Below, in pieces: positions 1-64,000 of a stretch of 64,000 bases of DNA. The notes beneath the pieces are model-generated. The model did not search any database, was not told the DNA's origin, and was given only the letters and a program-made list of their open reading frames with translations. A program made the position numbers and the translations under genes. The number at the start of each line of letters is the position of its first letter. The first letter of the stretch is position 1. Source of the DNA: Nitrospira sp. (GTDB lineage Bacteria; Nitrospirota; Nitrospiria; Nitrospirales; Nitrospiraceae); the NCBI GenBank assembly GCA_005116835.1, contig SWDM01000022.1, positions 62,001 to 126,000 on the forward strand, given 5' to 3'.

Positions 1-1037
1 GCCGTCCAGAGGCGAGAACAGACGCCTGGCTCCAGACGACCGGCCCGGCCACGACGTTGCTCGGCGGAATCTTGGGTGACGCGAATGGTTTCCAGCCTGG
101 TCAGTCCCGATCGCGGGTCGAACCGAGGCACGCGCAACAAGCCGGCATCGATCACGACGCGAATGCCGTCGATCGTCAAGCTGGTCTCGGCGATGGAAGT
201 AGCCAGCACAATCTTTCTCCTTCCCGATTCGGTGGGAGCGATCGTTCGGTCCTGCGCTTCTTGTGGCAAATCTCCATGGAGCGGCGCGATGAGGATACTC
301 GATCCCAAATTCAGATCGAGGAGCTTTCGTTCGACGCGGCGGATCTCTGCCATGCCGGGCAGAAAGACGAGGAGACTGCCTTGGTCCTGCGCAAGCGAAC
401 GCCGGATCGATTGGACCACTGCCACATCCAGATGGCCGGAGAGGGGCTGATCCAAATACCGGGTCTCCACGGGAAACATCCGTCCATCGGAGGCAATCAC
501 CGGCGCATTGCCTAAGAGATCTGCAACCGGCCCACAATCCAACGTGGCCGACATGACGAGCAGGCGGAGATCCTGGCGGAAGAGCCGTTGCGCTTCGAGG
601 CAGAGGGCCAAACCTGTGTCGGCTTGCAGGCTCCGTTCGTGGAATTCATCGAAGATCACGATCGCATAGTCGCTGAGTGCCGGATCCTGTTGGAGCAGGC
701 GAGCGAGGATGCCTTCCGTCACCACTTCGATTCTCGTCTTGGGCCCCACCTTCGTATCGAGCTTCATGCGATATCCGACCGTTCCGCCGACCGGCTCACC
801 AAGCGTAGATGCCATGCGTTGGGCCGCGGCTCGTGTGGCAAGCCGCCGAGGCTCCAACATGAGCAGCTTCTTTCCCTCGCACCACGAGGCATTGAGCAAG
901 TCCAGCGGCACCCGCGTCGTTTTCCCTGCGCCTGGCGCTGCGGTCAGCAGCGCATTCCGTCCCTCTGTCAGCGTGCGACGTAGAGTCGGCAGCACATCTT
1001 CTATTGGAAGCTTGGACATGATAGGTTCGATGCTCAT
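1..1037 (-). CDS. hrpB: ATP-dependent RNA helicase HrpB, N-terminal part (runs off the window)
   Basis: DEAH-type superfamily 2 helicase. The 345 visible codons carry motif I (APGAGKTT, about residue 34), the LEPRR motif Ia, a DEFHE motif II, a SAT motif III and, near the window edge, the QRRGRAGR motif VI. This layout and spacing fit HrpB, whose biological role is poorly defined. The start is the ATG at 1037; an internal ATG six codons later is possible. The C-terminal helicase-associated domains and stop codon lie beyond position 1. The gene is transcribed away from the small gene at 1086, so the roughly 50 bp between them should hold both promoters. Family assignment is firm; HrpB rather than HrpA is inferred from the short N-terminus. 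Confidence 0.88.
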   Translation of the reverse strand, partial: MSIEPIMSKLPIEDVLPTLRRTLTEGRNALLTAAPGAGKTTRVPLDLLNASWCEGKKLLMLEPRRLATRAAAQRMASTLGEPVGGTVGYRMKLDTKVGPKTRIEVVTEGILARLLQQDPALSDYAIVIFDEFHERSLQADTGLALCLEAQRLFRQDLRLLVMSATLDCGPVADLLGNAPVIASDGRMFPVETRYLDQPLSGHLDVAVVQSIRRSLAQDQGSLLVFLPGMAEIRRVERKLLDLNLGSSILIAPLHGDLPQEAQDRTIAPTESGRRKIVLATSIAETSLTIDGIRVVIDAGLLRVPRFDPRSGLTRLETIRVTQDSAEQRRGRAGRLEPGVCSRLWT

Positions 1038-1085
1038 GAGGCAGACTGTAGCAGACTCTCGGCGGGGACAAAAGGAAGCGAACGC

Positions 1086-1292
1086 ATGGCTGAGTATCGA
1101 TGGAGCATGGAGAAACCCGCCGCCGCCGGTTGGTACTGGTTCCGCGGTCCGGCTCACGAAGCGGACCCCTTTATTGTGCAAGTCGATGAGGTCGGCCAGT
1201 TTCAATGGCCAGACGGCGGGTTTCAAGAGGTGACACTGGCAAAAGGGGAGTGGGCGGGGCCTATCCAGCAGCCAGGAGAGACAGGCGAGTAG
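1086..1292 (+). CDS. small conserved-looking protein of unknown function
   Basis: A 68-residue acidic protein rich in Trp, Gly and Pro, with no signal peptide or membrane segment. A purine-rich AAGGAAG lies just upstream of the ATG. The pattern of short blocks (WYWFRGP, then FIVQVDEVGQF, then a WAGPI tail) resembles small cytosolic beta-rich proteins, but I do not recognise the family. It is divergent from hrpB and precedes the DEAD-box helicase by 135 bp. It is called real because of its ribosome binding site, its coding-like composition and its position in an otherwise open gap. Confidence 0.6.
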   Translation: MAEYRWSMEKPAAAGWYWFRGPAHEADPFIVQVDEVGQFQWPDGGFQEVTLAKGEWAGPIQQPGETGE

Positions 1293-1427
1293 CGGGAGTC
1301 GTGTTGAAAGATTGTTTCCTGACCGCTATCTCTTCAGGGGTGAACCGCAGTAGTATACCCACTTGTTTCCCATAGCCCGACATTCGTTCGACCGATATAC
1401 AATTCTAAAAGGCCATCGAGGCAATCT

Positions 1428-3206
1428 ATGAAACATGACACCACTTCCCCGCCGGCTGAACCGCCGGCGAAGGGTTTCTCACCGGGCTTCGCGGCACTGG
1501 GACTGGAAGCTGCCCTGCTGACGACGCTCGATACATTGGGCTATGAAGAGCCGACACCGATCCAGCGTGAGGCCATCCCTCCGTTGTTGGCCGGCCGCGA
1601 TCTCCTGGGTCAAGCGGCGACTGGAACCGGCAAGACGGCAGCCTTCACGCTGCCGCTGCTCCAACGCATTGCCCATTCTGCGCGGCGTTGTCCCTCTGCT
1701 CTTGTCCTGGTGCCGACCAGAGAGTTGGCGATGCAGGTCGGTGAAGCCGTCACGCGATATGGCAAAGAGCTCAAAATCTCCGTGCTCCCGGTCTACGGAG
1801 GTCAGGCGATGGGCCTGCAGCTCCAGGCCCTCAGACGCGGTGTCGATGTCATCGTGGCCACGCCTGGACGGGCGCTGGATCATATCCGTCGAAAGACCTT
1901 ACAGCTCAAGACGATTCAGATGGTCGTGCTGGATGAGGCCGATGAGATGCTGGACATGGGATTTGCCGAGGATCTGGATGCCATTCTCGAACAGACACCT
2001 AAGGATCGGCAGACGGCGTTGTTTTCCGCCACCATGCCAGCTAGGATCGCCGCTATCGCCAAGCGTCATCTGAAGGATCCGGTCGAGATCAGGATTGCCA
2101 AGGAGCCGCTCAAAGCCGGCGCCGCGCCCCGTGTCCATCAAACCGCCTACATCGTAGCTCGTCAGCATAAAGAAGCGGCATTGGCTCGTATTCTGGATGT
2201 GGAAGCGCCGAAATCGGCCCTTGTCTTTTGCCGCACGCGCATCGAAGTCGATGAGATCACGGCGATGTTGACGAGTCGTGGCCACCGGGCCGAGGCGATC
2301 CATGGCGGTATGAATCAGCCCCAGCGCGATCGCGTAATGAACTCGTTTCGCGCCGGGCAGACTGAACTCCTCGTGGCTACCGATGTGGCAGCGCGGGGCT
2401 TGGATATTCCCTCCGTGTCTCATGTGGTGAATTACGACTTGCCCACGTCGCCGGAAGGTTACGTTCATCGGATCGGGCGGACTGGGCGGGCCGGGCGTGA
2501 AGGGTCGGCGATCACCGTCATCGATCCGCGCGAGCAGCGGTTGCTGTGGAATATCGAACAGCTCACAAAAGCGAAAATCGTCGTGACGCCAGTACCGACC
2601 GTCACCGATCTCCGCACGAAACGGCTGGCACGAATCAAGGGCGAGATTGAAGAAGTGCTCGCAGCCGGGGACTTGGATCTATTTCGGGCTGTGGCCGCCT
2701 CTCTTGCCGACCAGGGTGATCCTCTGGAGGTGGCGGCGGCCTCCATGAAGCTCCTCTTTCGCATGCAGGGTGGCGAGCGGAAAGAATCCGATATCCCGGC
2801 TGTATCGTCCAGGCCACCGGAGCGCCCATTGATGGCGCGGCGCCCAATGGGCGATCCTCGTGGCCGGCCAGGCGGCATGATGCCTCGGGAGGGACAGGGC
2901 AGACCATTCACTGGGCCAGGTCGTGGCGGACGGACCGCGGGCATGGCCAAGGTCTATATCGGCGCAGGTAAAGAGGCTGGGATCCGACCAGGCGACCTCG
3001 TCGGGGCGATTGCCAACGAGGCCGGTCTCAATTCCAATGTGATCGGCGCGGTCGAAGTGATGGATCGGTTCTCGCTGGTGGAAGTGCCGGAAGTGTTGGC
3101 TCGTGAGATCATCGAGACCCTTAGCCGAACCAGGATTAAAGGACAGAAGGTTGCGGTGAGGTTGTTTATGGAGCAGCCAAGGGGGGGAGGAAGGGCTGGG
3201 GGCTGA
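1428..3206 (+). CDS. DEAD-box ATP-dependent RNA helicase with DbpA-type RNA-binding tail
   Basis: 592-residue DEAD-box helicase of the CsdA/DeaD-like group, which unwinds RNA duplexes in ribosome assembly or mRNA turnover. It shows a Q motif (TPIQ, residues 43-46), Walker A ATGTGKT (64-70), PTRELA, a DEAD box near 168, SAT, and motif VI HRIGRTGRAGREG. A Gly/Arg/Pro-rich linker (about 450-505) leads to a C-terminal DbpA-like RNA-binding domain (MAKVYIGAG to VAVRLF). The last residues (GGGRAGG) and the TGA stop are encoded inside the left arm of repeat A1, so the repeat has shaped the C-terminus. Helicase identity is certain; whether it equals deaD is not. Confidence 0.93.
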   Translation: MKHDTTSPPAEPPAKGFSPGFAALGLEAALLTTLDTLGYEEPTPIQREAIPPLLAGRDLLGQAATGTGKTAAFTLPLLQRIAHSARRCPSALVLVPTRELAMQVGEAVTRYGKELKISVLPVYGGQAMGLQLQALRRGVDVIVATPGRALDHIRRKTLQLKTIQMVVLDEADEMLDMGFAEDLDAILEQTPKDRQTALFSATMPARIAAIAKRHLKDPVEIRIAKEPLKAGAAPRVHQTAYIVARQHKEAALARILDVEAPKSALVFCRTRIEVDEITAMLTSRGHRAEAIHGGMNQPQRDRVMNSFRAGQTELLVATDVAARGLDIPSVSHVVNYDLPTSPEGYVHRIGRTGRAGREGSAITVIDPREQRLLWNIEQLTKAKIVVTPVPTVTDLRTKRLARIKGEIEEVLAAGDLDLFRAVAASLADQGDPLEVAAASMKLLFRMQGGERKESDIPAVSSRPPERPLMARRPMGDPRGRPGGMMPREGQGRPFTGPGRGGRTAGMAKVYIGAGKEAGIRPGDLVGAIANEAGLNSNVIGAVEVMDRFSLVEVPEVLAREIIETLSRTRIKGQKVAVRLFMEQPRGGGRAGG

Positions 3207-3319
3207 TGATCTTCTGTGCTCGCGCAACGCGCGGCCTGAGAAGGCCCTCGTTGGACGCGCGCAGTGGAAGATCAATCAGACCCCAGCCCTAGAGAGATAA
3301 CGGGCAAGCGTGGAGGGAG
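3192..3319. repeat. family A hairpin repeat, copy A1
   Basis: The left arm (AGGGCTGGGGGCTGATGATC) and right arm (GATCAATCAGACCCCAGCCC) are near-perfect complements around a conserved core that contains CGCGCAACGCGCGGCC, GAGA and AGGCCCTCGTTGGACGCG. A tail (GAGAGATAACGGGCAAGCG) follows. The element overlaps the helicase stop codon. Confidence 0.85.
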
Positions 3320-3473
3320 CATGTATATCGTTCGATGCGCGCAGTATAGAGCAGTCTGGCTGCGCCCTTGTTGAGAGAATAGTGCAAGCCGGAATGGATC
3401 CTGGCTATCTGGGTGCGATAGATAGGATTTTCGTGAATCTCTGAGACCCGCCTCCGCGAGAAGGAAACCATAC

Positions 3474-4034
3474 ATGTTCGGAATAACTTTGCGGCTGACT
3501 ATGGTCAGTCTTGCGCTATTCCTGTGTGTTCCCTGGCCAAGCCAGGCGGAAGAGATCCGTGTGAACAGTATCGGAATACGGGGCGGGGTCACGGGAAGTT
3601 CGCCTATCGGAGAAAAGGAGGTGAACTACTTCCAGCAGTATGATCTGATGGCGAACTGGTCGCTTCCCTGGGGGTGGTATTCCGATTCAGGATGGGGAGT
3701 CGGTACAAGACTCATGGGGTCTGTCGGCGCCGTGACTGCATCGGGGGATACCGCATTGATCAGCACTGTGGTTCCCGGGGTTATATTCGAGAAGAAAGAC
3801 GGCTGGCTCTCTCTGGAAGTCGGAGGGGGAGCCGCACTCCTTAGCCGGCACCGCTTCCCAGATCAGGACATAGGCGGTTTGTTCCAACTTGTGTGGGACA
3901 CAGCGGTGAGAGCCAAGGTCTATGGGGGGCTTGGCGTAGGTTATTGGTTCCACCATATGTCCGATGCGCACCTCTATGGGAGCAATGTTCATGGGTTCGA
4001 TCTTCATATGATTGAGGTCAGCTACCGGTTTTAA
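3474..4034 (+). CDS. acyloxyacyl hydrolase / PagL-like lipid A 3-O-deacylase, copy 1
   Basis: 186-residue predicted outer-membrane beta-barrel with a cleavable signal peptide ending at SQA-EE. The C-terminal half has alternating aromatic strands, a GLGVGYWFHHMSDA block and a terminal phenylalanine (VSYRF), as in PagL, which removes the 3-O acyl chain from lipid A. The His-x-Ser pair of PagL is present as HMS; an acidic residue lies 15 positions after the His (Asp instead of PagL's Glu), so catalytic competence is unproven. A closely similar paralog follows in tandem. The start is the ATG after a GAAGGAAACC purine stretch. Confidence 0.8.
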   Translation: MFGITLRLTMVSLALFLCVPWPSQAEEIRVNSIGIRGGVTGSSPIGEKEVNYFQQYDLMANWSLPWGWYSDSGWGVGTRLMGSVGAVTASGDTALISTVVPGVIFEKKDGWLSLEVGGGAALLSRHRFPDQDIGGLFQLVWDTAVRAKVYGGLGVGYWFHHMSDAHLYGSNVHGFDLHMIEVSYRF

Positions 4035-4292
4035 TCTGAGATGATTGTTCGGAATAGGGCAAAGTCATCCGGTGCCTTCCTTGTGCATCTCCTAACTTTC
4101 ATATGACTATAGTTGGAAAGTCGTATTTAGGTGGAGTATCGGGCAATTTCCGCTATCCTCTCCTTTCCCGTCTTACCGTCTAACTCCTACACCCTCATCG
4201 CGCATTTCACGAGAAATATCGAGGGCAATAGCGCAGGCTCACTCTCACGCGATGATACCGCTTTATATGCGATGTCGAGGGGAGAATCGAAG

Positions 4293-4850
4293 TTGCGAAT
4301 GATTGTTCAGGCGACTATGGTCGGTCTCGCGCTGTTCCTACTTGCTTCTTTGCCTGTTCAGGCAGAAGAAGTTCGATTGAACAGCATTGGGGTACGAGGG
4401 GGACCCACAGGCGGTTCTCCCATCGGAGACCTTGAGACACAATATTTCAAAGAGTACGACCTGATGGCGAACTGGTTGCTCCCCTGGGGGTGGTATTCCG
4501 AGTCGGGGTGGGGAGTCGGCAGCAGGCTGATGGGATCTGTCGGCGCCATGACTGCATCCGGCGATACAGCATTTGTCAGCACGGTGTTGCCAGGAATTGT
4601 GCTTGGAAAGAAAGACGGGTGGCTTTCGCTGGAATTCGGAGCCGGAGGTGCGATTCTCAGCCAACAACACTTCGCGCACCAGAACGTGGGAGGCCTGTTT
4701 CAATTGGTTGCAGATATGGCGATCAGGGCGAAGGTCTATGGAGGTCTCGGCGTGGGTTATTGGTTCCATCATATGTCCGATGCCGGCCTCTATGGCGAGG
4801 ATGCCCATGGAACAGATTTTCATATGATCGAGGTCAGCTATCGATTTTGA
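4293..4850 (+). CDS. acyloxyacyl hydrolase / PagL-like lipid A 3-O-deacylase, copy 2
   Basis: Tandem paralog of the preceding gene with the same barrel pattern, signal peptide (ending VQA-EE), HMSDA motif and C-terminal VSYRF. A longer frame is open upstream, but alignment to copy 1 and a GGGGAGA Shine-Dalgarno about 8 nt upstream favour the TTG at 4293, giving 185 residues; the ATG at 4299 is the alternative. Most differences from copy 1 are conservative or lie in predicted loops (for example ETQYFKEYD against VNYFQQYD), which suggests an older duplication under constraint. It probably modifies lipid A acylation in the outer membrane. Confidence 0.78.
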   Translation: MRMIVQATMVGLALFLLASLPVQAEEVRLNSIGVRGGPTGGSPIGDLETQYFKEYDLMANWLLPWGWYSESGWGVGSRLMGSVGAMTASGDTAFVSTVLPGIVLGKKDGWLSLEFGAGGAILSQQHFAHQNVGGLFQLVADMAIRAKVYGGLGVGYWFHHMSDAGLYGEDAHGTDFHMIEVSYRF

Positions 4851-4951
4851 CAGTGCCTCCGCAGAACGCTCCGTCTCGCCCTTGAGTCTTCCCCACCGGT
4901 TTCCCTATCTGTATGCATCGCGCATTTCGCGCGCCGATGCGGTATTTCCCG

Positions 4952-4980
4952 ACGAACCGTCATGAATAATGCGGGCTAGT
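4952..4980. repeat. isolated end of a MITE-like element (family E)
   Basis: The segment GTCATGAATAATGCGGGCTA matches the right terminus of the complete element at 6671-6865 and is preceded by a related degenerate stretch (from about 4914). It lies upstream of the SF2 helicase, with its tip pointing toward that gene. Confidence 0.75.
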
Positions 4981-5125
4981 GGAATTATCCACAGGGGTAT
5001 CGACCCGGCCACCTCTTCTGTGCGAAAACAATCGATATACATGATGACGTTGGCTCACAATGAACCATCGTTCCTCGTCGTCGTGTCCATGTCCATCTAA
5101 CAGAGACGAGTAAAAAGAGGCTACA

Positions 5126-6673
5126 GTGGTCTTGTCTCCCTGGACGGCCAAGCTGCGCGAGTGGCAGGCTCGCGCCGTATCCGGCGTCCTAACCCATACG
5201 CGCCCTGATTTTCTGGCGACGGCTACTCCCGCCGCTGGAAAAACACGTTTTGCTCTGCGGATTGCCCATCAATACCTGGCCGATCGTGTGGCCAGTCGTG
5301 TGCTGGTCATCTGTCCGACCAATCATCTCCGCACGCAATGGGCTACCGCTGCGGGACTGGTTGGAATTCAGTTGGATCCGGCGCTGACGAACGAGCAGGC
5401 GGTTGAAGCGCGTGACTACCATGGCGCAGTGGTGACCTATCAACAAGTTTGTCTTGCTCCGGCGGTATTTCAACGGGCTTGCCGGAGCCGACCCACCCTG
5501 CTCATTTTCGATGAGCTGCACCATGCGGGAGAGGGGAAGGACTGGGGCAACGCATTGCGAGAAGCCTTTGAGGAGGCGGTCTTTCGCCTGGCTCTATCTG
5601 GCACCCCCTTTCGTTCCGATAATAATCCGATTCCATACGTGCGATATGAGCAGGGCGAAAGCCAGGCTGATTTCACCTATGGCTACGCGGAGGCGATCCG
5701 TGAGAACGTCTGCCGCCCTATTCTCTTTCCGAGCTACGAGGGAGAGCTGGCCTGGCTGTCGGAGGGTCGGGAGCATCGGGCCACCTTCGAGGATGGGCTC
5801 ACCTTCGATCTGCAACGTGAGCGGCTCAAGACAGCGCTCTTACAAGACAGCTGGCTGGGGCCCGTGATTACGGATGCCCATGCGGAGTTGCGGAGACTCC
5901 GCAAACAGGAACAGCCGGATGCCGGCGGGCTCATTGTCGCAATGAATCAGGATCATGCAAGACAGGTGGTGGAACTGGTTGGACGGATCACAGGCACTCG
6001 CGCGCATATCGCCGTATCGGACGATCCCTCTGCGTCGAAAACGATTGCGGCGTTCGCGCATCATAAGACTCAGCAATGGCTCGTCGCGGTCAATATGGTG
6101 AGTGAAGGCGTCGATATTCCGCGGCTCCGTGTCGGTGTTTACGCGACCAATGTTCTGACTGAAATGTACTTCCGGCAAGTTGTCGGGCGTTTTGTCCGAA
6201 TGCAGGAAGGATTGCCGAGGCCGCAGCGGGCTTGGCTCTACCTCCCGAAGGACGCAACCCTCGTTCACTATGCCAAGCGCATCAAGGCTGAACGCGACCA
6301 TGTGCTGGAAGAGATCATGCCTTCCGTGCAGCGCACCCTATTCGGCACGGCTGCGACTTCCCTCAAAGAATACCTCCCTTTGCACGGAGTGGCCAGGATG
6401 GATGGCCTGATCGGCGGCGATGAGACGGATTCACAGGACCAAGGCAAAAGCATAACAGCGCCGATTGTGGCCCTCCATGATAAGAAGAACGAATTGCGGG
6501 ACCAACATCGGGCGCTTGTCAGCGCAGTGGCGAGAAAAATCGGCATCGATCATCGCCAACTCAATGCCGAACTCATCAAGCGAACCGGTGGGCGGGTCGA
6601 TCAGGCGACCGTCGCGCAACTGGCGCGGCGTATCGCGTTGTTGGAGAAGTGGCGGGACTCAGGCTTCTCCTAG
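5126..6673 (+). CDS. DEAD/DEAH-type superfamily 2 helicase
   Basis: 515-residue SF2 helicase resembling the Res/ERCC3-like group. It has Walker A TPAAGKT (residues 34-40), a DELHH motif II near 128, GTPF motif III, a MVSEGVDIP motif V and QVVGRFVRM motif VI. The C-terminal region (about 400-515) is charged and helical with no recognised nuclease or methylase domain. The start is GTG at 5126 with an AGAGG ribosome binding site. The gene is alone and is bracketed by inverted copies of the family E terminus (4952-4980 and from 6671); its TAG stop codon is the first three bases of the right-hand element. Function could be DNA repair or defence; the sequence does not decide. Confidence 0.85.
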   Translation: MVLSPWTAKLREWQARAVSGVLTHTRPDFLATATPAAGKTRFALRIAHQYLADRVASRVLVICPTNHLRTQWATAAGLVGIQLDPALTNEQAVEARDYHGAVVTYQQVCLAPAVFQRACRSRPTLLIFDELHHAGEGKDWGNALREAFEEAVFRLALSGTPFRSDNNPIPYVRYEQGESQADFTYGYAEAIRENVCRPILFPSYEGELAWLSEGREHRATFEDGLTFDLQRERLKTALLQDSWLGPVITDAHAELRRLRKQEQPDAGGLIVAMNQDHARQVVELVGRITGTRAHIAVSDDPSASKTIAAFAHHKTQQWLVAVNMVSEGVDIPRLRVGVYATNVLTEMYFRQVVGRFVRMQEGLPRPQRAWLYLPKDATLVHYAKRIKAERDHVLEEIMPSVQRTLFGTAATSLKEYLPLHGVARMDGLIGGDETDSQDQGKSITAPIVALHDKKNELRDQHRALVSAVARKIGIDHRQLNAELIKRTGGRVDQATVAQLARRIALLEKWRDSGFS

Positions 6674-6866
6674 CCCGCATTATTCATGAACACTTCTGCT
6701 GCAATCGCCGATCCGCTGCTACGACGAGCCTTCGGTCGGCGGGCTCGCCCCTCGGACCTTCAACGTACTGCACGAGTACGCCTCAGGTCCTCCGATCTCC
6801 GCGCGCCGCTCTCGCAACGCGGCTCAGCGATTTCGCAACGAACCGTCATGAATAATGCGGGCTAGC
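6671..6866. mobile_element. MITE-like element (family E) with about 20-bp terminal inverted repeats
   Basis: About 195 bp bounded by TAGCCCGCATTATTCATGA at the left and its complement TCATGAATAATGCGGGCTA at the right. The interior has no open reading frame of note and is rich in short palindromes (CGCGCGCCG, GCCGATC). No transposase is in the window. The size and termini fit a non-autonomous transposon remnant; the parent family is not identified. Confidence 0.75.
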
Positions 6867-6992
6867 GGGATGCTGAAAAAGCCCCCCCAACGTCGTTCTC
6901 AGCTCTGGGGCCGTGAAACGTGAGACGTGAAAAGTGAAACGAGGGCTAGCCGAGAAACTGCGGCCTCGTTGGACGGCTTTTTGAGCATCCCA
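6867..6992. repeat. family B hairpin repeat, copy B1, with a family F insert in the loop
   Basis: GGGATGCTGAAAAAGCC at the left and GGCTTTTTGAGCATCCC at the right are exact complements. The loop contains an ACGTGA-rich direct repeat (family F, 6912-6943) not present in copy B2, so this copy is composite. Confidence 0.82.
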
Positions 6993-7026
6993 CTAATTCT
7001 TCCTGCTGGGCGCATGAAAGATTAAC

Positions 7027-7148
7027 AGGATGCTGAAAAAGGCCGCCAGCGGCGTTCTCGCTTCGTTCAGAGGCTCAACGTACCGAAACGTACGCCTCGC
7101 CTCTTCGCTCGCTGCGGCCTTGCTGGACGGCCATTTTGAGCATCCTGA
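7027..7148. repeat. family B hairpin repeat, copy B2
   Basis: AGGATGCTGAAAAAGGCCG at the left pairs with CGGCCATTTTGAGCATCCT at the right. An inner palindrome (CGTACCGAAACGTACG) sits in the middle. It lies 35 bp from copy B1 in the same orientation. Confidence 0.82.
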
Positions 7149-7244
7149 GGTATTGTGGCAGCAACGGCATTCGGTGAGATTTCAGCGGTATTTTATGGAT
7201 ACATTGAGTTTTTCCGCAGCCTGTTAAGGGTTCTTATAGTGGTC

Positions 7245-8243
7245 TTACTGTATTGGCGTGATGCGCAGCCCTCTGGGAATCGGCGGCGCTGCCGGGGGTG
7301 GAGGTGGCGGAGGTGGCGGGGATGCGGTGACTGTGAACAGAACCGGCACTGTGACTGGGGAGGCTCCCGTAGCATTAAGTGTGATGGTGGCATTGTAGGT
7401 TCCGGCGGTTGTGGTGCCTGTGACTACGGTTACAGTCACACGGCCATTGGCTGTGCCTGAAGTCGGAGTCAACGTTAACCATGGAACATCCTTATCGGTG
7501 GTCCAGCTGAGTGTCCCGCCTCCTGTATTGCTAATATTCAGAGATTGAGGAGAGGGGTTGGCGCCGCCCTGCGTTGCAGTAAAGGAGAGGCTCGTCGGGC
7601 TCGCCCCGATAGAAGGCGGTACAGGTGCGAGCGCGATGGTGAGCGTCACTGGCACGGTGATTGGTGCGGCACCGGAAGCACTCAAGGTTATGGCACCGCT
7701 ATGGTTGCCTGCGGTCAAACCTCCAATGTTCACAGTCATGGTGATGGATCCATTTCCGGTCCCTGAGGCAGGGGCGACCGTCAACCAGGTTACATTGTCA
7801 TTGGCACTCCAGCCGAGCGAGCCGCCTCCAACATTGCTGATACTCACGGCCTGAGTCGGAGGATTGGCGCTTCCCTGAGTCGCAGTGAAGGAGAGACTTG
7901 TCGGGCTTGCTCCGATTACCGGAGGCACAACAGGTGGAGGCGATCCGGCTGGTGTGAAGGTCGCGAGGTTGCTCTCAGCCGATTCATTATTGGCAAAGTC
8001 ATAGGCAGTAACAAAGTAGTGTTGGGTGACAATCGGAGTTCCAATATTAAAGGTCGTCACGATACCCAGGGTGGCAAGAGAAGATGCGTTGCCGGATGCT
8101 CGCGAACAAGGAAGCTGACTGCATTGATAGATGCGATATCCCGCCAGGTCCGGTTCGCTGTTGGCGTTCCAGGTCAAGGTGGCAGCCCATGAGGGAGCCG
8201 ACCACATGGCAAGCACACAGGCGATGGCTCTAAACCAGTTCAT
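7245..8243 (-). CDS. secreted FN3 / BACON-domain protein
   Basis: 332-residue exported protein. The start is the ATG at 8243, chosen for a TGGAGG Shine-Dalgarno 4-5 nt upstream and because it opens directly onto a signal peptide (MNWFRAIACVLAMW to SWA-AT). A fibronectin type III-like domain follows (LTWNANSEPDLAGYRIYQC), then two tandem BACON-like repeats of about 95 residues, each with SPTSLSFTATQG, WL and SGTGNG/SGTANG blocks. It ends in a Pro-rich tail with no sorting signal or transmembrane segment. Such domains usually mediate extracellular or carbohydrate contacts. The gene is isolated, with family B repeats just downstream. Confidence 0.75.
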   Translation of the reverse strand: MNWFRAIACVLAMWSAPSWAATLTWNANSEPDLAGYRIYQCSQLPCSRASGNASSLATLGIVTTFNIGTPIVTQHYFVTAYDFANNESAESNLATFTPAGSPPPVVPPVIGASPTSLSFTATQGSANPPTQAVSISNVGGGSLGWSANDNVTWLTVAPASGTGNGSITMTVNIGGLTAGNHSGAITLSASGAAPITVPVTLTIALAPVPPSIGASPTSLSFTATQGGANPSPQSLNISNTGGGTLSWTTDKDVPWLTLTPTSGTANGRVTVTVVTGTTTAGTYNATITLNATGASPVTVPVLFTVTASPPPPPPPPPAAPPIPRGLRITPIQ

Positions 8244-8566
8244 ACGGCCTCCAGAATTCCTCAGCGACATGGACAGGACTTTGCCGAGAAGCAAATCTTT
8301 CTCATAAGTTATTTCTGTCGGATTGCAGAACTGACTCTTACATCCGAGGAGAATTGGAAAGGGGCACTCAATCGTCCCTTGATCGAGAACTAGAGCAAGG
8401 CCTGTGCCGTTGAATGAAACGGATGCTCTGTCTCAACAGCTTGAAAATTAAGCGTGAGACAAGATTTTATTGATTACAGGTGGAAAGACTGTAGGAGAGG
8501 AAAGAAAATCGATAGGCTAAAGACAAGCTTTTCCAGAGGATAGACGCTGCATTCGTTTGCCTCCAA
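8244..8566. other. intergenic region, no gene seen
   Basis: About 320 bp between the FN3/BACON gene and the 3' end of prfC. It is AT-richer than its surroundings and probably holds the promoter of the FN3/BACON gene. No hairpin repeat or open frame could be supported. Confidence 0.5.
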
Positions 8567-10192
8567 CTACGTGCGTACTGGTACGACTTCCTCCCGTAAC
8601 TGAAACTTGAGAGAAGCATATTCCTTCATACAGTAGGCGAGTAACCGTTCCGAACCGAAGAGCATCACCATCCTACCGTCCTTATCCACGAGCCTGCGTG
8701 TATCCTGCGGCCAATAGATTCTGGCAATCACCTCTGGATCGCCGCTTACCCAGCGGGCCAGGACAAAGGGCATCCGCTCGACGAGAGTTTTGACCCCATA
8801 TTCGGAATCGAGACGCGAGGCAACGACATCGAATTGCAATTCTCCTACGGCTGCCAAGACCGGCTCACGGCGCACATGGTCCGGTGAGTAGAACACCTGC
8901 ATGACCCCTTCTTCTTCGAGCTGCTGGAGTCCTTTCTGGAATTGCTTCTGCTTCGTGAGATCTTGGCTTCGCAGCACGCCGAAACATTCCGGGGGAAACA
9001 ACGGAATGGCATCGAAGGAGCGGGGACTGCCGGAGCAGAGGGTATCGCCGATCGCAAAGAGGCCAGGGTTGACGAACCCTACGACATCGCCAGGGTAAGC
9101 CTCTTCAATGGTCTCACGGTCACGACCAAAGAGCCGGTGCGGCCGGGTCATTCTGATTTTTCTGTCGAGACGCGCATGATGGACCATCATGTCCTTCTCA
9201 AAGCGACCGGATACGATGCGGAGAAATGCCATCCGGTCACGATGTTGTGGGTCCATATTCGCTTGAATCTTAAATACGAAACCTGAGAATTGCTCCTCTG
9301 TCGGCTGCACTAGCCCTTCCGAACTGATTCGCGGCCCCGGCGGAGGCGCGAGCCGGAGGAACCCGTTCAAAAACGGCTCGACACCGAAGTTGGTCAGGGC
9401 GCTCCCAAAGAAGACCGGTGTGAGCTGGCCGGCAAGAAATCGATCGCGATCGAACTTGGTACCAGCGCCGGTTAACAGAGCGATTTCTTCCTGCAGCGGA
9501 CCATAGGCCTCTCCAAGTGTCTCAGCCAAGCTCGGATGAGGAAAGGTCTCCACCCTCATCGGCGCCCGACGTTGGTTATGCAATGTCCGTTGAAAAAACA
9601 AGACTTGAGGTTCTTGAAGATCGTACAGGCCCAAAAACCCGGCCCCTTCTCCGATAGGCCAATTGAATGGGACCGCCGTCATACCCAAGGTCTGCTCGAT
9701 TTCCTCGAGGAGTTCGTACGGATGACGTCCGGGCAGATCCATCTTATTGATGAAGGTCATGATCGGGATATTGCGTTTGCGGCAGACGGCGAAGAGTTTC
9801 TTGGTCTGAGGTTCGATGCCCTTGGCACAGTCGAGCACCATGACGGCGCTGTCTACGGCCATGAGGGTGCGGTAGGTGTCTTCGCTGAAGTCCTGGTGGC
9901 CAGGCGTATCGAGCAGGTTTACTCGCACGCCTTGATAGTCGAACTGCAGGGCGGTGGAGGTGATGGAAATCCCGCGCGCCTGCTCCAGTTCCATCCAGTC
10001 CGACTTCGAGGCCCGTTGATTCGAGCGCGCATGCACGGCTCCGGCAAGGTGGACGGCCCCGGCGTACAAGAGGAGCTTCTCCGTCAGCGTGGTTTTTCCT
10101 GCGTCAGGATGCGAAATAATGGCAAAGGTGCGCCGCCTGGCGACTTCTCGCGCTAATTCATCGGATGACGGATTCTCAATCGGCAAAGACAT
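8567..10192 (-). CDS. prfC: peptide chain release factor 3
   Basis: Translational GTPase that recycles RF1/RF2 from the ribosome after peptide release. The N-terminus shows G1 (SHPDAGKTT), the switch I region with RGIS, G3 DTPGH and G4 NKMD, all canonical. The family-typical ASKSDWMELEQ block is present, and the length (541 residues from the ATG at 10192) matches RF3. Another ATG two codons upstream (10198) touches the AAGAAGGA Shine-Dalgarno, leaving no spacer, so the second ATG is preferred. It is a single-gene unit, with family C and A repeats upstream and the divergent NHL gene beyond them. Confidence 0.95.
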   Translation of the reverse strand: MSLPIENPSSDELAREVARRRTFAIISHPDAGKTTLTEKLLLYAGAVHLAGAVHARSNQRASKSDWMELEQARGISITSTALQFDYQGVRVNLLDTPGHQDFSEDTYRTLMAVDSAVMVLDCAKGIEPQTKKLFAVCRKRNIPIMTFINKMDLPGRHPYELLEEIEQTLGMTAVPFNWPIGEGAGFLGLYDLQEPQVLFFQRTLHNQRRAPMRVETFPHPSLAETLGEAYGPLQEEIALLTGAGTKFDRDRFLAGQLTPVFFGSALTNFGVEPFLNGFLRLAPPPGPRISSEGLVQPTEEQFSGFVFKIQANMDPQHRDRMAFLRIVSGRFEKDMMVHHARLDRKIRMTRPHRLFGRDRETIEEAYPGDVVGFVNPGLFAIGDTLCSGSPRSFDAIPLFPPECFGVLRSQDLTKQKQFQKGLQQLEEEGVMQVFYSPDHVRREPVLAAVGELQFDVVASRLDSEYGVKTLVERMPFVLARWVSGDPEVIARIYWPQDTRRLVDKDGRMVMLFGSERLLAYCMKEYASLKFQLREEVVPVRT

Positions 10193-10254
10193 AGACATTC
10201 CTTCTTATATGCAAAGGGCAAAATGACGTAGTGGGGAGATGTTTCATATAACCG

Positions 10255-10334
10255 CTCAGGTAGATAGGCTGAAGGCTTTTAGACTGAGAGATTTGATGCG
10301 AGATAATTTATCGCCTTCAGCCTGAACACCTGAG
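10255..10334. repeat. family C hairpin repeat, copy C1
   Basis: The arms contain AGGCTGAAGGC (left) and GCCTTCAGCCT (right), extended by CTCAGGT / ACCTGAG, giving about 22-bp imperfect arms around a 36-nt loop. The GCCTTCAGCCTGAACACCTG arm recurs near 44530. Confidence 0.75.
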
Positions 10335-10375
10335 TAGGTAATGTTTTAACACCTGGCAAGGGAGAAAACTACGGG

Positions 10376-10475
10376 GAATGGTAGGTTGTTGGTCTTCTGT
10401 GCCCGCGCAATGCGCGGCCTGAGAAGGCCCTCGTTGGAGGCGCGCTATCGAGGATCGACCAGGCAACCCTCATGA
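10376..10475. repeat. family A hairpin repeat, copy A2
   Basis: The conserved core (GCGCGGCCTGAGAAGGCC, then CTCGTTGGA) is bounded by arms different from those of A1 (GGTTGTTGGTCTTC against GAGGATCGACCAGGCAACC) that remain partly complementary to each other. Confidence 0.78.
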
Positions 10476-10706
10476 GCGGTGAGCAGTCGAGCTTGAAAGA
10501 GTGAGAAGGCGTAGTAGTACCCCCGCTTCGGAAACGAGAACCCTCCCAAAGCGGGGCTTGTGTATGCGTGAAGACCAGATATAGTTTCCTCTCAATGTCA
10601 ACAGGCCGGACTCTTAGACCGGTCATTCCCTCCGCTGCACTTCGTCGGTCGAAAGTAAGAACACTCGAAGTCCGCGGGTCCCCCGCGCAAATTGGAGGTA
10701 TTTTCC

Positions 10707-11339
10707 ATGAAAGTAATCAACCGTGCCCTCTGCGCTGTTGCCTCTGGTCTGTGCGTCGCGCTGTCCTTCACCGCTTGTGGCAGCGGGGGCAGCAGTAGCA
10801 GCACTCCGCCCCCTGCAGCTGCGAGCCCGGCTACCATCACCACCGTGGCGGGCACGGGAGTCGCGGGGTTTAGTGGGGATACCATGGCGGCTACTGCGGC
10901 CCAATTGCGCAATCCCAGTGGCGTGGCCGTCGATGCGGCGGGCAATTTGTGGATTGCGGATCAAGACAACCACCGCATCCGAAAGGTCGACGTTGCGACC
11001 GGCGAAATTACCACCGTGGCGGGCACGGTAGGCTTTGGGTTTAATGGGGATAACAAAGCAGCCACTGCGGCCCAATTGTACGCTCCCAGTGGCGTGGCCG
11101 TTAATGCGGCGGGCGATTTGTGGATTGCCGATCTCAGCAACGACCGCATCCGAAAGGTCGACGCTGCGACCGGCACCATCACCACCGTGGCGGGCACGGG
11201 AGTCTCGGGGGCTTTAGGGGATAACGGCCCGGCTACTGCGGCCCAATTGTTCAATCCCATTGGCGTGGCCGTTAATGCGGCGGGCGATTTGTGGATTGCC
11301 GATCTCAGCAACAACCGCATCCGAAAGGTCGAGCCGTAA
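10707..11339 (+). CDS. NHL-repeat lipoprotein with three near-identical repeats
   Basis: 210-residue predicted lipoprotein. The signal peptide ends in FTAC followed by a Gly/Ser/Pro linker. The rest is three NHL-type beta-propeller blades of exactly 57 residues, each with TTVAGT, GFSGD-like, ATAAQL, P.GVAV.AAG and LWIAD...N.RIRKV motifs. Family knowledge suggests a binding propeller, but six blades usually close a ring; three could act as a dimer or be a truncated array. The start is the ATG at 10707, with GGAGG 8 nt upstream. It stops immediately after the third blade. Confidence 0.82.
   Translation: MKVINRALCAVASGLCVALSFTACGSGGSSSSTPPPAAASPATITTVAGTGVAGFSGDTMAATAAQLRNPSGVAVDAAGNLWIADQDNHRIRKVDVATGEITTVAGTVGFGFNGDNKAATAAQLYAPSGVAVNAAGDLWIADLSNDRIRKVDAATGTITTVAGTGVSGALGDNGPATAAQLFNPIGVAVNAAGDLWIADLSNNRIRKVEP
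10839..11337 (+). repeat. 171-bp tandem coding repeats (three units)
   Basis: ACCACCGTGGCGGGCACG recurs at 10839, 11010 and 11181, an exact 171-bp period inside the NHL gene. Units 2 and 3 are the most alike at DNA level, suggesting recent duplication or gene conversion. Confidence 0.88.
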
Positions 11340-11766
11340 CCTGCGCGGGGGCGACGGAGTCCGAGAGAGGAAGGGCTCCGTGCCCACGTCAGGAAAGCGA
11401 CGGAGGCTCAGGGCGGTTACATTGCGTCAAGTAGTGGCGCCGTCTCTGTGTGCCAGACAAGGGAACGACTGCTGAGCGTGGCACGAAAGTCCGGTGCTGC
11501 TCTGGCAACCAGGGCAGCAGGCCGAGGGTGCATGACGCCGAGAAAAACAAAATGGTCAGGAATTTCCGTTTGACGTCCGAGCGAGTGGAGCAGGCGCCGT
11601 CACCATTTTTGGAATCTCCGCGAATTGAGTCTGCCGGGAAGCTGACCGCTACATTCTCCTCCCACCGAACATCGATCACCTGCGCGATGCACCGTTATGT
11701 CGCAGGACGCAAAACAGGGCGAATTGTTAAGAGCATAGGCTTGTAGGGTCTTCCACACTTCCCTCT
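11340..11766. other. non-coding stretch with several short hairpins
   Basis: No supportable gene. The left part (about 11371-11530) is rich in short stems: CTCCGT/ACGGAG, GTGCCA/TGGCAC and GCTGCTCTGG-CAAC-CAGGGCAGC. The remainder (11530-11760) shows nothing recognisable. Confidence 0.5.
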
Positions 11767-11878
11767 AGGGCGGCCTGTTTTACTCCCGAACTGCGAGCAA
11801 GAAGGGCACCTGACCTCTCCCTCCCACTCTTCCGCAACCGCGCGTTGCGCGATCAAGGGGAGTAAACAGGCCGCCCCT
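11767..11878. repeat. family A-related hairpin, copy A3
   Basis: AGGGCGGCCTGTTTTACTCC at the left pairs with GGAGTAAACAGGCCGCCC at the right. The loop keeps CGAGCAAGAAGGGCACC and CGCGCGTTGCGCGATC, both family A fragments, but the arms are unlike other copies. Confidence 0.75.
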
Positions 11879-11956
11879 ACGTCTAGTCGAGTTGACGCAG
11901 TCTGTAGAACGACGTAGCTTGTCGCTAGCTTTTGAACCATAGGAGGAGGAATTACC

Positions 11957-12283
11957 ATGGGACTGCAACCGTTACAGGATTGGGCGCTGATCGACCCGTT
12001 GGAGGCCAAGGGCAAAACTGCCGGGGGGCTGGTCATTCCAGATACAGCAAAGGAGAAGCCTATCGAAGGTATGGTTCTGGCGGTGGGGAAAGGTCGCTGG
12101 GACACACCTGAAATGAAGTTGGGTCGTATGTCAAAAAAGAAAGAGGATAAGGTATTCAATCCCACCGTCCTTCAACCGGGCGATCGAGTCCTCTATGAGA
12201 AATTCGGAACAACCGAAATCGATCTGGACGGCAAGGAGCTGGTTCTCGTCCGAGAGTCAGATGTCTTGGGTTTGCTGGGGTAA
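11957..12283 (+). CDS. groES: co-chaperonin GroES-like protein, without GroEL neighbour
   Basis: 108-residue Cpn10 family member. The N-terminal strand (LQPLQDWALIDPLEAKGKT), a mobile loop with GGLVIPDTAKEKP (about 22-37) and the GDRVLYEKFGTTEIDLDGKELVLVRESD core are all present. A charged insert of about 20 residues (RWDTPEMKLGRMSKKKEDK) follows AVGKG, making it longer than typical GroES. It has a strong AGGAGGAGG ribosome binding site. No groEL is adjacent, so it is either a second co-chaperonin or one uncoupled from its chaperonin gene. The GroES fold is clear; the role is inferred. Confidence 0.88.
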   Translation: MGLQPLQDWALIDPLEAKGKTAGGLVIPDTAKEKPIEGMVLAVGKGRWDTPEMKLGRMSKKKEDKVFNPTVLQPGDRVLYEKFGTTEIDLDGKELVLVRESDVLGLLG

Positions 12284-12315
12284 TGTAACGATAGGGTCGG
12301 GATTATTTCAGTCAC

Positions 12316-12339
12316 GGCAGGGGGCCTGCGCCCCCTGCC
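12316..12339. terminator. likely bidirectional terminator hairpin
   Basis: Perfect 10-bp stem GGCAGGGGGC / GCCCCCTGCC with a four-base loop, midway between the convergent groES and DUF1566 genes. There is no clear U-tract on either side. Confidence 0.6.
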
Positions 12340-12370
12340 CCTAAGCGACAGCGCTTCAATCATCACACGC

Positions 12371-13027
12371 TTAATAAGTAGACTCGCTCATAGAGCCACG
12401 CACACACCAGACGTTGTTGCTATTGCTCTTACTGGTGCTGCCCACTGTGCCTGCCCCTAAATCTACACTAAACTTATTGTTGGAACTGCCAGCAATGCTC
12501 GTGGCCGACCAATAGTTACCAGGCTGCACGCCTGTAAACATGTTCATCGGGACATACGGCGCCCCAAGCGATGGATCCATCAGGCTTGTCAATTCTGCCA
12601 CGGAGGGTAGTCGCCAACCTCGAGCGCCTCCGACCGGTTTATTGAGACAGTGGAAGCGCGCAATATCCCAATCCATCGTCATGCTGGGCGTTTGTTCCCA
12701 CACCAGTCCGGTGTTATTGTCCCTCACAGCTGTGCCGTTAAATTCTGCTAAAACTGTATAGCGAGCGGTTGACGGTTTGTTGGTATCCCATCGCGATGTG
12801 TAATTCCCTTCCTCGCCACCCCCGCCGGCGCCATTGAGCTTCAAAAGCACCTCGTCGAGTTTGAGCAATATCTGTTTGAATGGGTTCAGATGGTGATTCT
12901 GATGTTTGTTGTTATCGTGAGCCTCTGCGGGCGTAATCCCTCCGCCGTACCCTGCCAAAGCAAGACTGCCGATAAGAGCTACCCCACCGACTCCACTCAG
13001 CCATTTGCTTCGTTTGCTTCGCATCAT
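12371..13027 (-). CDS. secreted DUF1566 (Lcl C-terminal domain) protein
   Basis: 218-residue exported protein. The signal peptide is MMRSKRSKWLSGVGGVALIG onward, ending near AEA-HD. A His-rich stretch and a short amphipathic helix (FKQILLKLDEVLLKLNG) precede a DUF1566/Lcl-type domain with the hallmarks NTGLVWEQTP, ARFHCLN, GWRLPSVAELTSLMD, YWSAT and WCVRG. This domain is common in Nitrospira and Deltaproteobacteria and is thought to be an extracellular FGE/C-type-lectin-like fold. The start is backed by AAGGAGGAA five bases upstream. It converges on groES across the terminator hairpin. Confidence 0.82.
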   Translation of the reverse strand: MMRSKRSKWLSGVGGVALIGSLALAGYGGGITPAEAHDNNKHQNHHLNPFKQILLKLDEVLLKLNGAGGGGEEGNYTSRWDTNKPSTARYTVLAEFNGTAVRDNNTGLVWEQTPSMTMDWDIARFHCLNKPVGGARGWRLPSVAELTSLMDPSLGAPYVPMNMFTGVQPGNYWSATSIAGSSNNKFSVDLGAGTVGSTSKSNSNNVWCVRGSMSESTY

Positions 13028-13159
13028 CTTGTTCCTCCTTGGTGATGTGATGAGTACACGGCTGACTAACCCTGGCCCCTGCGACGTCGTCTGCGACGCT
13101 GCTCTTGGAATGATTCTGTAACTTGCCTTGCCGGTTCGCTGTACCCCATTTTCTTGGAC

Positions 13160-13654
13160 CTACTTCTCTGACCTACCCTCTGTTTCTTGATCAATCGCCC
13201 AGTGCCGCTCGATGATCTCCATCGCCTTTATCCTGACGTCGTCGTTTTCGTCATCCAGCGCAACGACCAGTGGCCCGAGTGGAGCTTGGGGCCCCTGTTG
13301 TGCCCAGGTATCGAGCGCCTGGATCCTCACGGAGACTTCCGGAGCATCCAACGCCTGTGCGATCCAGACTGGTACGGCCAGATGCTCCGGCTGCGGAGGT
13401 ACCTCTACTTGCGTTGGAGCCGGCGTATGACTCAATTCGGAGGGCCTGCCGACGACTGAAGCCACTGAGTTATTGATCGGCGCCCAAGGGTGTTGCGTAA
13501 CGGATTGTGATGTGGATGACGCGCTGAGGCCAGCGCGCGAGCCCTGGCCCTGTGAGTAGTCTGGCGAGGCAGGGCCACAGCCAGACAATCCAGCAAGACC
13601 GACAGACAACATACCTATAATTACGCCTGAACTTGCGAGCCCAAGGGCCTTCAT
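13160..13654 (-). CDS. lipoprotein with HEAT-like repeat
   Basis: 164-residue predicted lipoprotein with a signal peptide ending in lipobox LSGC (near residue 26). A low-complexity Ser/Pro/Gln linker of about 65 residues leads to a helical C-terminus with two HEAT-like units (IAQALDAPEVSVRIQALDTW and VVALDDENDDVRIKAMEIIE), of the kind used as protein-interaction scaffolds. It has the same orientation as the DUF1566 gene, 132 bp upstream of it, so co-transcription is possible. The partner is unknown. Confidence 0.7.
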   Translation of the reverse strand: MKALGLASSGVIIGMLSVGLAGLSGCGPASPDYSQGQGSRAGLSASSTSQSVTQHPWAPINNSVASVVGRPSELSHTPAPTQVEVPPQPEHLAVPVWIAQALDAPEVSVRIQALDTWAQQGPQAPLGPLVVALDDENDDVRIKAMEIIERHWAIDQETEGRSEK

Positions 13655-14033
13655 AATAAGGAGTCCTCTGTATAATTCAGTACTGCCTCAGTTCCCGTCT
13701 TCTACCCCTGCCAATGCGCAATCGCCATGCCATCGTGCAATGAAAACCGGTGCGGCTATAACCCATGATTTACCAGCCCCTTGTCTTTTTAATGCCAGGG
13801 ATTGGCGGAAAGCTGTTCCGAGACGAGCGGTAGAAGTGCGGAAAATGGTCTGTCTGAAGGACAGAAATTGGCAAATCGGCCTGTACCAATGGCTGGCAGC
13901 CATCGGCCACAGTTCCTCTCGCTGGTCCTTCGTGCTATTGCCTATACGAGGAACGGTTAGTTGACAGGGTCGTTGCCATATCAGTAGCCTGGCATCGTTT
14001 CCTGTGCCTTCCTTCACCGAGCTGGGGCATTTT
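13655..14033. other. intergenic region between divergent genes
   Basis: About 380 bp with no supportable gene on either strand. Open frames here overlap each other and lack ribosome binding sites. It presumably holds the divergent promoters of the HEAT lipoprotein and the DUF3422 gene. Confidence 0.45.
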
Positions 14034-15413
14034 ATGAATGAGCCGGAACATACCGATCCTGATGCAGTCGAGCTTATTCGGAAGCTACACGAGCGGCCGC
14101 AGATGCTCTGGGCCAAGTGGTTGCAGGCCCCTGCGCACGTACATTACAAAACGTTTCGCATGAGCGATCCGCCGGTACAGCGCCCGGCGAGCCGTCATGA
14201 GTTTAAGATGTTCCTCGATGCCTTCAAGGTCTCAGCGGATGAGATGGTCGTCCAGGACGCATTCGGCTATGGTATGAAGTCGGCGAAGAACGGCGATCGG
14301 CTGATCGTCATCTGGCAAACCCATACGGAGTACTACAGTTATCAAATCTGGCATCTTCCCACTGATCGGAGTGAAGGAGTGGCCTTTGGTCCGATGGCCT
14401 TCCCTGACTATCGCTTTCCAATCACCCCGCTCGGCGCAGAAGTATGCCACTTGGATATCGTGCTTATGGTTGAGCCCTTGCCTGACAGCGAGGACTTGCG
14501 TCCACAATTTCCCGGACCGGTAATTTATGGTAGCCGAATTCTCGATGATGAGACCTCGCTGGTGACCAGCTTTACCCCGGACGAGTATGGCCGCGAACGT
14601 TATAGGGTCACTGTAGGCTCGGGTAAGTCGAGTCGGTCTCACGTGAAAGATATCGTCGATGCGATTGTCCGGATCGAAACCTACTACCATTTGATACTCA
14701 TGCAGAAGCCGTTGTTCTCTGCTGCGGTCGATCAGGCTTACAAGTACGAACAGGTGCATTTGAAACAGCGTGAAATCATCAGCGGACATATCGGCCACGC
14801 CGACGCCCAGACGCTACAACGTTGGCTCAACGGTCTGACGCAAGATCTGTTGAAAACCACCAGGCTGGCCGGCAAGCTACATTTCGAACTATCGGCTTCC
14901 GTTCCTTACGACAAGATTGTCCATCGGACGCTGGCGTCACTCAACGAGGGGACACTTCCCCTGTACCGCCCGATGTCGGAGTATGTCCTGAGCGGGATCA
15001 CCGGTGTGGCGGAGGGCTATCAACAACTTCTGAAGCGGATGGATACCCTGAGCCGCGGGTTCGAAGGGACGATCTCGATTATCCGTGCCCGCGTGGATCT
15101 CATGCTCCAATCCCAGAATCTGACGCTCCTAGCCAGCGTCGACAAGACGACGAAAAGCCAGGCCATCCTTCAATACACGGTCGAAGGCCTATCGGTTATT
15201 GTGATCGCCTATTATCTCAGCGGTCTCATGGCCTATATCTTCAAAGGGCTCCATGAGATGGGGTGGCTGCGCAGCGCGGATATTGCCGCCGCATTGTTCG
15301 TTCCGATCTCGCTCGGTATCTCCATGGGGATTACGATATTGGGGAGGAAGCTTCTCCACAAAAAATTCTCCGGCGGCATCCCGTCTGGAGCTTCAGAGAA
15401 GCCTCAAGCGTAA
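14034..15413 (+). CDS. DUF3422 family membrane-anchored protein
   Basis: 459-residue protein fitting DUF3422. It has an N-terminal HERPQ-like segment (LHERPQMLWAKWLQAPAHV), a long soluble region with a helical stretch around IRARVDLMLQSQNLTLLASVD, and two C-terminal membrane helices (YTVEGLSVIVIAYYLSGLMAY and a second from ALFVPISLGISMGITIL). The soluble part is cytoplasmic by this topology. The molecular role of the family is unknown. The ATG at 14034 starts the HERPQ region directly; a GTG at 14004 is possible but lacks a ribosome binding site. The gene is followed by repeat D1 and galE. Confidence 0.8.
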   Translation: MNEPEHTDPDAVELIRKLHERPQMLWAKWLQAPAHVHYKTFRMSDPPVQRPASRHEFKMFLDAFKVSADEMVVQDAFGYGMKSAKNGDRLIVIWQTHTEYYSYQIWHLPTDRSEGVAFGPMAFPDYRFPITPLGAEVCHLDIVLMVEPLPDSEDLRPQFPGPVIYGSRILDDETSLVTSFTPDEYGRERYRVTVGSGKSSRSHVKDIVDAIVRIETYYHLILMQKPLFSAAVDQAYKYEQVHLKQREIISGHIGHADAQTLQRWLNGLTQDLLKTTRLAGKLHFELSASVPYDKIVHRTLASLNEGTLPLYRPMSEYVLSGITGVAEGYQQLLKRMDTLSRGFEGTISIIRARVDLMLQSQNLTLLASVDKTTKSQAILQYTVEGLSVIVIAYYLSGLMAYIFKGLHEMGWLRSADIAAALFVPISLGISMGITILGRKLLHKKFSGGIPSGASEKPQA

Positions 15414-15430
15414 CAGGATAATGAAAAGCC

Positions 15431-15523
15431 CTTTGGTCTATCTGGTCTCGTTCAGTCGGTGAATGTTGTTCAACCGAAGAAAAGACAGACCGCATAGACC
15501 GAACAAATCAGATAGACCAGCGC
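15431..15523. repeat. family D hairpin repeat, copy D1
   Basis: TGGTCTATCTGGTCTCGTTC at the left pairs with GAACAAATCAGATAGACCA at the right. It is G/T-rich on one arm and A/C-rich on the other, as in other D copies, but with its own arm sequence. Confidence 0.75.
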
Positions 15524-15596
15524 GATGCCGTTCATTTCTTGACGTTGGGCGTTCGCCTGGATAGGCTGCTGTCATCTTTCTATTAAGGTTACGCGC

Positions 15597-16616
15597 ATGA
15601 TTTTCGTGACCGGCGGCGCTGGATACATCGGTTCTCATACCTGCGTGGAACTGCTCGATGCAGGCTACGATGTCACGGTATTCGACAACTTCTGCAATAG
15701 CCATCCCGAGGCAGTGGCGCGGGTAGAGAAGATTACGGGGAAAAAACTTCGAGTGGTGCGCGGCGACATCCGCGACCGCGGGGCCTTGGTGACGGCTCTG
15801 CATGAAAGTGGGGCAGGGTCAGTGATTCACTTCGCCGGCCTCAAGGCGGTGGGGGAGTCGGTAACTCAGCCCCTGGCCTACTATGACAACAATGTGGTCG
15901 GCACGGTGCGCCTGTTGGAAGCAATGGGAGAGTGCGGGGTGAAGACACTGGTGTTCAGCTCTTCCGCCACTGTCTATGGCGATCCGCAGCGACTGCCGCT
16001 CACGGAAGACCATCCCCTCTCCGCTACCAATCCCTATGGCCGCACGAAACTGATGATAGAGGAAATCTTGCGCGATCTGCATCGTGGCGATCCCTCGTGG
16101 CGGCTTGGCATTCTGCGCTATTTCAACCCGGTTGGGGCGCACGCCAGCGGCTTAATCGGGGAAGATCCTCAAGGCACCCCCAACAACTTGATGCCCTTCG
16201 TCGCTCAGGTAGCTGTGGGGCGGCTAAACAGCCTCAATGTCTGGGGCAACGATTATGCGACTCCGGATGGAACCGGAGTGAGGGATTATATCCACGTCGT
16301 GGATCTTGCCCTGGGTCATCTCAAGGCGCTGAAGGCGCTGGAGCAGCCACAAACATGGAGCGGCTGTTTGACCGTGAATCTGGGCACAGGCACCGGGTAC
16401 AGCGTCTTGGATATCGTCAAGGCTTTTGAGCAGGCGAGCGGTCGATCGGTGCCGTACAAGATAGCCAGCCGGCGGCCCGGAGACATTGCCTCTTGTTATG
16501 CCGATCCGCAACGCGCGGTTGAGTTCCTGGGTTGGCGCGCGGAGCGCGGGCTCAGTGCCATGTGCGCCGATGCGTGGCGGTGGCAAAGCAGCAATCCAAA
16601 CGGCTTCAAGAGCTGA
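15597..16616 (+). CDS. galE: UDP-glucose 4-epimerase
   Basis: 339-residue extended short-chain dehydrogenase interconverting UDP-glucose and UDP-galactose, supplying sugars for lipopolysaccharide or exopolysaccharide. It has the NAD-binding motif GGAGYIG (6-12), FDNF, the catalytic SSSATVYG Ser region and the NPYGRTK Tyr-Lys pair near 148-152, and the family motif RYFNPVGAH. Length and motif order are canonical for GalE. It is transcribed alone, bracketed by repeats D1 and D2, so it is not visibly part of a sugar operon here. Confidence 0.95.
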   Translation: MIFVTGGAGYIGSHTCVELLDAGYDVTVFDNFCNSHPEAVARVEKITGKKLRVVRGDIRDRGALVTALHESGAGSVIHFAGLKAVGESVTQPLAYYDNNVVGTVRLLEAMGECGVKTLVFSSSATVYGDPQRLPLTEDHPLSATNPYGRTKLMIEEILRDLHRGDPSWRLGILRYFNPVGAHASGLIGEDPQGTPNNLMPFVAQVAVGRLNSLNVWGNDYATPDGTGVRDYIHVVDLALGHLKALKALEQPQTWSGCLTVNLGTGTGYSVLDIVKAFEQASGRSVPYKIASRRPGDIASCYADPQRAVEFLGWRAERGLSAMCADAWRWQSSNPNGFKS

Positions 16617-16639
16617 TTCCCCAACGCTGCAGAACGTTA

Positions 16640-16714
16640 TATGGTTTGTCTCGTTTATTTGGTTGAACGAAACTAACCAAATGAACCAAACAAACAAAAC
16701 AAACCAGATCAACC
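16640..16714. repeat. family D hairpin repeat, copy D2
   Basis: GGTTTGTCTCGTTTATTTGG at the left and AACCAAACAAACAAAACAAACC at the right flank the conserved loop GGTTGAACGAAACTAACC. It lies just after galE. Confidence 0.85.
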
Positions 16715-16718
16715 TGTC

Positions 16719-17033
16719 TCACTCGGCGCAATCGATTAGATACTGGGGTCGCGCTGCCGGATCGGCAACGATCTGCTGAGCGGCGCAGGGGGGAATATCT
16801 TCCTTCAATCGCCTCAGAAGCCTGAGAAACTTCATATTAGCCGGCACCTCGCATATCCATAGATGAGTGCCTGACTCCAGCTCTTCGAGGTATCGCTGCA
16901 CGCGAAACCCTGGGTACTCCATGAAATAGGCCGACAAGAATCCTTTGATCGCTTGGACAACCCAAGGGTGTTGGGCCGCGTAGCGGTAGCTAATTCGAAG
17001 ATCAACAGTCTGTGATGTGCCTTGCTCATCCAT
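16719..17033 (-). CDS. small protein of unknown function
   Basis: 104-residue soluble protein from the ATG at 17033; an ATG at 17072 would add 13 residues, and neither has a clear Shine-Dalgarno. It contains DLRISYRYAAQHPWVVQAIKG and a C-terminal basic-acidic helix (FLRLLRRLKEDIPPCAAQQI). No signal peptide or membrane segment and no family recognised. It lies between repeat D2 and the family H hairpin, convergent with galE. Coding is plausible from amino-acid composition but unproven. Confidence 0.5.
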   Translation of the reverse strand: MDEQGTSQTVDLRISYRYAAQHPWVVQAIKGFLSAYFMEYPGFRVQRYLEELESGTHLWICEVPANMKFLRLLRRLKEDIPPCAAQQIVADPAARPQYLIDCAE

Positions 17034-17138
17034 TATGGCGCAGAGTATAGCTGGTTTGACCACATTAATCATGGTCGTTCGTGGCAGAATGGCATCGAAG
17101 CGCTTTGCTCGTGATGTGTGTTCGTATTATTGTGGGGA

Positions 17139-17254
17139 AGAGCGTATAGCTTATGGCGTATAGCACGTAATCGGATCAGAGCCATGTGCCATTCTCGATT
17201 GATTCTCCCGTCCCATGCCATAAGCCATACGCTATAGGCTCTTTTCTTCGGACG
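17139..17254. repeat. family H hairpin repeat
   Basis: AGCGTATAGCTTATGGCGTA at the left pairs imperfectly with GCCATAAGCCATACGCTATA at the right, followed by GGCTCTTTTC. It sits upstream of the flavoprotein gene. Confidence 0.65.
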
Positions 17255-17294
17255 AGATACATTTCACGCACGTGTTTCACGGAATGAGATACCA

Positions 17295-18524
17295 ATGAAG
17301 ATTGCCGTTATCGGTGGAGGACCGGCAGGGCTTATGGCGGCAGAAACGGCTTGTGCCGCAGGCGCGCAGGTCGATCTCTATGACGCGATGCCATCTGCAG
17401 GCCGCAAGTTTCTCCTGGCAGGGAAGGGTGGCCTGAATCTCACTCACTCAGAACCGTCTGAGAATTTTCTCTCACGGTATGGGGAGCGGCGCGCGCAAAT
17501 CGCGCCGCTGCTCACATCGTTCGGGCCAGATGCGCTCAAGGCATGGGCTAGGGGACTCGGAATCGAGACCTTTGTCGGTTCCTCCGGTCGCGTGTTCCCC
17601 AAGGATTTGAAGGCTGCGCCATTGTTGCGTTCGTGGCTCCGCCGGTTACGAAAGAGCGGCGTCCAATTCCATGTTCGCCACCGGTGGATCGGCTGGGACG
17701 AGCAGGGCTCCCTTCTATTTTCTACGCCGGATGGGCAACGTGCAGTCCAAACCGGTGCGGTGGTGCTGGCCCTCGGCGGCGGCAGTTGGCCGAAGCTCGG
17801 CTCCGATGCTTCGTGGGTGCCTCTGTTGGCAAATCGCGGCATTCAGGTTGCGCCATTACAGCCGGCGAACTGCGGATTCGATGTGGGCTGGAGCGAACAT
17901 TTCCGGACCAAGTTTGCCGGGCGCCCGGTCAAATCGGTGGCTGTGGTGATGCGGAACGACGCAGGGACCGAATCTTGGCATCCGGGAGAATGTGTCATCA
18001 CGGAAACCGGCGTAGAGGGCGGCGTGGTCTACACAGTCTCTGCCTCATTGCGCAACGAGATTTTGGCAAAGGGTTTTGCCACGTTGAGGCTCGACCTGGC
18101 CCCTGACCGAGATAGTTCGCGATTGGCTCACGACTTAGCGAGGCCTCGCGGCAAGCGCACGATGGCGACGCATTTGCAGCGACAGGCCCATATCGAAGGG
18201 GTAAAGGCGGGGCTGTTGCGTGAAGTGGTCTCGAAAGAGGATTTTGCGGACCCGGTTCGGCTGGCTGCTGCGATCAAGTCGTTGCCGTTGAAACTGGTTG
18301 CGCCTCGTCCGCTGGAGGAAGCGATCAGCACGGCCGGTGGCGTGCCTTTCGAAGCGCTCGACGAACGGTTGATGATCCGCAATCTCCCAGGTGTTTTCTG
18401 CGCAGGAGAAATGTTGGATTGGGAGGCACCGACCGGAGGCTATCTGCTCACCGCCTGTTTTGCTACAGGCCGCGCTGCCGGTGCCGGTGCGGTGACATGG
18501 CTCACCAAGCGCGGGGAAGGCTGA
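17295..18524 (+). CDS. HI0933-family FAD/NAD(P) flavoprotein
   Basis: 409-residue flavoprotein of the HI0933/YhiN group (PP_4765-like branch). The N-terminal dinucleotide-binding motif is GGGPAGLMAAE (7-17), followed by the diagnostic GRKFLLAGKGGLNLTHSE, GRVFPKD and a C-terminal FAD motif with FCAGEMLDWEAPTGGYLLTACFATGRAAG. The substrate is unknown, and members are often misannotated as general oxidoreductases. It is probably cytosolic. It has a single promoter region with the family H hairpin upstream, and it is convergent with the hybrid kinase gene across a short hairpin region (C2). Confidence 0.88.
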   Translation: MKIAVIGGGPAGLMAAETACAAGAQVDLYDAMPSAGRKFLLAGKGGLNLTHSEPSENFLSRYGERRAQIAPLLTSFGPDALKAWARGLGIETFVGSSGRVFPKDLKAAPLLRSWLRRLRKSGVQFHVRHRWIGWDEQGSLLFSTPDGQRAVQTGAVVLALGGGSWPKLGSDASWVPLLANRGIQVAPLQPANCGFDVGWSEHFRTKFAGRPVKSVAVVMRNDAGTESWHPGECVITETGVEGGVVYTVSASLRNEILAKGFATLRLDLAPDRDSSRLAHDLARPRGKRTMATHLQRQAHIEGVKAGLLREVVSKEDFADPVRLAAAIKSLPLKLVAPRPLEEAISTAGGVPFEALDERLMIRNLPGVFCAGEMLDWEAPTGGYLLTACFATGRAAGAGAVTWLTKRGEG

Positions 18525-18529
18525 GTACT

Positions 18530-18606
18530 AGGCTGAAGGGGGTCAGGCTGAAGTGCACGGAATTCCGACCTTCGACCTTCAGTCTAATCCGAATCCTTCA
18601 GCCTGC
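18530..18606. repeat. family C hairpin repeat, copy C2, between convergent genes
   Basis: AGGCTGAAGGGGGTCAGGCTGAAG at the left faces CTTCAGTCTAATCCGAATCCTTCAGCCT at the right. It overlaps the last codons of the kinase gene on the minus strand and may act as a shared terminator. Confidence 0.7.
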
Positions 18607-20705
18607 TTGTGTGTTGGATTGTCTAAAAACACGCGCAACTGCTCGACCAGAGCCTTGGGTAGAAATGGCTTTTGAATGCAGGCGTTTTCCGGCTTGTCAA
18701 GAAGGTCCGGTAATTCGATCCCGCTATAGCCGGACATGTAGAACACTCGGAGACCAGGCCAGACCTGTCGTAGCTGTTCAGCAAGAGCAAGGCCGGTCAT
18801 GCGCGGCATGATGATATCGGTCACCAACACCTGGACCGGCTCAGTCAACGATGCCGCTGCTTGCAAGGCATCTTCTCCATTTGCTGCTTCTATGACACGG
18901 TAGCCCTGCTGCATCAGGGCTCTCACCATGAGGGCGCGGATCGAGTCCTGATCCTCGACGACGAGCAATGTTTCGGAGCACCCCGCAGGACGAGTCGGCG
19001 CGATGTCCACCAGAACCTGGGCAGCCGCCACTCGAGGGAAATACAACTGGAAGGTGGTTCCTCTATTGAGCTTGCTGTCGACAAAGATATAACCGTGGCT
19101 TTGCTTGACGATCCCGTACACGGTCGAGAGTCCCAGGCCGGTTCCTTTGCCTATTTCCTTGGTTGTGAAAAACGGCTCGAAAATATGCGCCATCGTTTCA
19201 GGGCTCATTCCTTGGCCTGTATCGCCGATACTCAGCTCCACATAGTGCCCTGTGGGCATAATCCCATGGGGGTCCGGCGCCCCGTTTGTCCATTCGACAT
19301 TGTGTGTCCCGAACGTCAGTTCTCCTCCATCCGGCATGGCGTCGCGCGAGTTGACTGCTAAATTCATGATGATCTGATCGAATTGTCCTTTGTCGGCGCC
19401 GATCGGCCAGAGATCCGGCGCAAGGTGTAGGGCTATTGAGAAGCCTTTGCCCAGCAGCCGGCCGAGCATCGACCTGATCGATCGGATCGAATCGTTGAGG
19501 TTGATCGGCTCCAACTTGAGGACTTGCCGGCGGCTGAAGGCGAGTAATTGTTTCGTTAAGGTGGCGGCCCGTTCGCCCGCGCGTAAGGTTTCTGCGACCA
19601 TCTTATGCCGAGAGTCGTCTGGAGGGAGCTGATCGATGAGCAGCGCGCTGTACCCGTTGATCACCGTGAGCAGATTGTTGAAGTCGTGCGCCACCGAAGC
19701 GGAGAAACGGCCGACTGCCTCCATCTTTTGCGCCTGATAGAATTGCGCCTCAAGCTGTTTGCGATCGGTAATATCCGAATCGAATCCTAACATACGGATC
19801 TGTTGACCATCTGATTCCCTACTAGGCACGGCAGTTGATGCAATCCAACGGTAGGATCCATCCCTGTGCCTCACACGAAACTCCTGCCGATAGTTGCCGA
19901 CTGGTTTTTCCAGGTAGGCTCGGAGATAGGCTAAGACCCGGTCCCGATCGTCGGGATGCAGAAGCGAGTCCCATCTCTCGAAATCGTTAGTCAGTTCCTC
20001 TTCCTCATAGCCGAACTGAACCATCCATTCCCTGGAGACATGCATCTCGTTCGCGCATGTATCCCAATCCCATAGCCAGGCATTCGATGCGACCAATACT
20101 TTTTGCAGTTGTTCCTTGGTATTCTTGAGCGCGTCTGCAATCTGTTTGCGCTCGGTAATGTCCAGCAGCATCGCGTACCAATGAGCGATACGACCTGGCT
20201 TATCCTGAACCGCCAAGCTTTCAATAAAGACCTGGCGTTTAGCGCCGGTCTCTGTCAGGAGCGTCACCTCGCAACTGTGTCGTATGTCTTTCTTGAGCAC
20301 ATTCCGGCGATGTTGCTGGAAAGTGTCCTGATCATCTGGTTTGATGAAACGCGCGAGTGGTTGTCCGATCAGCATCTTTCGATTGATGCCGAGCATTCTC
20401 GCGACCGTGAGGTTGGCCTCCACAATCGTGCCCAGCGTATCCAGCCTAAGAAATCCGGCCTGGGAATATTCGAAGAGGGCCGCATAGCAGTCACGCATTG
20501 CTTCAAACTTCCATTGGGCTTCGCGCTCAGGGGAAGCGACGGCGGAAAGCCGCGTGAGGGGCAAGGGGAGTGGCGCGGTTCTTCGACGTGGCGCGGTTGA
20601 ACGAGCAGGTCTGGCGGAGGCCTTTGAAGAGGAGACTGATGTTTTTGCCGGTTTTCGTTGAGCGCTCACTGTGTGACCTTCATAGACTGAGGCGAAGCCG
20701 GCCAT
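18579..20705 (-). CDS. PAS-PAS hybrid sensor histidine kinase / response regulator
   Basis: 708-residue cytoplasmic hybrid kinase with no transmembrane segment. An N-terminal Pro/Ser/Arg-rich region (1-60) is followed by two PAS domains with PAC motifs (about 70-195 and 200-325), a HisKA with phospho-acceptor His in SVAHDFNNLLTVINGY (about 345), a HATPase with NLAVNSRDAMPDGG and GTGLGLSTVYGIV, and a C-terminal receiver with LVTDIIMPRMTG (phospho-Asp). The HDFNN type H-box is common in soluble PAS kinases. An internal GTG at 20669 has a better ribosome binding site (GAAGG) than the ATG at 20705. The last codons lie within repeat C2. Signal and output partner are unknown. Confidence 0.92.
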   Translation of the reverse strand: MAGFASVYEGHTVSAQRKPAKTSVSSSKASARPARSTAPRRRTAPLPLPLTRLSAVASPEREAQWKFEAMRDCYAALFEYSQAGFLRLDTLGTIVEANLTVARMLGINRKMLIGQPLARFIKPDDQDTFQQHRRNVLKKDIRHSCEVTLLTETGAKRQVFIESLAVQDKPGRIAHWYAMLLDITERKQIADALKNTKEQLQKVLVASNAWLWDWDTCANEMHVSREWMVQFGYEEEELTNDFERWDSLLHPDDRDRVLAYLRAYLEKPVGNYRQEFRVRHRDGSYRWIASTAVPSRESDGQQIRMLGFDSDITDRKQLEAQFYQAQKMEAVGRFSASVAHDFNNLLTVINGYSALLIDQLPPDDSRHKMVAETLRAGERAATLTKQLLAFSRRQVLKLEPINLNDSIRSIRSMLGRLLGKGFSIALHLAPDLWPIGADKGQFDQIIMNLAVNSRDAMPDGGELTFGTHNVEWTNGAPDPHGIMPTGHYVELSIGDTGQGMSPETMAHIFEPFFTTKEIGKGTGLGLSTVYGIVKQSHGYIFVDSKLNRGTTFQLYFPRVAAAQVLVDIAPTRPAGCSETLLVVEDQDSIRALMVRALMQQGYRVIEAANGEDALQAAASLTEPVQVLVTDIIMPRMTGLALAEQLRQVWPGLRVFYMSGYSGIELPDLLDKPENACIQKPFLPKALVEQLRVFLDNPTHKQAEGFGLD

Positions 20706-20847
20706 CGGAAGGTTGAGTCGAAAGCCGTGAAGCAGATATCGTAAGGAAGTCTATCAAGGCAGAATTTTCGGCACAACTTTAATGCGGAAAGCAGCGGAGG
20801 AGGGTGCCGCGCGCTTCACGAACGACGCTTCACATACAAGGGACGAT

Positions 20848-21816
20848 CTATTGAGGAGAAACGGCCAACCCGTCGATGGCCCCGATGGATCTGTATCGCT
20901 GGTCTCGTTGCGTCAGTAGCAGGGGGAGAGGGAGCTCGGAGAGCTGTGTGAGTTGATTGCTGAGGGATTTGGCGACGCGGTCGGTGATGGCATTGACATC
21001 TCGATGGGCGCCGCCGAGCGGTTCAGGAATGATTTCGTCTGCAATACGAAGCTCGACCAAGTCTTTCGCCGTCATCTTCAAAGCCGCAGCCGCATCGGAG
21101 ATCTTCGTCTGATCGTCCCACAGGATGGCAGCGCAGCCTTCCGGCGAAATCACGGAATAGACCGCATGTTCCAACATGAGGACACGATCGCAGACGCCTA
21201 ACGCGAGCGCCCCTCCGCTGCCTCCTTCGCCGATCACGATGGAAATAATCGGTACGGCCAGACGGGACATCACAAATAGGTTGCGGGCGATGGCTTCAGC
21301 CTGGCCACGCTCTTCCGCGCCGATGCCGGGGTAGGCGCCTGGTGTGTCGATGAAGGTCACGATCGGTCGCCCAAACTTTTCGGCCATCCTCATGAGTCGG
21401 AGGGCTTTTCGATAGCCTTCGGGATTCGGCATGCCGAAGTTCCGCTGCATCCGTTCTTTAAGGGTCTTTCCTTTTTGGTGGCCGATGACCATGATCGACC
21501 TGTCGTTGAATGTGGCAAAGCCTCCGACGATGGCGCGATCGTCGCCGAATGCGCGATCGCCGTGGAATTCGAGGAAGTCCCTGAAGAGATACCCGATGTA
21601 GTCGAGGGTGCTGGGGCGTTGAGGATGCCGGGCGAGCTGCGTGCGCTGCCAGGGAGTCAGTTTGTTGTAGAGGGTATCTTCGACCTGAGCGAGCTTCATC
21701 CGCAGCTTGCGGATTTCGTCCTGGGGAGCCGATTTGCCGGCAGACGCGGCCGCGAGTTTTTCGATCTTTTCTTCGATCTCGCGGATCGGTTTTTCAAACT
21801 CAAGATAATCGCGCAT
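20848..21816 (-). CDS. accA: acetyl-CoA carboxylase carboxyltransferase subunit alpha
   Basis: Transfers the carboxyl group from biotin to acetyl-CoA in the first step of fatty acid synthesis, with AccD. The start is the ATG opening on the family N-terminus MRDYLEFEKPI (21816). Hallmarks are FHGDRAFGDD, GHQKGKT, FGMPNPEGYRKALRLM, FIDTPGAYPG, GEGGSGGALALG and SPEGCAAILW. The frame stays open upstream through repeat D3, which would give an Asn/Gln/Thr-rich extension that is not part of the family and is rejected. It lies directly downstream of dnaE in the same orientation, so the repeat sits inside a likely operon. Confidence 0.95.
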   Translation of the reverse strand: MRDYLEFEKPIREIEEKIEKLAAASAGKSAPQDEIRKLRMKLAQVEDTLYNKLTPWQRTQLARHPQRPSTLDYIGYLFRDFLEFHGDRAFGDDRAIVGGFATFNDRSIMVIGHQKGKTLKERMQRNFGMPNPEGYRKALRLMRMAEKFGRPIVTFIDTPGAYPGIGAEERGQAEAIARNLFVMSRLAVPIISIVIGEGGSGGALALGVCDRVLMLEHAVYSVISPEGCAAILWDDQTKISDAAAALKMTAKDLVELRIADEIIPEPLGGAHRDVNAITDRVAKSLSNQLTQLSELPLPLLLTQRDQRYRSIGAIDGLAVSPQ

Positions 21817-21821
21817 AGTGA

Positions 21822-21928
21822 ACTGGTTTATCTGGTTTGTTTTGTTTATCTGGTTTGTTTGGTTTTTTGGTTGAACGAAACTAATCGGATGAACCAAATA
21901 AACGAAACAAACAAAATGAACTAAATAA
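21822..21928. repeat. family D hairpin repeat, copy D3, between dnaE and accA
   Basis: Long G/T-rich arm (CTGGTTTATCTGGTTTG and on) against an A/C-rich arm (GAACCAAATAAACGAAACAAAC), around the loop GGTTGAACGAAACTAATC. It ends five bases before the accA start codon, leaving no room for a normal ribosome binding site outside the repeat. Confidence 0.87.
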
Positions 21929-21944
21929 CAGACTTAATGAGCGG

Positions 21945-24900
21945 TCAGGATAACAGAAAAACGGCCCTTCTGCCTAGTAATTCTTCAACATCGGCCATAA
22001 ATCGTTCGCTGGGTGTAACAGTCAGGCGGGGGAGGGGGGCGGTCTCGGCTTCCAGGGTGGAATCCATCTGCATGGTGAGGGAGATGGTCGTGTTTCCCGG
22101 GTGACGCAGAAAGATCTCACGAAGGCGGGGTAACTGATCCGCCACGTCGGGGCGATCCGTCAGCCGAATGTGGACCCGTTTGATTGCCTGCGCTTGCACT
22201 TCAGCCAGAGGTTCGATCTTGACCCCTCGAATCTTTGTGCCCTTATCGCCACGATCTATGGTTCCTGTAATACGGACCAGGCGTTCCGGCACAACTAATT
22301 CGCCGGCCTGTTTATAGAGATCAGGAAAGACGATGACTTCAACGACGCCATGGAGGTCTTCCAAGGTGAGATAGGCCATCCGGTCGCCCTTCTTGGTCAG
22401 CATGCTCTTGACCGTCGTGACGATCCCGCAGAGTTTGACATCTCGTCCGTCCGACAATTCCGGCAAACTGATGGTCGTGGCGGTGGCAAGCGCCTGGATG
22501 GTGGCCTCATAGCGAGCCAAGGGATGTGAGGATATATAGAAGCCCGTCAGTTCCCGTTCGTGTTTGAGCCTCTCGCTTTGATCCCATTCCGGAATGTTGG
22601 GCAGCGGCATGGCCGGATGTTCCGCCCGGTCTCGCCCCTGTAACTCGTCCCCGAAAATATTGGTTTGCCCCAGATCCCGTTCCCGCTGTGCTGCCGCCCC
22701 ATCCTCGACTGCTTGATCTACAACCGCAGCCAATTGAGATCGTTTCGCGCCGGTCGAGTCGAACGCGCCGGTTTTGATCAGCCCTTCGAGCATGCGTTTG
22801 TTGACCTTGTGGAGATCGACCCGGCGGCAGAACTCAAAGAAGGAGTTGAAGGGGCCCGATTGATTCCGGATGTCGATGATCGATTCGACGGCGCCGGCGC
22901 CGACATTCTTGATGGCAGCCAGGCCGAATCGGATGGCATGGTCCACCACGGTAAAGTTCTTATGGCTCTCGTTCACGTCCGGAGGCAATACCTTAATGTT
23001 GAGGTCGCGGCATTCCGTGAAATAGCCGACGATCTTATCGGCATTGCCCATATCGGTGGTCATCAGGGCTGCCATGAACTCAGTCGGGTAGTGGGTCTTC
23101 AAATAGCCGGTCTGGTAGCAGACGACGGCATAAGCCGCGGCATGCGACTTGTTGAATCCGTAGCCGGCAAATTTCTGGATCAGCTCGTAGAGTTTTTCCG
23201 CCTTCTTGTCTGGAATCTTGTTCGTCTTGGCGCCGGCCAGGAACTGCGCGCGCAACTTCTCCATCTCCTCCGGTTTCTTTTTACCCATGGCACGACGGAG
23301 AATGTCCGCTTGGCCGAGCGAGAAGCCCGCCACTTTGTTGGCAATGGCCATCACCTGTTCCTGATAGACGATGACCCCGTAGGTGTCCTTCAGGATCGGT
23401 TCGAGCTCAGGGACTTCATAGGTGATTGGAACTTTGCCCTGCTTGCGTTTGATGAAGTCGGGAATCAGATCCATCGGGCCGGGACGATAGAGCGCGATGA
23501 TGGCGATGATATCTTCGAAGCGGTCCGGTTTCAAACCGGTCAGGAGATCGCGCATCCCGGAGCTTTCCAACTGGAAGAGGCCGATGGTCTTTCCAGAGGC
23601 CAGAAGGTCGAAGGTCTTGGGGTCGTCGAAGGGCACCTGCTCCATGATCAGGGGTGGTTTGCCGGGATGCCTTTCATTGATCAAATCTTCAGCGCGCTTG
23701 ATCATGGTCAGCGTCTTGAGACCTAGGAAGTCGAATTTGACCAGTCCGATCTTTTCGACGTCTCCCATCGAGTATTGGGTGACGATTTCGTCGTTGGCTC
23801 CCTTGTAAAGCGGCACGTGGTCCGTAAGAGGCCCTTCCGAAATCACCACGCCGGCTGCGTGGGTCGAGGCATGGCGGGCCAGTCCCTCCAGGGAACGGGC
23901 AATGCCCATCAGCTCTTTCACCCTCGTGTCGGTTTCGATCAGCTCGCGCAACTTCGGCTCCTGGTCGATGGCCTGTTGGAGCGTGACGTTAAGCTGATTC
24001 GGCACGAGTTTGGCCACGCGATCGACTTCGGCATAGGGAATTTCCAACACTCGCCCTACGTCCCGGATCGCGGCTTTTGCCCCCAGGGTTCCAAACGTAA
24101 TGATCTGGGCCACATGGTCCTTGCCGTACTTGTCGACCACGTAGTTGATGACCTCGCCCCGGCGTTCCATGCAGAAGTCCATGTCGATATCGGGGAGGGA
24201 TACACGTTCGGGATTCAGGAACCGTTCGAACAAGAGGGCGTAGACGAGAGGATCGAGGTCCGTGATGCGCAGCGCATAGGCGACGAGGCTTCCCGCAGCG
24301 GAACCTCGGCCGGGCCCGACCGGAATCGCGCGCGATCGGGCGAACTTGATGATGTCCCAAACGATGAGAAAATAGCCGGCAAATCCCATCGAGCAGATAA
24401 TCGTGAGTTCTTCGCGCAAACGCAGTTCATAGGCAACAGGCAATATCTGGCTGGGCCGCTCTTTGAGCCTGGCAGCCAATCCTTCCAGCGCCAGACGCTC
24501 CAGATAGGTTTCCCGTGTGAATCCATCCGGGGCCTTGTATTGCGGCAGGTATGTCTTGTTTAGCGGTAATTGCAGGTCACAGTTGTCGGCAATCCGACAG
24601 GTATTCGCGACGGCATTGGGGAATTCGACAAACGCCGCGGAGACTTCCTCCGTCGATTTGACGTAGAGCTGATCCGTGTCGAACTTCATGCGATTCGGGT
24701 CGCTGATGGTCTTGCCTGTTTGCAGGCAGAGCATCAGTTCGTGGGGACGGAAATCTTCCTTTTTGAGATAATGGCAGTCGTTGGTCCCGACCAGCGGAAT
24801 GTCCATGTTCTTGGCGATTTCGAGCAGGCCGCTATTCGCCACTCGTTGATGGTCCAATCCGTTTGCCTGCACTTCAAGGTAGAAGTGTTCCTTCCCAAAG

Positions 24901-25403
24901 ATTTCCTGAAATTCTCCTGCCACCGCCATGGCGCCGGCCATATCCTTCTGGCCTATGAGGTAAGGAATCTCGCCGCTCAAGCAGCCTGAAAGCGCAATGA
25001 GTCCCTCGTGGTGTTCCTTTAATATTTCCTTATCCATTCGTGGCTTGTAATAGAAACCCTCAAGGTATGCTTTACTGACAAGCTTGATGAGATTCTGATA
25101 GCCGGTGAGATTTCGAGCTAAGAGAATCAAATGGTAGTAGTCATTGTGGGCAAGACCGCTTTCCTTGGCTGCTAAGCGGCTGCCTGGCGCCATGTAGGCT
25201 TCGCAGCCGATGATGGGCTTTATGCCTGCCGCATTGGCTTTGCGGTAGAATTCGATGGCCCCGAACATGTTCCCATGGTCGGTCATGGCCACTGCCGGCT
25301 GACCGAATGATTTAATCTGCTGGACGAGCGGCTCGATTTGATTTGCGCCGTCCAGGAGACTGAATTGGGTGTGGAGATGGAGATGAACGAAAGACGAAGC
25401 CAT
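21945..25403 (-). CDS. dnaE: DNA polymerase III subunit alpha
   Basis: 1152-residue replicative polymerase. An N-terminal PHP domain (HLHTQFSLLDGA, MTDHGNMFGAIEF) is followed by the C-family polymerase core with catalytic Asp residues in LPDIDMDFCMERR (about 400), GRGSAAGSLVAY and FLNPERVSLPD, then YQEQVM and GYGFNKSHAAAYA motifs. It ends with tandem helix-hairpin-helix and OB-fold regions (KLCGIVTTVKSMLTKKGDRMA). Length and order are those of DnaE rather than PolC or DnaE2. The start MASSFVHLHLH is canonical. It is followed by repeat D3 and accA, a gene order seen in many bacteria. Confidence 0.97.
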   Translation of the reverse strand: MASSFVHLHLHTQFSLLDGANQIEPLVQQIKSFGQPAVAMTDHGNMFGAIEFYRKANAAGIKPIIGCEAYMAPGSRLAAKESGLAHNDYYHLILLARNLTGYQNLIKLVSKAYLEGFYYKPRMDKEILKEHHEGLIALSGCLSGEIPYLIGQKDMAGAMAVAGEFQEIFGKEHFYLEVQANGLDHQRVANSGLLEIAKNMDIPLVGTNDCHYLKKEDFRPHELMLCLQTGKTISDPNRMKFDTDQLYVKSTEEVSAAFVEFPNAVANTCRIADNCDLQLPLNKTYLPQYKAPDGFTRETYLERLALEGLAARLKERPSQILPVAYELRLREELTIICSMGFAGYFLIVWDIIKFARSRAIPVGPGRGSAAGSLVAYALRITDLDPLVYALLFERFLNPERVSLPDIDMDFCMERRGEVINYVVDKYGKDHVAQIITFGTLGAKAAIRDVGRVLEIPYAEVDRVAKLVPNQLNVTLQQAIDQEPKLRELIETDTRVKELMGIARSLEGLARHASTHAAGVVISEGPLTDHVPLYKGANDEIVTQYSMGDVEKIGLVKFDFLGLKTLTMIKRAEDLINERHPGKPPLIMEQVPFDDPKTFDLLASGKTIGLFQLESSGMRDLLTGLKPDRFEDIIAIIALYRPGPMDLIPDFIKRKQGKVPITYEVPELEPILKDTYGVIVYQEQVMAIANKVAGFSLGQADILRRAMGKKKPEEMEKLRAQFLAGAKTNKIPDKKAEKLYELIQKFAGYGFNKSHAAAYAVVCYQTGYLKTHYPTEFMAALMTTDMGNADKIVGYFTECRDLNIKVLPPDVNESHKNFTVVDHAIRFGLAAIKNVGAGAVESIIDIRNQSGPFNSFFEFCRRVDLHKVNKRMLEGLIKTGAFDSTGAKRSQLAAVVDQAVEDGAAAQRERDLGQTNIFGDELQGRDRAEHPAMPLPNIPEWDQSERLKHERELTGFYISSHPLARYEATIQALATATTISLPELSDGRDVKLCGIVTTVKSMLTKKGDRMAYLTLEDLHGVVEVIVFPDLYKQAGELVVPERLVRITGTIDRGDKGTKIRGVKIEPLAEVQAQAIKRVHIRLTDRPDVADQLPRLREIFLRHPGNTTISLTMQMDSTLEAETAPLPRLTVTPSERFMADVEELLGRRAVFLLS

Positions 25404-25445
25404 GGTGAGATTTTAGGAGGGCAGGGAAGGGGAAGTCAAACGAGA

Positions 25446-25592
25446 GGGGGGAGGGGATGGAGGCTGATGATCTTCCGTGCTCGCGCAACGCGCGGCCTCA
25501 GAAGGCCCTCGTTGGACGCGCGCAGTAGAAGATCAGTCAGCCCCCATCCCTGAAGAGGAGATAACAAGCGAGAAAGAAAGGGAGGGGCAGTG
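25446..25592. repeat. family A hairpin repeat, copy A4
   Basis: GGGGATGGAGGCTGATGATC at the left faces GATCAGTCAGCCCCCATCCC at the right, so the outer arm (GGATGG) differs from A1 (GGCTGG) but still pairs. The core contains GCGCGGCCTCAGAAGGCC and CGTTGGACGCGCGC. It lies upstream of both dnaE and the response regulator. Confidence 0.87.
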
Positions 25593-25726
25593 GGCTCGCA
25601 TGCCTGACTCGGTGTGACTCGCGCCTGCGTGACCGGCTCGCCGAGAGCTGTCATAATGGTGATGCACTAGCGGCGCGCGTTGTATAGCCCATTGGGGCTG
25701 CTCGGAAGCTTGGAGTAAGGAAACCC

Positions 25727-26410
25727 ATGAGGATATTACTGGTTGAAGACGATTTGAACCTCGCGCAGTTCATCCGAAAGGGGTTGAAGGAAGAGCAGTA
25801 TGCGGTGGACTTTGCCGCCGATGGCGAAGAAGGTTTGGCGTTGGCCTTAGCCAACCCCTACGACCTTTTGATCCTCGACATTATGCTCCCTAAGCTCGAC
25901 GGCTTGACGCTTTGCCGCCGGGTTCGGGCCACAGGAAACGGGACTCCTGTCCTGCTGTTGACGGCTCGCAATACCTTGGAGACCAAGGTCTCCGGTTTCG
26001 ATACAGGCGCAGACCAATTTCTACCGAAACCCTTTGCGTTCGTCGAGCTGCTGGCTCGAGTCCGGGCGTTGCTGCGCCGCGGAGGCCCGCAACAATTGAT
26101 CCGGCTCAAAGCCGCAGACTTGGAGCTGGACCCTGCTTCTCACCGCGTATGGCGAGCGGGACAGGAAATTCCACTGACGAATAAAGAATATGCCCTGCTA
26201 GAGTTTCTGTTGCGGAACAAGAATCGAGTGCTGACGAGAACGGCCATCATCGAGCATGTGTGGGACATCAGTTACGACCCCATGACCAACATTGTGGACG
26301 CGCATATTCGGGCATTGCGCTCGAAGATCGACCGGGACTTTTCACCCCAATTGATTGCCACGGTGCGTGGCGCCGGGTATATGCTCGAGGAAGCGGAGTC
26401 GGCTGTATGA
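25727..26410 (+). CDS. OmpR-family response regulator
   Basis: 227-residue two-component regulator. The receiver domain has acidic pocket EDDLN, phospho-Asp in LLILDIMLPKLDG (about 51), Thr/Ser in LLLTAR and Lys in LPKPFAFVEL. The C-terminal winged helix (RVWRAGQEIPLTNKEYALLE to RGAGYMLEE) is the OmpR/PhoB type. It resembles CusR/CopR-like regulators in sequence feel, but the ligand cannot be told. The stop codon overlaps the ATG of the sensor kinase (ATGA), so the two are translationally coupled. Confidence 0.94.
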   Translation: MRILLVEDDLNLAQFIRKGLKEEQYAVDFAADGEEGLALALANPYDLLILDIMLPKLDGLTLCRRVRATGNGTPVLLLTARNTLETKVSGFDTGADQFLPKPFAFVELLARVRALLRRGGPQQLIRLKAADLELDPASHRVWRAGQEIPLTNKEYALLEFLLRNKNRVLTRTAIIEHVWDISYDPMTNIVDAHIRALRSKIDRDFSPQLIATVRGAGYMLEEAESAV

Positions 26411-27846
26411 CCTCCCTGCGAAGCTTGATCCGTCAGTCCGCGCTTACCCTGATGGCAGGCTTGCTCCTTGTTTTTTCCGTGCTGGTCTATGTCGGAGGCG
26501 ATGCCCTGTTCCACCGCTTTGTGGATGGCCGGTTATTTGCGTTAGCGGAAACGCTGTCTGAAATCGTGGAGCTGCATCCAAACATCATCGAGAGTTCTGG
26601 GGAGGATTTTGCCCGCGCTGCCGAGGCAAACCGAGGCAAAAAGGAACAGAACGAACTGCATGAGGCCACTCATTCTCTGCGGGTCTTCTCACCGGACGGT
26701 CGGCTTATCTGGAGGGGCCCCAACGCAGTGGCACAGGCACCGATTCCCAATCATGTGCTCGATCAAGTTCGTCTCAGGAATACGGTGTTTGAAACAGTCG
26801 ATACGAGCGACGGCAAGCCGGTTCGACATGTATTTCTGGCAATCCCACGGCAAGGTCCGGTGCGATACGTGTTGCAAGCCGAAACCTCCCTGCTTCTCTA
26901 CCGGGAGACACGGAAGGGTCTGGTGATCCTCTTGACTCTTGGGTCGGGAACCATCTTGCTTGTTGCCTGGGTAGGCAGCGGGTGGCTGGCCAAGAAAGTG
27001 TTGACCCCGATCGAAGCATTGAGTACCGGCGCCGAAACGATGTCCGAAGCCGATCTGGGGCAACGGCTTACACTGGATTCGCCCTATCCGGAATTCCGCC
27101 GGTTTACCCAGGCGTTCAACTCCGTGATGGACCGGTTCCAGCGAAGCGGTGAAACTCAGCAGAGATTTTGCGACATTGCCGCTCATGAAATGAAAACCCC
27201 CTTGACCATCTTACAGGGCAATCTGGATGTCGCGCTCATGAAAGCGAGAACAACGGAGGAATATCGCGAAGCCCTTATCAATAATCTTGAGCAAGTGGGA
27301 CGGCTCATCGCCCTGACTCGTTCCCTCCTAACCCTTGCGAACTTCACGAGCGGCAAACCTCCGGTTCACCTTGTGCCGCTTGCCCTGGAACCCATGATTC
27401 AGGATCTGATGGATGAACTGACCCTGCTTGCCGATGACCGTCGAATTACCCTGTCGTTTGAGTCCCACGCGGTTCCACCAGTCCTCGGCGATGCTCAATG
27501 GCTCAAACAAGCTCTGATCAATCTGCTCGATAACGCTCTTCACTACACACCGTCCGGTGGAGCCGTGACCATCCGCTTACAGGCGGTTGGAGATGGGGTG
27601 GCTGTCGCTGTTGAAGATACGGGCCATGGAATCGAGCCGGAGCATCTCCCTCATCTCTTCGAGCGGTTTTATCGAACCGATTGGGCGCGAGCGAAGGATG
27701 CAGGCGGCACCGGACTTGGGCTGCCGATTGTGAAGGAAATCGTGGAGGCCCACGGAGGATCAATTTCAGTCACCAGCCAAGTCGATAAAGGGTCAACCTT
27801 TACCCTGCGATTGCCGATTCCCGTTCAACAGCCTACCCAGATCTAA
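26407..27846 (+). CDS. membrane sensor histidine kinase
   Basis: 479-residue kinase with a first membrane helix at about 10-32, a periplasmic sensing segment of about 130 residues, and a second helix around 165-187 (VILLTLGSGTILLVAWVGSG). A HAMP domain, HisKA with IAAHEMKTPLTILQGN, and HATPase with N box LIDNALHYTPSG-like (LLDNALHY), DTGHG and GGTGLGLPIVKEI follow. The frame is open further upstream, but the ATG overlapping the regulator stop begins just before the membrane helix. It should phosphorylate the regulator encoded directly upstream. The stimulus is unknown; the lipoprotein gene 182 bp downstream is a candidate target or sensor partner. Confidence 0.93.
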   Translation: MTSLRSLIRQSALTLMAGLLLVFSVLVYVGGDALFHRFVDGRLFALAETLSEIVELHPNIIESSGEDFARAAEANRGKKEQNELHEATHSLRVFSPDGRLIWRGPNAVAQAPIPNHVLDQVRLRNTVFETVDTSDGKPVRHVFLAIPRQGPVRYVLQAETSLLLYRETRKGLVILLTLGSGTILLVAWVGSGWLAKKVLTPIEALSTGAETMSEADLGQRLTLDSPYPEFRRFTQAFNSVMDRFQRSGETQQRFCDIAAHEMKTPLTILQGNLDVALMKARTTEEYREALINNLEQVGRLIALTRSLLTLANFTSGKPPVHLVPLALEPMIQDLMDELTLLADDRRITLSFESHAVPPVLGDAQWLKQALINLLDNALHYTPSGGAVTIRLQAVGDGVAVAVEDTGHGIEPEHLPHLFERFYRTDWARAKDAGGTGLGLPIVKEIVEAHGGSISVTSQVDKGSTFTLRLPIPVQQPTQI

Positions 27847-28028
27847 CCTTCAATATCATAGACCTGGCTAAGCCGAGCCCCATCGCGATGATGAAGAATT
27901 CTTCATCATCCGTTCATAATTCCTTCATATGCGACTGTTATAGTCGCACTGTGCAAAGAGATCATGATTTCACGCCAAATAGGAACGAGTATCGAGAGGG
28001 GAAGAGTGGGAAACATGGGGAGGTCCTT

Positions 28029-28667
28029 ATGAACAAGATATACCAGTCCTTCGCGATATTCGTCTTTCTGTCCATAAGCCTATTGGGCTGCGAGCAGGAA
28101 TCGAGAGTGGTTGGAGATACGAATCCAGTTCGTGTGGCCAAACTGCAGCAGACCCACCGCGATCTGTGGCTCGGACATATCATTTTGGTCCAGCATTTTG
28201 TGCTGTACAATCAGACGAAAAATCAGGCCGAGCAGGCGACTGCTGAAAAAGAAGTTGTAGCAAACGCCAAACAGATTGCGATCTCGATGACGCCGTTTTA
28301 CGGCGAAGCGAGGGCTGAGAAGTTCTTTACCCTGCTGGTCGGCCATGTTGCTGCAGTGAAAGAATATTCCGCGGCTACGGTCGTGGGGAATAAGCCCCGC
28401 CAGGATGCGGCACTGCTCGGTTTGGCGACTAATGCCGACGACCTCGCTCTCTTCCTCAACGGAGCCAATCCCTACTTGCCCAAAGACGCCTTTCGTGGCC
28501 TGATCGCGGCTCATGGAGCGCACCATGTCCTTCAAATCAACTTGTATCAGAAAAAGGAATATGCGCGGCTCGAGGCCACCTGGCCGATGATGCGCGAGCA
28601 TGCCTATGTCATTGCCGATGCCTTGACCACTGCGTTGGTCAAGCAGTTTCCGACTGAGTTCTCATAA
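28029..28667 (+). CDS. lipoprotein of a His-rich helical family of unknown function
   Basis: 212-residue predicted lipoprotein; lipobox LLGC near residue 20. The start is the ATG at 28029, with GGGGAGG five bases upstream. The mature part is helical, with a conserved-looking layout: THRDLWLGHIILVQHFVLY, then IAISMTPFYG, HVAAVKEY, LATNADDLALFLNGANPYLPKD and a final HAYVIADALTTAL. From memory this matches a family widespread in Bacillus and relatives that is often mislabelled acetylglutamate kinase; no enzymatic motif is visible. It lies downstream of a two-component pair, which suggests, but does not show, regulation by it. Confidence 0.75.
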   Translation: MNKIYQSFAIFVFLSISLLGCEQESRVVGDTNPVRVAKLQQTHRDLWLGHIILVQHFVLYNQTKNQAEQATAEKEVVANAKQIAISMTPFYGEARAEKFFTLLVGHVAAVKEYSAATVVGNKPRQDAALLGLATNADDLALFLNGANPYLPKDAFRGLIAAHGAHHVLQINLYQKKEYARLEATWPMMREHAYVIADALTTALVKQFPTEFS

Positions 28668-28951
28668 ATGTCTCAGGCGCTTCACAACGTACATATGCTC
28701 TGGGGCTCTGAACATCCGTGGTTCCGCTGCAACGAGGAGACGATTTGAGAAGGTTTTATGAGTACAATATTTCAGTCCATCTCTCTTATAGTCGAAGCCT
28801 TCTCGCCCTTTAACTTATGCTGATGATCGAGCTTCTTCTGTGATTGCGGATATGCGCTACGCTTGCATATGACATTGCGTCACCTTTCCTCTCACGTCAA
28901 TTTCTTCATACCAAATCAGGCTGACTTCCGGCATAATTAGAGCGATTTCGC

Positions 28952-30388
28952 ATGCCAATTAAAGCGGGCCTCGACATTTATTCTCCTCCAATCGCCTCGG
29001 CTGGCTCTGAAACACTCAACCGCAGCCTGACACTCTGGAATAGCCTGACCATCGGCTTCGCAACCGTTTCACCGGTAGCGGGGCTCTATGCCATCATCGG
29101 CGTCCAGACGGTGGTGACGGGGGGCGGTTGGTTTGGCGCTCTGGCGCTCTGTCTCGTGATGCAGATGTTGGTGGCGACCGTCTACGCAGAGCTATCTTCG
29201 CAGATTCCGATTGCGGGAGGGGCATACAAGTGGGCGCGGCAGCTTGGCGGCGCCACCACCGGGAAGTATGCCGGTGTCATCTACGTCAGCTCCACAATCG
29301 CGATGCTCACGACGACCGCATACACCGGGGGTGTCTGGCTTGCGCTTTTTTTTGGATTTGAGAGTGGAGGAGGGGTGACCTTAGTGATATGGGGCGTCGT
29401 ATTTTTATTGCTCTGTACGCTGCTCAACCTGGCTCACGTAAATGTATTTAAGGTGGTTATCACCCTGGGTGTGTATGCGGAAATCGTCGGGTCGTTCGGC
29501 GTGGCGCTGATGCTATTTTTCTTTTTCAGACAACATTCATTTTCCGAGCTGTTCCAGCATCTAGGCACTGGGACCGCGCCCAGTCAGACCGCTGCATTTC
29601 TGGCAGCGCTCGCCATTTCCGGTTGGGCCTTCATCGGTTTCGATGCCTGCTCCACCATTGCAGAAGAAACCCACAACCCCAAGCGGATGGTCCCACGCGC
29701 GATCTTTTTGTCCCTCTGCATGGTGGGTGCTGTGGTGCTCTTCAACTCCGCCGCCCTGACATTGAGCTTCAATCGAGACGCACTGGTGAATACCAGCGCC
29801 ACGTCCGATCCCGTGACGCCTGTGATTACCAGCAGCTTTGGAACTTGGGCTGAAACGCCTTTTCTGGCGATCGTCATGGTTGCGTTTTTGGCTTGCGGAG
29901 CCTCCATGGTGCAATACACATCGCGTATCGTGTATTCCATGGCCCGCGAGGGCAACATGCCTGCGGTGTTCAGCCGGGTGACGGTCTCCAAGATTCCACG
30001 CAATGCGGTAATCTGCGTGGTGTTGCTGGCTGGGCTTGGGTTGTTGTTCGGGTTGAACGATGGAGCAGTGGCCACGGTGATCGCGTTCGGCACAGGTGGG
30101 TTGTACGCCATGTTCGCTATGACGACCGGGGTCGGGCTCTATACCCGCCTCACTGGTCGCTGGAACCCGGCATTGGGCGAGCTGAAGCTGGGCGCCTGGG
30201 GATTGGCGATCAATGTGGTGGCTTTCCTTTGGTCGGTATTCGAATTTGTCAACATCGCATGGCCGCGTTCCTACGCGGTTGCGCCCCATGCCCCCTGGTG
30301 GCAGCTCTGGGCTGTTCCGCTGGTGTTGGGCAGTATCTTGGGTATCACCACCGTATATGTTCTGAGCAACAAAATCCGCAGGAACTAA
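28952..30388 (+). CDS. APC-superfamily amino acid permease
   Basis: 478-residue inner-membrane transporter with about 12 predicted helices. It has the APC signature at the N-terminus (SLTLWNSLTIGFATVSPVAGLYA, broken here by residues unlike GABA permease), PIAGGAYKWARQLG in the first cytosolic loop, and FDACSTIAEETHNPKRMVPRAI, which is characteristic of the amino acid/choline and GABA permease branch. The substrate is probably an amino acid, polyamine or related cation. No strong ribosome binding site precedes the ATG. It is about 2.8 kb upstream of the convergent guanidine hydrolase gene, so a shared nitrogen-substrate role is possible but speculative. Confidence 0.88.
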   Translation: MPIKAGLDIYSPPIASAGSETLNRSLTLWNSLTIGFATVSPVAGLYAIIGVQTVVTGGGWFGALALCLVMQMLVATVYAELSSQIPIAGGAYKWARQLGGATTGKYAGVIYVSSTIAMLTTTAYTGGVWLALFFGFESGGGVTLVIWGVVFLLLCTLLNLAHVNVFKVVITLGVYAEIVGSFGVALMLFFFFRQHSFSELFQHLGTGTAPSQTAAFLAALAISGWAFIGFDACSTIAEETHNPKRMVPRAIFLSLCMVGAVVLFNSAALTLSFNRDALVNTSATSDPVTPVITSSFGTWAETPFLAIVMVAFLACGASMVQYTSRIVYSMAREGNMPAVFSRVTVSKIPRNAVICVVLLAGLGLLFGLNDGAVATVIAFGTGGLYAMFAMTTGVGLYTRLTGRWNPALGELKLGAWGLAINVVAFLWSVFEFVNIAWPRSYAVAPHAPWWQLWAVPLVLGSILGITTVYVLSNKIRRN

Positions 30389-30469
30389 TTGATGAATCAT
30401 TCTCCTTTATCGAATCACCAGTAGCTTAGACTCAGAATCGCGCCTTACCGTTGGGGCGATCTGCGGTAT

Positions 30470-31144
30470 ATGGTTGAAAATAATTCTATGAGGAGATTAC
30501 CTAACAAGAGCTGGCCATGGCTGCGAACATACATCCGGCGATTTCTAGCTCACGTTGCTTTGGTATGTGGCAGTATCATATTGGCAATGGCGCTTCCATC
30601 TCATGCGTTAGCCGCAGAGTCGATTCCTGAATTTTTTCCAATTCATCCACTGAATTTTGACGTTTCGTTCAATCAGCGGACATTTGCGCCACAGACTAGA
30701 GTCATTGCTGCTCAGGCTGGACTTACTGCCTTTCGCTACGGCAACATCGAGGTGAGAACTGTCTATCAATACTATAGTCAGCATACCCCAACATTTACGA
30801 CGGACCAAAATTCTTTATATCTGAATCCCCGCTGGAATAATTTCATTGATATCTTGGATTTTCCCAAAGATTACCCGATCAATCGTATGATTCGTCATGT
30901 TCTCTTTGGACCGCTGGAGGACCGGGCCGTGCCATATCTTGGGGCATTGGTTGGAGGCACGATCCCGGGCCGAGATGCTAATTCCCCAGGCTATCTTTAT
31001 GGAGGCCAGGTGGGAGTGCGATTCCCTGTGGCTCGAGGATTTTCGGTCGATATGGGGCTGCAATACATACGACTTGAAATTGACTTCAAAGGTAAATCCG
31101 ACTTGTCAGAACAATGGCTCTTTACTACAGGAGTTCGATTCTAA
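30470..31144 (+). CDS. predicted outer-membrane beta-barrel protein
   Basis: 224 residues with a long N-region, a hydrophobic signal (HVALVCGSIILAMALPSHALAA-ES) and a mature part with alternating strands (FDVSFNQRTFAPQTR, AFRYGNIEVRTVYQYYS, GLQYIRLEIDF) ending in VRF, typical of a small outer-membrane barrel. No family is recognised. The start could be the ATG at 30488 (six codons in). The next gene starts five bases after the stop, and a third follows with an 18-nt gap, so the three form a tight operon. Base composition is AT-richer than the housekeeping genes. Confidence 0.7.
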   Translation: MVENNSMRRLPNKSWPWLRTYIRRFLAHVALVCGSIILAMALPSHALAAESIPEFFPIHPLNFDVSFNQRTFAPQTRVIAAQAGLTAFRYGNIEVRTVYQYYSQHTPTFTTDQNSLYLNPRWNNFIDILDFPKDYPINRMIRHVLFGPLEDRAVPYLGALVGGTIPGRDANSPGYLYGGQVGVRFPVARGFSVDMGLQYIRLEIDFKGKSDLSEQWLFTTGVRF

Positions 31145-31149
31145 ACAGT

Positions 31150-32235
31150 ATGATTATTGGTGGACCCATCATAAACGTTGGATCGATATTACGGGGGGCA
31201 TGGTACGGCCTGAAGGAATATGGTTCTCAAGGCATACTCGTGTTCCTAGTCGTGCTTGGATTCTTTCTGCAAGGATGTGGACTTGTCTTCGATGCTGTGG
31301 AACTGGTGCAGCCTCTTGCACGCGATGAGATGTCTGCGATCTGCTCGCGAGGACAGTTGCGTGTTGGAATTTCCGTTGAACCTTTTCGTCCCTTTGTATT
31401 TCCTGCCGTGTTCACCGATGAGGGGGTTCGTGTCACCGGCCTCGATGTGGAGCTGATCCGTGAGGTGGTCGCCGCGCTGACCACATATTGTGATGGGCAG
31501 AAACCCATCGTTCCTACACTACACCTCACCAGATTCCGTGACCTCTTCATCGAGCTGAATGAAGGGCACCTCGATCTTTTTGTTTCCTCGATCGGTGGGA
31601 ATATTCCTGGCGCAAGACCCGCAGGCCTGTGGTACTCAATTCCGTATTTTCATAACGGCGGCATTGGGGCCATGATCCGAACGCCGGAAGTGGCTGAGAA
31701 AATACGGACGCAGTTTCAAAAACAATCTGGAAGTCCTGACACGCTTGTCGCGATCCAAGCAGGACTTTCTGGCTTGACGGTTGCCGCGCAGAGGGGGAGA
31801 ACCTCTCAACTCTATGTAGAAGCCAATCTGAAGAAGATCCGGTTGCTCCTATGCGATTCGCTTCCTGCTGCCATAGAGATGAGGGACCCACCCATTGATG
31901 TCATTGTGTCCACACATGCCATCCTCGATTACGTGACGAAGCACGTGTGGCCGGACTGGCGTCTCCTCACACGGAATGATGGAACGCCCTTGGTCCTGAC
32001 GCAGGAATCCTTCTCCGTTGTGACGGTTGAAGAACATAGGCGTCTGCAGTGGTTCCTCAACAACCTGCTGTATCGGTTAGAAGAATCGGGGCGGTTGGAG
32101 CATATGCGCAGGCGGTGGCTGGAAGAAGAGTATGCGCCTACTCGACGGGCAACCATAGAGGGTTTACCGTTTGAAGTTTCGAAAGTGCCTGAACATTACG
32201 ACCAGGGACAGTGTCGTTTCGCAACCGGAAGGTGA
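31150..32235 (+). CDS. family 3 solute-binding-domain lipoprotein
   Basis: 361 residues. The N-terminal membrane helix (GILVFLVVLGFFLQGCG) carries a possible lipobox Cys. The rest is a bacterial extracellular solute-binding fold (SBP_bac_3): GQLRVGISVEPFRPFVF, VTGLDVELIREVVAALT, LNEGHLDLFVSSIGG, SIPYFHNGG and a C-terminal EEHRRLQWFLNNLLYRLEESG helix. No permease or ATPase genes accompany it, so it may be a ligand sensor rather than a transporter subunit. The start at 31150 is chosen because it sits just after the barrel gene's stop. Confidence 0.75.
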   Translation: MIIGGPIINVGSILRGAWYGLKEYGSQGILVFLVVLGFFLQGCGLVFDAVELVQPLARDEMSAICSRGQLRVGISVEPFRPFVFPAVFTDEGVRVTGLDVELIREVVAALTTYCDGQKPIVPTLHLTRFRDLFIELNEGHLDLFVSSIGGNIPGARPAGLWYSIPYFHNGGIGAMIRTPEVAEKIRTQFQKQSGSPDTLVAIQAGLSGLTVAAQRGRTSQLYVEANLKKIRLLLCDSLPAAIEMRDPPIDVIVSTHAILDYVTKHVWPDWRLLTRNDGTPLVLTQESFSVVTVEEHRRLQWFLNNLLYRLEESGRLEHMRRRWLEEEYAPTRRATIEGLPFEVSKVPEHYDQGQCRFATGR

Positions 32236-32252
32236 GCAAGAAAGACATACTC

Positions 32253-32999
32253 ATGAAGTCTCGCGTCCTGCTGTTCATATCCCTGAGTCTTGTGTTCTTT
32301 CTGACGTGGTCAAGTATTGGTTGGTCGCAGGCACCTCGTGAGGAAGCTGAAACGACCGCCCAATATTTAGCCACGCTGCTCAATGTCGGACGTCTCATCG
32401 TCGATCGCAATCAAACCCTTATTAATGATCCCCGGAAAGGCGATAAGGGATTTACTCCGGAGGTATTTGAACATGAAGTTGTCAATGAGTTTATCCGGCA
32501 GACACACATGGATCTGACGCATCTCCCCTCGCATCTTCCCTCTCTTGCGAAAGAATTATTGCCGCTATTACTTCAGTCGAGCAAGGAGGTGGTGGCTGAT
32601 GCGCAATTCGTGATTAATCAACGAGGCATTGGGTATAAGAATTTCATTCCGGCCACTTTTGGCAGTCAAGCCGCTCGAAAGTTCTCCAATCGTTCACATG
32701 TGAAAATAAAGCAAACCGCACTCAATCCAAGGAATTTGAAAAACACACCTGATGCGTATGAAGAAATTGTGTTGAAACGGCTGGCCACGCAGCCGACCTC
32801 GAACAACTCCGTCACCGACTGGATTGACAATGAAACGACCCTGAGAGCCGTAACTCCGTTATATTATTCCAAAGATTGCCTGGCCTGTCATGGCAACCCC
32901 AAAGGCATCTTAGATATTTCTGGCTATCCACGGGAAGGCGCCCAGGAAGGCGATCTTGCAGGCGCCATCAGTATTCAGATTCCAGTGAAAAGTCGCTAG
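32253..32999 (+). CDS. exported DUF3365 (Tll0287-like) c-type haem sensor-domain protein
   Basis: 248-residue protein with a signal peptide (VLLFISLSLVFFLTWSS to GWS-QA). The remainder is a DUF3365 domain: N-terminal helix, VINQRGIGYKNFIPATFG, then KQTALNPRNLKNTPDAYE and the haem c motif CLACH near residue 215 followed by GNPKG. Related domains sense redox or small ligands at the front of kinases and cyclases; here the domain is free-standing and periplasmic. The ATG at 32253 opens directly on the signal sequence; the frame extends upstream and overlaps the preceding gene. It is the last gene of the three-gene unit. Confidence 0.85.
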   Translation: MKSRVLLFISLSLVFFLTWSSIGWSQAPREEAETTAQYLATLLNVGRLIVDRNQTLINDPRKGDKGFTPEVFEHEVVNEFIRQTHMDLTHLPSHLPSLAKELLPLLLQSSKEVVADAQFVINQRGIGYKNFIPATFGSQAARKFSNRSHVKIKQTALNPRNLKNTPDAYEEIVLKRLATQPTSNNSVTDWIDNETTLRAVTPLYYSKDCLACHGNPKGILDISGYPREGAQEGDLAGAISIQIPVKSR

Positions 33000-33077
33000 C
33001 AAGCTAATTCCTTCGAGACGAATTGGGAATGTCGAATGATAAATGTTGAATTGGCTGGACGGGAGAGATGGGGAAGG

Positions 33078-33131
33078 GTTCGAGGTCCGAAATTCGAGGT
33101 TGTAGGAACTTCGAACCCAGAACCTCGAACT
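33078..33131. repeat. family G hairpin
   Basis: GTTCGAGGTCCGAAATTCGAG at the left pairs imperfectly with TTCGAACCCAGAACCTCGAAC at the right. It lies between the convergent DUF3365 and guanidine hydrolase genes and may serve as a terminator. Confidence 0.65.
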
Positions 33132-33176
33132 TCACATCGCGCTGGTTGCGCGCCACTTCGCCATGAATTACGCGGC

Positions 33177-34325
33177 TTAAGGCTTTTTCCGGTTCGGCAA
33201 ATGGCCCGATCGTACCTGGCAAGCCAATACGTCCATAATCACGCGAGTGGAGATCAGAGCGGTAATCTCGGCTGAATCGTAGGGAGGAGAGCACTCCACG
33301 ATCTCCATTCCCGCGATGGGCTTACTGTCCGCGATGACTTGAAGAAACTTCAACACTTCGCGCGGCAAGAACCCGCCTGGTTCAGGCCAGCCGGTGCCTG
33401 GCACGAAGGCAGCATCCAAACAATCCACGTCGAAGCTCAACCAAACCGCATCGACGCCGTCCCAGGCCACTTCGAGCGCACGTTTGGCGGCATTCTCAAT
33501 CCCCATCTCCACGCAGTCGGTGACGGTCATGATGGTGGTCTGGCGTTCACGTCCTGCCTTCACACCAGGCCGAGGCGCTTGCCAGCCGCCGATCCCAATC
33601 TGCACAAGATTCTTTGCCGGGACGTTGGGCATGTTGGTCGCGTGAAACCAGGGGGTGGTGTGCATGCGTTCGTCGAGATCGGTCTCTTGGGTATCCACAT
33701 GCCGATCGAAGTGAATAATGCCGAGCTTGCCCCCGTTCAGATTCTCGGCGATTCCCCGCACAGTCGCAAAGCCAAGGGAATGGTCGCCGCCGAGCACCAC
33801 GGGAAAGGCCCCGCTGGCGTAGACATGCGAGACGCCCTTGCTGACTTGATCGAACGTCTTTTCAATGTTGCCGGGGATGGTAAACACATCGCCGAGATCG
33901 CACATGGATATGGACTCGCGCAGGTCCACGCCAAGCTCGAAGCTATAGGATCCATAGAGAGCTGAGATCTTACGAATACCCTGAGGGCCAAACCTCGTGC
34001 CGGATCGATAGGTCGTGCCGCCATCGAATGGGGCCCCGAGAATGGCCACATCGTATTGGCCGCACTTGCGTACGTCTTCAATGTAGGGCGCTTTGACAAA
34101 GGTGTTGATCCCTGCAAAATGGGGGAGTTCCCCTCGGCTGAAGGTGGGAATCCGGCGGTCCTTAATCGACGCGGCTCCCGGAAGACCTAACTCCAGCCCT
34201 CGGGCCACTTCTTCTTCGTACTTCGTCGTCGGCAGCAGAGCTTCCGCTTCGACGGCGTACTTCGCTTCCGGACCATAGTTGTCGTGCAGTGGAACTTCGC
34301 CTCTATATTTGCGCTCTTCAGCCAC
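33177..34325 (-). CDS. ureohydrolase, probably guanidine hydrolase (GdmH-like)
   Basis: 382-residue ureohydrolase (arginase/agmatinase family). Metal ligands are visible at H182 (GGDHS), D207-H209-D211 (FDRHVDT) and D299-D301 (SFDVDCLD). It differs from ordinary agmatinase by an N-terminal extension of about 60 residues with TFSRGELPHFAGINTF, by Arg in DRHVD, and by FVPGTGWPEPGG. As I recall, these are features of the nickel-dependent guanidine hydrolase Sll1077 and its relatives, which convert guanidine to urea and ammonia, a reaction used by some Nitrospira. GTG start at 34325 with GGAGG seven bases upstream. No nickel-loading HypAB-like genes or guanidine riboswitch are seen nearby. Confidence 0.82.
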   Translation of the reverse strand: MAEERKYRGEVPLHDNYGPEAKYAVEAEALLPTTKYEEEVARGLELGLPGAASIKDRRIPTFSRGELPHFAGINTFVKAPYIEDVRKCGQYDVAILGAPFDGGTTYRSGTRFGPQGIRKISALYGSYSFELGVDLRESISMCDLGDVFTIPGNIEKTFDQVSKGVSHVYASGAFPVVLGGDHSLGFATVRGIAENLNGGKLGIIHFDRHVDTQETDLDERMHTTPWFHATNMPNVPAKNLVQIGIGGWQAPRPGVKAGRERQTTIMTVTDCVEMGIENAAKRALEVAWDGVDAVWLSFDVDCLDAAFVPGTGWPEPGGFLPREVLKFLQVIADSKPIAGMEIVECSPPYDSAEITALISTRVIMDVLACQVRSGHLPNRKKP

Positions 34326-34350
34326 AGTATCGCCTCCTCACTCAAGTACC

Positions 34351-34380
34351 GTGAAAGGTAAAACGTAAAAGGTGAAACAC
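34351..34380. repeat. family F short direct repeats
   Basis: Imperfect GTGAAAGGTAAAACGTAAAA units upstream of the guanidine hydrolase start. The same motif occurs in the loop of B1 and at 36501-36540. Confidence 0.55.
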
Positions 34381-34575
34381 AGTATGACCGAGCGGGATTC
34401 TAGGAGCGCTGTGAAGATGAAGTCAAACTGAATGAGCCCACATTATGACCCATTTTCAGTTTCTCAAAATGCTGGCAATTGTCTGAAGATTCGGCTAGTT
34501 GATGGTTGACGGTATGAATACGTCAACTACGCAACGCGCAATCAAGTCGGATGATATGACAGGGAGGAAATGCAG

Positions 34576-36495
34576 ATGGGAAGAACACCGATTACAACTG
34601 GAAGAGAAAAAAAGCGCGGTAGCTCCACGATGCCAAAACGTAGCGCGGTTCCAGATCGGTTAGATCTGCGCGACAGGCTCTATCATCCCCCGGTGTCTGC
34701 GGCGCCGAACCTGGTGCTCGATCCGAATACCGATATCCCTGTGCTCAATCAAGAAGATACCAACGCCTGCACGGGATTCGCCTTAGCCAGCGTCATCTAT
34801 CACTTACAACACCGTGCGAAACGCAAGCAGGCAGATTGTTGCGTTTCCCCATTTATGTTGTATTCGATGGCGCGGCGGTATGATGAATTTCCCGGAAGCC
34901 CGAATGTCGATACAGGATCGAGTCTACGCGGCGCGATGAAGGCCTGGTACAAACACGGGGCTTGCTCAGACAGGCTCTGGACCTCGGAACAGATGCCGAC
35001 AGATCACACGGCGGATTCTTCAGACGACTGGTGGCTCGATGCTGTGCGCAGGCCTTTGGGTGCCTACTATCGCATCGATACCCGCTCCATCACCGATATG
35101 CACATCGCACTCAACGAAGTCGGCATTCTGTATGCAAGCGCAATCTGCCATTCCGGCTGGGACGATGGGCTCTCGCGGTCGTCTCAATCGAAAAGCGGTT
35201 ACCGGGTGATACCACCTCGGAAGGCAAGCCTGAGCGATGGAGGCCATGCCTTTGCAATCGTCGGCTATAACCAAGAAGGATTCATCGTCCATAACTCTTG
35301 GGGGGAGGGTTGGGGAAGAAAGGGCCGCGCAGTGTTGTCCTATGATGACTGGCTTGACAACGCGATGGATTGTTGGGTGGCCCAGTTAGGCGTAGTAACC
35401 GAGCTGCATCTGGCGATCGCGCGATCGCCGTCGCTACGTCTGGAGTCAGGCAAAGTGCAGATTGCAGGCGAGTCGTCGCTGCGCAGACGCGAGATCGGCC
35501 CCTTTATCATCGACATGGCGAATAACGGACAGCTCAGCAATACCGGCGATTTCCGCACACAGGATTCCGACATTGAGGCGCTCGTGACGCACCATATCGG
35601 CACGGCCCGAACCGCATGGGGGCTGGGCAAGAATGATCCCATGGATATCGCGATCTATGCGCATGGCGGCCTCACGTCTGAAGATGATGCGGGCGAGACG
35701 GCAGCGAAATGGATTCCGGCTTTATATGATCACCAGATATTTCCCATCTTCCTCATGTGGGAAACAGACCTCTGGACCACTCTCAAGGGGCGTCTTGAGG
35801 ATGTCTTGGAAGCCCAACCCCGTCCAACCGGCGGGTTGTTCGACGGGGCCAAGAGTTGGTGGAACGAACGACTCGAAAAACTATTGGCCGCGCCAGGCAC
35901 GGCGATCTGGAGCGAGATGAAACAAAATGCGGACGCGATCTCTAATACTGCTGAAAGCGGGGGCATGAAGCTCTATAGAGCGTGCCAGCAATCGCCCTAT
36001 TTTGCCGATTTGTCCAAGGTGCGGCTGCATCTCGTCGGCCATTCTGCGGGATCGATCCTGCACAGTCATGTCGTCGATCGGCTGGGTGGGCAGGGCTGGA
36101 CGTTCGAAAGCGTGAACTTCATGGCGCCGGCCGTACGAGTCGACCTGTTCGAGCAGACGGTCGTCCCGGCTATTAAGAACGGGAAGGTCAAACGGTTCAA
36201 TCAATTCCATTTATCCGACGACATGGAACAGAAGGATCCGACTTGCAAACCGATTCTGGGCTATAGCCGATCACTCCTCTATTTGGTGTCGCAGTCGCTT
36301 GAACATGGCAAATCCACACCGATACTCGGCCTGGAGAAGGATTTCAATGACAAGATCGGAACGAAGAATTTGCCGAACGTCGCTACCTGGGCCGCGCCAG
36401 GCAAGGAATCGAAAAGCACGACGCACGGAGGATTCGACGACGATCAGGTCACGATGGCAAGTATCATTGGCCTGATGAAGGGGAAGCGGCCCTAG
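34576..36495 (+). CDS. papain-like cysteine peptidase fused to an alpha/beta hydrolase
   Basis: 639-residue cytosolic two-domain protein with no signal or membrane segment. Residues about 25-275 form a C1-type peptidase: Gln-Cys pair in LNQEDTNACTGFA (Q59, C65), catalytic His in DGGHAFAIVGYN (H224) and Asn in HNSWGEGWG (N240). Residues about 330-635 look like a lipase/esterase-type alpha/beta hydrolase, with AHGG oxyanion strand (362-365), nucleophile elbow GHSAG (Ser 490) and a late His in STTHGGFDD. The ATG at 34576 has a GGGAGG eight bases upstream; the ATG at 34570 is too close. It stands alone between repeats. Its target is unknown; a role in stress or defence is speculation. Confidence 0.8.
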   Translation: MGRTPITTGREKKRGSSTMPKRSAVPDRLDLRDRLYHPPVSAAPNLVLDPNTDIPVLNQEDTNACTGFALASVIYHLQHRAKRKQADCCVSPFMLYSMARRYDEFPGSPNVDTGSSLRGAMKAWYKHGACSDRLWTSEQMPTDHTADSSDDWWLDAVRRPLGAYYRIDTRSITDMHIALNEVGILYASAICHSGWDDGLSRSSQSKSGYRVIPPRKASLSDGGHAFAIVGYNQEGFIVHNSWGEGWGRKGRAVLSYDDWLDNAMDCWVAQLGVVTELHLAIARSPSLRLESGKVQIAGESSLRRREIGPFIIDMANNGQLSNTGDFRTQDSDIEALVTHHIGTARTAWGLGKNDPMDIAIYAHGGLTSEDDAGETAAKWIPALYDHQIFPIFLMWETDLWTTLKGRLEDVLEAQPRPTGGLFDGAKSWWNERLEKLLAAPGTAIWSEMKQNADAISNTAESGGMKLYRACQQSPYFADLSKVRLHLVGHSAGSILHSHVVDRLGGQGWTFESVNFMAPAVRVDLFEQTVVPAIKNGKVKRFNQFHLSDDMEQKDPTCKPILGYSRSLLYLVSQSLEHGKSTPILGLEKDFNDKIGTKNLPNVATWAAPGKESKSTTHGGFDDDQVTMASIIGLMKGKRP

Positions 36496-36500
36496 CAGGA

Positions 36501-36540
36501 CGTGAAACGTGAGGCGTGAAACGTGAAAGGAGAAACGAAG
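36501..36540. repeat. family F short direct repeats
   Basis: GACGTGAAACGTGAGGCGTG followed by AAACGTGAAAGGAGAAACGA, an ACGTGAAA motif repeated about every ten bases, just after the peptidase fusion gene. Confidence 0.6.
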
Positions 36541-36636
36541 GTCAGCCTCGGCGCTGATGCCTTGTTTGGGACAAGGCCCGTCTCGATGTGCAGGGGGTTA
36601 GGCTGGTGAGGTGGAGAGAGTCTGTGAGGGGAAGGA

Positions 36637-37017
36637 TCAGGCTGCTTTCTTGATGTGATGCTCTACCAGTTCGCCGGATGGAGTTTTGAGAGCTTCTCTA
36701 TCAACTGCTTGCATCTTGAGCTGCAACAGATTTTGTTCGAGTTCACGGATCAGCTGATCCCGCTCGGCTAATTGCAGCTCAACTTGGTGGAGTCCAGCTG
36801 CCGGGCTCTCGACTCCCTGCAACTTCGAAGTGGCCTCTCTCAGCTCATATCGCGCCTTCTCCAACATCTGTTCTTTGATGCGCATCATGGCTGTGACATC
36901 AGCGAGCAGTTGGCCGGTCTTACCGGCGGACACATGTCTCAGCAACCACCCGACTGCTCCGCCGATTCCAGCCGCAATGAGAAGGCATCCCAGCATTTGA
37001 TTCATGAACATCGTCAT
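36637..37017 (-). CDS. membrane-anchored coiled-coil protein, short paralog
   Basis: 126 residues. A glycine-rich N-terminal membrane helix (MLGCLLIAAGIGGAVGWLLRH) is followed by an alpha-helical coiled coil (MRIKEQMLEKARYELREATS, then LQLAERDQLIRELEQNLLQLK). It is a shortened relative of the 440-residue protein at 38511-39833, matching its first 70 or so residues but lacking the long coil and C-terminal helix-hairpin-helix domain. Its ATG overlaps the stop of the upstream BON-OmpA gene (ATGA), so the two are translationally coupled. Probable inner-membrane tether in an envelope module. Confidence 0.75.
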   Translation of the reverse strand: MTMFMNQMLGCLLIAAGIGGAVGWLLRHVSAGKTGQLLADVTAMMRIKEQMLEKARYELREATSKLQGVESPAAGLHQVELQLAERDQLIRELEQNLLQLKMQAVDREALKTPSGELVEHHIKKAA

Positions 37018-38075
37018 AACTCCGGCTGTCCTTTTAATACCAGTTCGATTCGCCGGTTACGTTGAAGGCCGGCTCGATTTTCTCTTACGGTCAACGGGCG
37101 TGAGGCGCCGTAGCCCACGGCAGTGAACTGGTTGCTCAAGCCGTGTTTGGTCAAGTAGCGGCGCACTGAGTCGGCACGACGGCGGCTGAGCTGAAGGTTA
37201 TACTCTGGCTCACCGTACTTATCGGTATGCCCACCGATCTCGATGATCGCGTGGGGGGATTGCCGCAATTCGGCAATCAACTGGTCTAGTGTGACAAGAC
37301 TGGCGGGAGTCATCGTTGCGCTCTTCGATTCGAACTCAATGGAAGAACGAGCGAGAATCTCATTCAACCTTGTTTGAATCGAGGCTGGCGCGATCGCAAC
37401 CTGCGATGGAGGGTCAGGTAAGGAAGGGCTTGTGGACGCCTTTGCTAAAGAGGCTTTCGGCAATGGCATTGGTAGCGCGATGGCCTTCTGGGGCAAAGCC
37501 GCCGCGACGGAAGCCGTCGGGGCGGAAAGTTTATGCGAAGGGGCCCCTGCCTGAGCAAGAGTCTTCGAAGAGGATGTCTTGCTGGACCTCCCAGCTGTGA
37601 TAGGACCGGTGAGAATGCGATCCTCCAGTTGCAGCCCTGTCTGCGTCAGTGGGGCGAGGTCTCGTAGCACCGCGGCTTTGTCACGCTCGCCGCCGACCTG
37701 GCCGGTTACGACGATTGTGCGGCCATCGATGATGATGGAGCCTCGCTCTGTCATCTGACCTAAAATCGGGAGGACTTGGGAGATGTTGTCGGCCCAGGCG
37801 ACCGATACCACCCTCGGATCCACCTCCAACTCATCGACAATTTTGCCCGGTGTCGTACCATAGAGTTCTCCGGCTCGCTGAATAATCGAGGCCTTGCTCG
37901 TCTCACTGGGGAGCGAGCCTCGCAGTATCAACATTCCATACTCGACTCGCGCATGAAAGTTTGCAGGGGGCGCAATAGCCGATACCGCCGGTGTGACAGC
38001 ATGCTGTGGGAGACAGAGGAAGGCGAGGAGAGCAAATGCTGCAATTCCTGCTGCTACAATGGCTGCACTCTTCAT
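37014..38075 (-). CDS. BON-OmpA family envelope protein, downstream copy
   Basis: 353-residue exported protein with an N-terminal hydrophobic anchor or signal (AIVAAGIAAFALLAFLCLP). BON-like segments follow (FHARVEYGMLILRGSLPSE and GSIIIDGRTIVVTGQVG), then a Pro/Ala/Ser linker (about 165-225) and a C-terminal OmpA-like peptidoglycan-binding domain (IEIGGHTDKYG, NLQLSRRRADSVRRYL, VGYGASRPL, NRRIEL). It likely bridges membrane and peptidoglycan. It is a paralog of 39830-40690, which lacks the long linker. Its stop overlaps the start of the short coiled-coil gene. Confidence 0.86.
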   Translation of the reverse strand: MKSAAIVAAGIAAFALLAFLCLPQHAVTPAVSAIAPPANFHARVEYGMLILRGSLPSETSKASIIQRAGELYGTTPGKIVDELEVDPRVVSVAWADNISQVLPILGQMTERGSIIIDGRTIVVTGQVGGERDKAAVLRDLAPLTQTGLQLEDRILTGPITAGRSSKTSSSKTLAQAGAPSHKLSAPTASVAAALPQKAIALPMPLPKASLAKASTSPSLPDPPSQVAIAPASIQTRLNEILARSSIEFESKSATMTPASLVTLDQLIAELRQSPHAIIEIGGHTDKYGEPEYNLQLSRRRADSVRRYLTKHGLSNQFTAVGYGASRPLTVRENRAGLQRNRRIELVLKGQPEL

Positions 38076-38510
38076 CGTATACCTCGTGGACGAACCGGCG
38101 ACTGTATGTCTGAGTAAAACGTACCATATATAAGAAAAATTGCTGTTGCGGAGGCCACCGACGACCTGAAAGCAGGTCGTCTGGTCTCACAAGGAATTCA
38201 GAAGGCTCCAGCAACTTCTAAAAACATGAGCGCCCGACATTGTCCAGACAGGCTTACAGGGACACTCTATCTCTCGCCTGCAGCATCTGCTGCCAGAAAA
38301 TCGCGGAGAGCCAGATCGAAAATATTACGTTATTTCAGATTGTTAGAGGATAACTGCTGCTCATTCAGGATTTTCAAGATCTAACCAAAATCTCTTATAG
38401 AAGGGAGATCGAGTAAGCCCTGACAGGGCAGGGACCTTAAAAGATATGTGGATCTAAACCTATGGGAGACCAATGAGACGGGAGACAACATCATGATGGG
38501 AACGGCTACA
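38076..38510. other. intergenic region between the two duplicated modules
   Basis: About 435 bp, AT-rich around 38320-38410. No supportable gene or repeat family copy was seen. It should contain the promoter of the downstream module. Confidence 0.45.
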
Positions 38511-39833
38511 TCAGATCTGTTCACCATACTTGCGGTAATGTTCTTTTTTTGCTTCACTGACCCAATTGTCGCGTTTGATTCGTTCAGGGGCGGTATAGAG
38601 TTTCTTTGCAACCTTCTCGATATCCTCAGGTGTCCAGCGAGCAATCTGGATATAGGTATGTAACCCCATCTTGTTCAGCGTCCGCGCAAAGACGGGGCCG
38701 ATCCCATGGATCTTGCTGAGGTCGTCTTTGGATCCGTCTTTTGGTCCGGTTTTTACCGGCTTCGTCTGTTCGATCTCCAGGCTCAATTGACTCCCACTGA
38801 GACGGGTTTTTCGTCGCAGATCCCCAACCTCCCCCTCGGTTTTAATACGAAGCGCTGCCTGCACATCAGCAAGCCGCTTTTGGAGGCGGGTGATTTCCTC
38901 ATCTTTTTTCGCTGCCGGCTCGACCAGGCTTGCCTGGGTTTGCTGTTGCTCTTCAAGTTCGTGAATTCGATGCTGCAGGCTCTTCAGCTGCATGGCTCTC
39001 TCATGCAGAAGTTGTTCATCGAGCTGGTGTTGGATCTGGAGTTGGCTCTGCGTTGCCAGGGATTTTTGCAGTTTTTCTATCTGGGCTTCATGTTGAGAGA
39101 GGGCCTGGGCATATTTCGCGTCCCACTCCGCGAGAGACGTTTCCTGTTCTTTTAGCTGCTGCTGAAAATGTTCGAGTGAAGCGATGCGTCGATCTCGTTC
39201 GGCGAGTTGGCTCTCCAGGCGGTGCAGGACTGCGCGATGCTCGGCCTCTCGATCACTGAGTTTGACTTCCAGCCAATGGACCCTACCTTGAGCCGGTTCA
39301 AGTTCCGTGACGCGCGCGCGGAGCCGGTCTGTTTCTAACGCTGCTGCTTCTAACTCGGCAAGACGCTGCTGTAAGTCCAGGAGTTCTTGCGCATTCGTCG
39401 CAACCACAGGCCCATTGTCGGTGGCTTGGGGAACACCTTGCTCCTGCGCCATTGCAACGGCCGGGTCATGATTTCCTATGCGCCGCTGGCCGGAGGCTTC
39501 TTCTGCTTCCAGTGCCGACAGTCGCTGCGTGCGAACGGCCAGTTCCTCTTGAAGGGCCTGCAAGCGATCGTTCCCTGTCGAGAGTTCCTGTTTGGTGGAT
39601 TCGTTCAACTCCTCCGATTCGACGAGCTTACTTTCGAGTAGCTGCATTTCTTCAGTTTGGGCCTTCAACGTCTGCCGAGCCTTCTCCAACAACTGCTCCT
39701 TTACTCGAAGGGTAGCCGTGACATGCTCCGATAGTTGGTCTGTGGATAATCGCCTCAGCAACCACCCAATTACGCCACCGATTCCTGCCGCGATGAAGAG
39801 ACATCCCAGTATTTCGCCGATGAGTGCGATCAT
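38511..39833 (-). CDS. membrane-anchored coiled-coil protein with C-terminal helix-hairpin-helix domain
   Basis: 440 residues. The N-terminal membrane helix (ILGCLFIAAGIGGVIGWLLRR) is followed by about 300 residues of Gln/Glu/Leu-rich coiled coil, then a helix-hairpin-helix type domain (SKIHGIGPVFARTLNKMGLH and DIEKVAKKLYTAPERI) like that found at the end of many uncharacterised envelope and ribosomal-L21-type fusion proteins. The combination suggests a tether reaching from the membrane to DNA or another partner; whether the domain faces cytosol or periplasm is not clear from sequence. ATGA overlap with the BON-OmpA gene upstream. Confidence 0.82.
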   Translation of the reverse strand: MIALIGEILGCLFIAAGIGGVIGWLLRRLSTDQLSEHVTATLRVKEQLLEKARQTLKAQTEEMQLLESKLVESEELNESTKQELSTGNDRLQALQEELAVRTQRLSALEAEEASGQRRIGNHDPAVAMAQEQGVPQATDNGPVVATNAQELLDLQQRLAELEAAALETDRLRARVTELEPAQGRVHWLEVKLSDREAEHRAVLHRLESQLAERDRRIASLEHFQQQLKEQETSLAEWDAKYAQALSQHEAQIEKLQKSLATQSQLQIQHQLDEQLLHERAMQLKSLQHRIHELEEQQQTQASLVEPAAKKDEEITRLQKRLADVQAALRIKTEGEVGDLRRKTRLSGSQLSLEIEQTKPVKTGPKDGSKDDLSKIHGIGPVFARTLNKMGLHTYIQIARWTPEDIEKVAKKLYTAPERIKRDNWVSEAKKEHYRKYGEQI

Positions 39834-40690
39834 AGGTCACTCGTTCCCTTTATGCGTAATTCGATCCGCCGATTCTGCTGCAAACCGGCCCGGGTCTTCG
39901 CCACCGACAGCGGACGTGTGGCGCCATAACCGACGGCAGTGAACTGATTGGTCAGTCCATGCTTGATAAAGTAGCGCCGCACTGCGTCCGCGCGGCGTTG
40001 GCTGAGTTGAAGATTATAATCCGCCGCCCCGTACTTGTCAGTATGGCCTCCGATTTCAATGGTGACATGAGGAGCCTGACGGAGTACGGCGATCAGCTGG
40101 TCCAATGTCGTATGAACGCGGGGGAGTATAGTGGTGGTATTCGATTCAAACTCGATGGAGCCTTGCGTGAGAATCTCGTCTAATTTGTTCTGCAGCCCGG
40201 GGGCTGGAGCCTTGAGTTGGGCTGCGAGAATATGATCTTCCAGCTCGAGCCCTGTTTGTGTCAGCGGAGCGATGTCTTGCAGCATGGTGGCCTTGGCACG
40301 ATCGCTGTCGACCTGCCCACTGAGCACGACCGATCGCCCATCGATGATGATCGAGCCGCGGTTTTTCATCTGCCCCAAGATCGGAAGGATTTTGGAAACG
40401 TTGCCGATCCAGGCTGAAGATCCCACTTTCGGATCCACCGTCAGTTCGTCGACCACCCGGCCACGCGTTGCTCCATATAGCTCTTGGGCGCGATGAAGGA
40501 TTGCCGCTTTGCTGCTCTCGCTGGGAAGCGAGCCACGGAGTGTCAGCGTACCGCGATCGATACGGGCATGAAAGTTTGCAGAGGCGAGGGGAGCCGATGC
40601 GGTCGTGGTCGGGAGATGACCTGGGATACAGATCGCAGCAAGAAGAGTTATTGCGACAGCGCCCGCGCCTAAAATCGCTCTGCGCATCAT
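39830..40690 (-). CDS. BON-OmpA family envelope protein, upstream copy
   Basis: 286 residues with an N-terminal hydrophobic segment (AILGAGAVAITLLAAICIPG), BON-like region (FHARIDRGTLTLRGSLPSE, GSIIIDGRSVVLSGQVD) and C-terminal OmpA-like domain (IEIGGHTDKYGAADYN, QRRADAVRRYF, VGYGATRPLS, NRRIEL). It aligns with the 37014-38075 protein over its whole length apart from the linker the latter carries. The two gene pairs therefore arose by duplication of a two-gene unit. The TGA stop overlaps the ATG of the coiled-coil gene. Confidence 0.86.
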   Translation of the reverse strand: MMRRAILGAGAVAITLLAAICIPGHLPTTTASAPLASANFHARIDRGTLTLRGSLPSESSKAAILHRAQELYGATRGRVVDELTVDPKVGSSAWIGNVSKILPILGQMKNRGSIIIDGRSVVLSGQVDSDRAKATMLQDIAPLTQTGLELEDHILAAQLKAPAPGLQNKLDEILTQGSIEFESNTTTILPRVHTTLDQLIAVLRQAPHVTIEIGGHTDKYGAADYNLQLSQRRADAVRRYFIKHGLTNQFTAVGYGATRPLSVAKTRAGLQQNRRIELRIKGTSDL

Positions 40691-40949
40691 GAATCAACTC
40701 ACGATCGGAATGTGGGGATAGCTTCGTGACAGTACCATAGTGCGTTGGTGCATGCCAGACAGGAATTAAACGGGCCGATCCTCATGTCGAGAATAAATGA
40801 AACGCTTCCCCAATCTCAAGCTTCGCATTAACTTTCTTATGGCTGGGGGGGGGGCCGCTCCCTCTTGTAAGGTGTACCCTCATTTGTTATCCTTCGCCGC
40901 GTCTTCCGATTCGTATCACAGCTATTGATCGACATCCAAAGGAGTCTTT

Positions 40950-42503
40950 ATGGTCGGCATCAAGCGGGCATTGATCAGTGTGTCAGACAAGACCGGTGTG
41001 GTCGAGATGGCAAAGGGGCTTGCAGCGCTGGGCGCTGAGATTCTCTCGACCGGAGGCACTGCCAAAGCCTTGCGAGAGGCCGGTGTCACGGTAATCGATG
41101 TGGCTGCGTACACCGGATCGCCTGAAATTCTGGACGGGCGGGTGAAGACACTCCACCCCAAGATTCATGGCGGCCTGTTGGGGCGTCGTTCGGTGCCGGC
41201 CCATATGGAGCAGATGCAGCAGCAGGGCATCGGGCCCATCGACGTTGTTGTGGTCAATCTCTATCCTTTTGAAGCGACTATTGCGAAACCCAACTGTCCC
41301 TTTGAAGAAGCCATTGAAAATATCGATATCGGCGGGCCGTCGATGCTCCGCTCCGCGGCAAAGAATCACGAAGACGTCCTGGTGGTCGTCGATCCGTCCG
41401 ACTACCTGCGAGTGCTCGATGCGGCAACAACGGGCACGGTGTCGCACGAGTTACGGCGTGAGTTGGCGATGAAGGTATTTCAACATACGGCGCGGTACGA
41501 CAGTTTGATTGCCGGGTATCTCGAAAAACAGGTCCAAGGCAGCGAGGTCAAGTTTCCAAAAATATTGTCCTTGCAGTTCGAACGGGCAGAGATGCTCCGT
41601 TATGGGGAGAATCCTCATCAACAAGGGGCCTTCTACCGGGAACTGCAATCGACCGAACCGTCTGTATCCCGAGGCAAGATCCTGCATGGCAAGGCCATGT
41701 CGTATAATAACTTCCTCGACGCCAATTCTGCGCTCGAGCTGGCCAAAGAGTACGACGAGATCGCTGTGGCCATCATCAAACACAATAATCCTTGCGGCGT
41801 GGCCTTGGGCGCCACACCTGTCGAAGCCTATCTGAAAGCCCGCGAGACCGATCCCGTGTCGGCCTTCGGCGGGGTGATTGCGTTCAATCGTCCAGTGGAT
41901 TTGGCCACAGCAAAGGAGATTACCTCCACGTTCGTGGAAGTGGTCATTGCGCCTGGGTTTGCAGAGGATGCGCTTGCAGAGCTAAAGCGGAAGAAGGATT
42001 TGCGATTACTGGACGTCGGGCCGCTCGCCAAGGCGAAACAAGAGGGCTTCGATCTCAAGAAATTAGTCGGAGGCCTGATCGTGCAGGATCGGGATCTTGG
42101 CGTCTTGACCGACTTGAGATCGCTCACAGTTCCGACCATGCGAAAACCCACAGACGAGGAATATGCTGCCTGCGCCTTTGCCTGGAAGGTGTGCAAGCAT
42201 GTGAAGTCGAACGCGATCATCTATGCCAAGCCCGGTCAGACTGTGGGTATCGGCGCCGGCCAGATGAGCCGGGTCGATTCCGTGAAACTTGCGGTCATGA
42301 AAGCTCAGATGCCGATCAAGGGTTGTGTCATGGCGTCGGATGCCTTTTTCCCGTTCCGCGATGGGCTGGATGCCGCCGTTCAAGCGGGAATCACGACGGT
42401 GATTCAACCGGGCGGATCGATTCGCGATGGTGAAATAATCAAGGCCTGCGATGAGCAGGGAGTGGCAATGATCATGACGGGCATGCGCCACTTCCGTCAT
42501 TAA
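40950..42503 (+). CDS. purH: bifunctional AICAR formyltransferase / IMP cyclohydrolase
   Basis: 517-residue enzyme for the last two steps of IMP synthesis. The N-terminal cyclohydrolase (MGS-like) part shows ISVSDKTGVVEMAKGL, LSTGGTAKALREAG and GRVKTLHPKIHGGLLGRR. The transformylase part shows LRYGENPHQQGAFYRE, AIIKHNNPCGVA, SAFGGVIAFNRPVD and a C-terminal SDAFFPFRDGLDAA followed by PGGSIRDGE. Length is standard. It is followed by family B repeat B3 and then purD in the same direction, a probable purine operon interrupted by a repeat. Confidence 0.97.
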   Translation: MVGIKRALISVSDKTGVVEMAKGLAALGAEILSTGGTAKALREAGVTVIDVAAYTGSPEILDGRVKTLHPKIHGGLLGRRSVPAHMEQMQQQGIGPIDVVVVNLYPFEATIAKPNCPFEEAIENIDIGGPSMLRSAAKNHEDVLVVVDPSDYLRVLDAATTGTVSHELRRELAMKVFQHTARYDSLIAGYLEKQVQGSEVKFPKILSLQFERAEMLRYGENPHQQGAFYRELQSTEPSVSRGKILHGKAMSYNNFLDANSALELAKEYDEIAVAIIKHNNPCGVALGATPVEAYLKARETDPVSAFGGVIAFNRPVDLATAKEITSTFVEVVIAPGFAEDALAELKRKKDLRLLDVGPLAKAKQEGFDLKKLVGGLIVQDRDLGVLTDLRSLTVPTMRKPTDEEYAACAFAWKVCKHVKSNAIIYAKPGQTVGIGAGQMSRVDSVKLAVMKAQMPIKGCVMASDAFFPFRDGLDAAVQAGITTVIQPGGSIRDGEIIKACDEQGVAMIMTGMRHFRH

Positions 42504-42630
42504 CGGATGTTGAAACAACTCTCCAGCGTCGTTCTCAGCTCGGCAAAATCCTCAACGTAGCCGAGAGGCTACGCCTCCGGTTTTACCTTCGCCTGCGGCC
42601 TTGCTGGAAAGCGGTTTGAACATCCTCCCA
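42504..42630. repeat. family B hairpin repeat, copy B3, between purH and purD
   Basis: GGATGTTGAAACAACTCTCC at the left and GGAAAGCGGTTTGAACATCC at the right, with a weaker pairing than B1 and B2. It has the shared interior CAGCGTCGTTCTC and CTGCGGCCTTGCTGGA and an inner palindrome GTAGCCGAGAGGCTAC. It begins immediately after the purH stop codon. Confidence 0.8.
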
Positions 42631-42657
42631 AGAAAGACTTCAAGCAAGGGTTCATCT

Positions 42658-43932
42658 GTGAAAATCTTAGTTGTCGGCAGTGGGGGACGCGAGCACACCT
42701 TGGTGTGGAAACTCGCGCAGAGTCCTCGCAAGCCTCTTCTCTATTGCGCGCCGGGCAATGCAGGGATTGCATCGCTTGCGACCTGTGCTCCGATCAAGGC
42801 TGACGACATCGCCGGACTCAAAGGGTTCGTGCAGTCTGAGATGATCGACTTGACCGTCGTGGGCCCGGAGGCTCCTCTCGCCTTGGGTATCGTCGACGAA
42901 TTTCGCAAGGCGAAGCTCAAGGTATTCGGTCCGACCAAAAGCGCCGCGCGAATCGAAGCCAGCAAAGTCTTCTCCAAAGAAATTATGGCCAACGCAAAGA
43001 TTCTTACGGCGAAAGCGCAAAGTTTCGACCGTATGGCCTCGGCGTTGGCCTATATCGATCTGCACGACATTCCCTTGGTCGTGAAAGCCGATGGACTGGC
43101 GCAGGGAAAGGGAGTGGTCGTTGCGTCGACACGTGAGGAAGCGAAACAGGCTGTCCGCGATTCGATGGAACATGCGATGTATGGCCAGGCCGGTAAACGG
43201 GTGTTGATCGAGCAGTTTTTAGACGGCGAAGAGTTGACGATCATGGCGTTTACCGATGGCCGGACAGTCGTGCCAATGCTGCCGGCACAAGATCATAAAC
43301 GAATCTCAGACGGAGACGCAGGGCCCAATACCGGGGGCATGGGGGCCTATTGTCCTGCGCCCCTGGGCACGAGGGAATTACGCCAGCAGGTAACCGAGAA
43401 GGTGCTCTATCCCGCGGTCGAAACCCTGTCGCGTATGGGCTGCCCATTTCAGGGTGTGTTGTATGCCGGCCTCATGGTCGTCAAGGGGACACCCTATGTC
43501 CTGGAGTTCAACGCGCGGATGGGGGATCCGGAAACACAGGTCGTGTTGCCACTGCTGAAGACCGATTTGCTGGAGATTATCGAAGCAGTAATAGAGCATC
43601 GGCTCGACCAAATCGCCGTTGACTGGCATAATGACACTGCGGTCTGCGTTGTCATGACGTCGAAAGGCTATCCAGGCGACTATCAGACGGGCAATACGAT
43701 TCAGGGGTTACCGACTGCGACCGATGAAAGAGCGATGGTATTCCATGCTGGGACAAGCCGGATCGGGAACGATGTGGTCACAGCCGGCGGCCGGGTTCTC
43801 GGAATTACAGGCCGAGGACAGGATCTCTCGTCTGCTCAAAGAGAGGCCTATCGCGTGGTAAAGACGATCGTGTTCGACGGCGCTCACTACCGGACGGATA
43901 TCGGTCATCGTGCATTTTCTCAGAAGGCGTAG
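42658..43932 (+). CDS. purD: phosphoribosylamine-glycine ligase
   Basis: 424-residue ATP-grasp enzyme making GAR in purine synthesis. It opens with the GARS N-domain KILVVGSGGREHTLVWKL, then VVGPEAPLALGIVDEF, ATP-grasp motifs (VVKADGLAQGKGVVVA, LIEQFLDGEELTIMAF) and the signature NTGGMGAYCP, FNARMGDPETQ and a C-terminal VFHAGT. The start is GTG at 42658 with AAGGG eight bases before; the frame is open further upstream through repeat B3 but the family N-terminus begins here. Confidence 0.96.
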   Translation: MKILVVGSGGREHTLVWKLAQSPRKPLLYCAPGNAGIASLATCAPIKADDIAGLKGFVQSEMIDLTVVGPEAPLALGIVDEFRKAKLKVFGPTKSAARIEASKVFSKEIMANAKILTAKAQSFDRMASALAYIDLHDIPLVVKADGLAQGKGVVVASTREEAKQAVRDSMEHAMYGQAGKRVLIEQFLDGEELTIMAFTDGRTVVPMLPAQDHKRISDGDAGPNTGGMGAYCPAPLGTRELRQQVTEKVLYPAVETLSRMGCPFQGVLYAGLMVVKGTPYVLEFNARMGDPETQVVLPLLKTDLLEIIEAVIEHRLDQIAVDWHNDTAVCVVMTSKGYPGDYQTGNTIQGLPTATDERAMVFHAGTSRIGNDVVTAGGRVLGITGRGQDLSSAQREAYRVVKTIVFDGAHYRTDIGHRAFSQKA

Positions 43933-43959
43933 CGCTGCAAGTCGCTGATGGTGGCTACT

Positions 43960-44442
43960 ATGGCTACAATCGAGCGCTACGATATTTTCACTGGTGCTTG
44001 CGGATGTTGCGCGTCGTGTGCTTGGCGCGAACGGTCTGATCGCCCTGCCGACGGAGAGTTTTTATGGTCTGACCGTCGATCCGTTCGACGAGCGAGCTCT
44101 TGCCAGATCTGGAAGGTCAAGGGCCGGTCGGAGGGAAAACCGATTCTCTTGCTGATCGGAGATGAGTCTCAACTAGGGCCGTTGGTTCGAAACATCCCGC
44201 CTGCCGCCGGAATATTGATGAAGGCTTTCTGGCCCGGGCCTTTCACGAACGTCTTTCCTGCAGTGCTTGGCCTCTCCGACGCGGTGACGGCGAATAGCAA
44301 TTCTGTCGGCATCCGTCTCGATGCCTGGCAGCCATTGGTTGATTTCTTGGACCGAGCGGTCCCTGTGACCGGCACGAGTGCGAATCGTGAGGGTCACCCA
44401 CCGCCTAGGACAGCTGAAGAAGTCCAGGAGAGTCTCAGGTAG
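43960..44442 (+). pseudogene. Sua5/YrdC-type threonylcarbamoyl-AMP synthase, twice frameshifted and truncated
   Basis: The frame starting at 43960 reads MATIERYDIFT, loses homology, then resumes as KVKGRSEGKPILLLIGDESQ to VTGTSANREGHPPPRTAEEV, a typical YrdC domain. The missing middle lies in the +1 frame (from about 43994): VLADVARRVLGANGLIALPT, then ESFYGLTVDPFDERALAR, containing the substrate-binding PTE-x-x-YGL region. So one base appears gained near 43990 and one lost near 44105, restoring frame. The protein also ends about 40 residues short of normal. YrdC makes the tRNA t6A precursor; an intact copy should exist elsewhere. Sequencing error cannot be excluded. Confidence 0.8.
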
Positions 44443-44455
44443 CTGTGCTGAAGAC

Positions 44456-44560
44456 TTTTAGGGGTCAGGCTTCAAAATTGAGACAGTGTTAAACCGGTTG
44501 GTTGTTGCTTTGCGAGAAAAGGTAACGCTTCCAGCCTTCAGCCTGAACACCTGAATTTCT
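44456..44560. repeat. family C hairpin repeat, copy C3
   Basis: GGTCAGGCTTC at the left and the arm CCTTCAGCCTGAACACCTGA at the right, the latter shared with copy C1. It lies between the broken YrdC gene and the coiled-coil lipoprotein gene. Confidence 0.65.
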
Positions 44561-44598
44561 ACGGCAATTGTATCGCTCACATTGAAAGGAGAATACCG

Positions 44599-45048
44599 AT
44601 GATTCGAACAGTGAAGGTGCGAAACTTTGTTATGGTAGCCGCCATGACGATCGTCTCGGTGGGTCTGTCCGGATGCGACTACTGGCCCCCGGCACTTCAG
44701 ACACAGATTGAACAACTCCGCACCGAGCTCCAGACCGTTACAGCCGAAAAGGCACAGTTGCAGAATCAATATGCGTCCTATGCCAAGATCAAAGAGGATT
44801 TACAGGCGCAAGTGGACGACCTCTCTCGTGCAAATCGTGATAAGTCCACGATGATCGCCAGCCTGCAAAGTAACTTGACGTCGGCACAGGAACGGCTGGC
44901 AAGGTCAGGGAAAGGCCCGGCGCCAAAAGCTGCCGCTCTGAAAGCCTCCACCAAAGCAGCTTCCACGAAAGTACCGCAGAGCACCCAGACCAAACAGAAG
45001 GCTCAGGCGAAAAAGAAGCCGGCGGCTAAATCCGCAAGAGCCCACTAA
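44599..45048 (+). CDS. coiled-coil lipoprotein with Lys/Ala-rich tail
   Basis: 149-residue predicted lipoprotein with lipobox LSGC (near residue 26) and a central heptad-like coiled coil (LQTQIEQLRTELQTVTAEKA through IASLQSNLTSAQERLA). A C-terminal tail of Lys, Ala, Ser and Thr (AKKKPAAKSARAH) could bind peptidoglycan or nucleic acid by charge. It is Lpp-like in design but unrelated in sequence as far as I can tell. AAAGGAG ribosome binding site seven bases upstream. Confidence 0.75.
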   Translation: MIRTVKVRNFVMVAAMTIVSVGLSGCDYWPPALQTQIEQLRTELQTVTAEKAQLQNQYASYAKIKEDLQAQVDDLSRANRDKSTMIASLQSNLTSAQERLARSGKGPAPKAAALKASTKAASTKVPQSTQTKQKAQAKKKPAAKSARAH

Positions 45049-45060
45049 GAATTTCGCCCA

Positions 45061-45450
45061 CTATTTGTCGCTGGAAGACGACGACGTGGTCGTCGTGGTG
45101 CCTGAGCTGCTTGAGGCCGTGCTCGAAGGAGCGCTGGCCGGCGCGGATGAGGGAGAAGGGGCAGGAGTAGCGGTAGCCGTTGGCGCAGGCTGATCGGATG
45201 AGGTCGATGCCTTTTCTTTTTTATCCCCTGCCGCAGGCGCCGGATTTTCATTGCCTGCCGAAGGCTTCATTTTGTCGGAGTAATCCGTCACGTACCACCC
45301 GCTGCCCTTGAACATGATGGCGGGTGATGAAATCAGACGCTGCACAGATTTCCCGCATCGCGGGCAGGCCGTGAGCGCATTGTCCTTCATGCTTTGTTTG
45401 ACCTCAAACCTGTCAGGGCAGCTTTCGCACTGGTATTCGTAGATGGGCAC
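45061..45450 (-). CDS. FmdB-type zinc ribbon protein
   Basis: 129 residues. The first 55 are the FmdB/CxxC-CxxC regulatory-protein domain: MPIYEYQCESC with C8 and C11, then CPRCGKSVQRLIS with C29 and C32, and the FKGSGWYVTDYS motif. The rest is a low-complexity Ser/Thr/Pro/Ala tail. These proteins are thought to be small regulators, but no target is established. It is convergent with the coiled-coil lipoprotein gene, only 12 bp apart. Confidence 0.87.
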   Translation of the reverse strand: MPIYEYQCESCPDRFEVKQSMKDNALTACPRCGKSVQRLISSPAIMFKGSGWYVTDYSDKMKPSAGNENPAPAAGDKKEKASTSSDQPAPTATATPAPSPSSAPASAPSSTASSSSGTTTTTSSSSSDK

Positions 45451-45472
45451 GATTCAATTCCTCCAACTAGCC

Positions 45473-45573
45473 CGGTCTGTTTCGTTTATTTGGTTTGTCT
45501 TGTTTATTTGGTTGAACCAGACTAACCGGATAACCAGAGAAACCAGATGAACCAAACAAACCAGATAACGGTC
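45473..45573. repeat. family D hairpin repeat, copy D4
   Basis: GTCTGTTTCGTTTATTTGG at the left faces CCAGATGAACCAAACAAACC at the right, with the loop GGTTGAACCAGACTAACC. It lies between the FmdB gene and the aminotransferase gene. Confidence 0.82.
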
Positions 45574-45581
45574 TTCTTCTG

Positions 45582-46775
45582 TTAAGTCAGCTGCTTAAAC
45601 GCTGCGTCCAGGCGATCCATTCCCCGGATAATCGTCTCCATGCTGGTGGCATACGACAATCGAATATGCTGGGCGCTGCCAAATGGCTCACCGGGAACCA
45701 CCGCAACATTGAATTCCTGTAACAGATAGTTGGCAAGATCGGTCGGCGTGGCGATCTTTCCCTTTGGGGTCTGCCTTCCGAGTAATCCACTGACGTTCGG
45801 AAACGCATAAAATGCCCCCGTGGGCATTCTGCAGCGAACCCCGGGCATCGCATTGAGACGTTCGACCATGACGCGCCGCCGCCGATCGAATTCCATCACC
45901 ATCTTTTGCGTGAAAGCGCCGCCACCGCGCAATGCCGCAACCGCAGCCTTTTGAGATATAGAGCAGGGATTGGAGGTGCTTTGGCTTTGGATATTGCCCA
46001 TGGCGGTCAAGAGATCTTTGGGACCAGCGGCATACCCGATTCGCCAGCCCGTCATCGCAAAGGCTTTGGACACTCCGTTGATGATGACAGTATGGGCGGC
46101 GACCTCCGGTCCTAACGAGGCAATACTCGTGTGAGTCGCCCCGTCGTAGAGAATCTGTTCGTAGATCTCGTCTGAAATTAATAATATGTCTCGACGGACA
46201 GCCAGTTCGGCAAGATGTTCAAGCGTGGCCCGATTATAGGTGGCTCCCGTGGGATTCCCCGGGCTATTGATGATAATCGCCTTGGTGCGTGGAGTGATGA
46301 GCCGTTCCAGTTCATGGGGATCGATCGCGTAACCATCCTCTTCGCGAGTGGGCAGGAAGACGGGCGTGGCATCGTTCAGGAGAGTTTGGTCTGCATAAGA
46401 GACCCAATAGGGGACGGGAATGACGACTTCATCACCCGCTTCCAGGAGCGCTTCTGCGAGATTGTAGAGTGAATGTTTGGCGCCACAGGAGACCAGCACT
46501 TGAGACTTCTCGTACCGAATCCCTTGCTCTGTCTGCAGCTTGTCGATAATCGCCTGACGCAGTTCATCGATGCCGGATGAAGGGGTGTATTTGGTAAATC
46601 CTGCGCGAATGGCGGCTTCTGCGGCAGCCTTGACCGGCTCGGGAGTATCGAAATCAGGCTCTCCCGAGGAGAAGTCGGTGACGTCGATTCCACGCGCTGC
46701 CATCGCCTTTGCTGTCGCAGCCATCGCCAAGGTGGGGGAGGGAGCGATTCGCCCCACTCGTGAAGCCAGCTTCAT
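45582..46775 (-). CDS. class I aminotransferase, aspartate aminotransferase-like
   Basis: 397-residue PLP enzyme of fold type I, aspartate/prephenate aminotransferase branch (I-gamma). It shows SSGEPDFDTPEPVKAAA at the N-terminus, YTPSSGI, GAKHSLYNLAEALL, the NSPGNPTGATY motif, SDEIYEQILYDG, and the PLP lysine in SKAFAMTGWRIGY. This group usually transaminates aspartate and 2-oxoglutarate, sometimes prephenate. Its ATG overlaps the coaD stop region (46772-46775), so it is coupled to coaD and rsmD upstream. Confidence 0.92.
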   Translation of the reverse strand: MKLASRVGRIAPSPTLAMAATAKAMAARGIDVTDFSSGEPDFDTPEPVKAAAEAAIRAGFTKYTPSSGIDELRQAIIDKLQTEQGIRYEKSQVLVSCGAKHSLYNLAEALLEAGDEVVIPVPYWVSYADQTLLNDATPVFLPTREEDGYAIDPHELERLITPRTKAIIINSPGNPTGATYNRATLEHLAELAVRRDILLISDEIYEQILYDGATHTSIASLGPEVAAHTVIINGVSKAFAMTGWRIGYAAGPKDLLTAMGNIQSQSTSNPCSISQKAAVAALRGGGAFTQKMVMEFDRRRRVMVERLNAMPGVRCRMPTGAFYAFPNVSGLLGRQTPKGKIATPTDLANYLLQEFNVAVVPGEPFGSAQHIRLSYATSMETIIRGMDRLDAAFKQLT

Positions 46776-47260
46776 GTTTTTAAACTCCTGATCCGTTCCT
46801 GCAGTTGTTGCGCGACTGCAGGATGCAGAAATTCCGTGAGCGCGCCGCCATGGGTGGCCACGTCTTTGATGATGGTGGAGGACAAATAGGAATATTCTTC
46901 GCTGGGCATCAGGAATACGGTCTCGACCTGTTTGGCGATTTTGCGATTGATCAGGGCCATTTGAAACTCATGCTCGAAATCAGAAATGGCTCTGAGGCCA
47001 CGAATGATTGCATGGGCTCCGTATCGCTGGACATAGTCGACAAGCAAACCGTCGAAGTGGGTGACTTCAACCTGTTTCATTTCTTTCATCACGATCCGGA
47101 TCATCTCCAGCCGCGCCTCCAGCGAGAACAGCGGATGTTTGGATGGATTGGGCGCGACAGCTACGACCACTTTGTCGAACACCCGCAAGCTCCGGGTGAT
47201 GATGTCTGTGTGTCCGTGGGTGATGGGATCGAAAGTTCCTGGGTAGATGCCGATTTTCAT
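46772..47260 (-). CDS. coaD: phosphopantetheine adenylyltransferase
   Basis: 162-residue nucleotidyltransferase of coenzyme A synthesis. It has GTFDPITHGHTDII with the HxGH motif, VVVAVAPNPSKHPLFS, LARLEMIR-like LEARLEMIRIV, RGLRAISDFEHEFQMALIN and a YSYLSSTIIKD block. Length and motif order are standard. It starts within the rsmD stop and its own stop overlaps the aminotransferase start, forming a three-gene coupled unit rsmD-coaD-aminotransferase. The rsmD-coaD pairing is widespread in bacteria and supports both assignments. Confidence 0.97.
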   Translation of the reverse strand: MKIGIYPGTFDPITHGHTDIITRSLRVFDKVVVAVAPNPSKHPLFSLEARLEMIRIVMKEMKQVEVTHFDGLLVDYVQRYGAHAIIRGLRAISDFEHEFQMALINRKIAKQVETVFLMPSEEYSYLSSTIIKDVATHGGALTEFLHPAVAQQLQERIRSLKT

Positions 47261-47829
47261 GATGCAGTCGTTTCTGGGTTTGACACAGCGTACAAATTGA
47301 GAGTCGTGTCGCCGTACACGTATCGCCGAACCAGCGCGGCATGGTCGATCGATGCAGGCAATTCGGTCCGTGAATCTTGTTCGATAATCACGATAGCGCG
47401 TTCCGATAACAACCCAGGCCTCCAGGCATGAATCAGGACCTCTAACTCGTCTAGGTCACGGTAGGGCGGATCTGCAAATAACACATCGTAGGGGCCGCTC
47501 CACCAATCTTTCCGTTCGAGAAAAACAGACGCCTGTCCTACGCGAACCAACGCCCGATCGAGCAACTGACAGCTTCGCAGGTTGTTCTGCAGCAACTGCA
47601 CAGCCTTGGAGTCAGACTCGACAAAGGTTACGGCGGAGGCGCCTCGGCTCAGTGCTTCGATCCCAACGGCTCCCGAACCTGCATACAAGTCAAGAAAACG
47701 CCCTCCCGACACCTGGGTTCCAAGAATTGAAAATAATGCCTGGCGAACCTTGTCGGATGTGGGACGGAGTGCAGTTCCTTCTGGCCCACTTAATCGGCGG
47801 CCTCGGTGGGATCCGGCAATCACACGCAT
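47257..47829 (-). CDS. rsmD: 16S rRNA (guanine966-N2)-methyltransferase
   Basis: About 190-residue Rossmann methyltransferase that modifies G966 of 16S rRNA. It contains MRVIAGSHRGRRLSGPEG at the start, RPTSDKVRQALFSIL, the SAM motif FLDLYAGSGAVGIEALSRGA, and the catalytic-type loop FADPPYRDLDELEVL. The ATG at 47829 begins the canonical N-terminus; the frame extends seven codons to a TTG with no ribosome binding site. First gene of the coupled unit with coaD. Confidence 0.94.
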   Translation of the reverse strand: MRVIAGSHRGRRLSGPEGTALRPTSDKVRQALFSILGTQVSGGRFLDLYAGSGAVGIEALSRGASAVTFVESDSKAVQLLQNNLRSCQLLDRALVRVGQASVFLERKDWWSGPYDVLFADPPYRDLDELEVLIHAWRPGLLSERAIVIIEQDSRTELPASIDHAALVRRYVYGDTTLNLYAVSNPETTAS

Positions 47830-48172
47830 AGACTTAAGGCAACTACTCAAGTATTCGGGCTGAAGGCTATCCCGCCTGAGTAATAACGATTTAAGGTGAT
47901 CGGCGCTTCAGAGCCACTGACTCTAACATAGCGTTTTTGAAGGGGTCAAGATGAGTTCTCAAGGAAGTCCGAGTCAGCTAAAGATTACGCCGTGAGGGGA
48001 AAGAAAATGGAGCGAGAGGAATGGAACTATTTTGACGGCCCTAGAGCCTCTGTCTATAATGATGCCTGAAGATCTAACGGCCCAGGACACGAGAGATGGG
48101 AGTAAGCATGTCGGCTACCCAGTGCAGATCGAAAACAATCGGCTGCTAGTCGCGATGAACTCAAATGCGATA
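47830..48172. other. intergenic region, one family C fragment
   Basis: About 340 bp between divergent and convergent neighbours. A partial family C sequence (GGGCTGAAGGCTATCCCGCC, near 47859-47878) lies next to rsmD. The rest shows no gene I can support. Confidence 0.45.
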
Positions 48173-48346
48173 CTACGACGTTGTCACCGGTTGCGGTTTG
48201 CGAGCTGCCAAACTCTTTCGGCGATTATTTGAAATGGTGCGATCGATGATTGCGCCGCAGTTGATACATTTCCAAGCGTAGAAAATTAAGAAGAAGTCGG
48301 AGAATCGCTCGAGCATCATGAGGCCTTTACACTTCGGACATTCCAT
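48173..48346 (-). CDS. small zinc-ribbon protein
   Basis: 57-residue protein with two Cys pairs (MECPKCKG, C3 and C6; KCINCG, C27 and C30) that suggest one bound zinc. It is followed by a basic tail with SNNRRKSLAARKPQ. The ATG at 48346 has GGGAGGA five bases upstream, better supported than a longer frame. Similar tiny zinc ribbons are common in Nitrospirota and Deltaproteobacteria, with no known function. It is divergent from radC. Confidence 0.75.
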   Translation of the reverse strand: MECPKCKGLMMLERFSDFFLIFYAWKCINCGAIIDRTISNNRRKSLAARKPQPVTTS

Positions 48347-48525
48347 CGAATCCTCCCGGGTTGCGGTGAACTGCTGCAGGCGTTGCAAAGCAATTACTGC
48401 ACCAATAGATTGCTATACGTAATTTCAACAGTTTAGGGGTACGTATTTGTTTGCAAGTAGCTACCGAGGGGGATATTGCTAGTACAAAAACGTCCAGAGC
48501 GCCGTTTATTGTCAGGGGAGCGTAA

Positions 48526-49242
48526 ATGTCCAGCAAAAAAGGGGGACAAGGCATTGCGCACTGGCCTGAAACTGAACGGCCGCGCGAACGGCTGCTGACA
48601 CAGGGACCGCAAGCTCTTACCAATGCCCAGCTCTTAGCTATTCTTCTCAGGGTCGGTCGGCAAGGTTCTTCCGCTGTGCAAGTCGGAATGGATATCCTAG
48701 ATAGGCTTGGAGATATTGCCGGGCTTGCGCGATGTGGAATCGAAGAACTCTGTGCGATTCCAGGCGTAGGGGAGGCCAAAGCAACCCAATTGAAGGCCGC
48801 TCTCGAATTGGGAAAGCGAGCACTCGCCGCTCCTCTGACCAAAGGTACCAAGATCACATCCAGCCGTGACCTCTTCACCCATTACCATCCCACCTTGCGT
48901 GACCTGCGCCACGAAGTATTCAAAGTGGTGTTACTGGATGCCAAGCACGCCATCATGCGTGACGCCACTGTTTCAGAAGGCAGCTTAACGCTCAGCATTG
49001 TGCATCCTCGCGAAGTTTTTACCCTCGCTGTAAGAGAATCTGCAGCGGCCGTGATCTTCCTGCACAACCATCCCAGCGGCGACCCCACGCCGAGTCAGGA
49101 AGATCGTGTCCTAACGGCGCGCTTGGTATCGGCAGGAGAAGTGCTGGGCATTCGAGTGCTCGACCATCTGGTGGTCGGCGACGGACGCTATGTCAGCTTT
49201 GCCGATCAAGGATGGTTGGCAAGCCAAGGCGCCGACGCATGA
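48526..49242 (+). CDS. radC: RadC family protein (JAB/MPN domain)
   Basis: 238-residue RadC/YeeS-type protein. An N-terminal helix-hairpin-helix region (RERLLTQGPQALTNAQLLAILL, IPGVGEAKATQLKAALELG) is followed by a JAB metalloprotease-like domain with the metal motif HNHPSGDPTPSQED, plus upstream Glu in TVSEGSL. Despite the name the role is not settled; DNA repair is the historical suggestion. It is alone, followed by repeat D5 and the EF-G paralog. Confidence 0.93.
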   Translation: MSSKKGGQGIAHWPETERPRERLLTQGPQALTNAQLLAILLRVGRQGSSAVQVGMDILDRLGDIAGLARCGIEELCAIPGVGEAKATQLKAALELGKRALAAPLTKGTKITSSRDLFTHYHPTLRDLRHEVFKVVLLDAKHAIMRDATVSEGSLTLSIVHPREVFTLAVRESAAAVIFLHNHPSGDPTPSQEDRVLTARLVSAGEVLGIRVLDHLVVGDGRYVSFADQGWLASQGADA

Positions 49243-49272
49243 GCAACAGGAGAGGTGCAGCGATGTAACGAG

Positions 49273-49371
49273 CCTGGTTTGTCTGGTTTGTTTTGTTTAT
49301 TTGGTTCATCTGGTTAGTTTCTTTCAACCAAACAAACGAGACAAAACAAAACAGACCAAATAAACAAAAAG
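49273..49371. repeat. family D hairpin repeat, copy D5 (loop inverted)
   Basis: CTGGTTTGTTTTGTTTATTTGG at the left faces CAAACAAACGAGACAAAACA at the right. The loop GGTTAGTTTCTTTCAACC is the reverse complement of the loop in D2 and D6, so this copy lies in the opposite orientation. Confidence 0.84.
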
Positions 49372-49380
49372 GAGGGTCCC

Positions 49381-51480
49381 ATGAGCGAACTACGCAGGGA
49401 GTCACTCAGAAATGTGCTCTTGGTCTCCAGTGCCGGTAGCGGGAAGACCTCACTAGCCGAGGCCATGCTCTTTACGTCCGGCGCTGTTTCCCACCTCGGA
49501 TCGATCGCACAGGGCACGACTGTCTCAGATTTCGAGCCGGAAGAAGTGCACCGGCGATGTTCTGTCAGTACCAGCCTCCTCCGTTGTTCCTGGAATCACA
49601 CCACCCTCAATATCGTCGATCCCCCAGGCGCGGTGAGTCTGCTTGGGGAGACACTCATGGCAATGCATGCCGTAGACGCGGTGATCCTAGTAGTCGGCGC
49701 CACATCAGGAATCAGGAGCGAACTCGTCCGAGTCTGGACACAAGTGACCAGACTCGGTTTACCCTGTCTGTTGTTTTTCACTCAAATGGACAAGGAGGGG
49801 GTTTCTCTCGACGAAATGGTCGCGATCTGCAAGCGAGAGCTCGGAATTATGGCGTTGCCGATGTCATTGCCCTATAGACGAGCCGGCCAGCTCAACGGCG
49901 TCTTAGACCTCGTTCACCAATGCCTCTTTTTTTCGAGCAAGGAGAATCCAGCGGCTCAGCAGGCCCCGATACCGGAGACCGAGAGAACGGTGGTGGAGGA
50001 GGCGAGGAAACGCCTTCAAGAGGGCATAGCAGAAGGTGACGATCGATTGCTGGAACTATATCTTACGGCGGGTGAGCTGACAGAGGAAGATCTGACGCGC
50101 GGTTTGCGTCTTGGCGTCCAGGCTTGCAGGATTGTCCCGCTCTTCAGCGGCTCCGGTATCGAGAATATCGGGATCGCTCCACTCCTCAACGCGATCGTCG
50201 ATCTGCTGCCGTCACCGGCGGAGCAGGCATCGAAGGCCTCGATAGAAGGCATGCACCCAGATACAGGCGAAACCCTGCATCGCCGAGCCGTACAGGAAGA
50301 CCCATTTTCAGGTCTTGTCTTCAAGACGTTGATCGACCCCTTCGTCGGGCGACTGTCGTTTATACGGGTCTTATCGGGCGTGCTCCATGCGGACTCGACG
50401 GTCTTCAATAGTTCGCGTGGCAGCAAAGAAAAATGCGGGCATCTCTACGCTGTATTGGGGAAGAAGCATATACCCATATCGTCTGCTGGAGCAGGGGACA
50501 TCGTGGCAATCGGGAAACTCAAGGACACGCAAACCGGCGACACGCTTTGCGACGAACATGCGCACATCCGGTATCCAAAGATCGCGCTTCCACGGCCCGT
50601 GCTCTCATTTGCGATCGAGGCAAAATCCAGCGCCGATATCGATAAAGTCAGCCTTGGGCTGCACAGGCTGATCGAAGAAGATCCGACACTCGATTTTTCA
50701 CGGCATGCCGACACAAAGGAAATGGTCTTGAGCGGGATGGGACAATGGCACATCGATCTTGCTCTGGAAAAGCTGCACCGGAAATATGGGGCTGATGTAA
50801 TGCTCCACATGCCGAAAATTCCTTACCGTGAAACGATTCGCGCCACAGCGCAGGCACAGGGAAAATACAAGAAGCAAACCGGCGGACATGGCCAGTACGG
50901 TGATTGCTGGCTGGAACTCGCGCCGCTCCCGCGCGGAGAAGGGTTTCACTTCGAGAATAAAGTCGTCGGCGGGGCGATTCCGCGCAACTTTATTCCTGCC
51001 GTTGAGAAGTGGGTGGTCGAAGCGATGCACCATGGAATTTTGGCGGGATTTCCTGTCGTCGATTGTCGGGTCGCCGTATTCGATGGGTCATATCATTCAG
51101 TCGATTCATCGGAAATGGCCTTTAAAGTCGCAGGGTCGATGGCCTTTAAAAAGGCCTTGGAAACGGCCCACCCTGTCCTCTTGGAGCCAATCATGACAGT
51201 GGAGGTTGCGGTGACTGCAGATCATATCGGAGGCGTCATCGGGGATTTGAATGGGCGCCGAGGACGAATTCTCCATGTGGAAGCAAAGGACCACACGGAG
51301 CAGATTACGGCGCTAGTTCCACTTGCGGAGATGCTCACCTATGCCACGACGCTGAATTCGCACACGGCAGGACGCGGCAGTTATACGATGGAATTTGCAC
51401 GATACGATGAAGTGCCGCGCGAGCTGGCGGTCCGTATCGTAGAAACGCACAAGGTTGAGGTGCATGCGGGAGCGCATTAA
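49381..51480 (+). CDS. elongation factor G-like translational GTPase (paralog)
   Basis: 699-residue protein with the EF-G domain order: G domain, domain II, then domains III-V (HRKYGADV, QTGGHGQYG, PRNFIPAVEKW, EPIMTVEV, GRRGRI). G1 reads SSAGSGKTSL (residues 16-25) rather than AHIDAGKTT, G3 reads DPPG (80-83) rather than DTPG, and G4 reads TQMD (134-137) rather than NKMD. The first two are known in the EF-G-like subfamily; the loss of both Asn and Lys in G4 is unusual and could alter nucleotide specificity. GGAGGG ribosome binding site at the edge of repeat D5. Canonical fusA is not in the window. Confidence 0.87.
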   Translation: MSELRRESLRNVLLVSSAGSGKTSLAEAMLFTSGAVSHLGSIAQGTTVSDFEPEEVHRRCSVSTSLLRCSWNHTTLNIVDPPGAVSLLGETLMAMHAVDAVILVVGATSGIRSELVRVWTQVTRLGLPCLLFFTQMDKEGVSLDEMVAICKRELGIMALPMSLPYRRAGQLNGVLDLVHQCLFFSSKENPAAQQAPIPETERTVVEEARKRLQEGIAEGDDRLLELYLTAGELTEEDLTRGLRLGVQACRIVPLFSGSGIENIGIAPLLNAIVDLLPSPAEQASKASIEGMHPDTGETLHRRAVQEDPFSGLVFKTLIDPFVGRLSFIRVLSGVLHADSTVFNSSRGSKEKCGHLYAVLGKKHIPISSAGAGDIVAIGKLKDTQTGDTLCDEHAHIRYPKIALPRPVLSFAIEAKSSADIDKVSLGLHRLIEEDPTLDFSRHADTKEMVLSGMGQWHIDLALEKLHRKYGADVMLHMPKIPYRETIRATAQAQGKYKKQTGGHGQYGDCWLELAPLPRGEGFHFENKVVGGAIPRNFIPAVEKWVVEAMHHGILAGFPVVDCRVAVFDGSYHSVDSSEMAFKVAGSMAFKKALETAHPVLLEPIMTVEVAVTADHIGGVIGDLNGRRGRILHVEAKDHTEQITALVPLAEMLTYATTLNSHTAGRGSYTMEFARYDEVPRELAVRIVETHKVEVHAGAH

Positions 51481-51481
51481 A

Positions 51482-51590
51482 TGTTCATTTGGTTCATCGG
51501 GTTTTTTGGTTTGTTTGGTTGAAAGAAACTAATCAGATGAACCAAATCAACCAGATAAACTAAACAAACCAAATGAACTAAAGAAACCAG
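51482..51590. repeat. family D hairpin repeat, copy D6
   Basis: GTTCATTTGGTTCATCGGGT at the left faces AACAAACCAAATGAAC at the right with the loop GGTTGAAAGAAACTAATC. It lies between the convergent EF-G paralog and DegP genes, two bases from the former's stop. Confidence 0.85.
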
Positions 51591-51591
51591 C

Positions 51592-52971
51592 CTAGTCGGT
51601 CGGTTTAAGCACGACGAAGAAGGCGCGGGTTTCTCTGAGCACACGAAGGAGGAGAGTCTCGCCTCGCCGAATTTTTGAAATCGCCTTGTTGAAATCGGCG
51701 ACTGAGCCAACATCGATACGGTTGACTTCCTTTATGAGGTCGCCTTCATGAAGACCTTCCGATTGCGCGAGGCTTCCTGGATCCACTCTGCTAATGAGCA
51801 CTCCTTGGCTCTCCTGCAATTTAAATTTATCGGCGAGACCCGGCGTCAGATCTTGCACTTCGAACCCGATCTTCATTTCAGTGCGTGCCTGGGGAAGCGA
51901 GGCAATCACGCCATGATCTGGACGTTCAGCAAGAGAGACCTCCAATGCCAGGCGCCGCTGATCCCGGACAATCTCGACTTGGATGGTCGAGCCTGGAACC
52001 AATCCTGCCACGACGCGAGTGAGCCGGTTCGGTGAGTCGATCACAGTGCCGTCGATGCGGGTCACAATATCGCCTGGTTTGATGCCGGCTGCCGAAGCGG
52101 GATCCTTCTCGAATACTTCATTGACCAACACCCCTTCACCTTCGTTGACTCCAAACTTGCGCGCCAACTCTATCGTGAGAGGTTGGATACCGACGCCTAG
52201 CCAACCTCTGGTCACCCGCCCCTGCGTCAGCAATTGCTGGATGACTTGTTTGGCCATGTTGGAGGGTATGGCAAAGCCGATCCCTTGGGCAAAGTTAATG
52301 ATCGCGGTATTGATACCGATGACTTCACCGCGCAGGTTAAAGAGCGGGCCGCCCGAGTTGCCTGGATTGATCGACGCGTCCGTTTGAATGAAGTTTTCGT
52401 AGCGCGAGAGATTGATGTTCTCTCGGCCGATTCCGCTCACGACGCCGAGTGTGACCGTTCGATCGAGTCCGAACGGGCTCCCAACGGCGAGTACCCATTG
52501 GCCGACTCTCACAGCCGACGAATCCCCGAATTTCGCGCTAGGGAAGGGATGAGCAGCGGTGACCTTGAGGACCGCTAAGTCCGTATCCAGATCCTTGCCG
52601 ACCACCTGTGCGATCAACTTGGACTTGTCGGAAAAGCGAACTTCCATTTCCATGGCATCACCGATGACATGGTTGTTCGTCACAATGTATCCGTCAGGAT
52701 CGATGATGACGCCGGACCCCGATCCTGAGACATAAGGCGATCGGTCTTGAGATGAGTCGCGCCCTCGGCCTGGGCTGGCCAGGGGAATCAAATTCACGAC
52801 GGATGGTTTTGCCGACTCCGCCAGATCGGTGATGACAGTTTGAATTTCTTCCAACAGGCGGAGGCCTGGTGGGTCATTGGATTGTGTTGGGGCAGGCTCA
52901 GCGGCCAGGGCCAGATAAATATCCACGCAGGCCAACAACGACATGGTGATGAGGATTTGTAATAAGCGCAT
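51592..52971 (-). CDS. DegP/HtrA-type periplasmic serine protease
   Basis: 459-residue S1C protease and chaperone for misfolded envelope proteins. It has a signal peptide (MRLLQILITMSLLACVDIYL to LA-AEP), a trypsin-like domain with catalytic His in YIVTNNHVIGDA, Asp in DTDLAVLKV and Ser in NPGNSGGPLF, then two PDZ domains (GWLGVGIQPLTIELARKF and VQDLTPGLADKF). The start at 52971 opens on the signal peptide; the frame is open further up but adds a charged leader. DegP rather than DegQ or DegS cannot be told apart by eye, although two PDZ domains exclude DegS. Confidence 0.92.
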   Translation of the reverse strand: MRLLQILITMSLLACVDIYLALAAEPAPTQSNDPPGLRLLEEIQTVITDLAESAKPSVVNLIPLASPGRGRDSSQDRSPYVSGSGSGVIIDPDGYIVTNNHVIGDAMEMEVRFSDKSKLIAQVVGKDLDTDLAVLKVTAAHPFPSAKFGDSSAVRVGQWVLAVGSPFGLDRTVTLGVVSGIGRENINLSRYENFIQTDASINPGNSGGPLFNLRGEVIGINTAIINFAQGIGFAIPSNMAKQVIQQLLTQGRVTRGWLGVGIQPLTIELARKFGVNEGEGVLVNEVFEKDPASAAGIKPGDIVTRIDGTVIDSPNRLTRVVAGLVPGSTIQVEIVRDQRRLALEVSLAERPDHGVIASLPQARTEMKIGFEVQDLTPGLADKFKLQESQGVLISRVDPGSLAQSEGLHEGDLIKEVNRIDVGSVADFNKAISKIRRGETLLLRVLRETRAFFVVLKPTD

Positions 52972-53106
52972 CGTCCTGTGCCCTCTCACCGGTGTGAAGC
53001 GTCGTTCGTGAAGCGTATTTCGTTTCGGAGTCGGATGCGTTATGTTTCGTGCCTGCTTCCAGCGCTTCACGCTTCACTCTAAGCCGCGCTTCACGCGGAA
53101 GTTGTC

Positions 53107-53739
53107 TCACGCCGACTTGGCACTCCGAGGTTGGATGAATTCGGTGGCGACCAGAGCAAGATCTTCCTGCAGCCCTATCATGATCAAGATATCGTTGAGG
53201 CGGAGTTGAAGGGCATTGTCTGGCGGCACCAAAAATGGCCCGCGAAGCACCGTCACCAGGCGCACCGACACAGGCCATGAGATATCAGCCAACATCTTTC
53301 CCTGGATGGGTGACCCATTGGCAACCGGGAACCGTTCGATGGCTGCCGCACGGAGACTCAGATCCTGCTGTAAGGTTAGGAGTTCATGGTGGATCGTCTC
53401 CAGTTTGATCTCTCGAATATGGTTATCGACACTGAGGAGGGTCCGTTTTAGATGCTGAACCCGATCGGTGGCCTGGCCAAGGAGGTCTCCTAATTCTTGG
53501 GAGGGTAGTGCCGACTCATGGCTCAATGAAGGACGCTTGGCGCAGAACGTAACGATCTGACGGCCGAGTTCGCCATGAACCTGATCGATCTGACTCAGCA
53601 AACCCGAAGCTTGGGTGTGTAAACGAACGACTTGCGCCTTGCGATTGGCTCGTTCAGCCACGGCAAGGATGGTTTCATAAACGGCGCTCGTCGTAATTGT
53701 CAGTTCCTGTTGGAGCCGGCCAAGCAGTTCAAGGGACAT
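53107..53739 (-). CDS. helical protein with a C-terminal TrkA-C-like domain
   Basis: 210-residue cytosolic protein. Residues 1-135 form an alpha-helical region with heptad-like stretches (RLQQELTITTSAVYETILAV, RVQHLKRTLLSVDNHIREIK). The last 60 or so residues (VRLVTVLRGPFLVPPDNALQ, LRLNDILIMIGLQEDLALVA) fit the RCK C-terminal (TrkA-C) pattern found in potassium-transport regulators, which binds small ligands. No NAD-binding RCK-N domain or transporter is nearby. It is upstream of degP in the same orientation, with a 135-bp gap. The assignment is by eye and moderate. Confidence 0.62.
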   Translation of the reverse strand: MSLELLGRLQQELTITTSAVYETILAVAERANRKAQVVRLHTQASGLLSQIDQVHGELGRQIVTFCAKRPSLSHESALPSQELGDLLGQATDRVQHLKRTLLSVDNHIREIKLETIHHELLTLQQDLSLRAAAIERFPVANGSPIQGKMLADISWPVSVRLVTVLRGPFLVPPDNALQLRLNDILIMIGLQEDLALVATEFIQPRSAKSA

Positions 53740-54119
53740 AAATCAGAATCGCCTCATGTCTGATAAGAAGGATTATGTAAACTCATAGATTAATCTTAAT
53801 ATAACCACTCCACACTACCCTCGTAGATCAAAGATTTCAACGGAGTGATTGGAATCAGCAAGTGTTCAGCTCGTTTCACTCATCGAGCTATGGACAGGAA
53901 CTCTCTTCGATCAGTGTTCCCTCTTGTTAGGCAAGGCAAAATCTACATGACGTAAAGAGCGAGGCATGTAACTGTTCATTTTGTAAAATAAACTATCGAG
54001 AAATGTCTCATGTCTTACTTTAGCAATTCGCTTGAGACCGTTGCTACTTATGTCAGCGCCTCTTCCTGCTCCAGCCGTTCATCATGCATTATGGATCACT
54101 CAACATTCATACCATCCCC
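53740..54119. other. intergenic region, AT-rich
   Basis: About 380 bp of lower GC than its surroundings between the TrkA-C-like gene and the ABC remnant. It contains no gene or repeat I can support, and likely holds the promoter of the TrkA-C-like gene. Confidence 0.45.
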
Positions 54120-55166
54120 TTACCCTTTTACCGTTCCCCTCTCAGGAATCACCTCCGGATATCCATCCTGATGTGCCTGCAGACGAGCATAAAAACCCTT
54201 TTGCCATAATAATTCCTCGTGTGAGCCCTGCTCGATAATCTCGCCTTTCTCGATCACATAAATCCGGTGAGCCGGGCGCACCGTGCTCAGGCGGTGGGCA
54301 ATGACAAAGACCGTGCGCCCGCTGCTGATCAGCGCCATGTTGTGTTGAATGATGGCTTCCGACTCGTAGTCCAAGGCACTCGTCGCTTCGTCAAAAATAA
54401 GAATGCGCGGATTGGCCACCAAGGCCCGGGCGATCGCGATCCGCTGACGCTGGCCGCCCGACAGCGAGCAGCCGTGCTCCCCAACCAGCGTGTCGTAGCC
54501 GTCCGCCAATTCCAGAATGAACTCATGCGCGCCGGCCAGCTTGGCCGCCTGCATGACCTGCTCCATCGCGAGCCCCGGATCGGCCAGCGCAATGTTGTCG
54601 CGGACGGATTGGTTGAACAGAAAGTTTTCTTGCAGCACGACGCCCACCTGCCGGCGCAACCAGGCCGGATCGACTTGCGCCAGATCCACGCCGTCCACGA
54701 GAATGCGCCCCCGTTCCGGGACATACAGCCGCTGAATCAACTTCGCGATGGTACTCTTGCCCGAGCCCGATCGCCCGACGATACCAATGACCTGTCCTGG
54801 CGCGACCGAGAACGAGACCTTCCGCAGGACTTCCGTGCCATCCGGGCGATAGCGAAACGTCACCGCCTCGAACACGACGTGCCCGGCCACTTGGGGCAGC
54901 GTCGTCCGGTTCGGATTGTAGGAGGGTTCCGGCTGCGTGTTGAGCACATCGCCCAAGCGCTGCACCGACACGCCCACCTGTTGAAACTCCTGCCAGAGAT
55001 TGACCATCCGCAGCAACGGCCCTGTGACCTGGGCCGCCAGCATATTGAAGGCGATCAACTGGCCGATACTCAGACTCCCGTCGATGACCCGATAGGCTCC
55101 CACCCACAGGATGGCCACTGTCGGCGAATCCAAAATGGGGACTGGCGGCTGTCGGGGATCCAACAA
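54120..55166 (-). pseudogene. type I secretion ABC transporter remnant, 3' half
   Basis: 348 codons of an HlyB/PrtD-like ABC permease-ATPase. What remains is the last membrane segments ([20 protein letters not shown]) plus a complete ATPase domain: Walker [11 protein letters not shown]-loop [12 protein letters not shown], signature [15 protein letters not shown], Walker [13 protein letters not shown] and the H-loop AHRLST. The N-terminal peptidase-like domain and most membrane helices are missing. The first codons (MLDPRQPP) do not belong to the family and start beside repeat A5, so the gene appears cut at the repeat. No membrane-fusion or outer-membrane partner is nearby. Confidence 0.85.
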
Positions 55167-55168
55167 TA

Positions 55169-55396
55169 GGAGGGGAAGGAGGCTGATGATCTTCTGTGCT
55201 CGCGCAACGCGCAGCCGCGGAAGCCCCTCGCCCGGGGTAATGGCACGTCTCGGCGTGCCAGTGGGTGGGCGGGTGAGAAAGCTGCGCGCAGTGGAAGATC
55301 AATCAGCCCCCATCCCTGAAGAGAGAACGAGCGAGCTTGGAGGGGGGAAGGGGAGCGGCCAGGTGCCCTTCTTGCTCGCAGAACGCGCACGATAGG
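55169..55396. repeat. family A hairpin repeat, copy A5, with an inserted segment
   Basis: Arms AGGGGAAGGAGGCTGATGATC and GATCAATCAGCCCCCATCCCT; the core CGCGCAACGCGC is interrupted by an extra hairpin-rich segment (GGCACGTCTCGGCGTGCC). The tail GAGAGAACGAGCGAGCTTGG and the downstream fragment GTGCCCTTCTTGCTCGC recur in other copies. It abuts the truncated ABC gene. Confidence 0.82.
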
Positions 55397-55604
55397 AATG
55401 TGCACATTCAATGCGCCACCCTGAGATAGCCAAAGTTGACTCGGGAAGAGTACAGACCCGTTCTTTTTTTGTCCTCAAATGCTCACCATCCATACCTCTC
55501 CGTAAATACATCCATTTCGACTTTCTGCTCATTGACTTGTTAGAACAAAGACAGGGCTTTTCTGTGGTGTACCTGAGTACCTTCCTACCAGTGAGAGAAC
55601 GAAC

Positions 55605-56348
55605 ATGGACGTGCCAATACTGCGCGAACAGGTTGAGCGAAACATTCTGTTGATCCGTGGACACCGAGTAATGCTGGATACGGATCTCGCAATTCTGTAT
55701 GGAGTTCTTCCAAAAAGGCTTAACGAACAAGTTCAACGCAACAAGAAGAGATTTCCTTCAGACTTCATGTTCCAGTTGATGCCTAAAGAAGTCGAACGTT
55801 TAAGGTCGCAATTTGCGACCTTAAAGACAGGTCGTGGAGAACACAGCAAATATCGTCCCTATGCCTTTACCGAACAGGGGGTCGCGATGCTCTCAAGCGT
55901 GCTGCATAGCGAGCGCGCCATCCAAGTTAATATTGCCATCATGCGAGCGTTCGTTAAGCTTCGAGAGATGATCGGCTCAAATAAGGGACTTTCTCGACGC
56001 CTCAATGAATTGGAAAAGAAATACGAGGGAGCGACCAGGTGCCCTCCTTGCTCGCAGAACGCGCGGCCTAGGAAGGCCCTCGTTCGATGCGCGCAGTCGA
56101 GGGCAACCTTGGCCACTCCCCTATGGAGAGGTAGAGAAAGGACACGGACGGGAGAACACCCAAGTTGGTCCTGTACTCCCGGAACAGAGAATGGACTGGA
56201 GCCTGATGATCTTCTGTGCTCGCGCAACGCGCGGTCTAAGAAGACCCTCGTTGGACGCGCACACATTAGGAAACCGCAAGGGCGCCCCTCCAGTACTAGA
56301 GGAAGAGGATACTTGGAGTGTTTGGCAGACAGCCACACATGGGCATAG
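55605..56348 (+). CDS. ORF6N-domain protein with its 3' end replaced by family A repeats
   Basis: The first 140 residues are an ORF6N (KilA-N-related, phage-type DNA-binding) domain: LLIRGHRVMLDTDLAILYGV, NEQVQRNKKRFPSDFMFQL, YAFTEQGVAMLSSVLHSERA, MRAFVKLREMI and NELEKKYE. After that the frame runs into repeats A6 and A7 (from about 56027) and encodes a Cys/Arg/Thr-rich tail with no family similarity, so the native C-terminus is lost. ORF6N proteins act as phage or plasmid regulators. The domain itself is intact, so a truncated product may still be made. Confidence 0.78.
   Translation: MDVPILREQVERNILLIRGHRVMLDTDLAILYGVLPKRLNEQVQRNKKRFPSDFMFQLMPKEVERLRSQFATLKTGRGEHSKYRPYAFTEQGVAMLSSVLHSERAIQVNIAIMRAFVKLREMIGSNKGLSRRLNELEKKYEGATRCPPCSQNARPRKALVRCAQSRATLATPLWRGRERTRTGEHPSWSCTPGTENGLEPDDLLCSRNARSKKTLVGRAHIRKPQGRPSSTRGRGYLECLADSHTWA
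56027..56120. repeat. family A hairpin repeat, copy A6, inside the ORF6N reading frame
   Basis: GGGAGCGACCAGGTGCCCTC at the left pairs with GAGGGCAACCTTGGCCACTCCC at the right, around AGAACGCGCGGCCTAGGAAG. The arms are unlike A1 or A4 but complementary to each other. Confidence 0.8.
56191..56270. repeat. family A repeat, copy A7, with a compensated core stem
   Basis: The core stem reads GGTCT-AAGA-AGACC where other copies have GGCCT-GAGA-AGGCC, a paired C:G to T:A change. The left part GCCTGATGATCTTCTGTGCT matches A1; the right arm is degenerate. Confidence 0.8.
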
Positions 56349-56690
56349 ATCAGTTATCTATGAAAACGCAGAATGTCCCTGTTTCTTCCTCTCCATTGAT
56401 TCTAAGTCCTGTGATTATGGTTGAGCATACATTTCTTTCCACTTGTTCTTTCGTATATCGCCTGAACGTCATTAGTCTCCACCAATCAATACCAACACCC
56501 TCCCACCGTAACCCTTGGGCCAGGAATTTCACCGTAACGGTACCGAACCCAGGATAATCGAGGGGGAGTATCAGCATGACATACCATTAGAGGAACTTAG
56601 GGGGGTCATGTTACACTGCACTCCATGGTCAGCAGGGCACAAGAACAAACCTAGACAGGCATTACCTGGGAAAGCACACAGACGGGAAGC
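56349..56690. other. intergenic region, AT-rich, no gene seen
   Basis: About 340 bp between the ORF6N frame and rpsU. It contains no supportable frame with a ribosome binding site and probably includes the rpsU promoter. Confidence 0.45.
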
Positions 56691-56885
56691 ATGGAAATCA
56701 AAGTCTTCAATAATAATGTCGAGAAAGCCCTCAAAATTGCCAAGAAGAAACTTGCAGGAGAAGGACTCTTCCGCGAACTGAAGCGGCGGCGTTTTTATGA
56801 AAAGCCGAGTGTCAGGAAGAAATCAAAACAACTAGAGGCGAAACGGCGGCGTAACAAGTTGTTGGCGAAGCGTAATCCAGAGTGA
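56691..56885 (+). CDS. rpsU: small ribosomal subunit protein bS21
   Basis: 64-residue basic protein matching bS21: the N-terminus MEIKVFNNNVEKALKIAKKK, then GLFRELKRRRFYEKPSVRKK and an extended Lys/Arg-rich tail (KRRRNKLLAKRNP). bS21 assists translation initiation near the 3' end of 16S rRNA. The start has a GGGAAG element close upstream. It is a lone gene, whereas in many proteobacteria rpsU precedes dnaG and rpoD; neither is seen here. Confidence 0.94.
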   Translation: MEIKVFNNNVEKALKIAKKKLAGEGLFRELKRRRFYEKPSVRKKSKQLEAKRRRNKLLAKRNPE

Positions 56886-57119
56886 GCGTCCTTCCACGGG
56901 CTTGCCCACTTGGTTGATCCCCACTCTTGCCTGCAGAATGGAGGTCAGGCGTGAGTTTTGACTTATTTATGTGAGAAAGAGATGGAATGGTTGCCTGACC
57001 TTGCACCTGACCAACCCTATGGCAGCCTACATGAGCAAGGTCGGTGTAGGTAACCAACCGATCCTACCCCTAAGCCGTCTACACTAATCCCGTGACCCTG
57101 TCGTAAGCAGTTCCTTCTG

Positions 57120-57318
57120 GCGCGAGGGGGAGCGGGTCGGCACCCGTTGTCGGAAGGGCGGGGCCCCACCGAGGCATGACCGAAATGAAAAGCCGGAACT
57201 GACCAAAGTACCGCGATCACATGATCGCGGCTGCGGGAATTCCGGAAGGATTCCACGAGGTCACGCCCGGAAGGGTCGCCCCGGGAGACGCGGGTGCTGA
57301 CCCGCTCCCCCCTCGCGC
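57120..57318. ncRNA. 199-bp rod-like palindromic element, candidate structured RNA
   Basis: Four nested stems share one centre near 57220: outer arms 57120-57146 and 57291-57318 (GCGCGAGGGGGAGCGGGTC against GACCCGCTCCCCCCTCGCGC), GGCATGACC with GGTCACGCC, CCGGAA with TTCCGG, and an apical CCGCGATCA / TGATCGCGG. The unpaired inner regions give a 6S-like rod topology, but no 6S or other family signature is recognised. It could also be a transposon-derived palindrome. Strand unknown. Confidence 0.5.
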
Positions 57319-57705
57319 ACGGCGAAACAGAGAGGCCGGGAATCTTTTACAATTGTTCAACCTGAAAACCTGCCCTAATGCCCTACCCTACTCCGATTTG
57401 CTCCTTGCACCACACCCGTAACCCCTCACGCCTCGCGCAACGGTCCGCCGATTCTCTTGACGTCCCATTCCTCACTGCTCATTCCAACCATTCCAAATTA
57501 ATCATTCAACATTAAACATTTCACCACCCTGTCCCTCACGCCTGACACTTCACACCATTTTTATTTTGAGGGGTTCCTGAGGCGCATCATGTCATCGGCA
57601 GGATAAATGCCGCGGGCAACTGCGCCCCCCCGGCTCGGTGGTTGCTTTCCAAATAAATTAAGAATACTGTTCCCGAAACTCGCCTTCAATGCTCGGGAAT
57701 AGATC
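57319..57705. other. intergenic region, A/C-rich
   Basis: About 390 bp with pyrimidine-rich short direct repeats (TCACGCCT, CATTCCAACCATTCCA) near 57420-57560 that resemble the complement of family F. No gene could be supported. It likely carries the promoter of the membrane protein gene. Confidence 0.45.
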
Positions 57706-58500
57706 ATGGCCGTTCACAAACTCATGCCCATGCCTATCTTGGAGTGGTGTAAGAAACCCAAAGTTATAGCAGCGGTTGTTTGCGCAGGATTTGCATCAGG
57801 CACATTCGTTCCCTATCTCGTGTTCGGTTCTGCTCCGGATGATCCCAGCTGTGGACGATTCGACTACAACAGAAAGTGCGATCTCTCGCCGACTCTTTTC
57901 CTGATTGTGGATTTAATTATCGGCGTTCTCTTGGCTGTATTCTTTCACTATTTGTCAAAACGTAATCAAATACGGTTAGATCAAATCATCGAGTCTCAGG
58001 AAGCACTGAGAAATAAACGGATGGATTATGCTGCCAAACATCTGAAGCAGCTCTTTCACCTCACGCTTTTCACGATGAGCGTCACGAAACGATCGATTAC
58101 TCACTACAACTTAACCGTGGGATTGAAGGATGACGAAAAGCCAATGTGGATGCAGTCGGTGACGCTCTCTGAGCTCAGGAGAGACGAAGCGAAATTGGGC
58201 CGCGTGTTGCAATCAGTGAGAAGTATCCTCACCGCCGCAAACGATGTGCTCGACCCTGACATGGTGAACAGGGTCGACGGTGTGTGTAACTATCTTGGCG
58301 AAATATCTGTAGAGCAAAAAGCGGACGGGACGATGGAATTCCCCAAATATGATGTGTGCAGGATGAAAGTGGGGTACTTGATCGAGCTGCTTCAAACCTA
58401 TTCCCGTGAGACCCGTTCGTTCAAAGACATCGTCGAAGAAACATATAGAACTTCTACCGTTGAGTCTGAACCTGATCTGGCAGAGGAGGTAAAACACTAA
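57706..58500 (+). CDS. membrane protein of unknown function with a cytosolic helical domain
   Basis: 264 residues. Two membrane helices (VIAAVVCAGFASGTFVPYLV and TLFLIVDLIIGVLLAVFFHYL) flank a short Cys-containing loop (DPSCGRFDYNRKCD). The remaining 190 residues are helical and polar (RNQIRLDQIIESQEALRNKR; HLTLFTMSVTKRSI). No family recognised. The stop codon is directly followed by the ATG of the next gene with no spacer, so the two are co-expressed. Base composition is lower in GC than the surrounding housekeeping genes, hinting at acquisition. Confidence 0.7.
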   Translation: MAVHKLMPMPILEWCKKPKVIAAVVCAGFASGTFVPYLVFGSAPDDPSCGRFDYNRKCDLSPTLFLIVDLIIGVLLAVFFHYLSKRNQIRLDQIIESQEALRNKRMDYAAKHLKQLFHLTLFTMSVTKRSITHYNLTVGLKDDEKPMWMQSVTLSELRRDEAKLGRVLQSVRSILTAANDVLDPDMVNRVDGVCNYLGEISVEQKADGTMEFPKYDVCRMKVGYLIELLQTYSRETRSFKDIVEETYRTSTVESEPDLAEEVKH

Positions 58501-59007
58501 ATGGCACCACGTGATGACAATGAGCGGGCTCTAGGCGGTCGTGACTACAGAAAGGCATTCGGTCAATTTTCATCCAATAAAACTCAAAGAATTTCGACCT
58601 TGAAACCAGTCGAGGTTCTATTCGACGCGCAATCAGATGCCGGTGGAAACGTCCATACGATAGATTTTGACAAAGGCGATATCATCATCAAACAGTCCGG
58701 CATGTACCTGATCATCGCAGGTCCGCAGGTCGGTAAGGTAAGGGGCGCGAGCCCCCGGTGGATCGATCTTTGGCTCAGGGTGAATAACATCGATGTGCCG
58801 AATTCGAACATACGGGCTGTGTTAATCGATCCCGAGGAAAAGACCGTTGCCATCATGAACTCCGTGTTGCCTCTCAATCGAGGCGATACACTGAATATTG
58901 TCATGGCAGCGGAGACCATTGAGGAAGGCATGGGACTCGAGGCGATTGCACCGGATGGTGAACCGACAATCCCGAGTATCATCGTCACAGTCGTACAGTT
59001 GGATTGA
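58501..59007 (+). CDS. C1q/TNF-like jelly-roll domain protein
   Basis: 168 residues with no signal peptide. After a polar N-terminus, residues 40-168 read as a jelly-roll trimer-type domain: IDFDKGDIIIKQSGMYLII, DLWLRVNNIDVPNSNIRAVL, VLPLNRGDTLNIVMAAE and a terminal IPSIIVTVVQLD. The pattern fits bacterial C1q/BclA-like domains, which are usually extracellular and sticky; here no export signal is visible. It is translationally adjacent to the membrane protein gene upstream and is likely its partner. The domain call is by pattern only. Confidence 0.6.
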   Translation: MAPRDDNERALGGRDYRKAFGQFSSNKTQRISTLKPVEVLFDAQSDAGGNVHTIDFDKGDIIIKQSGMYLIIAGPQVGKVRGASPRWIDLWLRVNNIDVPNSNIRAVLIDPEEKTVAIMNSVLPLNRGDTLNIVMAAETIEEGMGLEAIAPDGEPTIPSIIVTVVQLD

Positions 59008-59242
59008 AGTCTACACCGTCGCCTCGGTTGGCTATCTACTCTGTGTGAGACTGTGAGGGCCAACCAAGGCGTCGGGAAGGGTTTCTGCATTTTGTTTCTT
59101 GCACCGCACCCTACCCCCTTACGCCAGACTATTCACCCATATCGCGCCTCACTCCATTCCTACTCCATCAACGCTCAAGAATAAGCTGAAAAAGACCGAT
59201 CATTAGTATTGAAAGCACCCGACCAACCTCTTTGGAGTGAAC

Positions 59243-59884
59243 ATGCTGACAGCTATCGGCGATGTGATGCGGCGCGTGTACGAACGAGGTTGGATTACGA
59301 CAAGAGACGGGAACATCAGTATGCGAAAGCGCGAGGGGAAGTTTCTCTACATTACCCCCTCAGGCTGGCGAAAGACCATTGTGCATCCGGAGCATGTCGT
59401 GCGGATCGAGATTGTACGCGAGTCCTCGACAGGCGAACAGACTCTGAAGATCCGGGAGGGTCAGCACCCGTCAGGAGAGCTGTGGATGCACTGGAACTTA
59501 CAGCAAGTGGGAAGAAAAACCAGAACGGTCGTGCATGTCCATTCCACTCACATCGTAGCCGCCATCTATGCCGGCATTGATTTGCAGGCCATCAGCGCAG
59601 AATTCCCCGAGATCTCGCGCTATACCAGAGTGGGACCGACGGTGTCGGCCTTGCCGGCCCTATCCCGTGAACTCGCGGACGCGACGGCTGAATGTCTTGG
59701 CCTCGGCAAGGACGGGGCTCTGGCCTTCGATATCGTGGGCCAGGCCAACCACGGCGTCTGCGCAGTCGCAACGGACCCATGGTCCGCCTATGAACATATC
59801 GAGCGACTCGACCACATTTGCGAGATTGTCCTCAAGAGCGGTCTTGGCAGATCTGCTCATCTGGCTAGATCCCTGGCAGCTTAG
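59243..59884 (+). CDS. class II aldolase/adducin family protein
   Basis: 213 residues of the zinc-dependent class II aldolase fold. It has the phosphate/substrate loop TTRDGNIS (21-28) and ITPSGW, the acidic catalytic-type residue in HPSGELWMHW, zinc-ligand His residues in VVHVHSTHIVA and a later His in ANHGVCA and the ERLDHICEI helix. Family members act on phosphorylated or free sugars such as L-fuculose or ribulose compounds. The substrate here is unknown and no other sugar gene is adjacent. The ATG at 59243 with TTTGGAG upstream is preferred over the GTG two codons before. Confidence 0.85.
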   Translation: MLTAIGDVMRRVYERGWITTRDGNISMRKREGKFLYITPSGWRKTIVHPEHVVRIEIVRESSTGEQTLKIREGQHPSGELWMHWNLQQVGRKTRTVVHVHSTHIVAAIYAGIDLQAISAEFPEISRYTRVGPTVSALPALSRELADATAECLGLGKDGALAFDIVGQANHGVCAVATDPWSAYEHIERLDHICEIVLKSGLGRSAHLARSLAA

Positions 59885-59965
59885 AAAATCCTTTTCTCCG
59901 ATACAATTCACCACTTACAACTTACCCCTCACGCCTTACCCCTTACCCTTCACTGAAATCGCCCC

Positions 59966-60379
59966 TCACACCTGACGTTTCACCTTCCGCTGCGCGGAGA
60001 GGAAAGAGGAGACCTTGTCCCGTACTGTTTCAGAGAGCATCAACAGGGTAGCAATGCCGATGCCGATCCCATCCACCACCAAATCCTCAACCGAAGCTTG
60101 CCGGCCATGAATCGATCCTTGTAACACTTCAGTCCAGAGACCGAAGACAAGCGCCGCAGCTGCTGCGACCGGAAACGCATATGACGAAGGCCACCCGCGA
60201 CGTTTCAGCAAGAGAATCAGCAGCACAGCCAAGATTCCATAGGCCGGCGCATGAGCCAAATCCCAAAGACCGCTCGGCATCAACGACATCAATTTTCCGA
60301 CAACACCGTCCCCCGGCACGATTATCGCGCCGAAATAGAGCAGGCCCATGTAGCCCAGCACAACAATTCCGAACCCCAC
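59966..60379 (-). CDS. VanZ-like membrane protein, copy 1
   Basis: 137-residue protein with about four membrane helices (LGYMGLLYFGAIIVPG, LAHAPAYGILAVLLILLL, FPVAAAAALVFGLWTEVLQ, DLVVDGIGIGIATLLML) and the VanZ-like signature HAPAYGIL and EVLQ..IHGRQASVEDLVVDGIG. VanZ-like proteins have no settled function; VanZ itself gives low teicoplanin resistance. GTG start with GGGAGG five bases upstream. It is a paralog of the gene at 60571, in the same direction. Confidence 0.85.
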   Translation of the reverse strand: MGFGIVVLGYMGLLYFGAIIVPGDGVVGKLMSLMPSGLWDLAHAPAYGILAVLLILLLKRRGWPSSYAFPVAAAAALVFGLWTEVLQGSIHGRQASVEDLVVDGIGIGIATLLMLSETVRDKVSSFLSAQRKVKRQV

Positions 60380-60482
60380 GATTCCTCCCAGCGCAACTTA
60401 CTCATCGCAGATTCGGTGTATGAGACAGGTCTGGCGATTTCAGACCAAGCTCTGAGATCAAGAGCGCGTTCGTCTGGTCACT

Positions 60483-60546
60483 CAGGTTTATCTCATCTAT
60501 CCGATTTTTCCGGTTTGTGTGGTTTGAAAAAAAACAATATGAACCG
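60483..60546. repeat. family D repeat, degenerate copy D7
   Basis: G/T-rich tract (TTTATCTCATCTATCC, then GGTTTGTGTGGTTTG) followed by only a short A-rich stretch, so one arm is largely lost. It lies between the two VanZ-like genes. Confidence 0.55.
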
Positions 60547-60570
60547 GCGCGCCTGTTGGCTGGAGAGCAA

Positions 60571-61014
60571 TCAAGACCATAAACAGGTTGAGGCAATCCT
60601 GTTTCGTACCGCAGTAGAGAGCATCAATACCGAGGCGACCGCGATTCCGATCGCATCCACCACCAGATCATCGGCGCTCGTTTCCCTGCCTTGAACCGAT
60701 CCTTGAAACACTTCGGTCCAGAGACCGAAGACCAGAGCCGCAGCTGCTGCGACTGAAATGGCGTAAGTCAACGGCCAAGCACGGTACAGGAGACCGCGGA
60801 TCAGTAATAGGGCCAAGATTCCATAGCCAGGGGCATGGGCCCAATCCAAGAAATTATCTGGCAATTGCGACATCAGCTGTCCAGAAAGACCGATTCCCGG
60901 AATAACCATCGCCCCGAAATAGAGCAGACCCATGTAGCCCAGCACGATTCCAATTGCCAAGATCACCCCCCAGGACTCTACGGTAAAACTGGTACGAGAG
61001 AGTGAACATTCCAT
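60571..61014 (-). CDS. VanZ-like membrane protein, copy 2
   Basis: 147 residues from the ATG at 61014. The same helix order as copy 1 (IGIVLGYMGLLYFGAMVIPG, WAHAPGYGILALLLI, VFGLWTEVFQGSVQG, DDLVVDAIGIAVASVLML) identifies a recent tandem paralog. The two differ mainly in the second loop and at the termini. Function unknown; a TTG three codons upstream is possible. Both copies are isolated by repeats and could be co-transcribed. Confidence 0.83.
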   Translation of the reverse strand: MECSLSRTSFTVESWGVILAIGIVLGYMGLLYFGAMVIPGIGLSGQLMSQLPDNFLDWAHAPGYGILALLLIRGLLYRAWPLTYAISVAAAAALVFGLWTEVFQGSVQGRETSADDLVVDAIGIAVASVLMLSTAVRNRIASTCLWS

Positions 61015-61277
61015 TGCCCCCAATCAAGTTTCAGGACAACAGGAAAATGACGCACAAGCCTTGCGAGGATACTAGTCTTGAAGGGGGGATACTATTGGGC
61101 GTTAGTAGGGGGAGGAACAGGTGTAGGCCCTCACTGTCCTTACAAGCCGACAAGAATATAGAGAACAGATGCGGAGGTCGAACCAGCACATTCCCTTCGT
61201 GGGCGTTCCGCGAGCAGGAGGACGACCAAGCCGTGCTACCCAGTTCCATCCAAACTCGCTGATACTTCTACTACAAG

Positions 61278-61390
61278 GGGAGGCCCGATTGGTCTCCTAC
61301 TGCGCTCGTCCAACGAGGGCCTTCTGAGGCCGCGCGTTGCGCGAGCACCGATATCAATATTCCCTCTAAGCTCGCTCGTTTATCTCCCCA
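61278..61390. repeat. family A hairpin repeat, copy A8, reversed
   Basis: The core appears in reverse complement (TCCAACGAGGGCC, TTCTGAGGCCGCGCGTTGCG) with the tail AAGCTCGCTCGTTTATCTCC. Its outer arms pair only weakly. Confidence 0.7.
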
Positions 61391-61392
61391 AG

Positions 61393-61488
61393 TGGGTAGC
61401 CTGGATTTGCCCTTAACTGCGCCCGTCGAACGAGGCCCTTCTCAGGGCGCGCGTTCCGGGAGCAAAAAGGGCCAACCAGGCTACCCAC
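61393..61488. repeat. family A-related hairpin, copy A9, at the end of the TPM gene
   Basis: GTGGGTAGCCTGG at the left and CCAGGCTACCCAC at the right are exact complements, different from any other copy's arms. The core has GTCGAACGAGGCCCTTCTC and GGGCGCGCGTTCCGGG. One base of the arm is part of the TPM stop codon. Confidence 0.78.
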
Positions 61489-62216
61489 TATTTCCATCCT
61501 TCGCCCCCTGTCCCTCCTCCGAATCCTCCGAAGTTCCCGCCGAATCCCCCCTGCCCGGTTCCCCAGTACTCACCTTTTTGAATCCGCTTGTAGGGGTGCC
61601 GCAGATCTGGGCGGCAGATCCACCAGAAGAACGAGAAGGCCCCGATACCTGTGAAGAGGGTCAGCCAGAGCCCCAGACCCTTGGCATGTCCCTTTGCGAT
61701 ATCGCCGACTCGTACCTCTTGCACGGGAGAAGCGAGCGCCACCACCGAGAGATAGAGGCCTTCGCCGAAATGTCCCAACTCAATCGACGGCTGCAAGCTC
61801 TCCCGCCCGACTTTATCGATGACCGCCGGAGTAATCACCGGAAACATCTTGCGCCCCAACGTAATCGCTGCCTGTCGTTCCTGCACCGCCACCAGCACCA
61901 TGATGCCATGTTCTTGTTGCGTCGACCCGATGCCCCATTTCTCATAGAGCGCTGTCGCATACTCGTTGGCCGACCCAAACGGCTTGATGGTCGGAACGGT
62001 CACCACGACCATTTCCACGCCGGTTTTCCGCTCGAGGTCTTGACAGACGGATCGGATGCGCTCTTTCCAATCCCCATCGATCGCCTTCGCATGGTCGCTC
62101 ACAAAGCCGAGAGGCCCAGGCAGCGGGATCTTGGATCGTTCGTAAGGAGCAGCCTGAGCTATTCCTGCGAGGAGAATACAACAGAATGCCGCGGCCATAC
62201 CGACGATTTTCGTCAT
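61488..62216 (-). CDS. TPM-domain protein, exported and membrane-anchored
   Basis: 242 residues with a signal peptide (MTKIVGMAAAFCCILLAGIA, cleaved near QA-AP). The TPM (Psb32/acid phosphatase-like) domain has GFVSDHAKAIDGDWKERI, TGVEMVVVTVPTIKPFGSAN, YEKWGIGSTQQEHGIMVLVA, and QAAITLGRKMFPVITP. One membrane helix follows (LWLTLFTGIGAFSFFWWI), then a Gly/Phe-rich C-terminal tail. Some relatives are phosphatases or photosystem-repair proteins; the role here is unknown. ATGA overlap with the nucleotidyltransferase-like gene upstream. The stop lies at repeat A9. Confidence 0.85.
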   Translation of the reverse strand: MTKIVGMAAAFCCILLAGIAQAAPYERSKIPLPGPLGFVSDHAKAIDGDWKERIRSVCQDLERKTGVEMVVVTVPTIKPFGSANEYATALYEKWGIGSTQQEHGIMVLVAVQERQAAITLGRKMFPVITPAVIDKVGRESLQPSIELGHFGEGLYLSVVALASPVQEVRVGDIAKGHAKGLGLWLTLFTGIGAFSFFWWICRPDLRHPYKRIQKGEYWGTGQGGFGGNFGGFGGGTGGEGWK

Positions 62217-62977
62217 CGCTGCCCCGACTGCGATAGTTGCTCGACAGAACGGGTAAGGGCAGTCATGGCCTGCAGATATCGGTCGAAGAGACGAGGCACT
62301 TCGTGGGGGCCAGGGGATATCTGTCCGCGTTTGATAGACCAGGCCTCCAGGAACCCCTGCAAATCGACTTTCAGCTGCTCGGCGACGTCCTCGATCACCG
62401 TGTCGGAACGATAGAGAGGAGGCCGCCCGAGAAGGCGTTGCACTCCGCGAAGCAATGGAAGAGTCGACGTAATCGAGAGCGGCAGCAATATCGTCGTCGC
62501 CACGTCCCCTCCCCCGCCTTCGACATACCGTTGCCTCAGCCGTAATAGTTGGCTCGTGAGACCCTGGACTACGGCCTCTCTCAGCCGATCGGTCTTTACG
62601 TGAAATCCGATGAAGGGATCGCGCCCGGCCAGAATGCGATGCTGTTCTTGAATCTCCAAAAATTCGAGCGGGAAAACTGCTGCCGACCTGTGCAGCTCCT
62701 CTTCCGTCAAAAAGAGGGGTGCCACGATCTGTTCCTTACTCCATTGGCGGTGCACCGCACTGTACTGGTTGAGGATGGCGCTGTCGTATGACGAGACGAA
62801 AAGGAGAATATTCAGGTTAGACCGCCCTGGGAAAAACTCGCCACGGACGGCGCTGCCATAGAGCAGCAGCCCTTCCAACTGCTCTCCGAACAGGCCTAAG
62901 ACCTCCTTCACATAGGTCTGCAGCCGCTTTTGTATGTCGTTGGGTAATCCCTCTATCAGTCGTTCAGCCGTGCCCAT
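62213..62977 (-). CDS. nucleotidyltransferase-fold protein with degenerate active site
   Basis: 254 residues. The N-terminus fits the MNT-type nucleotidyltransferase: LLLYGSAVRGEFFPGRSNLN. The Gly-Ser motif (residues 41-42) is kept, but the usual metal-binding carboxylates (S-D-x-D) are replaced: residues 53-56 read S-N-L-N, so both Asp have become Asn. A helical substrate-binding-like region follows (residues 120-250). It may be an inactive regulatory or binding version. Its stop overlaps the TPM gene's start and the FAD monooxygenase ends seven bases before its start, so all three form one operon. Confidence 0.72.
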   Translation of the reverse strand: MGTAERLIEGLPNDIQKRLQTYVKEVLGLFGEQLEGLLLYGSAVRGEFFPGRSNLNILLFVSSYDSAILNQYSAVHRQWSKEQIVAPLFLTEEELHRSAAVFPLEFLEIQEQHRILAGRDPFIGFHVKTDRLREAVVQGLTSQLLRLRQRYVEGGGGDVATTILLPLSITSTLPLLRGVQRLLGRPPLYRSDTVIEDVAEQLKVDLQGFLEAWSIKRGQISPGPHEVPRLFDRYLQAMTALTRSVEQLSQSGQR

Positions 62978-62983
62978 GGTTCC

Positions 62984-64000
62984 TCATGACGACATCGGAT
63001 GCGAAGATTTTTCATGCGCTCGGATATCCGGAAAAAACCCTGTGGCAATGACGCGATCGATCGAACTGAACGGTGGGATAGCCCTCAACCCAGCCGTGGT
63101 CGACAACACCTGATAGCGAAGGCGTGGGTTCCGATCCAGCGTCTGAAACACACGATCGCGCAAGAATGCCACCAGGGGATTCTCCGTATTCCAATAGAAG
63201 ACTTGCTGGTCTGCCAATTCTTGCAACATGGTAACGTGTGGCCGCCTAACTCGTTCGAACTCCTTCAGCCTGCCTGCCGAATAGTCCCGATCTGCCAGGC
63301 AGCCAGGCAACAGGTCGGACAGAGCCATGGCGTCGACCATCGCCTGCATGCGACCTTGGGAAGCATGGGGATTCATCGCATGGGCGGCATCGCCAATCAG
63401 GACCGCTCCATCCGCCACCCAAGTCGGCGTTCGCACACGCCCAGTGGGCATATAGGCCGTCTGGCTCCAATCCTTCAAACCTTGAAAGAGTCCGGTAAAC
63501 TGCGGCGCAATCTGGCTCCAAGCCTGCTGCAGCGCAGGAATACCCCGTTGCTTCACTGCTTCCATCGACCCCTTGGGAATCATGTAGAAGAGATAGACCT
63601 TCTTCCCCGTCGCAGGAAAGAGACCCAAGATCGTCTTGTGGCCGACATAGTAGAACGATTCAGATATCGGTTCCTCCGATTCGATGATGGCAATCAGATA
63701 ACCATCTGGATAGAGGTACAGATCGGCTGGAATCTGCAATGCCTCCCGCACTTTCGAAAATGCGCCATCAGCGCCGACAACCACCTTTGCCCGGATCGTA
63801 TGGACGCCATCCGGTCCTTGCGTGGACAGCCCCACCACCCGATCTCCCTCGCGCAAGAGCCCTGTAAAGGAGGTCCCGTAGCGGAGCGTCACGCTCTTCT
63901 GCTGCTGCACTGCCGCGACAATGGCATGGTGGGCTACGTTCGGCAGGGTGACGATGGCACGGTTATAGGGGGGCGGAAGATCGCCATAGTCTATGCTGCA
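62984..64000 (-). CDS. FAD-dependent monooxygenase, partial (N-terminus beyond window)
   Basis: 338 visible codons of a UbiH/PHBH-type aromatic or isoprenoid hydroxylase. Present are a conserved interior GD-x-x-G binding segment (VVVGADGAFSKVREAL), FPATGKKVYLFYMIP and the FAD ribityl motif GDAAHAMNPHASQGRMQAMVDA, in which GQG is ASQG. The first nucleotide-binding GxGxxG and the start codon lie beyond position 64000; translation from the window edge is in frame. The substrate is unknown. It leads the unit with the nucleotidyltransferase-like and TPM genes. Confidence 0.83.
   Translation of the reverse strand, partial: CSIDYGDLPPPYNRAIVTLPNVAHHAIVAAVQQQKSVTLRYGTSFTGLLREGDRVVGLSTQGPDGVHTIRAKVVVGADGAFSKVREALQIPADLYLYPDGYLIAIIESEEPISESFYYVGHKTILGLFPATGKKVYLFYMIPKGSMEAVKQRGIPALQQAWSQIAPQFTGLFQGLKDWSQTAYMPTGRVRTPTWVADGAVLIGDAAHAMNPHASQGRMQAMVDAMALSDLLPGCLADRDYSAGRLKEFERVRRPHVTMLQELADQQVFYWNTENPLVAFLRDRVFQTLDRNPRLRYQVLSTTAGLRAIPPFSSIDRVIATGFFPDIRAHEKSSHPMSS

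What the first reader, a model, noticed from the sequence alone, without database searches (positions are those of the whole stretch)
34576..36495. Papain-like peptidase fused to an alpha/beta hydrolase in the cytosol
Both active sites look complete (Gln-Cys-His-Asn; GHSAG plus AHGG and a late His). The fusion has no export signal and no operon partner. A cytosolic enzyme with both protease and esterase or lipase activity is unusual and could be a membrane-damage or abortive-type effector, though this is not shown.
Basis: partly seen in the sequence, partly recalled or inferred. Interest (0 to 1): 0.7.

Follow-up and report, generated by a model that had tools for sequence, protein, structure and literature searches.

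The report
Widespread protease–lipase fusion enzyme, function unknown
One bacterial gene encodes two complete enzymes in a single chain, a papain-type protease and a lipase-like hydrolase; this undescribed pairing occurs in at least eleven bacterial phyla with both active sites unchanged, but what it acts on is not known.

Summary
ORF 34576–36495 (+, 639 aa) encodes a xylellain-type C1A papain domain (~24–275) and a GHSAG α/β-hydrolase (ABH, ~285–639). AlphaFold gives both folds with good confidence. In 66 full-length homologues from ≥11 phyla, Q59/C65/H224/N240 and H363-G-G/S490/E551/D554/H617 never vary; both halves are under purifying selection. No signal peptide or TM segment was found. 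The gene is patchy and horizontally spread; within its genus it sits at one fixed site between dnaE and OmpA/purH genes. It is not in a defence island, has no recurrent partner, no PADLOC match and no eCIS link.

The best clue lies elsewhere. The same ABH family is a stand-alone gene 6 bp before a caspase gene in Mesorhizobium. In a cyanobacterium it is fused between a murein amidase and a caspase; in Rhodobacterales a degenerate copy follows trypsin–papain. So this is probably a peptidase–hydrolase pair like those of caspase-type conflict systems, with papain in the caspase's place. An effector role is plausible, not shown; a non-toxic processing enzyme remains nearly as likely. New variant of a known kind.

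The parts
34562..34567 (+). GGGAGG, likely ribosome-binding site for the ATG at 34576 (8 nt spacing)
   Evidence: read from sequence
34576..36495 (+). C1A papain–α/β-hydrolase fusion gene, 639 aa (alternative in-frame ATG at 34570)
34576..34641 (+). residues 1–22: disordered, Lys/Arg-rich N-terminal tail, similar in character in the genus
   Evidence: pLDDT <50 for residues 1–16; tail composition
34645..35400 (+). residues 24–275: xylellain-type C1A papain domain, with N-terminal PDxxDxRDxxY motif (26–36)
   Evidence: 3ois Z 28.7, rmsd 2.2, 235 aligned, 27% id; Pfam
34750..34770 (+). Gln59 (oxyanion) to Cys65 (nucleophile)
   Evidence: both invariant in 66 homologues
35245..35247 (+). His224, papain catalytic His
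   Evidence: invariant
35293..35295 (+). Asn240 of the NSWG motif
   Evidence: invariant
35428..36492 (+). residues 285–639: α/β-hydrolase domain
   Evidence: ABH-alone model pLDDT 90.8; α/β-hydrolases Z up to 13.4 over about 200 residues
35662..35670 (+). His363-Gly-Gly, probable oxyanion-hole motif
   Evidence: invariant
35770..35946 (+). residues 399–457: helical insert (candidate lid), with a low-confidence loop at 413–421 (35812–35838) and invariant Trp445
   Evidence: DSSP and pLDDT of the model; alignment; lid role inferred
36037..36051 (+). Gly488-His-Ser490-Ala-Gly, nucleophile elbow
   Evidence: H489, S490 and G492 invariant
36226..36237 (+). Glu551 to Asp554, candidates for the catalytic acid after the strand 541–546
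   Evidence: both invariant; assignment inferred from strand order
36424..36426 (+). His617, ABH catalytic His
   Evidence: invariant

Best explanation
A self-contained, cytosolic protease–lipase (or esterase) that works as a peptidase/hydrolase pair in one chain. Shown: two complete predicted folds, invariant catalytic residues, purifying selection on both halves, no export signal, cross-phylum spread, and homology of the ABH half to ABH proteins encoded next to, or fused with, caspases, trypsin and murein amidase. Inferred: the papain domain is held in check by its N-terminal segment (the xylellain-type PDxxDxRD region) until triggered; it then cuts a protein, possibly the flexible lid loop of its own or a neighbouring ABH domain; and the ABH domain hydrolyses acyl esters, probably membrane lipids or acylated proteins. 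The physiological setting would be a stress or conflict response in which proteolysis and ester hydrolysis are released together.
For: Invariant Q59/C65/H224/N240 and H363GG/S490/E551/D554/H617 over 66 homologues. dN/dS about 0.1 in both halves. Folds. Same ABH family 6 bp upstream of a caspase gene in a run with PLD-like and trypsin-like genes, Mesorhizobium (profile match E 2e-30). Amidase_2–ABH–caspase fusion in Kovacikia. Trypsin–papain–degenerate-ABH chains in Roseivivax and Paracoccus. Fusion beside caspase/GDSL and trypsin genes in R. leguminosarum and 279 bp after a caspase in Rokubacteria. Published precedent: caspase-family domains in VMAP conflict systems always have a neighbouring α/β-hydrolase gene (PMC7159879); proteases that unlock a gated effector nuclease (PMC12799240).
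Against: No sensor, NTPase, EAD or immunity partner beside the gene here or repeatedly elsewhere. Caspase adjacency among close fusions is only 1 of 44 caspase genes, P about 0.06. The gene lives stably in a core interval, unlike most defence genes. Self-cleavage, lid opening and lipid substrate are untested. A distant relative in the same genome is an ordinary lipoprotein-type hydrolase.
Confidence: 0.4

Rival explanations
1. A non-toxic accessory enzyme: a processing or scavenging hydrolase, for example turning over acylated proteins or lipoproteins by removing the acyl chain and cutting the peptide.
For: Stand-alone gene with no partner; single fixed chromosomal site kept through a genus beside dnaE and purH; no inhibitor gene, yet strongly conserved; an ABH relative in the same genome is a lipoprotein-type hydrolase.
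Against: Patchy presence (13 of 32 genus members) and cross-phylum transfer suit an accessory or conflict role better; relatives of the ABH sit with caspase, trypsin, PLD and amidase.
Confidence: 0.38
2. A released or injected antibacterial or anti-eukaryote cargo, delivered by a phage-tail-like system or by lysis, working with murein hydrolases.
For: GH19 gene directly beside the fusion in six loci; 3 of 8 GH19 genes in 50 carrier genomes lie within 600 bp of it, chance about 1e-7, or about 4e-5 counting clades. A lone tail-sheath gene follows in two Nitrosomonadales. Amidase_2 beside it in R. etli.
Against: Pvc16, an eCIS marker, is absent from this genome and from all 13 genus carriers; in the 11 of 50 other carriers that have it, it is never near the fusion: other contig in ten, about 24 kb away in one. 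Amidase_2 and CHAP are not enriched beside the fusion: 0 of 60 and 0 of 13 within 3 kb. No GH19 or sheath gene beside the window's gene.
Confidence: 0.15
3. Only one half is an enzyme; the other is a binding or regulatory domain that keeps its residues for structure.
For: In Roseivivax and Paracoccus the ABH half has lost the HGG motif, so loss is tolerated in that lineage.
Against: All catalytic residues of both halves are invariant in 66 homologues down to about 30% identity.
Confidence: 0.07

Closest known systems
Xylellain (PDB 3ois), xylellain-type single-domain C1A peptidase of Xylella fastidiosa
   Same: Papain fold, Q-C-H-N active site, PDxxDxRDxxY N-terminal segment; Z 28.7 over 235 residues
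   Different: Xylellain is a single domain; here a full α/β-hydrolase is joined to it
DUF900 (PF05990) and other exported α/β-hydrolases, including a lipoprotein-type relative in the same genome
   Same: HGG, GHSxG and late HG motif; profile match to the genome's own 530-aa lipoprotein-type protein E 7e-15; DUF900 is of unknown function (PMC11878206)
   Different: Those are separate, probably exported proteins; no DUF900 hit for the window protein itself
Caspase or trypsin plus α/β-hydrolase pairs of conflict systems (Kaur et al. 2020, PMC7159879)
   Same: A peptidase acts beside an α/β-hydrolase; the ABH of this family is the gene before a caspase in Mesorhizobium
   Different: Peptidase is papain-type, both enzymes are one chain, and no NTPase/vWA/VMAP/EAD core is present
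Protease-gated effector pairs (nuclease–protease, canu; PMC12799240)
   Same: Possible logic: a protease switches on a second enzyme
   Different: Effector there is a nuclease in a separate gene; gating is not shown here
eCIS-associated toxin EAT17 (PGAP1-like α/β-hydrolase, PMC11297309)
   Same: An α/β-hydrolase reported there as a toxin tested in yeast
   Different: No eCIS link for this family; no sequence link was tested

Membership tests
C1A papain family (xylellain type) | Gln-Cys-His-Asn active site in papain order | tested here: met
   Q59, C65, H224, N240 invariant
C1A papain family (xylellain type) | papain fold, closest to xylellain | tested here: met
   3ois Z 28.7, rmsd 2.2, 235 aligned, about 5 Z units above the next entry; E 1.8e-27 by profile
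C1A papain family (xylellain type) | peptidase activity | not testable with these tools
   needs purified protein
α/β-hydrolase superfamily, lipase/esterase-like | fold with Ser elbow, acid and His in order | tested here: met
   model and PDB matches Z up to 13.4; S490, E551/D554, H617 invariant
α/β-hydrolase superfamily, lipase/esterase-like | acyl-ester hydrolysis | not testable with these tools
   substrate unknown
DUF900 (PF05990) | passes the Pfam model | tested here: inconclusive
   no hit for the window protein; 27 of 66 homologues at E<=0.1, best 5e-5
Peptidase–ABH conflict systems (VMAP/EAD type) | peptidase paired with a neighbouring or fused α/β-hydrolase | tested here: met
   fusion here; ABH–caspase pairs of the same ABH family in Mesorhizobium and Kovacikia
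Peptidase–ABH conflict systems (VMAP/EAD type) | core NTPase, vWA, VMAP or EAD component next to it | tested here: not met
   flanking genes in the window are arginase and OmpA-type; no recurrent neighbour in 80 loci
Known anti-phage defence system | PADLOC model match | tested here: not met
   none at E<=1
Known anti-phage defence system | location in a defence island | tested here: not met
   fixed dnaE–OmpA/purH interval; few PADLOC neighbours elsewhere
eCIS cargo | eCIS genes in the genome and near the gene | tested here: not met
   no Pvc16 in the own genome; never close in other carriers

The most novel reading that the evidence does not exclude
A one-protein, horizontally spreading cell-death or lytic effector in which a papain-type protease directly switches on a lipase in the same chain, a papain counterpart of the caspase–hydrolase pairs of bacterial conflict systems, sometimes teamed with a murein hydrolase.
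Probability: 0.22. Interest if true: 0.75.

Novelty: new variant of a known kind. Interest (0 to 1): 0.48.

Why it matters
Protease-plus-second-enzyme pairs are a recurring way for bacteria to build switchable effectors, described so far as caspase or trypsin with separate partner genes. A single-chain papain–lipase version, found in at least eleven phyla and carried by cultured species (Edaphobacter, Pseudoxanthomonas, Cupriavidus, Rhizobium), could be tested with two point mutants, and would place xylellain-type peptidases, whose role in bacteria is unclear, in a concrete setting.

Tried and rejected
(1) eCIS cargo, suggested by tail-sheath and GH19 neighbours: rejected by Pvc16 presence/absence and distance. 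(2) Conserved operon partner: none; recurrent neighbours come only from sister genomes. (3) Defence-island context: PADLOC on the protein negative, on 112 neighbours sparse. (4) Caspase adjacency as an enrichment: 1 of 44, P about 0.06. (5) Amidase_2 and CHAP adjacency among core fusions: 0 of 60 and 0 of 13 within 3 kb, so the rhizobial amidase/CHAP cases remain single examples; the weak CHAP/PG-binding match beside the Edaphobacter copy L076 did not reach the CHAP family search threshold. (6) Phage origin: no full-length homologue in 50,697 phage records. (7) The distance between the two active sites could not be measured, as model coordinates are not released. (8) Structural matches of the ABH half are tied within 1–2 Z, so no substrate class is named from structure. 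(10) The GH19 queries were chosen because they were adjacent, so the unbiased family search is the one used for statistics.

Full report
Observation. The ORF at 34576–36495 (+) is real and reads 639 aa from ATG 34576 with GGGAGG 8 nt upstream. Pfam recognises the papain part (Peptidase_C1, 21.3 bits against a cut-off of 20.7) and the closest solved structure is xylellain 3ois (profile E 1.8e-27). Nothing in Pfam, NCBIfam or PADLOC names the C-terminal half in this sequence. Scanning 66 homologues one by one, all match Peptidase_C1 and 27 match DUF900, an α/β-hydrolase of unknown function.

Two folds. AlphaFold on a 59-row alignment gives mean pLDDT 86.7 and pTM 0.83. The papain domain superposes on xylellain at Z 28.7, rmsd 2.2, 235 residues. 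The ABH domain folded alone reaches pLDDT 90.8, pTM 0.91 and matches many α/β-hydrolases at Z up to 13.4 over about 200 residues; the top matches are tied, so no lipase class can be picked. A helical insert (residues 399–457) with a low-confidence loop (413–421) lies between two core strands before the nucleophile elbow and may be a lid (inference).

Conservation. Across 66 full-length homologues down to about 30% identity, Q59, C65, H224, N240 and H363-G364-G365, S490, E551, D554 and H617 are invariant. Within the genus dN/dS is about 0.10–0.13 (papain) and 0.06–0.09 (ABH) against the window gene. Both halves therefore look like working enzymes. No hydrophobic N-terminal segment was found before the domain in the window protein and almost none in homologues, consistent with a cytosolic protein.

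Distribution. In the genus, 13 of 32 genomes carry a fusion (twelve close orthologues, mostly about 78–87% identical, some incomplete or frame-broken, and one divergent copy, G002, at 40%). In the phylum it is patchy. A scan of named genomes found it in Nitrospirota, Pseudomonadota, Acidobacteriota, Bacteroidota, Ignavibacteriota, Rokubacteria, Chloroflexota, Planctomycetota, Myxococcota, Cyanobacteriota and Thermodesulfobacteriota, and on several plasmids or secondary replicons. Gallionellaceae copies are 72–74% identical to the window's, while other Nitrospirota genera are at about 30–41%. On the tree phyla are interleaved with strong support, best explained by horizontal transfer, although bins may hold foreign contigs.

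Local context. In the genus carriers examined the gene always lies between dnaE and the OmpA/g38511/purH genes; in a non-carrier (L166) dnaE and g38511 are 393 bp apart. The window around it is accA, dnaE, purH, purD, EF-G and similar genes. So it is a stably kept accessory gene at one core site, not part of a defence island. The arginase and OmpA-type flanking genes are on the opposite strand.

Context elsewhere. Around 80 homologues no gene family recurs except in close sisters; 112 neighbours fall into over a hundred Pfam families with at most two members each. One association is statistically clear: GH19 (chitinase/lysozyme-like) genes. Six loci have one directly beside the fusion. In an unbiased count, 3 of the 8 GH19 genes in 50 carrier genomes lie within 600 bp, chance about 1e-7, or about 4e-5 if the two sister lineages count once. 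Caspase (1 of 44), Amidase_2 (0 of 60) and CHAP (0 of 13) show no such signal.

The ABH family in other company. In Mesorhizobium onobrychidis the ABH is a separate gene ending 6 bp before a caspase gene, followed by PLD-like and trypsin-like genes; its homology to the fusion's ABH is clear (hhalign E 2e-30). In Kovacikia minuta one 994-aa chain holds Amidase_2, this ABH and a caspase domain. In Roseivivax and Paracoccus a trypsin domain precedes the papain domain and the ABH has lost its HGG motif. In Rhizobium leguminosarum the fusion lies beside trypsin and caspase–GDSL genes, and in R. etli beside an amidase. In the window's own genome a 530-aa lipoprotein-type ABH is a distant relative.

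Interpretation. Kaur et al. report that in VMAP conflict systems a caspase-family domain is always accompanied by a neighbouring α/β-hydrolase and suggest that the two operate together (PMC7159879). Tuck et al. show a protease unlocking a gated nuclease in several defence systems (PMC12799240). By analogy the present protein is best read as a peptidase–hydrolase pair in one chain, with papain in place of caspase. That it is an effector, that the protease opens the hydrolase, and that the substrate is membrane lipid are inferences. Stable residence in a core interval without any inhibitor or sensor gene is equally compatible with a benign processing enzyme. The eCIS-cargo reading was tested and rejected.

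Novelty. Reviews of papain-like peptidases and of α/β-hydrolases were searched for such a fusion and none was found. Public annotation names these proteins only 'C1 family peptidase'. Absence from the papers searched is not proof that it is undescribed. I rate it a new variant of a known kind.

Noticed in passing
window 36637–37017 and 37014–38075 versus 38511–40690: The 126-aa ORF matches the start of the 440-aa protein at 38511–39833, and OmpA-type genes sit beside both: apparently a partial tandem duplication of an OmpA–partner pair.
   Followed up: partly
L209:1251-2843 (own genome, contig 19): A 530-aa lipoprotein-type α/β-hydrolase with HGGL and GHSMG motifs, distant relative of the fusion's ABH; a related genome (G102) carries several such genes in a row.
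   Followed up: partly
L039:7125-9329, L041:2648-4132, L042 about 12537-14684, L005: In some genus members a second α/β-hydrolase (about 734 aa, lipoprotein-like start, GHSGG) lies next to or near the fusion gene; it is absent from the window.
   Followed up: no
L050:4466-5911 and L057:10537-12024: A lone contractile-tail sheath-like gene without other recognised tail genes follows the fusion (and a GH19 gene in L057) in Nitrosomonadales.
   Followed up: partly
L173:9789-11411, L176 about 10725-12362, L178:5187-6899: Animal-haem-peroxidase-family genes lie near the fusion in R. etli (beside a P450 gene), R. gallicum and Palleronia.
   Followed up: no
G031 contig 99, G277 contig 9, L076, L080, L081: Copies of the fusion gene that look frame-broken or split, i.e. 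decaying genes or assembly errors.
   Followed up: no
L122:1-6674 and L123:1-6846: Very large (over 2,200 aa) proteins divergent from the trypsin–papain–ABH genes in Roseivivax and Paracoccus; the Roseivivax one has no Pfam match. Possible partner in a conflict system.
   Followed up: partly
L082:11749-13176 and sister Nitrotoga loci: A protein whose sequence resembles DUF4157 lies two genes downstream of the fusion; the link was not tested.
   Followed up: no
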